From positions 1 to 27,460 of the IMG/VR virus record IMGVR_UViG_3300009684_000141: 27,460 nt of DNA; one strand, 5' to 3'. Below are positions 1 through 27,460 of the stretch, piece by piece. The notes beneath the pieces were generated by a model. The model searched no databases. It worked only from the letters and a program-made list of their open reading frames with translations, and was not told the origin of the DNA. Origin of the DNA: a virus. The number at the start of each line of letters is the position of its first letter. The stretch's first letter is position 1. Made by a program: the position numbers and the translations under genes.

Positions 1-231
1 CGTCTTGCTACTGCTGCTGATATTGTTGCCGATCCTTCCGCTCCTAATGCATTTGTTAAAGGCATAATGGAAGAAGTTGATTGGTGGTACGATATTTCTA
101 AAGATAATTGGAAGGCAGTTCAAGTAGTTGAGCAGTCACAAACACAATTGAGATCGGCTTCTCTTTCTCAAATCACTGAGCAAAAGTTACAGATGTTTCA
201 AAGATTTGTAAATACCTTAGCTGAAAATTAA
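1..231 (+). CDS. 21: Prohead core protease gp21, C-terminal end (partial)
   Basis: The open frame runs in from the left edge and stops at TAA 229-231, giving the last 76 residues. It contains ADIVADPSAPNAFVKGI, matching the C-terminal region of T4 gp21 (T4 has VWGPSAPDAWV at this place). The protein lies directly upstream of the scaffold and major capsid genes, the T4 order 21-22-23. Gp21 is the serine-type maturation protease of the prohead. It cleaves scaffold, capsid and internal proteins after (L/I)xE. The catalytic part lies outside the window, so activity cannot be judged. The family call rests on this short motif plus synteny. Confidence 0.85.
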   Translation, partial: RLATAADIVADPSAPNAFVKGIMEEVDWWYDISKDNWKAVQVVEQSQTQLRSASLSQITEQKLQMFQRFVNTLAEN

Positions 232-237
232 CAAAAC

Positions 238-245
238 CATAAATA
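238..245 (+). promoter_or_regulatory. Candidate late promoter CATAAATA upstream of gene 22
   Basis: CATAAATA matches 7 of 8 bases of the T4 late promoter TATAAATA and lies 30 bases before the gene 22 start. It is in the short gap between 21 and 22. Recognition by gp55-RNA polymerase is inferred. Confidence 0.5.
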
Positions 246-275
246 GTAAGAAATTTTACCGATAGGAGTTAACAC

Positions 276-1460
276 ATGACTAAAAAGAGTTTGAAGGAAA
301 ACGAACAAATCAATGAATTTGATTCGTCAAGTGGTGTCTCGCATACTGCTGATCCTGTCGCAACTGGTTCACATAATCGTCCTGCCGATAAGTTCGAGGG
401 AGAAGCTGGCGGCGAAACCTATGAAATGACAACTAAGTCTGAAGTTCTAAATGCACTTATGCAAATGGGCGCTCAACTTGGTAAGGAAGAGCTAAAGGAT
501 ATTTTCAATCAAGTTGCATCTGCTCTTGGTGGTTCCGCTTCTCGTCCTGCCGATAAAACAACAGGCGAAACTGGTATGGTTTCATTGTCACCCAGTGATG
601 CAAAGCCTAGCACTGCCGATATGAAGTCCTCTCCTAATGGTGCAAATATGGCTGGTCCATATAAGGCACATGTTGCTGGCGTTCCTACTGGTAGAGGCGA
701 AATTGGACAATTACGTCTTTCTCCAACCTCTGCTATGTTCATGGCAAAAGAAGATGTCGCTGACATTTTTGGTGGCGATGATCTATCAGAAGAAATTAAA
801 GAAAAGGCAGCTATCGTTTTTGAAGCCGCTATTAACACCCGTTTAGTTACTGAAGTAGCTCGTTTAGAAGAAGCCTTCGAAGAAAAGCTACTTGAAGAAG
901 TCGAAGAAATCCGCACTGAACTTGTTGAAAACGTTGACAGATATTTGAACTACGCCGTTGTAGAATGGATTAATGAAAATTCTGTCGCTATTGATTCGAC
1001 TCTAAAGAATGAGATTGCTGAAGATTTTATCAATGGTTTAAAGGCTCTATTCGAAGATAATTATATTGATCTTCCTGAATCTAAAACTGATGTTGTAAAT
1101 GATATGATGGAACACATTGAAGAACTAGAAGCTAAGTTAAACGCAACAATTGACGAAAATATTGATCTAAAACTAGCTTTAGATGAGCAATCAGTTGTAG
1201 AGGCATTTGCCGATATCTCTGAAGGTTTAACAGTCAACCAAGCTGAAAAGCTTCGTGTTCTTTCTGAGAACATTACTTATACATCATCCGAAGATTTCTA
1301 CAAGAAAGTTTCTATTCTTAAGGAATCTTATTTCAATAAAAAGCCTGTTAATACTCTTACCGAAGAAGAAGATTTCCTAGCAGAAGATGTTAACACATCT
1401 GCTCCTACTGGAACTATGAATCATTATGTAAAAGCAATCTCAAATCAAGTCAAGAAATAA
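276..1460 (+). CDS. 22: Prohead core scaffolding protein gp22
   Basis: This is a 394-residue acidic, helix-rich protein starting at an ATG preceded by ATAGGAG. The N-terminal half (about residues 1-155) is low-complexity and holds two copies of a RPADK...GE motif. The C-terminal half carries the gp22 signature: a charged helical region rich in E (about 190-220), then YLNYAVVEWINENSVAI, FINGLKALFEDNYIDLPE and a coiled coil around IEELEAKLNATIDENIDLK. T4 gp22 has 269 residues, so this copy is longer, mainly at the N-terminus. Several LxE/IxE triplets could be gp21 cleavage sites. The scaffold assembles the prohead core inside the shell and is degraded during maturation. It lies between 21 and 23 and is probably a late gene. 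Confidence 0.93.
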   Translation: MTKKSLKENEQINEFDSSSGVSHTADPVATGSHNRPADKFEGEAGGETYEMTTKSEVLNALMQMGAQLGKEELKDIFNQVASALGGSASRPADKTTGETGMVSLSPSDAKPSTADMKSSPNGANMAGPYKAHVAGVPTGRGEIGQLRLSPTSAMFMAKEDVADIFGGDDLSEEIKEKAAIVFEAAINTRLVTEVARLEEAFEEKLLEEVEEIRTELVENVDRYLNYAVVEWINENSVAIDSTLKNEIAEDFINGLKALFEDNYIDLPESKTDVVNDMMEHIEELEAKLNATIDENIDLKLALDEQSVVEAFADISEGLTVNQAEKLRVLSENITYTSSEDFYKKVSILKESYFNKKPVNTLTEEEDFLAEDVNTSAPTGTMNHYVKAISNQVKK

Positions 1461-1465
1461 CTTAT

Positions 1466-1473
1466 TATAAATA
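1466..1473 (+). promoter_or_regulatory. Late promoter TATAAATA upstream of gene 23
   Basis: This is an exact match to the T4 late promoter octamer, 25 bases before the gene 23 start and just after the gene 22 stop. It lies in a small palindrome (CTTATT-ATA-AATAAG, 1461-1475). It is the strongest late-promoter candidate in the window and suits the most highly expressed virion gene. Confidence 0.8.
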
Positions 1474-1497
1474 AGATATCAACAAGGAGAACATAAA

Positions 1498-2832
1498 ATG
1501 TTTCTAAACGAAGAAATTCAAAACAAGTGGAGTCCAGTATTGGACCACCCTGAGCTTAACAAGATTGGCGACATTCATCGCCGTAGCGTTACTGCACAAC
1601 TATTGGAAAACACTGAACGTGCTATGCAAGAAAACGGTGGATATGCTCCACAGTCACTTCTTGAAACTTCAGGCGCTCTTCCTACCTCACTAACAGGCGG
1701 TTCATCTAACTACGATCCAGTTCTAATTTCACTAGTTCGTCGTGCTATGCCTAACCTAATTGCTTATGATATCTGCGGCGTTCAGCCTATGACTGGTCCT
1801 ACTGGTCTAATCTTTGCTCTACATCCTAAGTATGACGGTCAAGCTTCTGGCAACACTGAAGCCTTCTACAGCGAAGCTAACACTGGTCAGTCTTCATACG
1901 GTCAGGGTAACACCATGACAACCATTGGTGATTCAAACGTAGGTAACTACGCTTCGAACGCATCTATCGTTGTTTCTGGCAACTCACAGCTTTATAACTT
2001 CGCTGGTGGCACAGGTACTGCACAAGCCGAAGCTCTTGGATCAACCAGCAACGCCGACTTCCGTCAAATGTCATTCGCCATTGACAAGGTTCAAGTTACT
2101 GCTCGTTCACGCGCTCTAAAGGCTGAGTACACCATCGAACTAGCACAAGACCTAAAGGCTATTCACGGTCTAGACGCTGAAACAGAATTGTCAACAATTC
2201 TATCAGCCGAAATTCTTGCTGAAATCAACCGTGAAGTCATCCGTACCATTCAAGTAACTGCCGTTACTGGTGCTGCTGATACAACAACTGCTGGTACTTT
2301 CGATCTTGACATCGACTCAAACGGTCGTTGGTCAGTTGAGAAGTTCAAGGGTCTTATGTTCCAAGTTGAGCGTGAAGCCAACCAAATCGCCAAGCAAACA
2401 AGACGTGGTAAGGGTAACATCATCATCTGTTCGTCAGATGTTGCTTCTGCTCTTCAAATGGCTGGCGTTCTTGATTACGCTCCTGCTCTAAACTCAAACA
2501 ACCTACAAGTTGATGACACTGGCAATACCTTCGCTGGTATTCTAAATGGTCGTATTCGCGTTTATATCGATCCTTATTCTTCAGGTCATTATATGGTTGT
2601 TGGCTACAAGGGTTCTTCATCCTTTGACGCAGGTCTATTCTACTGTCCTTACGTTCCTCTACAAATGGTCCGCGCTGTTGGTCAAGACACCTTCCAGCCT
2701 AAGATCGGCTTCAAGACACGTTATGGTATCGTTGCTAACCCCTTCAATAAGGGCGCTACAATGTCAGACGGTACACTAGTTCAAAATACAAACCAGTATT
2801 ATCGTCGGGTACTTATTAATAATATTCTTTAA
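1498..2832 (+). CDS. 23: Major capsid protein gp23
   Basis: The 444-residue protein is the shell subunit of a T4-type head. The start ATG has AAGGAGA 9 bases upstream. Recognisable blocks are SVTAQLLENTE (about 30-40), RRAMPNLIAYDICGVQPM (about 81-98), KAEYTIELAQDLKAIHG (about 203-219), ILAEINREVI, the VYIDPYSSGHYMVVGYKG block and KIGFKTRYGI near the end. T4 gp23 has 521 residues, so this is the shorter form seen in non-enteric T4-likes. No separate gp24 vertex gene follows. Gp21 would remove an N-terminal propeptide. LLE at about residues 55-57 (followed by T) is a possible site, but I cannot fix it. Third codon positions are richer in C than in neighbouring genes, as expected for a very highly expressed gene. 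Confidence 0.97.
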   Translation: MFLNEEIQNKWSPVLDHPELNKIGDIHRRSVTAQLLENTERAMQENGGYAPQSLLETSGALPTSLTGGSSNYDPVLISLVRRAMPNLIAYDICGVQPMTGPTGLIFALHPKYDGQASGNTEAFYSEANTGQSSYGQGNTMTTIGDSNVGNYASNASIVVSGNSQLYNFAGGTGTAQAEALGSTSNADFRQMSFAIDKVQVTARSRALKAEYTIELAQDLKAIHGLDAETELSTILSAEILAEINREVIRTIQVTAVTGAADTTTAGTFDLDIDSNGRWSVEKFKGLMFQVEREANQIAKQTRRGKGNIIICSSDVASALQMAGVLDYAPALNSNNLQVDDTGNTFAGILNGRIRVYIDPYSSGHYMVVGYKGSSSFDAGLFYCPYVPLQMVRAVGQDTFQPKIGFKTRYGIVANPFNKGATMSDGTLVQNTNQYYRRVLINNIL

Positions 2833-2858
2833 TTTGAACTTTTTCTAATCTAAGACTA

Positions 2859-2866
2859 CTAAATAC
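2859..2866 (+). promoter_or_regulatory. Candidate late promoter CTAAATAC overlapping a terminator arm
   Basis: CTAAATA is the late-promoter variant described in T4-like cyanophages. This copy overlaps the 5' arm of the hairpin at 2862-2889. A transcript starting a few bases downstream would lack that arm and could escape the terminator. Function is inferred. Confidence 0.35.
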
Positions 2867-2894
2867 TCCTGTAGAAATGCAGGAGTATTTTTTT
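2862..2894 (+). terminator. Rho-independent terminator after gene 23
   Basis: A perfect 10-bp stem AATACTCCTG/CAGGAGTATT (2862-2871 and 2880-2889) with an 8-base loop is followed by a T run to 2894. It lies 30 bases after the capsid gene stop. Confidence 0.88.
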
Positions 2895-2945
2895 ATGTCT
2901 AAAAACACAGCAACATCTGGTTTTGTTTATATTTGGTATGCTTGA
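2895..2945 (+). pseudogene. Relic of a GIY-YIG homing endonuclease (N-terminus only)
   Basis: A 16-codon reading frame starts at ATG 2895, right after the terminator T run, and ends at TGA 2943. It encodes MSKNTATSGFVYIWYA. The SGFVYIWY stretch is the N-terminal GIY-type motif of phage GIY-YIG endonucleases, which usually continues into a YIG(S/C)HWG segment. That continuation is absent here in any frame. T4 carries the GIY-YIG endonuclease segD next to gene 23, so the location fits. The remainder has been deleted and replaced by the hairpin-rich leader of the next gene. Too short to have endonuclease activity. Confidence 0.6.
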
Positions 2946-2954
2946 TTTTTTTGT

Positions 2955-2990
2955 CTTCTAAATAGAAGGTCTAGAAAGTATTACTAGACC
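2955..2990 (+). promoter_or_regulatory. Late promoter candidate within hairpins upstream of the tail-tube gene
   Basis: CTAAATAG (2958-2965) sits in the palindrome CTTCT-AAAT-AGAAG (2955-2968). It is directly followed by a second hairpin, GGTCTAG/CTAGACC (2968-2974 and 2984-2990, 9-base loop). A transcript from this promoter would begin with this hairpin and then meet the terminator at 3021-3063. Confidence 0.45.
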
Positions 2991-3020
2991 AATAATAATA
3001 AAAAAATATATACCAACTTT

Positions 3021-3063
3021 ATGGGGGCTGAGAAAGCTAGACAAAACTCAGCCCCCATTTTTT
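3021..3063 (+). terminator. Strong intrinsic terminator or attenuator abutting the ribosome binding site of the next gene
   Basis: A perfect 12-bp GC-rich stem ATGGGGGCTGAG/CTCAGCCCCCAT (3021-3032 and 3047-3058) has a 14-base loop and a run of six T. The Shine-Dalgarno AGGAG of the next gene begins at 3064, one base beyond the T run. No promoter can fit between this hairpin and that gene, so the gene must be expressed by readthrough, anti-termination or RNA processing. Confidence 0.85.
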
Positions 3064-3074
3064 AGGAGAAAACA

Positions 3075-3596
3075 ATGGCTGCGTTGAGTAATAATCCTAC
3101 AAACAAAAACTTTCTGTCCCCAACAGCGTTTAAGTTTGAGATCGCACGTATGCCAACTTTTACCTACTTTGTTCAATCCGTACAGTTTCCAGAACTAAAC
3201 TTAGGATACACAGATTTAAATACTCCCTTCAATAGACTATCAGTTGAAGGCGATCATACTAAGTTTGGTAATCTTAATATTACATTTAAACTAGATGAAG
3301 ATATGTATTCGTATCTTGAAATTTTTGACTGGATGACAGGCGTAGGTAAGCCTCGTAGTTTTGATCAATATGCAAATTTAAAATATCAAGAAGCTGGAAC
3401 TGGAAAAGGTCTTTATTCAGAAGGACAATTGACATTCCTAACTAACTCTAAAAATCCTAATATAAATATAACATTCGCTGATATGTATCCTATCAATCTA
3501 GGTAATTTTAGAATGGATTCTACAGTTGATGATGTGAACTATGTAACCGCTGATGTCACGTTTAACTTCTTTGATTACGTGTACTCTAGAATATAA
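3075..3596 (+). CDS. Tail-tube-fold protein (gp19-like)
   Basis: This 173-residue protein starts at an ATG with AGGAGAA 7 bases upstream. It shows the beta-rich pattern of the T4 gp19 tail-tube family: FKFEIARMPTFTYFVQSV near residues 19-36, then RLSVEGDHTKFGNLNITFKL, YLEIFDWMTG, and a C-terminal ITFADMYPINLG...NYVTADVTFNFFDY block. T4 gp19 has 163 residues. In T4 gene 19 lies beside the sheath gene 18. Here the gene follows 23 and precedes uvsY, so it may be a paralogue (tail completion or baseplate tube member) rather than the main tube subunit. The fold assignment is firmer than the exact role. Its leader carries the hairpin/terminator structure described separately. Confidence 0.78.
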   Translation: MAALSNNPTNKNFLSPTAFKFEIARMPTFTYFVQSVQFPELNLGYTDLNTPFNRLSVEGDHTKFGNLNITFKLDEDMYSYLEIFDWMTGVGKPRSFDQYANLKYQEAGTGKGLYSEGQLTFLTNSKNPNINITFADMYPINLGNFRMDSTVDDVNYVTADVTFNFFDYVYSRI

Positions 3597-3610
3597 CATA
3601 AGGATTTGTG

Positions 3611-4045
3611 ATGAAAATTGAAGAAATATTTTCTCTTTGGAATGATGACAGTAAAATAAATAGCCTAGAAGTAGGACAAGAAGCACTAAATATCTCAAAA
3701 ATACACAACAAATATATTCAGGTGTTCACAGAAGAACGCCTTCTTTTGATGCGCCTAGAAAGTGAATATAAAAAATTATACAAAAATATTCATGAATACT
3801 ATTCTGGAACGTTAGACGATGAAACACGAATTGAACTTGGTCTTGAGCCAAATCAAAAGCTAATCTTAAAAGCTGATGTATCGATGCATATCGAAGCAGA
3901 TGATTTAATCATATCCAAGTGCTTAAAAATTGGTATGCAAAAAGAAAAGCTACAACTTTTAGATTCAATAATCAAGACAATATCAAACAGAGGATTTCAG
4001 ATCAAGTCCTATATTGATTATCAGAAGTTCTTGAACGGGGAATAA
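3611..4045 (+). CDS. uvsY: Recombination mediator UvsY
   Basis: The 144-residue protein has the UvsY pattern: KIHNKYIQVFTEERLLLMRLE, KKLYKNIHEYYSG, an ADVSMHIEADDLI block and the C-terminal IKTISNRGFQIKSYIDYQKF. T4 UvsY (137 residues) ends with the equivalent IKSRGFAIKHIQDMRAF. UvsY loads the UvsX recombinase onto ssDNA coated with gp32. I chose ATG 3611 because AAGG lies at a normal distance. A GTG codon directly before it (3608) is a less likely start. Next to uvsW, as in T4. Confidence 0.92.
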   Translation: MKIEEIFSLWNDDSKINSLEVGQEALNISKIHNKYIQVFTEERLLLMRLESEYKKLYKNIHEYYSGTLDDETRIELGLEPNQKLILKADVSMHIEADDLIISKCLKIGMQKEKLQLLDSIIKTISNRGFQIKSYIDYQKFLNGE

Positions 4046-4046
4046 C

Positions 4047-5489
4047 GTGGCAGATATTATCATCCATAAAATATCAGAGGTATATGTTAAAGTAATCTGC
4101 GATGGCGGTATTGCTTATCAAATGTCTGAACATTTTACATTTATGATACCAAACGCTAAGTTTCACCCAAAAGTAAAAGCTAAGGTATGGGATGGTAAGA
4201 TTAGATTATTCAATCTCGGTAACAGAACAATTTATACTGGTCTTGTGCCTAAGATCGAAGAATGGGCAAAGAACAACGAATATACAATAGAATACTCTGG
4301 AGACTTTGGTAACAAAGAATTTTCAGTAAAAGAAGCTAGCGATTATATCAAAAAGCTAAACCCAACTATGACACCACACGAACATCAGATTAAAGCATTC
4401 ATTCATTGTGTTCGTAATCAAAAAGCTGTACTGATTTCTCCTACTGCTTCTGGCAAATCATTCATCATTTATATGCTAACTAGGTATTTTGATAGGAAGA
4501 CACTTATCATTGTTCCTACTACTGCTCTAGTAAAACAAATGTCAACAGACTTTTTGGAATATGGCTATGACGAACCTATTCACCAAATTATGTCTGGAAA
4601 AGAAAAACAAACTGATGAACTTGTAACCGTATCAACATGGCAGTCAATCTATAAGATGCCAAAAGAATGGTTCGATCAATATGAGATGGTTGTGGTCGAT
4701 GAAACTCACCATGCTAAATCTAAATCGTTTGTTGATATTTTATCTAAAATGACAAAGTGCAAATACAGGTTTGGTCTTACTGGAACTTTGGATGGAATTG
4801 AAGTTAACGAACTTGTTCTAGAGGGACTTCTTGGACCTGTCAAGAGGGTTATAAAAACATCAGAGTTGATGGAAAAGAACTTAGTGTCTAAGCTAAACAT
4901 TAAGTCTCTTATACTCAGATATCCAGATGAAATATGCAAGCTAAATAAGAATATGCTATACAAAGATGAAATTCATTTTCTAGTTACAAACGCAAAAAGA
5001 AATATATTCATCAGAAATCTAGCACTGTCTCTTACAAGTAACACTCTTGTATTATATCAGTTTGTTGAAAAACACGGTAAGCCACTATACGAAGATATTG
5101 CTAAGGCTGCTCCAAATAGAAAAGTATTTTTCATATCTGGTGATATTGATGCTGATGTTAGAGAAGAAGTTAGACGAATCACTGAGACCCAAACTGATGC
5201 TATCATTGTAGCTAGTTATGGTACATTTTCAACAGGTACTAATATTAAGAACCTAAATAATATTATATTCGCTTCTCCTAGTAAATCTAAAATTAGAACA
5301 TTACAATCTATTGGTCGTGGTCTAAGATTATTCGAAGGTAAAGCTACTGCTACTCTTTATGATATAGCCGATGATATGTCTTGGAAAACTCACAAGAACC
5401 ATACGCTAAATCATTTACAAGAACGTCTTAAGATATATGCTGCTGAAAACTTTGATTATAAAATTTATAGGATAAATATAGACCAATGA
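4047..5489 (+). CDS. uvsW: UvsW superfamily-2 helicase
   Basis: The 480-residue protein starts at GTG 4047, preceded by CGGGGA. It shows SF2 helicase motifs in order: Walker A SPTASGKS (131-138), DETH box (218-221), motif III GLTGTLD (243-249) and motif VI QSIGRGLR (420-427). The N-terminal 100 residues, including FHPKVKAKVWDGKIRLF, correspond to the UvsW DNA-recognition domain. T4 UvsW unwinds R-loops and branched recombination intermediates, shutting off origin-dependent replication late in infection. It follows uvsY by one base, so the two are probably co-translated, and it overlaps the next gene by four bases. Confidence 0.95.
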   Translation: MADIIIHKISEVYVKVICDGGIAYQMSEHFTFMIPNAKFHPKVKAKVWDGKIRLFNLGNRTIYTGLVPKIEEWAKNNEYTIEYSGDFGNKEFSVKEASDYIKKLNPTMTPHEHQIKAFIHCVRNQKAVLISPTASGKSFIIYMLTRYFDRKTLIIVPTTALVKQMSTDFLEYGYDEPIHQIMSGKEKQTDELVTVSTWQSIYKMPKEWFDQYEMVVVDETHHAKSKSFVDILSKMTKCKYRFGLTGTLDGIEVNELVLEGLLGPVKRVIKTSELMEKNLVSKLNIKSLILRYPDEICKLNKNMLYKDEIHFLVTNAKRNIFIRNLALSLTSNTLVLYQFVEKHGKPLYEDIAKAAPNRKVFFISGDIDADVREEVRRITETQTDAIIVASYGTFSTGTNIKNLNNIIFASPSKSKIRTLQSIGRGLRLFEGKATATLYDIADDMSWKTHKNHTLNHLQERLKIYAAENFDYKIYRINIDQ

Positions 5490-5869
5490 CAAATTCTGAA
5501 TATCTTGTAATTAAAATTAATGAATCAACTCTTATCGGTGAAAAGATAACATCTACATATTCTGATTCTGAAGTAAACATTAAGAATGTATATGAAATCT
5601 TAGCAGATGAACGAGATGATAAAGTTTACTACTATATGGTTCCTTGGTTTGTTCTGTTTGAGGATCAAACTGTCTTGTTCAATAAGAAACATGTTATCTG
5701 CGAATCATTACCTACTGATCAACTTATTAAGATGTATCTAGAAACAATCAATAAGTATAAGTTGAAGTACAAGGACAAGGATCAGTTTCATGCAGATGAA
5801 CTTGATCTAGACGAACTAGATATAATGGATGACAGCTATGATAAGATTGATAAGTCACGATTGAATTAA
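5486..5869 (+). CDS. Conserved small phage protein, possibly LSm-like
   Basis: This 127-residue protein overlaps the uvsW stop by four bases (ATGA). The first 85 residues look like a small beta-barrel: an N-terminal YLVIKINESTLIGEKI strand pair, YYYMVPWFVLFEDQTVLFNKKHVI, then a short helix. This resembles the Sm/LSm-like proteins of T4-type phages that start with a 'set/vary a value' beta pattern and end in a beta-strand with VI. The last 40 residues are very acidic (DELDLDELDIMDD). No function can be assigned from sequence. The position at the end of the uvsY-uvsW operon suggests a helper role in recombination or RNA metabolism. Confidence 0.6.
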   Translation: MTNSEYLVIKINESTLIGEKITSTYSDSEVNIKNVYEILADERDDKVYYYMVPWFVLFEDQTVLFNKKHVICESLPTDQLIKMYLETINKYKLKYKDKDQFHADELDLDELDIMDDSYDKIDKSRLN

Positions 5870-5981
5870 TAGTTATTTAATTAGTGATTCTCAACGACAA
5901 CATCCTATTATAACACCCTTAAAATCATATGTCAAGCGAAATCGTACAACATTACAAATTATTAATGTTTGAAAATAGTGC

Positions 5982-6010
5982 TTGACAAACACCAAAGATA
6001 GTGATATGAT
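5982..6010 (+). promoter_or_regulatory. Sigma70-type promoter for the gp55-47-46 block
   Basis: TTGACA (5982-5987), a 17-base spacer and TATGAT (6005-6010) with an extended -10 TG. The -10 and start region form an inverted repeat TATGATC-TGTGT-GATCATA (6005-6023) that could be an operator. It is the first gene start after a 170-base gap (5870-6039) in which I see nothing else. Confidence 0.85.
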
Positions 6011-6039
6011 CTGTGTGATCATAGATGGAGTAATTGATT

Positions 6040-6639
6040 ATGACTGAGAAAAGAAAACCAATATACTATGTGGAGAATAAGCGATTTCTTCAGGCTATGA
6101 TTGTGTATTTGAATGCATGTAAAGCTGCTGAAGCAGAGGGAGTTCAGCTTCCAAAAATTCCAGACTACATCGGAGAATGCATCTTTAAGATTGCACAGGG
6201 ACTATCCCACAAAGGTAACTTCATCAATTACTCATATCGAGAAGAGATGATCGGTGATGGTATCGAAAGTTGTGTAAAGTACATTCGTAGTTTCAATCCA
6301 GAGAAATCTTCCAATCCGTTTGCTTACTTCACTCAGATTTTATATAACGCTTACATTCACCGAATTCAAAAGGAAAAGAAGCAGCAATATATAAAGTACA
6401 AGAGCATGGAGCGTCATATCATTCACGACATGCAAGGCGATGATTATGAGTTCTACACTCAGCAAACGGACAACACAGATGCTATCAATAATGTTATTAT
6501 TTCTTTTGAGGCGTCTTTGGAAAAAAAGAAAAACAATATTAAAAAAGGATTAGAACTATTTGTTTCTGAGGAGGAAATTGAAGATGTACGAGACATTACC
6601 ACCGATCATCCAGCAATGGATACACAACTTGATGAATGA
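6040..6639 (+). CDS. 55: Late sigma factor gp55
   Basis: The 199-residue protein is the T4-family sigma factor for late transcription (T4 gp55 has 185 residues). ATG 6040 is chosen over an upstream TTG (6034) because TGGAG lies 10 bases before it. The recognisable part is the sigma region-2-like segment: IPDYIGECIFKIAQGLS, then EEMIGDGIESCVKYIRSFNPEKSS and NPFAYFTQILYNAYIHRIQKEKKQ. Gp55 redirects host RNA polymerase to TATAAATA-type promoters and in T4 contacts the clamp gp45 through a hydrophobic C-terminal motif. Here the C-terminus ends DHPAMDTQLDE with no obvious match to that motif, so the clamp contact may be different. Its own promoter is of host type, fitting middle/early expression. 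Confidence 0.92.
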   Translation: MTEKRKPIYYVENKRFLQAMIVYLNACKAAEAEGVQLPKIPDYIGECIFKIAQGLSHKGNFINYSYREEMIGDGIESCVKYIRSFNPEKSSNPFAYFTQILYNAYIHRIQKEKKQQYIKYKSMERHIIHDMQGDDYEFYTQQTDNTDAINNVIISFEASLEKKKNNIKKGLELFVSEEEIEDVRDITTDHPAMDTQLDE

Positions 6640-6748
6640 AAAAAATAATAATATCAGATATAATCATTATCGCCAGCTTATCAATGTCAAGGAAGAAATT
6701 GATAAGGCAATCAAAGAACATGAAAAGAACCTATTGAACGTAAGATGA
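6584..6748 (+). CDS. Small 54-residue protein overlapping gp55
   Basis: ATG 6584 has an excellent Shine-Dalgarno GAGGAGG (6568-6574) 9 bases upstream, inside the gp55 coding region, and overlaps gp55 by 56 bases in another frame. The product begins MYETLPPIIQQWIHNLMNE and continues with a helical, charged segment (NVKEEIDKAIKEHEKNLL). I do not recognise the family. Linked translation with gp55 suggests a partner of the late transcription machinery. A short analogue of the T4 co-activator gp33 is one possibility, but T4 gp33 is about twice as long and I see no specific motif. Confidence 0.6.
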   Translation: MYETLPPIIQQWIHNLMNEKNNNIRYNHYRQLINVKEEIDKAIKEHEKNLLNVR

Positions 6749-6936
6749 AAATAGCTATTTTAGAATATTGTGTATACCATACAAAATATATTGGTGACAA
6801 AATGCCAAACAATTATGTTGGCTCCTCATCTGTACATAAAGTTGAATGCGGGTATAAAGGATCAGTAAAATCAAAAAAATGGAAAAAAATATGGGAACTG
6901 GTATATCAAAACATCTCTATAAAAAGTATTATATAA
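6745..6936 (+). pseudogene. Truncated homing-endonuclease-like protein
   Basis: The 63-residue frame starts in an ATGA overlap with the previous stop. It contains KYIGDKMPNNYVGSSSV followed by GYKGSVKSKKWKKIW, the N-terminal block of phage mobile endonucleases of the YIG..S type. These proteins usually run well over 100 residues with a nuclease/DNA-binding remainder. Here the similarity ends after the KKWKKIW segment and the frame stops 18 codons later, after a run of seven A (6882-6888). The rest of an endonuclease is not found downstream, so this is most likely a decayed insertion between gp55 and gp47. It could also be a frameshifted pair with the ORF at 6891. Confidence 0.5.
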
Positions 6937-7013
6937 AAGGAATTAACCCTAATGAACGCATTGGTAAAAATGGACCAGCGCCTAATGAAAAGAAAGGAGG
7001 TTATCGCTTATGA
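6891..7013 (+). CDS. Short ORF translationally coupled to gp47 (fragment or small gene)
   Basis: A 40-residue frame beginning MGTGISKHLYKKYYIKGINP and ending in GGYRL stops at TGA 7011-7013, overlapping the gp47 start by ATGA. Such a stop/start overlap and the perfect Shine-Dalgarno inside its last codons suggest a real gene end. The ATG at 6891 has no Shine-Dalgarno in front, so the true 5' part may be the frame at 6745, joined by a frame change in the A7 run. I do not recognise the family. Confidence 0.35.
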   Translation: MGTGISKHLYKKYYIKGINPNERIGKNGPAPNEKKGGYRL

Positions 7014-8069
7014 AAATTTGTATTCTCGGTGATACTCACTTTTGGTGTTCGTAATGACAACATGCAGTTTCATTCTTTCTATAGGAGATTTTATACCAAT
7101 ATATTTTTTCCATACTTAAAAGAGCATGGTATCAAACAAATCATTCAGCTAGGAGATTTGTTTGATCGTCGAAAGTATATCAACTTTAATAGTTTATACC
7201 AAAGCAGAGATTACTTCTTTGATGTTATTGAAAATGAAAATTACAGATTAGATGTATTTCCAGGAAATCATGATATTTTTCATAAGAATACGCTAGAGGT
7301 AAATTCTCTTAATCTTCTGCTTGGAGAATATTCAAATATCAATATCGTTGATCGTTCAAAAGAAATATCTTATGGCGGCAAAAGTATTGCATTGGTTCCT
7401 TGGATTTGTGATGATAACGAAGACGAAACTCTAAACTTTCTAGATAAGACTAAAGCAAAAATCTGCATGGGTCATTTTGAAATTCAAGGGTTTGAAATGC
7501 ATAAGGGTCACATCTGCGAAACGGGATTTGATCGCTCTGCCTTCCATAAATTTGATCTAACGCTATCGGGTCACTATCACACTCGTTCTCAAAAGGAAGG
7601 TATTACATATGTTGGTACGCCTTATGAAATGACATGGAGTGACTATAATGACGATAAAGGATTTCATATTCTAGATACTGAAACTTTAGACTTGACATTT
7701 GTACAAAACCCATATAAGATGTTCCATAAGGTTAGTTACAACGACTCTAAGTGGACCAACCAAGATCATATAAATGGTTTTGATTTTTCTGATCTAGAGG
7801 GTGCGTATGTTAAGGTTATTGTTTCTGAAAAAACTAATCCTTATTGGTTTGATCTTTTCATAGATAAGATTGAAAAAGTAAGCCCTACTCATATACAAAT
7901 AGTTGATGAAACTTTGAGGTTAGATGTTGAAGATGATGGAATTGTCGATGAGTCCGAAGATACCGTTTCCATTCTTGGAAAATACGTTGATGCTCTTGAT
8001 GCTGATATTGATAAAGTTATGCTAATGGATGTTGTTCGTAATTTGTATGCAGATGCCTTGAATAGTTAG
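7010..8069 (+). CDS. 47: Recombination nuclease subunit gp47 (SbcD/Mre11-like), frameshifted at codon 11-12
   Basis: The correct start is ATG 7010, with a perfect AAGGAGGT (6994-7001) 8 bases upstream. It encodes MKICILGDTHF, the metallophosphoesterase motif I (GDTH). At TTTT (7040-7043) the frame is lost: reading straight on meets TAA at 7052. From 7044 the conserved sequence continues one base out of phase (GVRNDNMQFHSFY), then GDLFDRR, GNHD, GHFE and GHYHTR, to the stop at 8067. One surplus T explains this. It may be a sequencing error, a mutation or a +1 frameshift site. Without the first 11 residues the protein would lack the metal-binding Asp and His. Gp47 forms with gp46 the Mre11/Rad50-type nuclease-ATPase that resects DNA ends for recombination-dependent replication. 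Confidence 0.88.
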
Positions 8070-8078
8070 GAGTAAGTT

Positions 8079-9794
8079 TTGATTATCTTTAAAAAAGTAA
8101 GGTATAAGAACTTACTCTCTACTGGCAATGCATTTCTTGAAATTCAAATGGATACAGCGCAATCTACTTTGTGTCATGGTTCAAATGGTTCAGGAAAAAG
8201 CACATTTATCGAAGCAGTATCATTTGCTCTTTATGGCAAACCATTTCGAAAAACAAACAAGCCCCAGCTTGTAAACTCTATCAACAAAAAAGAACTATTA
8301 GTAGAGATTGAGTTTTCAGCGAATAACAAAGAATATCTTGTTCGTCGTGGGATGAAACCAACTGTCTTTGAAATATATGAAAACGAAAAGCTACTGAACC
8401 AAGACGCAGCAATACGAGACTATCAAGAAATTCTTGAAAAGTCAGTTCTAAAAATGAACCACAAATCTTTCTCTCAGATTGTTGTTCTTGGTTCAGCTAC
8501 TTACGTTCCTTTTATGCAACTATCTGCTGTTGCTAGACGAGACATTATCGAAGACCTTCTTGATATTCAAGTATTTTCTACCATGAATGTTTTGCTCAAG
8601 GAAAAGGTAAGTTCGGCTAAGTCTAGAATATCGGAAAACAAATACAATATAGAAATCACCAAAGAAAAGATAGAACTTCAAAAAGAGTATCTTCGCAAAC
8701 TCAAGCAAAATGACCAACAAGTCATACTAGATAAGCAGAAGATTATTGAAGATCAAGAATCTTTGATTGAACAATATAATGAATCTATTTCTGATGTGCA
8801 GAATAAAATTGATGCCTTACTTGAAACTATATCTGATAGTGAAAAAGTTTCAAAGAAGCGGGATAAGTATCAAACACTTGAGAGTGACATAAAGTTAAAA
8901 TTATCAAAAGTAAAAAAAGACTTTAAGTTCTATGATGAAAATCAAAACTGTCCTCAGTGTAAACAAGGTATAGACCACGACTTTCATTCTCAGGTTCAAT
9001 CAGAGAATAGTAAGACAATAGATGAATTTGAAAAGGTTCTTTTGAAAATATCTAAAGAGATGGTCACGATCAATTCTCGTATTTCTGAAATTCATTTGAT
9101 AAACAAGCTTATTTCTAAACATCAAACTGCTATTTCTGCAATAAACGAAAATACTTCTGCCGTATTCTTCTATATAAAAAAGCTGCAAAAGGAAATTAGT
9201 TCGTTACAGAATGTCAGATCAATTGATGGGAATGATTTGAAGGAACTAGAAAACAACCAAACTTCTCTTGCTAAATATGAGACAGAAAAAGAACAGCTTC
9301 TGAAAGAAAAAGCTACTCTTGATATTGCTTCTGTCATTCTAAAGGATGGCGGCATTAAAAGTAAAATCATTAAGCAGTACATTCCAATCATCAATAAACT
9401 AATCAATAAGTATCTCTCACAGATGGAATTTGTGGTTGACTTCAATCTAGACGAAAACTTCAATGAAACCATTAAGTCAAGATTTAGGGATGAGTTCAGC
9501 TATGAATCATTCTCTGAAGGAGAAAAGACTAGAATTGATATTGCACTATTGTTTACTTGGAGAGCAATTTCTAAGATACGAAACAGTAACAATACAAACA
9601 TTTTGATACTTGATGAGATTGGAGACAGTTCTTTGGATTCATCGGGCAACGAAGAGTTTATTCGTATTCTTCAAGAACTAGCTGGTGATACCAATATCTT
9701 TATGATTAGTCATAGAGCAGAAGGCATCCAAGACAAGTTCCAACGGGTTATTGAATTTTCTAAAGAAAAAAACTTTACAAGGATTTCGCAATGA
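8079..9794 (+). CDS. 46: Recombination nuclease-ATPase subunit gp46 (SbcC/Rad50-like)
   Basis: The 571-residue protein begins at TTG 8079; TAGGAG lies at the right spacing and the product MIIFKKVRYKNLLSTG aligns with the T4 gp46 start. Motifs in order: Walker A GSNGSGKS (34-41), long coiled coil (about 180-285), zinc hook CPQC (291-294), a second coiled coil (about 310-415), ABC signature FSEGEKTRID (478-487), Walker B ILILDE (508-513) and D-loop SSLD (517-520). T4 gp46 has 560 residues. It opens and tethers DNA ends for the gp47 nuclease. Nine bases separate it from gp47, and its stop overlaps the deformylase start. Confidence 0.96.
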   Translation: MIIFKKVRYKNLLSTGNAFLEIQMDTAQSTLCHGSNGSGKSTFIEAVSFALYGKPFRKTNKPQLVNSINKKELLVEIEFSANNKEYLVRRGMKPTVFEIYENEKLLNQDAAIRDYQEILEKSVLKMNHKSFSQIVVLGSATYVPFMQLSAVARRDIIEDLLDIQVFSTMNVLLKEKVSSAKSRISENKYNIEITKEKIELQKEYLRKLKQNDQQVILDKQKIIEDQESLIEQYNESISDVQNKIDALLETISDSEKVSKKRDKYQTLESDIKLKLSKVKKDFKFYDENQNCPQCKQGIDHDFHSQVQSENSKTIDEFEKVLLKISKEMVTINSRISEIHLINKLISKHQTAISAINENTSAVFFYIKKLQKEISSLQNVRSIDGNDLKELENNQTSLAKYETEKEQLLKEKATLDIASVILKDGGIKSKIIKQYIPIINKLINKYLSQMEFVVDFNLDENFNETIKSRFRDEFSYESFSEGEKTRIDIALLFTWRAISKIRNSNNTNILILDEIGDSSLDSSGNEEFIRILQELAGDTNIFMISHRAEGIQDKFQRVIEFSKEKNFTRISQ

Positions 9795-10288
9795 TTTTAA
9801 CAACAGTGCCACACACTGATCCTATTCTACATACTCCGTGCGAGAAGTATAACTTCCTTTCTCCTCAGATTAATATTGTAGAATTCTCTGAAAATCTAGT
9901 AGAAACGATGAGGGCTAGAAATGGTCTTGGTTTGTCTGCTAACCAAGTAGGGGTCGGTCTTCAAATTTTTACAATGGAAACTGATCCAACATTAGTGGTT
10001 GTAAATCCTAAGATAGTTGAACTTTCGGAAGAAACTATCATACTGGAAGAAGGATGTATTTCTTTTCCTAAATTGATTGTTAAAGTTAAGAGACCTCTAT
10101 GGGTTAAGGCTAGATTTAATTTTCCAAACGGACAAGCAAAGACACATAGATTTGAAGGAATGACTGCCAGATGTTTTCTACATGAATATTCTCATCTTCA
10201 AGGTAAGACTATGATTGATGATACAAATAAATTTTATAGAGAACGTGCTGTAAAGCAACTTGATAAAATAATGAAAGGGGTCAGATAA
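9791..10288 (+). CDS. def: Peptide deformylase
   Basis: The 165-residue protein has the three deformylase motifs: GLGLSANQ (45-52), EGCIS (87-91) and HEYSH (131-135). Cys89, His131 and His135 are the expected metal ligands and Glu132 the catalytic base. The usual third motif is HExxH with HEYDH; Ser replaces the Asp here. The enzyme removes the N-formyl group from new proteins. Deformylases are known in marine T4-like phages, where they may support rapid turnover or synthesis of phage-era proteins. It overlaps gp46 by four bases (ATGA), so it belongs to the 47-46 operon. Confidence 0.92.
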   Translation: MILTTVPHTDPILHTPCEKYNFLSPQINIVEFSENLVETMRARNGLGLSANQVGVGLQIFTMETDPTLVVVNPKIVELSEETIILEEGCISFPKLIVKVKRPLWVKARFNFPNGQAKTHRFEGMTARCFLHEYSHLQGKTMIDDTNKFYRERAVKQLDKIMKGVR

Positions 10289-10291
10289 ATT

Positions 10292-10657
10292 ATGATTAAT
10301 ATATCAAACATAACAATTCAAGAAAATAAAACTACAGATACAGAAGAAACTCAATATATTTCCCAAGCTTCGGTAATTGAGTATAAATACAACGAAGGAA
10401 AAGCTCTTCAAGAAATAACTGATTATGTCAATAAGACATACGGTGAGCATTATTCCCAAAATAAATTTCAAGCTACAGAATTTATTATTGACTCTGGTCA
10501 TGGAGAAGGATTTTGTTTAGGCAATATGCTAAAGTACACTCAGCGTTACGGTAAGAAGGATACTCCTACAGAATGGCGCAAGGACCTAATGAAGGTTATT
10601 CACTATTCGATCATGATGTTACATGTGCATGATCTACAACATAAAACTTCTAAATAG
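10292..10657 (+). CDS. DUF3310-like small protein
   Basis: The 121-residue protein starts 3 bases after the deformylase stop, with AAAGGGG upstream. The N-terminal 55 residues are polar and variable. The C-terminal half contains GFCLGNMLKYTQRYGKKDTP followed by WRKDLMKVIHYSIMML. This is the pattern of the DUF3310 family of phage proteins: a helix with GNxxKYxxRxGKK, then a DLxKxxxY helix. Function is unknown. The late-promoter candidate of the next gene overlaps its stop codon. Confidence 0.65.
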   Translation: MINISNITIQENKTTDTEETQYISQASVIEYKYNEGKALQEITDYVNKTYGEHYSQNKFQATEFIIDSGHGEGFCLGNMLKYTQRYGKKDTPTEWRKDLMKVIHYSIMMLHVHDLQHKTSK

Positions 10658-10676
10658 AAAGAATGTCATTTAGGGG
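10650..10676 (+). promoter_or_regulatory. Late promoter candidate CTAAATAG paired with the next ribosome binding site
   Basis: CTAAATAG (10650-10657) is complementary over 6 bases (CTAAAT) to ATTTAG (10668-10673), which runs into the Shine-Dalgarno AGGGG (10672-10676) of the gene at 10683. Readthrough RNA could fold and partly hide the ribosome binding site, while RNA started at this promoter would lack the 5' arm. Confidence 0.45.
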
Positions 10677-10682
10677 TTATCA

Positions 10683-11852
10683 ATGAAAACATTTCTCGAT
10701 TTTTATGAAGATAAGGTTAAGGAACCAACTGGCGATCTAAAGACTGCTTGTTGGAAAGGTTATACTGCTGTAGGAACAAAAAAGAAAAACGGTAGAACTG
10801 TTCCAAATTGTGTTCCTGTTTCGGAGGCTGAAGATTATATTTTTGGTAATTCTCAGAAGCCAACTGCCTATAGTGATGTAAACCCATCTGTAGGTAGTGC
10901 AACTTCTAAGAAATTATACAACACAGATCAAGCAAATCCAAATTCGCGTCCAAAGAATAAGAAGCCTCTAAATAAAGTTGTGCAACCACCTAAAATAACA
11001 AACTCTCCTAATCAACAAGAAATGCCACGAACTCATAATGACTTGGATCGCAAGCATCCTATGGTTCCAAAGAAACCAGTCGTCGAAGAAGTTCTAAATC
11101 TTGAAGAAACAAACTTTTCTAATCGTGCAGTTAGCATTTATCCTCACGGTCAAGGTTCTGATGTAGGCAGTCGTGTCCCAACTAGCAAACCCACACAGAT
11201 ATCAACCTCTTCAGCCGTAGGAAATGAACAACATAAAAATAGATCGTTCTTTAATAGTCCTGAAAAAAAGGATTATATCGAAGGAATGGTTAATAATATA
11301 AAATCTGGAAAAACTCTTCCTCCAGTAATGTCAACTCCACATCCTGCTAATCCTTCAAAGAATATTGTAGTTGATGGAAATCATAGAGCATTTGCTCATA
11401 AAGAAGCTGGAGCATCTCATATTCCTGCTGTTCATGTAAGCCACGATAATATCCATATAGCTTCTCATGATTACGAGCATCCAGATCAATCATTTCATCC
11501 ACTATCTTCTTTTAAATCAAAAGATGGTACATATGATATGCATAAGCGTAGACCACAACTAGGCGGAAAACCTCTTAAACACTATTTTACTGAAGAAGTT
11601 CTAACTGAACGTGGAGCAGATTCAAAAGGATATAAGCGTCCCACTGAACAAGGTGCTGGATTGACTGCTAAGGGAGCTAAACACTTTGGTGTTCAAACTG
11701 CCGTTACTGGTAAAGTTAAAGCAGGGTCTAAAGCAGCTAAAAGACGCAAATCATTTTGTGCCAGAATGTCTGGTATGAAAGGTCCTATGAAGGACGAGAA
11801 GGGTAGACCAACCCGCAAGGCAATGTCACTACGCAGATGGAGATGCAGATAA
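10683..11852 (+). CDS. Late modular protein: capsid-targeting-like leader, CWKGY module, ParB-like domain, SFCARM module
   Basis: The 389-residue protein starts MKTFLDFYED, similar to the MKTYQEFIAE leader of T4 internal proteins. Module 1 (about 17-46) is GDLKTACWKGYTAVGTKKKNG...VPNCVP, a short Cys-containing motif seen in T4-like phage proteins. A Pro/Asn-rich linker follows. Module 2 (about 195-262) holds IKSGKTLPPV...IVVDGNHRAFAHKEAG, the ParB/sulfiredoxin-like fold with its DGNHR motif. Module 3 (about 310-389) is basic and Cys-containing, with RRKSFCARMSGMKGPMKDEK and a terminal LRRWRCR (DUF6321-like). LEE (140-142) and LTE (307-309) fall between modules and fit the gp21 (L/I)xE cleavage rule. 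Function is unknown. It may be a head-packaged DNA-binding or nuclease effector. Confidence 0.65.
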   Translation: MKTFLDFYEDKVKEPTGDLKTACWKGYTAVGTKKKNGRTVPNCVPVSEAEDYIFGNSQKPTAYSDVNPSVGSATSKKLYNTDQANPNSRPKNKKPLNKVVQPPKITNSPNQQEMPRTHNDLDRKHPMVPKKPVVEEVLNLEETNFSNRAVSIYPHGQGSDVGSRVPTSKPTQISTSSAVGNEQHKNRSFFNSPEKKDYIEGMVNNIKSGKTLPPVMSTPHPANPSKNIVVDGNHRAFAHKEAGASHIPAVHVSHDNIHIASHDYEHPDQSFHPLSSFKSKDGTYDMHKRRPQLGGKPLKHYFTEEVLTERGADSKGYKRPTEQGAGLTAKGAKHFGVQTAVTGKVKAGSKAAKRRKSFCARMSGMKGPMKDEKGRPTRKAMSLRRWRCR

Positions 11853-12349
11853 TGTTAACCTTTAAAGAATTTATTGTTGAAGGTAATCCTTTAGCCCGAT
11901 TAAATGCTACTAAGGGAGAAGGTCGTGCCTTTTCTGTTATATCTGCTGAACGCGAAGGATTGCCAAAAGCAGAAAACGAAAGAAGAACCGCAGAATTAAA
12001 AAAGAAGTTAACTGCTCAAGGTTACGGACATAGACGCGCAATAGGACACTGGGAAGGTGGAAAAGAAAACTCCTTACTAGTACAAGCAAAAAATACTGGT
12101 ACAAAATCTGCTGGTAAACTAAGATATGATATGAACCGTCATGGTAAAACATATGGACAAGATTCGGTATTGCATCACGATGCTAGTGGAGCAAGAGTAG
12201 AAGGAACTAACAAAACAGGTGATCCTGGTTTTAGAAAAACTCAAAAATTAGGCAGAGTAGCTTATAATAGACCAGATGCCCCATTCCAAACAGAACTACG
12301 CCCAAGTAAAAGAAAAGCTAACGCTAGATTTACTACAACGAAAGACTAA
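11852..12349 (+). CDS. Late protein with capsid-targeting-like leader (DUF3293-like core)
   Basis: I start it at ATG 11852, which overlaps the previous TAA by one base and has TGGAG 9 bases upstream; an in-frame ATG at 11837 has no Shine-Dalgarno. The 165-residue product begins MLTFKEFIVEGN. This is close to the T4 IP leader MKTYQEFIAE, with IVE|G as a likely gp21 cleavage point. The body has AFSVISAEREG, ENERRTAELKKKLTAQGYG, a LLVQAKN strand and YGQDSVLHHDASGARVEGTN, then a basic C-terminus. This layout resembles DUF3293-like phage proteins (N...L...L...GY; QDSVL). The biochemical role is unknown. It is coupled to the previous gene. Confidence 0.62.
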   Translation: MLTFKEFIVEGNPLARLNATKGEGRAFSVISAEREGLPKAENERRTAELKKKLTAQGYGHRRAIGHWEGGKENSLLVQAKNTGTKSAGKLRYDMNRHGKTYGQDSVLHHDASGARVEGTNKTGDPGFRKTQKLGRVAYNRPDAPFQTELRPSKRKANARFTTTKD

Positions 12350-12390
12350 ACTAACCTCAATCATTATGATAAATTATAAAAGGAACTGAA

Positions 12391-13242
12391 ATGGAAGTTA
12401 AGATTGAACTAGACGAACTACGTAAGCGTAAGCTTTTTGTTGCAGCACCAATGTACGGCGGTCAATGTGCTGGTATGTTCTGCCGTAGCACAAACGATCT
12501 TTCCGCTGCTGCTGTTCATTACGGAATTGACTTGAGGTTTTACTACCTCTTTAACGAATCACTAATCACTCGTGCTCGTAACTATTGCGTAGATGAGTTC
12601 TTGCGTTCTGACTGCACTCACATGCTATTCATCGATAGTGATATTGGTTTCAATGCACAAGATGTATTTACTATGTTGGCTCTAATGAGTCCAGAAAGTG
12701 AATATGATGTAATGTGCGGTCCTTATCCAAAGAAGTGTATTTCTTGGGAAAAGATTAAGCAAGCCATCGATGTTGGTGTTGCAGATGAAGACCCAAATAT
12801 TCTAGAAAATTATGTTGGCGATTACGTCTTTAATCCAGTTGGCAATCAAACACAAATCCTTCTTTCAGAGCCTGTAGAAATTATGGAATCTGGTACTGGC
12901 TTTATGATGATCAGGCGTGAAACACTAGAAAAGTATCAAGAAGCATATCCTCAGTATATGTATCGCCCAGATCATGTTCGTACAGCAGCTTTTGACGGCT
13001 CACGCGAAATCATGATGTTCTTCCAAGCTGACATTGATCCTATTAATGGAACAAAGCGTTATCTATCGGAAGACTATTGGTTCTGTCAGTTGACCCGACA
13101 TATTGGTCTTAAGGTTTGGTTGTGTCCTTGGATCAAGCTACAGCATGTTGGCTCTTATATCTTTGGTGGCTCTCTTGCTGATATTGCTGCGATTGGTGCT
13201 TCTGCTACAGTCGATCCATCAAAGTTAGGAAAAAAGAAGTAA
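12391..13242 (+). CDS. Putative GT-A-fold glycosyltransferase
   Basis: The 283-residue protein starts at an ATG with AAAAGGAAC upstream. Characteristic blocks are KLFVAAPMYGGQCAG (14-28), NESLITRARNYCVDEFLRSD (55-74), the DxD motif in MLFIDSDIGF (78-87), CGPYPKK, the ESGTGFMMIRRE block, YLSEDYWFCQ and HVG near the end. This is the pattern of a family of phage GT-A/glycosyltransferase-2-like proteins. The substrate is unknown: it may modify phage DNA, a virion protein or host surface sugar. It stands alone between the accessory genes and the clamp promoter. Confidence 0.72.
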   Translation: MEVKIELDELRKRKLFVAAPMYGGQCAGMFCRSTNDLSAAAVHYGIDLRFYYLFNESLITRARNYCVDEFLRSDCTHMLFIDSDIGFNAQDVFTMLALMSPESEYDVMCGPYPKKCISWEKIKQAIDVGVADEDPNILENYVGDYVFNPVGNQTQILLSEPVEIMESGTGFMMIRRETLEKYQEAYPQYMYRPDHVRTAAFDGSREIMMFFQADIDPINGTKRYLSEDYWFCQLTRHIGLKVWLCPWIKLQHVGSYIFGGSLADIAAIGASATVDPSKLGKKK

Positions 13243-13249
13243 ATAAGAC

Positions 13250-13277
13250 TTGACAAATGAAATCGATGTGATATAGT
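13250..13277 (+). promoter_or_regulatory. Sigma70-type promoter of the clamp gene
   Basis: TTGACA (13250-13255), a 16-base spacer and TATAGT (13272-13277), with TG before the -10. Transcription should start near 13284, giving a leader of about 85 bases before gp45. Confidence 0.85.
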
Positions 13278-13290
13278 CACATTATGAGGA

Positions 13291-13350
13291 GACTGGAGAT
13301 GTCAGTCACGTTTAGATGAGGTGGTCGGGCTTCTAAACATTTTTAATTTT
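13291..13350 (+). promoter_or_regulatory. Structured leader with terminator-like hairpin before gp45
   Basis: Two hairpins follow the start site: GACTG/CAGTC (13291-13295 and 13303-13307) and GTTTAGA/TCTAAAC (13310-13316 and 13332-13338). The second is followed by ATTTTTAATTTTT, like an attenuator. A tiny frame MRRLEMSVTFR (13284-13319) spans the first hairpin, without a Shine-Dalgarno. Possible attenuation or translational control; inference only. Confidence 0.45.
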
Positions 13351-13370
13351 TGTCATGTAGGAATTTTATA

Positions 13371-14045
13371 ATGCAACTATCTGAACGTACTAGCCAACTA
13401 CTAAAGAACTTTAGTAGTATTAACCAATCGGTTATTATTCGTAGAGGCAATACGCTTTCTACAATGTCTGCTCAAAAGACAATCCTAGCAAAGGCAACTA
13501 TTCCAGATACCTTTGAAAAGGATATGTGCATCTATGATCTATCGCAGTTTCTTTCTGTGCTTTCTATCTTTACTAGTCCTCAATTGGAACTAGAAGAAAA
13601 GAGTGTCATGATCCACGATGACACTAAGTCTAGCCGATATTTCTTTGCCGACGAATCTCTAATTGTTCAGCCTCCTACTAAGGAACTGAATATGCAAAAT
13701 GCAGAGATTGAGTTTAATCTTCCATATCAGGCATTGTCGGGTATTCTAAAGGCAACCAACATTCTTGCTGTTCCTGAGATTGCTTTTGTTGGTGAAGAAG
13801 GTAAGCTATATCTTCGTGCAATTGATAGTAAGAACCCAACATCGCATACACTAAGTCATGCTCTTGGGGAAGTTGATTCTGAGTTCTGTGCTATCTTTAA
13901 GCCAGAATTTCTTTCAAAGTTGATCGACACTGATTATAATGTTTTGATCTCATCTAAGAAGATTGCTCGTTTCTCTTCAATCGATAAGAACAGCAGTGCA
14001 GAATTGACATACTGGATCACAGTAGAAGCAAGTAGCACATTCTAA
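13371..14045 (+). CDS. 45: Sliding clamp gp45
   Basis: I start the protein at ATG 13371 (224 residues) because MQLSERTSQLLKNFSSIN aligns with the T4 gp45 start; TAGGA lies upstream. An in-frame TTG at 13350 would add residues with no counterpart. Other matching features are MCIYDLSQFLSVLSIF and the beta-rich two-domain pattern. T4 gp45 has 228 residues. Three copies form a ring on DNA that holds polymerase gp43 and, late in infection, activates gp55-bound RNA polymerase. In T4 the gene adjoins 44; here about 5 kb of accessory DNA separates them. Confidence 0.93.
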   Translation: MQLSERTSQLLKNFSSINQSVIIRRGNTLSTMSAQKTILAKATIPDTFEKDMCIYDLSQFLSVLSIFTSPQLELEEKSVMIHDDTKSSRYFFADESLIVQPPTKELNMQNAEIEFNLPYQALSGILKATNILAVPEIAFVGEEGKLYLRAIDSKNPTSHTLSHALGEVDSEFCAIFKPEFLSKLIDTDYNVLISSKKIARFSSIDKNSSAELTYWITVEASSTF

Positions 14046-14049
14046 ATAT
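14042..14049 (+). promoter_or_regulatory. Candidate late promoter CTAAATAT before the tRNA pair
   Basis: CTAAATAT spans the gp45 stop and lies 18 bases upstream of tRNA-Gly. A similar spacing is seen before tRNA-Ser. Weak evidence by itself. Confidence 0.3.
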
Positions 14050-14067
14050 AATTAAATGATAATTGTT

Positions 14068-14141
14068 GCGGGATTGGTATAGGGACTGTGCCTTAGCCTT
14101 CCAAGCTAAAGAGACGAGTTTGAATCTCGTATCCCGCTCCA
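14068..14141 (+). tRNA. tRNA-Gly (anticodon TCC)
   Basis: Acceptor GCGGGAT pairs with ATCCCGC. The anticodon arm TTAGC-CTTCCAA-GCTAA gives TCC, reading GGA. The T arm loop is TTGAATC. The discriminator is T and CCA is encoded, as usual for bacterial tRNA-Gly. 74 bases. Confidence 0.93.
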
Positions 14142-14143
14142 AT

Positions 14144-14219
14144 GCTCCTATAGCTCAGTCGGTAGAGCGCCAGTTTTGTAAACTGGATGTCGTGGGTTCG
14201 ATTCCTGCTGGGAGCACCA
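14144..14219 (+). tRNA. tRNA-Thr (anticodon TGT)
   Basis: Acceptor GCTCCTA/TGGGAGC, D arm GCTC...GAGC, anticodon arm CCAGT-TTTGTAA-ACTGG giving TGT (reads ACA), T loop TTCGATT and an encoded ACCA end. 76 bases, two bases after tRNA-Gly. Confidence 0.95.
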
Positions 14220-14222
14220 TTT

Positions 14223-15872
14223 TTATGAGATGATATAATGAGGCGGTGTTGAAAATTCAGCCACAAACTTAGTTCTTTTTAATTGAATTGTTTCCTGAAT
14301 AATATTCTTCATTCCCATATAATCATCCACTGCATATAGCTTATGTGCTTTCTTAGTGATAGCACCAAATATAGTCATGAACATTCTTTGTTTAAAAAAC
14401 AAATCTGCTCCCCGACCACCCATATACATAAAAAATGACAATTGAGCATGGGCATAATGGTCTGCGATATTAGATTCGTTTGTATTATTTGGACCAGAAT
14501 AAGGTTTTACTTTATTTCTTATTTCATTTATGACAGAAAGCATATACTCACTGTATAGAGAAATTGTTCCTTTAAATTCTGTTTCGGTTAATTTAGCATA
14601 CTTGTCAAAGAATTTTTTTGTCGTTTCATTTTTCTTTTTTAAATATAATATTTCTTGTGTTGCTAAATCTCGTCTAGCTGCGGTATATTCTGTAGCTACT
14701 TTTTTAAATTCTTCAGGATTTTCTTTCTTAAATTTAGCACACATCTTATCAAAAACTGCAAGCCTATAGTTTACTACTTTTGAAATTACTGCCTTGTACT
14801 GTGGATATTTCATTGCAAAAGTTTCAAATGTAGTAATACCAATTCCTCCGACCCATTGTGTGTCTTGGTATTGTTTTGAAGATGCATCAAACTGACCATT
14901 CCACCCAGCACTGTGTCCTTGAGCAAACAGGTTAAAATTTAAATTATATGTTGACATAGGTTTTTGTGTTTCTGGATCAATTAAATTCTTATAATTTAAT
15001 GATACTGGAAATACCCAGTTAAGAACATCACCATTAGAAAATTTATCAAAATTTATATGTACAACTTTATTAATATATTCTCTTGTTTTAGATGGGTCAT
15101 GTAATATGATAGCAAGAAATTTTGTGTAGGGATCAATATCATCAGATGCATCTTTTCCGCTTGCAAACATAACTTTTTTTATGCTTATATTTGATTTTAC
15201 TCCTGTTGGTAACTTTAAAGATATAGGAAAAATTTCCCCGCTATCCATGTACCTTCCGATAACATTTTTATAATTGTTACCGCCAGATGCTGCATTTTTT
15301 ATAATTGTTATTGGGTCTGTGAAATATTTTATAAAGTTGGTTTCGATTTTGGTCATTGATGATTTTTTAACAAATATAACATCAATAGCAGATAAAACAT
15401 CGCTTTTATATGAGATATTCATTGCGCTTCTTATATTATCTAGAGATTTGTTTTTCAATAGAATGAAAAATGGGTCTTTCTGATTTAAAAACTTATATGA
15501 TGATGTTGCGCCATTTAATCTATTTGAACTAATAAAAGTTTTAGCAACGTTATATACTTTCTTAGCAAGAGAGCTATATGTTTCTTTTTTAGTTTTTTCA
15601 GTTTCTCCTACTGTGAACCCTTTTCTAATAACTTGTCCATTCATAGGAAACCTTTTAGATAAGCAATCGGTTGCTTTTATTCTATTAATAACCTCACCTG
15701 GTTTCGTCGTTGCTGCTGTAGCTTCGTTAGAAAACATAGTAAAGAAATTAATATCGTGTTTTGGTCCAATATTAGGAAAAGCGGCAAAGTAAGCAAAAGC
15801 CAAGCATTGAGCCAGTTCTTTTAGTTCTGCGGCTTTCGCGTCTTCTGGTTCGCCATAATCTAGTTCTGCCAT
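14223..15872 (-). CDS. Large hypothetical protein, the only minus-strand gene
   Basis: This 549-residue protein reads opposite to every other gene. Its ATG (complement of 15870-15872) has AAGGG upstream. I recognise no family. It begins MAELDYGEPEDAKAAELKEL, then AFAYFAAFPNIGPKHDINFF. Later blocks include LIDPETQKPMSTYNLNF and FAQGHSAGWNGQFD. A charged helical segment (about 355-430) and IADHYAHAQLSFFMYMGGRG follow. No signal peptide or clear transmembrane segment is visible. The base composition is even more AT-rich than its neighbours, suggesting separate acquisition. Upstream are two tandem CTAAATAA motifs on its strand, so late expression is likely. The stop lies 4 bases from the tRNA-Thr CCA, so transcripts may run antisense through both tRNAs. 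It could be a virion or cargo protein. Confidence 0.75.
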   Translation of the reverse strand: MAELDYGEPEDAKAAELKELAQCLAFAYFAAFPNIGPKHDINFFTMFSNEATAATTKPGEVINRIKATDCLSKRFPMNGQVIRKGFTVGETEKTKKETYSSLAKKVYNVAKTFISSNRLNGATSSYKFLNQKDPFFILLKNKSLDNIRSAMNISYKSDVLSAIDVIFVKKSSMTKIETNFIKYFTDPITIIKNAASGGNNYKNVIGRYMDSGEIFPISLKLPTGVKSNISIKKVMFASGKDASDDIDPYTKFLAIILHDPSKTREYINKVVHINFDKFSNGDVLNWVFPVSLNYKNLIDPETQKPMSTYNLNFNLFAQGHSAGWNGQFDASSKQYQDTQWVGGIGITTFETFAMKYPQYKAVISKVVNYRLAVFDKMCAKFKKENPEEFKKVATEYTAARRDLATQEILYLKKKNETTKKFFDKYAKLTETEFKGTISLYSEYMLSVINEIRNKVKPYSGPNNTNESNIADHYAHAQLSFFMYMGGRGADLFFKQRMFMTIFGAITKKAHKLYAVDDYMGMKNIIQETIQLKRTKFVAEFSTPPHYIIS

Positions 15873-15883
15873 TTTGTTTCCCT

Positions 15884-15917
15884 TAAATGATTATTTAGCT
15901 TAAATGATTATTTAGCT
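15884..15917 (-). repeat. Tandem 17-bp repeat carrying two late-promoter motifs (minus strand)
   Basis: Two perfect, adjacent copies of TAAATGATTATTTAGCT (15884-15900 and 15901-15917). On the minus strand each reads AGCTAAATAATCATTTA, giving CTAAATAA twice. The copy nearer the gene runs into the AAGGG ribosome binding site. It overlaps the -35 region of the plus-strand promoter at 15917 by one base. Confidence 0.7.
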
Positions 15918-15945
15918 TGACATTGAAATTATAGTATGCTATATA
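15917..15945 (+). promoter_or_regulatory. Sigma70-type promoter for the metallophosphoesterase gene
   Basis: TTGACA (15917-15922), a 17-base spacer ending TATGC and TATATA (15940-15945). The TATGCTATAT core is the same as in the promoter at 18280. Confidence 0.85.
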
Positions 15946-15978
15946 TAGAACAACCATGAATGTATAAAGGTATAAATT

Positions 15979-17148
15979 ATGGAACCTATCGTTGATCCCG
16001 CCTTACACCAATTTGCTACTGAGCTTCAGTTAAAATATATTGAACTCATTAATGAATTTGGTGGTTACAGTTCAGCAGCAAGAAAGTTAGGAATCAATCC
16101 TGATGCTGTTCGTAATGCAATGAGGCGACTAAAAACTAAGGCTGCTATGCGCGGCTATTCTCCTGAACATGATATGACAAAGATTGCCCCTGCTCCTTAT
16201 TTGATTAAGGGTACGTCTACTAATTATGATTCGGAAGGTAACATTACTTCTCAGTGGGTAAAGACTAAGGCAGACGAATCATATCGTATGCAAATGATTC
16301 TTGATGCTATTGAAGATGCAACAAATCCAATCGAACGCTTACCTCCTATCAAAGCACCGAAGACTTCTGCTTCTCATCTTTGTAACATGTATACATTTAC
16401 CGATTATCATATGGGTATGTTAGCTTGGCACAAAGAAGGTGGAGCAGACTGGGATAGAGATATCGCAGAAAGAACACTGATTGGTGCATTTGAACAAATG
16501 ATTACAATGTCTCCTGAAGCAGATACTTGTATTATTAATCAACTTGGTGACTTCCTTCACTATGATGGTCTAGCTCAAGTTACACCAACAAGTCATCATA
16601 TGGTTGAAGCTGATGGTAATTATTCTCAGATGGTAAATTCTACTATCCGTGCTCTTCGTCGTGTTATTGATATTGCTCTTATGAAGCACCAGAAGGTTCA
16701 TCTCATCATGGCTGAAGGTAATCACGATCTAGCTTCTTCAGTTTGGCTTCGTCATTTGTTCACCGCTCTTTATGAGAACGAACCTAGACTAACAGTTAAT
16801 AATTCTGAAATTCCATATTATGTTTATCAGCATGGCAAGGTAATGCTTGGTTTCCATCACGGACATAAGAAGAAGAAGGAAGGATTGCCACTTCTATTTG
16901 CAGCTAAGTTCCACAAGATTTGGGGCGAAACTACAAAGCGTTATATTCATACTGGACATTATCATCATGAAGATGTCAAGGAGTTTCCTGGTGTGAAGGT
17001 AATTCAGCATCCAACATTAGCTGCTGCTGATTCTTATGCTGCTCGTGGTGGCTGGATGAGCGAACAACAAACTTCTTGCGTGACTTATCATAATGAGTTT
17101 GGTAAAGTTGGTGAAGTTGTAGTTAATCCTGAAATGCTAAATATCTAA
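15979..17148 (+). CDS. Metallophosphoesterase with N-terminal helix-turn-helix
   Basis: The 389-residue protein starts at an ATG with AAAGG upstream. Residues 18-60 form a helix-turn-helix of the type ELINEFGGYSSAARKLGINP followed by MRRLKTKAAMRGYSPEHD. The calcineurin-like phosphoesterase core has TDYHMG (141-146), GDFLHYDG (190-197), GNHD (247-250), HHGH (293-296) and TGHYHHE (325-331). These are all the metal-binding motifs of the fold. The family is widespread in tailed phages with unknown substrate. The helix-turn-helix suggests it acts on DNA. It is distinct from gp47, which is also present. Early expression from its own promoter is likely. Confidence 0.85.
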   Translation: MEPIVDPALHQFATELQLKYIELINEFGGYSSAARKLGINPDAVRNAMRRLKTKAAMRGYSPEHDMTKIAPAPYLIKGTSTNYDSEGNITSQWVKTKADESYRMQMILDAIEDATNPIERLPPIKAPKTSASHLCNMYTFTDYHMGMLAWHKEGGADWDRDIAERTLIGAFEQMITMSPEADTCIINQLGDFLHYDGLAQVTPTSHHMVEADGNYSQMVNSTIRALRRVIDIALMKHQKVHLIMAEGNHDLASSVWLRHLFTALYENEPRLTVNNSEIPYYVYQHGKVMLGFHHGHKKKKEGLPLLFAAKFHKIWGETTKRYIHTGHYHHEDVKEFPGVKVIQHPTLAAADSYAARGGWMSEQQTSCVTYHNEFGKVGEVVVNPEMLNI

Positions 17149-17201
17149 AAAAATTAATAATCATTAGTCCACAAGATTGTAACTTTATTATGGAGATTAA
17201 T

Positions 17202-17501
17202 ATGGTATATGGTACAGAAGTAAATAAACTTGTGCGTAAAACTGATCCACAAACAAGCAAAGATTCTGCGAATAAAGTAAATTCAACATTTCTTGAAGAG
17301 ATGGTACATAAAGCAATCAAAGAATATGGCGAAATTGGTTGTGTTGCCGACGATCTTCTTGATAAGTTTTCTGATTTCCCATACTCTAGTATCACTGCAC
17401 GTTTTGCAGCATTAGAAAGAAAGGGATATATTCAATGCGGACCAGAAAAGAGAGCAGGTCGTAGTAATCGTGGTCAGAGAGTTATGCGTAACTTAATATA
17501 A
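17202..17501 (+). CDS. Small winged-helix DNA-binding-like protein
   Basis: I start at ATG 17202, with GGAG a normal distance upstream, rather than ATG 17190, which has none. The 99-residue product begins MVYGTEVNKLVRKTDPQTSK. The RKTDPQTSKDSA segment opens a common phage family of small winged-helix proteins. The remainder, with DDLLDKF, SITARFAALERKGYI and a basic C-terminus, fits a winged helix. Target unknown. It ends inside the late promoter of the tRNA-Ser. Confidence 0.7.
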   Translation: MVYGTEVNKLVRKTDPQTSKDSANKVNSTFLEEMVHKAIKEYGEIGCVADDLLDKFSDFPYSSITARFAALERKGYIQCGPEKRAGRSNRGQRVMRNLI

Positions 17502-17504
17502 ATA
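17497..17504 (+). promoter_or_regulatory. Late promoter TATAAATA before tRNA-Ser
   Basis: An exact TATAAATA match overlapping the preceding stop codon and ending 10 bases before the tRNA-Ser. Suggests that the tRNA and the structured RNA after it are made late. Confidence 0.65.
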
Positions 17505-17514
17505 AAAAGCACAA

Positions 17515-17604
17515 GGAGGAATGTCCGAGCGGTTTAAGGAACTAGTCTTGAAAACTAGCGTGGGTGAGAGTCCACCGTGGGTTCGAATCCCACTCCCTCC
17601 TCCA
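17515..17604 (+). tRNA. tRNA-Ser (anticodon TGA)
   Basis: Acceptor GGAGGAA with TCCCTCC has one A-C mismatch at the sixth pair. The anticodon arm CTAGT-CTTGAAA-ACTAG gives TGA (reads TCA). The long variable arm GTGGGTGAGAGTCCACC and T arm GTGGG-TTCGAAT-CCCAC are those of a class II tRNA. CCA is encoded. The discriminator is T where serine tRNAs normally have G. Confidence 0.88.
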
Positions 17605-17612
17605 CTAATTAT

Positions 17613-17733
17613 CGGCGGAACGCTGCATGGGCAGGGCGAGGAAGGTCCAACTTCCTTAATAGGTGAAGGCGGATGGGAGCGATCCCTGAGAAGCATAAAC
17701 CAAGTCTGGTCGGGTTCGAATCCTGTGCCGCCG
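17613..17733 (+). ncRNA. Unclassified structured RNA with a tRNA-like 3' end
   Basis: A 121-base, locally GC-rich segment is bracketed by CGGCGG (17613) and CCGCCG (17728-17733). Its 3' part carries a canonical T-arm loop (GGG-TTCGAAT-CCT) just before the closing stem, then TCA instead of CCA. Internal hairpins are CTGC/GCAG (17623), AGGAAG/CTTCCT (17639-17656), GGGA/TCCC (17675) and ACCA/TGGT (17699-17710). The length and missing D and anticodon arms exclude an ordinary tRNA. No credible coding frame. T4 has two stable RNAs of unknown function (C and D) in its tRNA cluster, an analogous position. Confidence 0.5.
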
Positions 17734-17742
17734 TCAACTTTT

Positions 17743-17784
17743 AATCCCTCATAAATAACTTAACTGTTTTTATGAGGGATTTTT
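17743..17784 (+). promoter_or_regulatory. Hairpin with embedded late promoter that hides the next ribosome binding site; also terminator-like
   Basis: A perfect 13-bp stem (AATCCCTCATAAA at 17743-17755, TTTATGAGGGATT at 17769-17781) has a 13-base loop and ends in T. CATAAATA (17750-17757) spans the 5' arm and loop. GAGGGA in the 3' arm is the Shine-Dalgarno of the gene at 17786. RNA starting from the internal promoter near 17763 would lack the 5' arm and expose the site. The T4 genes e and soc are controlled in this manner. Confidence 0.72.
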
Positions 17785-17785
17785 A

Positions 17786-18277
17786 ATGTTAAGTTTTATA
17801 GAATTTTTAGAAGAACGTAAAGTTGATCCTGCTAAATTGGCTAACCGTGTTGCTCGTAGATACGGCAGTAAGAGAACAAATTACGGACCTTGGATGAATG
17901 CTAAACAAGGCGATGTTAAAAAAGGTGGGCATATTCCTCTTAGTACATATGATCGTAAGAAGGTCAGGTCTATGGAGGACAGTTATTATAAGAGAGTGTC
18001 CTCACACCCAAAAGGCGAGATAGGATATGCTCGTGAAAGAGGTTCAAAACCTTTGGTAAAGATGTCTATTAAAAGCCTTCGCGCTACACAACCTTTTAAT
18101 AGAACAAATGACCCAGAAAAACTAAAAGATAAAATAGCCGATACTAGTCCTCAGAATATTCATGTTGTTACTCATAACGGTGAGCATTATGTGGCTGATG
18201 GACATCATGCTGTAATGGCAGCTCATCTTCGTGGTGACACTCATGTTAATGTCAAGCATACAAACCTTGACGAATAG
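17786..18277 (+). CDS. ParB/sulfiredoxin-like late protein with capsid-targeting-like leader
   Basis: The 163-residue protein begins MLSFIEFLEERK, resembling the T4 internal-protein leader MKTYQEFIAE, with LEE|R as a possible gp21 site. A basic middle part follows (about 11-90). Residues 92-160 are a ParB/sulfiredoxin-like domain: SLRATQPFNR, PEKLKDKIAD, NIHVVTHNGEHYVADGHHAV and a terminal VNVKHTNLDE. DGHH (138-141) is the family's nucleotide-handling motif. Relatives include ParB CTPase/nuclease domains; the reaction here is unknown. The start overlaps the control hairpin described above, so translation should be restricted to late time. Confidence 0.7.
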   Translation: MLSFIEFLEERKVDPAKLANRVARRYGSKRTNYGPWMNAKQGDVKKGGHIPLSTYDRKKVRSMEDSYYKRVSSHPKGEIGYARERGSKPLVKMSIKSLRATQPFNRTNDPEKLKDKIADTSPQNIHVVTHNGEHYVADGHHAVMAAHLRGDTHVNVKHTNLDE

Positions 18278-18279
18278 GG

Positions 18280-18308
18280 TTGACATTTGAAATAACGTAT
18301 GCTATATT
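18280..18308 (+). promoter_or_regulatory. Sigma70-type promoter for the small genes before the clamp loader
   Basis: TTGACA (18280-18285), a 17-base spacer ending ATGC and TATATT (18303-18308), an extended -10 (TGC). Confidence 0.88.
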
Positions 18309-18337
18309 ATGATCTCAATAACTAAATGGAGAGTGAA

Positions 18338-18544
18338 ATGAAATATACTATCGACCTTCCATATGAAACTATGGATGAAATTATTATCAATATGCTTACT
18401 CAAAATATTGCCGACTGGGAAGATGATCTTGCAAAAGAATGTCCTTTGATCTTTGAACGTGATCCAGAGTTGGACAAGAAGATGATCCGTAAGCACATTA
18501 AGTCTGCTCGTCGTATCATTGCTTATTATAGTGTTGGTGGATAA
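18338..18544 (+). CDS. Small phage protein of unknown function
   Basis: The ATG at 18338 is chosen because GGAGAG lies 7 bases upstream; an in-frame ATG at 18326 has none. The 68-residue product begins MKYTIDLPYETMDEII and is predicted helical and charged, with FERDPELDKKMIRKHIK near the end. It is the first gene after a strong promoter and is probably early. I do not recognise the family. Confidence 0.65.
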   Translation: MKYTIDLPYETMDEIIINMLTQNIADWEDDLAKECPLIFERDPELDKKMIRKHIKSARRIIAYYSVGG

Positions 18545-18545
18545 T

Positions 18546-18917
18546 ATGGAAAAGTATATTGTTGAAACAATTAGCATGTTCCGCATTCGATATGTTGTCG
18601 AAGCAAAGTCTAAGGAACATGCTATGGACGAATTGACTTGTAAGCTTGGAGTTGACGATAACTTCAAGGAGTTTTCTCAGCATCATATTGATGAAGTTAT
18701 CAGTTCTGTTCGTGAAGTTACTGACGAAGAATACTTAGAAATATTCGACGAAGATAATGTCTATCTTTCTGGTTGGGAAGATGAAAAGAAACTAGAATTT
18801 ATTAATTTTATTGATTATGGTACTGAAGAATTCCACGCTGATCCTGCTCTAAGAGAGTGGGAATATGATGGTACTGGTGTTAGAGTTTACAAAGGAACAA
18901 TGAAGTTATATCCATAA
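18546..18917 (+). CDS. Small early protein, DpnD/PcfM-like N-terminus
   Basis: I start it at ATG 18546, one base after the previous stop with GGTGG just upstream. An in-frame TTG at 18519 would overlap the preceding gene without a site. The 123-residue product begins MEKYIVETISMFRIRYVVEA, followed by KSKEHAMDELTCK, an N-terminal beta-alpha pattern similar to DpnD/PcfM-type proteins. The rest is strongly acidic (EVTDEEYLEIFDEDN, WEDEKKLEF). Function unknown. Confidence 0.65.
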   Translation: MEKYIVETISMFRIRYVVEAKSKEHAMDELTCKLGVDDNFKEFSQHHIDEVISSVREVTDEEYLEIFDEDNVYLSGWEDEKKLEFINFIDYGTEEFHADPALREWEYDGTGVRVYKGTMKLYP

Positions 18918-18949
18918 CTGTTTCTTTGTATAAGAAGTATGTTACCCAG

Positions 18950-18977
18950 TAATCTCCACTGAGGAGATTATGTTTTT
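18950..18977 (+). terminator. Weak hairpin before the clamp loader operon
   Basis: TAATCTCC (18950-18957) pairs with GGAGATTA (18963-18970) around a 5-base loop, followed by TGTTTTT. It could be a weak terminator or an attenuator for gp44. No separate promoter is visible between it and gene 44. Confidence 0.45.
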
Positions 18978-18989
18978 AAGGATTATATT

Positions 18990-19925
18990 ATGAGCGAAGA
19001 ATTTCTCTGGTGTGAAAAGTATCGTCCTCGAACTATCGCAGATACTGTTTTGCCTGACAATCTAAAGGCTACGTTCCAACAGTTTGTAGAACAGGGCAAT
19101 GTTCCAAATCTACTTCTAACTGGTAGTGCTGGCGTAGGTAAGACCACCGTTGCTAGGGCAATGCTTGAGCAAATCGGATGCGATTATATTGTTATCAATG
19201 CTTCTATGAATGGAAACATCGATACCTTGCGTACTGATATTAAGAACTTTGCCTCCACTGTATCTTTTGTTGGTGGACGCAAGTATGTTATTCTAGACGA
19301 GGCAGATCACCTTACACCTACAGTTCAAGCTGCTCTTCGTAACTTTATGGAAGAGTATTCTAAGAATTGCGGTTTTATCATGACCTGTAACTTCAAGACC
19401 CGTATCATTGAACCTCTACACTCTCGTTGTTCGGTGGTTGAATTCAAGCTAGGCAAGAAGGAAATTACAAAGCTTGCTCCTCGTTTCCTTACACGAGTTG
19501 GTACTATCCTAGATACAGAAAATGTAGAATATGATAAGTCTGCTGTAGCAGAATTTATTATGAAGTATTATCCTGACTGGCGTCGAGTTATCAATGAACT
19601 TCAGCGATATTCGGTGACTGGTAAGATTGATACTGGCATTCTTATAAACATGTCTGATGAAATCTTTGGTTCTTTAATCAAAAGCATGAAGGCTAAGGAC
19701 TTCGTTACTGTTCGTAAATGGGTAGCAGAAAACTCTGATATCGACAGTTCTACTCTATTCCGCAAGTTGTATGATGCATCGTCTTCTTTGTTGACACCTC
19801 GTTCAATTCCTCATCTTGTCCTTCATATTGCAAACTATCAATATAAGGCGGCATTTGTTGCTGATCAGGAAATCAATACAGCGGCTGCTCTTCTTGAAAT
19901 CATGCATGATGCGGAGTTCCAATAA
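18990..19925 (+). CDS. 44: Clamp loader large subunit gp44
   Basis: The 311-residue AAA+ ATPase has Walker A GSAGVGKT (45-52), Walker B ILDEAD (101-106), sensor-1 region MTCNFK (131-136) and the SRC motif (145-147) typical of clamp loader subunits. T4 gp44 has 319 residues. Four gp44 and one gp62 open the gp45 ring and load it at primer ends. AAGG lies upstream of the start. The stop shares one base with the gp62 start (TAATG), so subunit production is coupled. Confidence 0.96.
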   Translation: MSEEFLWCEKYRPRTIADTVLPDNLKATFQQFVEQGNVPNLLLTGSAGVGKTTVARAMLEQIGCDYIVINASMNGNIDTLRTDIKNFASTVSFVGGRKYVILDEADHLTPTVQAALRNFMEEYSKNCGFIMTCNFKTRIIEPLHSRCSVVEFKLGKKEITKLAPRFLTRVGTILDTENVEYDKSAVAEFIMKYYPDWRRVINELQRYSVTGKIDTGILINMSDEIFGSLIKSMKAKDFVTVRKWVAENSDIDSSTLFRKLYDASSSLLTPRSIPHLVLHIANYQYKAAFVADQEINTAAALLEIMHDAEFQ

Positions 19926-20317
19926 TGACACCCTTTGATTATATCAATGCGATCAATGCCAATAAGGATATTATTGGAAGTTCAGATAATCCAGAAGAGG
20001 TCGAGAAGGAGTATACTCCTTTTATGGTCAATCGTGGATTGTCATATTTTGTTGATACTATCTTGTATGCAAATGAAATGAACAGCGCATCTGATATTTC
20101 AAACAAGTTACAGTTCGATTATCTTCGTAATTCTATCAAGCCCAAGAAGCGTTTCTCGAAGTGGGCAAAGCGTTTGTCCTCTGAAAATATCAGTGTAATC
20201 AAAGAGATTTATAAATATAGTGACAGAAGGGCTATAGAAGTCCTGTCTCTATTATCTGATTCTCAGATTGCATTGTTAAAAGAAAAGCTCAAAAAGGGTG
20301 GCGTAAAAAATGAATGA
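19925..20317 (+). CDS. 62: Clamp loader small subunit gp62
   Basis: The 130-residue protein begins MTPFDYINAINANKDIIGS and holds EKEYTPFMVNRGLSYFVD, the conserved gp62 opening. KPKKRFSKWAKR in the middle is also typical. T4 gp62 has 187 residues, so this is a short version, as in other non-enteric T4-likes. It bridges the gp44 tetramer in the clamp loader. It overlaps both neighbours (44 by 1 base, regA by 8). Confidence 0.92.
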   Translation: MTPFDYINAINANKDIIGSSDNPEEVEKEYTPFMVNRGLSYFVDTILYANEMNSASDISNKLQFDYLRNSIKPKKRFSKWAKRLSSENISVIKEIYKYSDRRAIEVLSLLSDSQIALLKEKLKKGGVKNE

Positions 20318-20717
20318 TATTTTTACTGGATGTGGAGTTGAGATCACCCTCAATGATAATGATTCCTTTTTAAAAGTTAAGGAAACATTAACTCGTATTG
20401 GTGTAGCTTCAAAGAAGAATAAAACACTTTATCAGTCTTGCCATATATTGCACAAGCAAGGTAGATATGTTATTCTTCACTTCAAAGAACTGTTTATACT
20501 AGATGGCAAGCCAGCAGATTTTTCTGAGAATGATATGGCACGTAGAAATACAATTGCTCAATTATTGTCTCAGTGGGGGCTAGTCAACATTGTTGATCAG
20601 TTCACAGAAGAAGATCAGGTTGCTCCAATATCTCAAATTAAAATTCTCCCGTTCAAGGAAAAAGATGAATGGAACTTGATCGCAAAATACTCTATAGGCA
20701 ACACTGTAAGAAAATAA
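20310..20717 (+). CDS. regA: Translational repressor RegA
   Basis: The 135-residue protein is very similar to T4 RegA (122 residues): VEITLNDNDSFLKVKETLTR, IGVASKKNKTLYQSCHIL, HKQGRYVILHFKE, LLSQWGLVNIV and KEKDEWNLIAKYSIGN. RegA binds ribosome-binding regions of early mRNAs, in T4 those of 45, 44 and others, and represses translation, including its own. Binding sites here cannot be defined by eye. The 44-62-regA order is that of T4, but several genes separate regA from 43. Confidence 0.96.
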   Translation: MNDIFTGCGVEITLNDNDSFLKVKETLTRIGVASKKNKTLYQSCHILHKQGRYVILHFKELFILDGKPADFSENDMARRNTIAQLLSQWGLVNIVDQFTEEDQVAPISQIKILPFKEKDEWNLIAKYSIGNTVRK

Positions 20718-20746
20718 ATTGCCCTTTAATTATGAAAGATAATGTT

Positions 20747-21121
20747 ATGACAAATAGCGAAAAAGTAGCAGATTTTATGACATCGTTTGGACAAGAGGTG
20801 GTAACTAAACCTGTATTTCCAGATAAGAATGTTATGAAGATGCGAGTGGCTCTAATCGATGAAGAGCTACAAGAACTAAAGGATGCCATCAAAGATCGAG
20901 ATATTGTAGAAGTTGCTGATGCACTTACAGATATTTTGTATGTTGTATATGGTGCTGGTCACACTTTTGGTGTTGATCTAGATGCATGTTTCTCTGAAGT
21001 GCATCGTTCTAATATGACTAAGTTGGGCGAAGACGGAAAGCCAATCTATCGTGAAGACGGTAAGATCAAGAAGGGTCCTAATTACGAACGCCCTGAACTA
21101 AAGAAGATTCTTTTTCCATGA
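20747..21121 (+). CDS. MazG-like nucleotide pyrophosphohydrolase
   Basis: I prefer ATG 20747 (124 residues), with GAAAG upstream, over ATG 20732 or the longer frame that overlaps regA. The all-alpha NTP-PPase signature is present: EELQELKDAIKDRD (about residues 38-51) followed by VEVADALTDILYVVYGAG, giving the ExxE...ExxD Mg-binding pattern. It then reads ACFSEVHRSNMTKLG. Such enzymes hydrolyse non-canonical or excess dNTPs. The position before a nucleotidyltransferase and methyltransferases suggests nucleotide-pool or modified-DNA metabolism. Overlaps the next gene by ATGA. Confidence 0.82.
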   Translation: MTNSEKVADFMTSFGQEVVTKPVFPDKNVMKMRVALIDEELQELKDAIKDRDIVEVADALTDILYVVYGAGHTFGVDLDACFSEVHRSNMTKLGEDGKPIYREDGKIKKGPNYERPELKKILFP

Positions 21122-21567
21122 TCGTAGGATTTACTGCTGGCACGTTTGATCTGTGCCACGCAGGACATCTTATGCTTTTAAAGGAAGCTAAAGAAAAGTG
21201 TGACTATCTTGTTGTTGGCTTACATACTGATCCATCAAAAGAAAGAGATTGGAAATCTTCTCCTACAGAAACAGTACTTGAGCGATATATCAGACTAAAG
21301 TCTTGTTTGTTTGTCGATGAAATTGTTCCATATGACACAGAAAATGATCTTGTTGCTTTGTTAATGTTTATCAATCCAGATATTAGATTTGTTGGCGATG
21401 ATTATAACGCAGAAGAAGTTGAAAGAATAACTGGATATGATAAATGTACTAACGTTGCTTATGTGGATCGCTCACATAATTTTAGCTCGACAAAACTAAA
21501 AACGCGAATAAAACACGAAAAACAGAGTATTACATCATGGGAAAAAGAAGCAATTTTCAAAGGGTAG
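21118..21567 (+). CDS. Cytidylyltransferase-like nucleotidyltransferase
   Basis: The 149-residue protein has VGFTAGTFDLCHAGHLMLL with the HxGH motif (HAGH 14-17) and the RYIRLKS and STKLKTRI motifs of TagD/GCT-type nucleotidyltransferases. Such enzymes join a CTP to a phosphoalcohol such as glycerol phosphate, or to a sugar phosphate. The natural substrate in phages is unknown; it may feed the putative glycosyltransferase or a surface or DNA modification. It overlaps the MazG-like gene by 4 bases and the next gene by 31. Confidence 0.85.
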   Translation: MIVGFTAGTFDLCHAGHLMLLKEAKEKCDYLVVGLHTDPSKERDWKSSPTETVLERYIRLKSCLFVDEIVPYDTENDLVALLMFINPDIRFVGDDYNAEEVERITGYDKCTNVAYVDRSHNFSSTKLKTRIKHEKQSITSWEKEAIFKG

Positions 21568-22058
21568 AAAGAGATTTCTATCCAACGCCAATGGCAGCAG
21601 TTATTCCATTGTTATCTCATCTATCGAAAAATACAAACTTTGTTGAGCCTTGTGCTGGTAATGGCGCATTAATTGATCACTTGACATTATGTGGTCATGT
21701 GTGTACAGATGCATGGGACATAGAACCTCTTCGACAAGATATTAAACAAGCAGATGCTTTGACTATAGGTCTTGGTGATTCGGATTGTTTTATTACCAAT
21801 CCTCCTTGGAATAGAAAAATTCTTCATCCTATGATTGAGCACCTATCAACTATAGCACCAACTTGGCTTCTTTTTGATGCCGATTGGATACACACAAAAC
21901 AAAGCATTAAGTTTATGCCAAGGCTAAGGAAGATCATTAGTATTGGTCGAGTTAAGTGGATACCTGATAGTAAAACGACAGGTAAAGATAATTGTTGCTG
22001 GTATTTGTTTGATCATCCAAGAGATGGTAGAAATCCAGTGTTTGTTCCAAGACAATAA
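21537..22058 (+). CDS. DNA adenine methyltransferase-like protein (NPPW type)
   Basis: The 173-residue protein has DFYPTP (13-18), the SAM-binding motif FVEPCAGNGALI (35-46) and the catalytic motif NPPW (88-91). This is the compact N6-adenine methyltransferase form seen in phages. It overlaps the nucleotidyltransferase gene by 31 bases, so the start could be slightly internal. No target-recognition domain is obvious. Methylation may protect phage DNA from host restriction enzymes or adjust gene expression. Confidence 0.8.
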   Translation: MGKRSNFQRVERDFYPTPMAAVIPLLSHLSKNTNFVEPCAGNGALIDHLTLCGHVCTDAWDIEPLRQDIKQADALTIGLGDSDCFITNPPWNRKILHPMIEHLSTIAPTWLLFDADWIHTKQSIKFMPRLRKIISIGRVKWIPDSKTTGKDNCCWYLFDHPRDGRNPVFVPRQ

Positions 22059-22067
22059 AGGTTTATA

Positions 22068-23051
22068 ATGACTGTTACAATTTTAGAAGGCGATTGCCGA
22101 GAATCACTTCGGACATTGCCATATAAGTCTGTTCATTGTTGTGTTACTTCTCCTCCATATTTCGGACTACGAGATTATGGGGTAGAAGGACAACTTGGTC
22201 TTGAACAAACTCCAGATCAATATGTTGCTGAATTGGTATCTGTCTTTCGTGAAGTTCATAATGTTCTAAGAGATGATGGTACAGTTTGGCTAAACATTGG
22301 TGACAGTTACGCATCGTTTCGTGATGGAAAAGCAACTCCAGACACAACTCGTGGGGATTCTCTTGGTACATTAGTTGATACAGGTAAAGCTAAGAACCGA
22401 ATGGCTTCTACTTTTGTTAACACTCCGATCAAGCATAAAGACTTAATTGGAATTCCTTGGAAAGTAGCGTTTGCTCTTCAGGCAGATGGTTGGTATCTTC
22501 GTCAAGATATTATTTGGAACAAACCAAATCCTATGCCAGAAAGCGTTAAGGATCGTTGTACCAAGTCGCATGAATATATCTTCTTGCTATCTAAGAGTGA
22601 GAAATATTATTTTGATTACGAGGCAATCAAGGAACCTGCTACAACTTCTCCTGCCAGTAGAAATAAAGCCGCCGAAGGTTATCAAGCTGATTATCCTCAT
22701 GGCGATAGATTTTCAGAAGGCGAAAGAGTTTGGGGCGCAGATGGCAAAAGAAATAAAAGAAGCGTTTGGAATGTTCCTTTACGTCCATATAAAGGCGCTC
22801 ACTTTGCCACCTTCCCTATGGACTTAATTGAGCCGTGTATTCTAGCAGGATGTCCTGTTGGTGGTACTGTGCTTGATCCATTTGGTGGAGCAGGAACAAC
22901 AGCCATTGTTTCCAATAACAATGATCGCAATTCTATTTTGTGTGAACTCAATCCAGAATATGTTGAGCTAGCCAAAAATAGAATAGCCTTAGAAGAAAAA
23001 ATCCAACGAATAAAAACACCAACCACAACTTTAGAGCAATTTTTCTCTTGA
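22068..23051 (+). CDS. DNA methyltransferase (SPPY type, N4-cytosine or N6-adenine)
   Basis: The 327-residue protein has motif IV TSPPY (27-31) near the N-terminus and motif I LDPFGGAGTT (269-278) near the C-terminus, with motifs in the beta order. The region between (about 80-240) would hold target recognition. SPPY proteins are often N4-cytosine methyltransferases, though some methylate adenine. RBS AAAGG lies upstream. It is the last gene of the operon, ended by the terminator at 23057. With the preceding gene it gives the phage two methylation activities. Confidence 0.88.
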   Translation: MTVTILEGDCRESLRTLPYKSVHCCVTSPPYFGLRDYGVEGQLGLEQTPDQYVAELVSVFREVHNVLRDDGTVWLNIGDSYASFRDGKATPDTTRGDSLGTLVDTGKAKNRMASTFVNTPIKHKDLIGIPWKVAFALQADGWYLRQDIIWNKPNPMPESVKDRCTKSHEYIFLLSKSEKYYFDYEAIKEPATTSPASRNKAAEGYQADYPHGDRFSEGERVWGADGKRNKRSVWNVPLRPYKGAHFATFPMDLIEPCILAGCPVGGTVLDPFGGAGTTAIVSNNNDRNSILCELNPEYVELAKNRIALEEKIQRIKTPTTTLEQFFS

Positions 23052-23075
23052 CTTTTCTTGCCCTCATGTTATAGT
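23048..23075 (+). promoter_or_regulatory. Sigma70-type promoter of gp43, nested in a terminator
   Basis: TTGACT (23048-23053), a 16-base spacer and TATAGT (23070-23075). The -10 lies in the loop of the terminator hairpin 23057-23084. Confidence 0.75.
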
Positions 23076-23089
23076 GGGGGCAAGTTTTT
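23057..23089 (+). terminator. Intrinsic terminator ending the regA-methyltransferase operon
   Basis: CTTGCCCTCA (23057-23066) pairs over 10 bp (one G-T) with TGGGGGCAAG (23075-23084); the 8-base loop is TGTTATAG; a T run follows (23085-23089). Confidence 0.85.
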
Positions 23090-23102
23090 ATTGTGAGGTA
23101 CT

Positions 23103-25622
23103 ATGAAATTTTATACAGAGGCTTCGCAACGAGGCAACAATATCTTTATTCGTGGATATAACAATGGGCAGCGAGTTCAAAAGAAGATTCAGTATGAGCC
23201 ATATTTGTTTATTTCCAGCAAGAAAGAAGATGCTCCATATAAAACTCTAGATGGTCGCCCTGCTGATCGTATTGATTTTGATAGTATTAAGGAAGCTAAA
23301 GAATTTATTGCTCGTTACAAAGGCGTAGAAGGGGTAAGCATTTATGGTCTAAATTCTTTCCTCTATACGTATCTTAACGATGAATATCCTGGTCAAGTTG
23401 AGTTTGATTTGAATGAGATCAGAACTGTTAGTCTGGATATCGAGTGTGCGCCTGAAGGAGAAGAAACTGGATTTCCTAATATCCAAACTGCAAATCAACC
23501 TATTACAGCTATCACTTGTAAGTTTAGGGATAAGCACTATTCTTTTGGTTGCGGACAATTTGTATCAAAGGCAAGCAATGTAATATATAAGAAGTGCAGC
23601 GATGAGCGTGAGCTTCTGTTGGAGTTCATCGGGTGGTGGGAAGCTACTGATCCTGATGTGGTCACTGGTTGGAACATCGAGTTCTTTGACGTTCCTTACA
23701 TTGTAAATCGTATTAAGCGTGTATTGAATGAAGATCAGGCAAAGCGTCTTTCGCCTTGGAAGATTCTTGATGAGCGTGAGATTGAAATTCAAGGTCGAGA
23801 GCAACAAACCTTCCGTCCAATGGGAGTTTGTGTTCTAGACTATCTAAAGGTTTATAAGCAATTCACTTATGTTCAGCAGGAAAGCTATAAGCTAGACCAT
23901 ATTGCCTTCGTCGAACTCGGTGAACGTAAGCTAGACTATACAGGATATGACGGACTAACCGATCTCTATCGTCGTAACTTTCAGCAATATCTTGAATACA
24001 ACATTCATGACGTTGAACTAGTAGCTAGGCTAGAGGAGAAGCTAGGTCTTCTTGCTCTGGGTATGACACTATCTTATGATGCCAAGATTACATACAGCGA
24101 TATGTTTACGAGCATTCGTCTGTGGGATATTATTATTCATAATTATCTTCTTGATCGTAATATTGTCATTCCTTTGGCTAAGGACTATAAAAAGGGTGAA
24201 AAGTTTGCTGGTGCATATGTTCGTGAACCAAAGATTGGAATGCACAAGTGGGTTGCTACCTTCGACGTTAACAGTCTGTATCCAAGTTTGATTGTTCAGA
24301 ATAATATGAGTCCAGAAACTTATGTTAATAAGATTCCAAAGATACCAGACATTGATGCTTTGCTTGATGGTAAGTTGAGTGACAAACTTCGTGATAAGCT
24401 AGTCGAAAGCAATTATGCTTTATCGGCAAATGGTGCTCTTTGGGATAAGTCCAAACGAGGTATCTTTCCAGAACTCGTCATTAAGATGTATGATGAGCGT
24501 AAGGCATATCAGAAGAAGCTAAAGGCAGCTAAGGTTGAGAACGAGGCAAACCCAAGTCAAGAAAACTCAAATTTGATTTCTCGTTATCACAACCTTCAGC
24601 TAGTCAAGAAGATTGTTTTGAACAGTCTTTATGGCGCAACTGGAAATGCATCGTTTCGTTTTTATCAAAATGACTATGCAGAGGGTATTACTCTTCACGG
24701 TCAGTTGGCTATTCGGTGGGTCGCCAATGATATTAACAATTACATCAACAAGACACTGAAGACAGACAATAAAGAATATGTAGTATATTGTGATACTGAT
24801 TCGGTCTTTGTTTCTTTGGATGGTATCGTCAAGAGTGTATTTGGAAACTCTAAGGATGTTCACAAGATTACAGACTTTGTTAATAAGGTTTGTTCTGAAA
24901 CACTTGAGAAGATCATTGAAGATTCATTTGAGCGGCTAAAGAATTATACCAATTCTTATGTAAATCAAATGAAGATGAAGCGAGAGAACATCTGTGATAC
25001 TGCTATCTTCCTTGCGAAGAAGAAGTACATCATGAATGTTTATGATAGTGAAGGTTTCCGATATGACGAGCCTAAGCTATACATCAAGGGAGTTGAAGCC
25101 GTGCGATCTTCAACTCCTGGCTCTTGCCGGGAAAAGATTAAAGACAGCCTAAACATTATCATGCAAGGCACAAACGAAGAACTAATTTTGTTTATTGATA
25201 AGTTTAGGAATGACTTTAAGAAGATGTCTTTTGAAGAGATTGCATTCCCTCGTGGGTGCAATAATATTGAAAAGTATTCTAATGGGGACATGAAGTTATA
25301 TAAAGATGGCGTACCAATGCATGTTCGAGCAGCTATTGTCTATAATGATCTTCTTAGGAAGAACAATTTAAACAAGCGATATGCTACAATCAAAGAAGGA
25401 GAGAAGATCAAGTTTTGTTATATGAAACTTCCAAATACCTTCCAAGAGAACGTTCTTGCTTGTAATGGTGAGCTTCCGCCAGAACTAAACCTCGATAGGT
25501 TTATTGATTATTCTGTTCAATTCGATAAAGCATTTCTAGAGCCAATTAAGAATATCACTAAGGCTATCAACTGGACTACAGAAGAAGTATCAACACTAGA
25601 AGGACACTTTGAGGATGAATAA
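23103..25622 (+). CDS. 43: Replicative DNA polymerase gp43
   Basis: The 839-residue family B polymerase has an intact proofreading domain: Exo I DIECAP (112-117), Exo II NIEFFD (191-196), Exo III YNIHD (299-303). It also has the polymerase motifs: A DVNSLYPS (388-395), B KKIVLNSLYGATG (502-514) and C YCDTDS (562-567), where most relatives have YGDTDS. T4 gp43 has 898 residues. It is the polymerase of the phage replisome with gp45 and gp44/62. GTGAGG lies upstream of the start. Its own promoter is nested in the preceding terminator. The stop overlaps the start of the next gene. Confidence 0.97.
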   Translation: MKFYTEASQRGNNIFIRGYNNGQRVQKKIQYEPYLFISSKKEDAPYKTLDGRPADRIDFDSIKEAKEFIARYKGVEGVSIYGLNSFLYTYLNDEYPGQVEFDLNEIRTVSLDIECAPEGEETGFPNIQTANQPITAITCKFRDKHYSFGCGQFVSKASNVIYKKCSDERELLLEFIGWWEATDPDVVTGWNIEFFDVPYIVNRIKRVLNEDQAKRLSPWKILDEREIEIQGREQQTFRPMGVCVLDYLKVYKQFTYVQQESYKLDHIAFVELGERKLDYTGYDGLTDLYRRNFQQYLEYNIHDVELVARLEEKLGLLALGMTLSYDAKITYSDMFTSIRLWDIIIHNYLLDRNIVIPLAKDYKKGEKFAGAYVREPKIGMHKWVATFDVNSLYPSLIVQNNMSPETYVNKIPKIPDIDALLDGKLSDKLRDKLVESNYALSANGALWDKSKRGIFPELVIKMYDERKAYQKKLKAAKVENEANPSQENSNLISRYHNLQLVKKIVLNSLYGATGNASFRFYQNDYAEGITLHGQLAIRWVANDINNYINKTLKTDNKEYVVYCDTDSVFVSLDGIVKSVFGNSKDVHKITDFVNKVCSETLEKIIEDSFERLKNYTNSYVNQMKMKRENICDTAIFLAKKKYIMNVYDSEGFRYDEPKLYIKGVEAVRSSTPGSCREKIKDSLNIIMQGTNEELILFIDKFRNDFKKMSFEEIAFPRGCNNIEKYSNGDMKLYKDGVPMHVRAAIVYNDLLRKNNLNKRYATIKEGEKIKFCYMKLPNTFQENVLACNGELPPELNLDRFIDYSVQFDKAFLEPIKNITKAINWTTEEVSTLEGHFEDE

Positions 25623-25866
25623 TGATGATTTTGACTTTGGGTTTACCACAGTCAGTGAACAAGAAATCAATAAGGTGGCAGAGACATTTAAAGTTTCTGC
25701 TGATACCTACCAACAAAAATATGCGGCAGTGCTTTCATTGTTCAAGCCACTATTGAACAATCTACTGAAGGATGCCGATACCCAGCCATATATTTACTGG
25801 CCAAATCGAAGTGCCAAGATCGCAGAAGTTCTTAAGCGACTTGATACAATCGACAAGTCTAAATAA
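25615..25866 (+). CDS. Small conserved gene between 43 and uvsX
   Basis: I start it at ATG 25615, with AAGGA about 10 bases upstream, within the end of 43. The 83-residue product begins MNNDDFDFGFTTVSEQE and ends YIYWPNRSAKIAEVLKRLDTI. The DFDFGF start and the YxWPNR...KI...LD end are shared by small proteins found beside uvsX in other T4-like phages, as I recall. Its role is unknown. Linkage to polymerase suggests a replication or recombination accessory. Confidence 0.75.
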   Translation: MNNDDFDFGFTTVSEQEINKVAETFKVSADTYQQKYAAVLSLFKPLLNNLLKDADTQPYIYWPNRSAKIAEVLKRLDTIDKSK

Positions 25867-25887
25867 AACTGAGAGGTAGTTCCTCTC
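25859..25887 (+). promoter_or_regulatory. Late promoter candidate CTAAATAA with hairpin before uvsX
   Basis: CTAAATAA (25859-25866) overlaps the preceding stop. A hairpin GAGAGG-TAGTT-CCTCTC (25871-25887) follows, without a T run, so it is more likely a leader structure than a terminator. AAAGGAAA lies before the uvsX ATG. Confidence 0.35.
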
Positions 25888-25918
25888 GTTAAAACAATCA
25901 ACAAACAAAGGAAATACA

Positions 25919-26971
25919 ATGAATACTAAACTAATGAGCAAGCTGTTGGCTGCTGGTTCTATTAAGCTAGCCTCTACTCTTTCTGAGTCTGCTTTCTTCA
26001 ATAAGAAAGATATCATTCAGACAAAACTTCCAATCCTAAACTTAGCTTTTTCTGGATCGCTTGATGGTGGTCTAGTTCCTGGTTTGACAATCTTTGCTGG
26101 CGCATCGAAGTCATTCAAGACCTTGTTGGGTCTATATTGTATGAAGGCTTACTTCGATAAGTATCCAGATGCAATCGCCATCGTATATGATTCGGAGTTT
26201 GGTATTACTCCAGAATATCTTTCTAGTAATGGTATTGATACTTCACGAGTTATTCACATTCCTATTGAACACATTGAGCAACTCAAGTTTGATATTGTTA
26301 AGCGTCTAGAACAAATTAATCGTGGTGATCGTGTATTCTTGCTTCTTGATTCTCTTGGTGCGTTGTCATCCAAGAAGGAAGTAGAAGATGCAATGGACGA
26401 AAAGTCTGTCACTGATATGACCCGTGCTAAGGCTATTCGTTCTCTTCTTCGTATCATTACACCTCACTTGACGATGAAGGACATTCCTATGATTGTCGTC
26501 AATCACATCTATCAAACTATGGAACTCTTTTCCAGGTCTGTTGTAGGCGGTGGTACTGCTGTTACATATTCTGCCAATCAAATTTTTATTATTTCTAAGG
26601 CACAAGAAAAAGATGGTTCTGATCTTGTTGGTTGGAACTTTACAATAAATATCGAGAAGTCTCGTTTCGTTAAAGAGAAGGCTAAGTTCCCATTCACAGT
26701 AACATACGAAGGCGGAATTAATAAGTGGTCTGGTCTTCTTGATATTGCAATGGAAGCCAGTCTTGTTGTCAAGCCTTCTAATGGTTGGTATTCTCGTGTT
26801 AATCTAGAAACTGGAGAAGTAGAAGACAAGAAGTTTAGGTTTAAAGATACCAATACTTCTGAATTCTGGAAGGCTATGCTTTCTAATCCTCTCTTCAATG
26901 ATAAGATTAAGAAAATGTATCAAATAGCAATGGCTCCTCCTTCTGAAAATATTGCAGAGGATGACGATTAA
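25919..26971 (+). CDS. uvsX: Recombinase UvsX (RecA/Rad51-like)
   Basis: The 350-residue protein has Walker A GASKSFKT (61-68; T4 has the GxSKSFK form), Walker B VFLLLDS (139-145), the KEVEDAMDEKSVTDMTRAKA block and DIPMIVVNHIYQTM. T4 UvsX has 391 residues. It catalyses strand exchange that feeds recombination-dependent replication, loaded by UvsY and opposed by UvsW, both encoded earlier. The acidic C-terminus (ENIAEDDD) matches the T4 trend. Confidence 0.95.
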   Translation: MNTKLMSKLLAAGSIKLASTLSESAFFNKKDIIQTKLPILNLAFSGSLDGGLVPGLTIFAGASKSFKTLLGLYCMKAYFDKYPDAIAIVYDSEFGITPEYLSSNGIDTSRVIHIPIEHIEQLKFDIVKRLEQINRGDRVFLLLDSLGALSSKKEVEDAMDEKSVTDMTRAKAIRSLLRIITPHLTMKDIPMIVVNHIYQTMELFSRSVVGGGTAVTYSANQIFIISKAQEKDGSDLVGWNFTINIEKSRFVKEKAKFPFTVTYEGGINKWSGLLDIAMEASLVVKPSNGWYSRVNLETGEVEDKKFRFKDTNTSEFWKAMLSNPLFNDKIKKMYQIAMAPPSENIAEDDD

Positions 26972-26974
26972 AGG

Positions 26975-27003
26975 TTGACATTTTTATAATCCTACTATAT
27001 ACT
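26975..27003 (+). promoter_or_regulatory. Sigma70-type promoter of gene 41
   Basis: TTGACA (26975-26980), a 17-base spacer and TATACT (26998-27003). It lies just after the uvsX stop. Confidence 0.85.
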
Positions 27004-27026
27004 CGTTCTATAACTAGGAGAAATTA

Positions 27027-27460
27027 ATGTCGATTGAGCAAACTATTCTATCAAACCTTATTCACAATAAGGAATATGCGAGAAAGGTTCTTCCTTTCGT
27101 AAAGCCAGAATATTTTGCTGATCAATCGTATCGTACCTTGTTTTCTTTGATTGATGAATACACACACAAATATAATGAGCCTCCCTCAAAGGAGGCTCTA
27201 CATATTGACCTTGATAACAAAACAGGACTTAATGAAGAGTTGTTCAAAGATACACAAGAACTTGTGTCTTCTCTTCAGTATGATGATCAGACAAATTCTG
27301 ACTGGCTTCTAGATGAAACAGAACGTTACTGTCAAGAACAAGCAGTCTATAACGCCTTGATGGAAAGTATCGCTATCCATTCTGGTAATGATAAGGATAA
27401 GGATAAGGGGTCTATTCCTGAAATCCTTTCCGAAGCCTTGGCTGTATCTTTTGATACAAA
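27027..27460 (+). CDS. 41: Replicative DNA helicase gp41, N-terminal part (partial)
   Basis: ATG 27027 has TAGGAG upstream. The frame runs off the right edge after 144 codons. The product begins MSIEQTILSNLIHNKEYARK, with PEYFADQSYRTLF, ELVSSLQYDDQTNSDWLLDE, TERYCQEQAVYNALMES and AIHSGND. T4 gp41 has the matching HSWLVKETEKYVQQRAM and IPDIMRQALSISFDS segments; here SIPEILSEALAVSFDT. Gp41 is the DnaB-like hexameric helicase. Its ATPase domain lies outside the window. Confidence 0.93.
   Translation, partial: MSIEQTILSNLIHNKEYARKVLPFVKPEYFADQSYRTLFSLIDEYTHKYNEPPSKEALHIDLDNKTGLNEELFKDTQELVSSLQYDDQTNSDWLLDETERYCQEQAVYNALMESIAIHSGNDKDKDKGSIPEILSEALAVSFDT

Follow-up and report, generated by a model that had tools for sequence, protein, structure and literature searches.

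The 163-codon gene and the hairpin that precedes it

The IMG/VR sequence analysed here, called the window (the whole stretch of 27,460 bases), was a fragment of a T4-like phage in which gp22, gp23, recombination and clamp-loader genes were present. Its gp23 was 60-69% identical to gp23 of Stenotrophomonas phage DLP6, Caulobacter phage Cr30 and Sinorhizobium phages, a range into which marine methylophages and pelagiphages also fell, and contig L009 belonged to the same phage (2 differences in 8.5 kb). A 549-codon ORF, the only long one on the minus strand at 14223-15872, had no Pfam or PHROG match. The region of interest ran from a tRNA-Ser and a second RNA (17515-17738) through a hairpin, AATCCCTCATAAA-taacttaactgtt-TTTATGAGGGATT, and TTTAATG into a 163-codon gene starting at 17786:

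17497-17504, + strand: TATAAATA, putative late promoter of the tRNA-Ser/RNA unit (exact T4 late consensus)
17515-17604, + strand: tRNA-Ser, TGA anticodon (ARAGORN; Rfam RF00005, 52.1 bits)
17608-17738, + strand: second RNA with a tRNA-like T arm, GGGTTCGAATCC, stopping a few bases (about 5 nt) short of the hairpin
17743-17755, + strand: 5' arm of the hairpin (perfect inverted repeat)
17750-17757, + strand: CATAAATA, putative late (gp55-type) promoter (same motif class as before gp22 and gp23)
17763, + strand: predicted late transcription start, an A (from T4 spacing, consensus at -13 to -6)
17769-17781, + strand: 3' arm of the hairpin, holding the Shine-Dalgarno (SD) sequence (inverted repeat and folds)
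17774-17779, + strand: SD GAGGGA (sequence; ATG 17786 lies 6 nt downstream)
17780-17784, + strand: T5 run, tail of the terminator-like hairpin (sequence; layout common to T4-like relatives)
17786-18277, + strand: gene putatively controlled by the hairpin, 163-aa protein (ORF; weak ParB-like similarity)

The two arms of the hairpin were complementary at 13 of 13 positions around a 13-nt loop (39 nt altogether), and this was the longest of the perfect short-loop hairpins in the window; resampling at the same dinucleotide frequencies gave 0.017 hairpins of at least 13 bp per window (1 in 60 resamplings). No second SD-like sequence was found between GAGGGA and ATG 17786, and the T5 run, followed by AA, ended one base ahead of this ATG. 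Six bases of CATAAATA lay in the 5' arm and two in the loop. The initial annotation had placed the SD inside a perfect 13-bp stem and a promoter motif in the 5' arm and loop, and both descriptions proved accurate. The hairpin's sub-threshold Rfam matches, to miRNA and CRISPR repeat models, were judged to be due to chance. The loop segment AACTTAAC (17757-17764) had 8-nt complementarity to the gene's first codons, GTTAAGTT (17788-17795), a pairing for which 6 nt would need to bridge the 13-bp stem.

The hairpin alone had a predicted minimum free energy of -18.2 kcal/mol (region z-score -3.6; 1 of 200 shuffles folded equally well). The SD of RNAs coming from upstream was predicted to be held in a stable helix, with a mean unpaired probability of about 0.01 for starts between 17605 and 17740. 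For an RNA starting at 17763 a weak alternative structure was predicted around the SD, with a probability of about 1e-3 for a fully free SD. The predicted energy for opening the SD-to-ATG segment was 17.1-17.5 kcal/mol in the long RNAs vs. 6.3 kcal/mol for starts at 17763-17764.

The T4 late consensus occupies positions -13 to -6 relative to the transcription start (PMC1524935) and, since CATAAATA corresponds to this consensus, the start would be expected at A17763. Similar motifs preceded gp22 (CATAAATA, 238) and gp23 (TATAAATA, 1466), each followed soon by an SD and a start codon, and TCTAAATA preceded another weakly ParB-like gene at 10683. Across the window, ATAAATA showed no enrichment (10 sites vs. 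11.9 expected), but all 10 sites were on the coding strand; TAAATA was strand-biased (26 on the plus strand vs. 5 on the minus strand). Sigma70-like matches upstream were at chance level, and the upstream genes and the tRNA were co-directional with the 17786 gene.

The tRNA-Ser followed its TATAAATA by 10 nt. The ends of the second RNA paired with each other (GGCGG/CCGCC), and 123 of 123 nt were identical in a contig of a different phage (L011, 1-126, minus strand) whose flanks had no identity to the window, both copies standing behind a TATAAATA. This RNA had no Rfam family and no phage or plasmid match; its 20-mer matches in bacterial genomes were short chance matches only.

The 163-aa protein had been labelled ParB-like, a name for which the basis is a Pfam match below threshold (ParBc_2, E 0.023). 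It had no match among phage isolates and none at threshold in Pfam or PHROGs, and a profile scan gave no homologue beyond those already found. The only divergent homologue, L010 (54% identical), was preceded directly by TATAAATA, without a hairpin and without upstream RNA genes; the device is therefore not fixed to the 17786 gene, and the idea of a hairpin switch as a fixture of this gene did not survive the comparison. Gene e of Aeh1, 44RR and others likewise lacks the structure (PMC3014915), so that retention of the hairpin in homologues does not define the class.

Recurrence of the layout in T4-like phages

IMG/VR was scanned with two patterns, CCTCATAAATA..TTATGAGG and CCTTATAAATA..TTATAAGG. 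Many copies lay 4-12 nt ahead of a long ORF's start; with the second pattern this held for 51 of 87 copies. Pooling both patterns gave 34 distinct non-palindromic copies, including those before gp5, head-tail adaptor, tail and RuvC-like genes. At the ORF-adjacent non-palindromic sites, the outer pairs beyond the searched pattern were complementary at frequencies of 0.68, 0.59 and 0.62 for own arms vs. 0.53, 0.37 and 0.39 for swapped arms. About a dozen CCTTATAAATA matches were set apart as palindromic back-to-back late promoters between divergent genes, that is, hairpins without a switch. Six divergent gene pairs (L065, L069, L087, L099, L101 and L120) shared one palindromic leader each, in which both strands carried TATAAATA and both sides had an AAGG SD. 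Candidates before a radical-SAM-like gene (L018, L022 and L032) and the repeat family L015-L031, which were unclear as T4-like late leaders or lacked an ORF, were given no weight.

Among the matches listed in a stem-free scan (ATAAATA..GGGATTTTT..ATG), 28 [CT]ATAAATA sites had ORFs, and 8 of these, the 17786 locus included, had TCCC no more than 14 nt upstream; the rate in shuffles was 3.9%, and GGGA gave 1 of 103. Hairpins with an SD and a nested TAAATA gave 5 matches at 917 TAAATA sites in the window and eight isolates, vs. 2 matches at 4321 sites for three control hexamers; T4 gene e and I-TevII were picked up as positive controls. The comparison of own with swapped arms inside single isolate genomes was not decisive, with few sites in each.

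The composite including a T-run was found before RuvC-like resolvase genes (L017, L095 and L415), gp5 hub genes (L237, L286, L292, L335, L372 and L406), head-tail adaptor genes (L214 and L328) and tail genes (L044 and L098). The late motif was present in 25 of 77 readable gp5 loci, corresponding to 16 distinct leaders, and in 16 of 30 distinct RuvC-like resolvase leaders; many leaders of both families were without it, and the device, though common, is thus by no means universal. Own arms paired better than swapped arms in the gp5 leaders (-9.0 vs. -6.6 kcal/mol; 3 of 20000 permutations) and in the RuvC leaders (-11.1 vs. -6.9 kcal/mol; 3 of 20000), with seeds and near-identical copies left out and the remaining leaders of a family assumed to be independent.

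The layout was constant and the stem sequences differed: CCCCTC/GAGGGG in L017 and CCCCTT/AAGGGG in L095, both before RuvC-like genes (phrog_159), were related by a compensating C-G to T-A change. The RuvC-like Holliday junction resolvase leaders L017, L095 and L415 (CCCCTCATAAATA..TATGAGGGGATTTTT-ATG) came close to the element of the window, but before a different gene, and other leaders of this family (L428, L433, L441 and L446) had no T-run, about half of the family being without any TAAATA. Among the resolvase leaders L413-L447, about half of the distinct ones carried TAAATA and about half of those had in addition a strong nested hairpin, whose helix in L441-L444 extended over the start codon. 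An isolated phage, Methylophilales phage Melnitz (MZ577097, about 76.3 kb), had the same order as the window, with a tRNA-Leu followed by a hairpin, T6 and a gp5 OB-domain gene. Its leader also carried TATAAATA in the loop and an AAGGGA SD in the 3' arm ahead of T6 and ATG, but differed from the window in its stem, which had 7 bp and an unlike sequence, and in the gene concerned.

Termination, SD masking and alternative readings

Control by a late promoter and an SD hairpin is on record for the T4 genes e, soc, 49 and I-TevI (PMC3014915, PMC2988022). There, a hairpin of the upstream RNA holds the SD in its 3' arm, and the DNA encoding the 5' arm contains the late promoter; the SD and the putative late promoter of the window are similarly placed. 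The late RNA of these T4 genes has no 5' arm, which is likewise predicted for late RNA from the window hairpin. T4 gene 49, a resolvase unrelated to the RuvC-like ones, is under the same type of control as the nested-hairpin resolvase leaders. In the T4 e and I-TevII leaders that were inspected, no T-run separated the SD from the start codon, whereas the window hairpin is terminator-like and follows a tRNA/RNA unit. By analogy, the e-type logic would be the known part of the arrangement, and the T-run, a putative terminator within the same hairpin, the added one. No description of this terminator version was found in the open-licence literature.

The stem, with G+C and an immediate T5, had the form of a Rho-independent terminator; it was not listed by the terminator scan because the loops in that scan were limited to at most 8. 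A run of T5-T7 between SD and ATG was found in most of the hairpins closely resembling 17743-17781, and for 14 of 20 distinct hairpins checked, a co-directional ORF or tRNA gene ended 6-43 nt ahead of the hairpin. It is credible from these sequence features that the 17743-17784 hairpin is also a terminator for the upstream tRNA-Ser/RNA unit. Two other terminator-like hairpins directly preceded genes in the window (3021-3058 and 18949-18971, before the 3075 and 18990 genes). As at 17786, the stem was followed by T5-T6 directly before the start codon but, unlike at 17786, the SD came after the T-run and was free, and no late motif lay inside; a terminator placed ahead of a gene therefore need not hide the SD. 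The first of these (3021-3074) consisted of a 12-bp hairpin and T6, with CTAAATA upstream at about 2958, and late RNA of the 3075 gene may have to pass the terminator.

The position of the 17743-17781 hairpin, about 5 nt past the second RNA and with T5 behind it, is also what would be expected if its main role were intrinsic termination or 3' stabilisation of the tRNA-Ser/RNA unit, its overlap with promoter and SD being due to short space and the hiding of the SD non-regulatory. The absence of both hairpin and upstream RNA genes from L010 and the other terminator-like hairpins adjoining gene starts in the window agree with this explanation, but we consider it unlikely, given that the SD is free at 3021-3058 and 18949-18971, and that a hidden SD and a nested promoter occur without any T-run in many related leaders, as in T4 e. 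Conversely, the leaders of T4 e and I-TevII work without a T-run, and the window hairpin, with just five T followed by AA, might be a translation switch of the pure T4 e type, the T-run being too weak for termination and the read-through RNA left untranslated. The recurrence of the T5-T7 version among unrelated stems, and the presence of a hairpin with a T-run after a tRNA gene both in Melnitz and in the window, make this a distinctly improbable account.

Coincidence, in which case CATAAATA would have no promoter function at this site and the inverted repeat would be fortuitous, would fit the lack of ATAAATA enrichment in the window and the absence of the hairpin from L010. It is highly improbable: few perfect 13-bp hairpins are expected per window (0.017), late motifs precede gp22 and gp23, one is kept before L010, and other phages repeat the layout.

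From the comparative data, the promoter with a hidden SD is supported as a design that recurs under selection among T4-like phages. The anatomy given in the initial annotation and its analogy to the T4 e/soc logic hold; its further proposal, combination with termination, gains support from the T-run and from the repeated occurrence of hairpins with a T-run, in Melnitz also behind a tRNA gene.

A candidate boundary element for late expression

The stem, the SD position, the promoter motif, the T-run and the recurrence with unlike stems in related phages were directly seen. We consider it likely that they constitute one boundary element with three overlapping functions: the end of the upstream unit, an SD mask in read-through RNA, and a late promoter escaping both. 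In this mechanism, RNA from upstream (tRNA-Ser, the second RNA and earlier genes) would fold into the full hairpin, the stem and U5 would end much of it just ahead of the ATG, and in the read-through RNA the sole SD would stay paired, leading to poor translation. With an active phage late sigma factor (gp55 type), polymerase would start within the hairpin at about 17763, and the late RNA, without the 5' arm, would not terminate there, would expose its SD and would be translated. The late start site, the efficiency of termination and the size of the translation block are those that we infer from this arrangement; if termination were efficient, it would keep most upstream RNA from the gene, and translation control would therefore be a back-up.

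The N terminus of the 163-aa protein, MLSFIEFLEE, resembles in our reading a T4 capsid-targeting propeptide (concept from PMC9026906), which would fit late expression; from this resemblance and the promoter, the protein is probably late or head-associated. Two other proteins of the window had N termini like capsid-targeting propeptides: that of 10683-11852 (MKTFLDFYEDK), with a ParB-like stretch (TIGR00180, E 9e-6), and that of 11837-12349 (MLTFKEFIVEG), matching S-AdoMet_lyase (PF23780).

For T4-like phages more widely, we regard as evenly balanced the proposition that they carry a repeatedly re-evolved element with terminator, SD mask and late promoter in the same few dozen bases, so placed (behind a gene or tRNA unit and before Holliday junction resolvase, gp5 hub or head genes) that these genes are expressed only from RNA begun inside the element. 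Control of the T4 gene e type, known for a handful of genes, would thus reach further, taking in uncultured T4-like phages as well as genes for resolvase, hub and adaptor proteins; the layout would offer a simple rule for spotting late-only genes by sequence alone, and would describe a very small insulated late-expression element.
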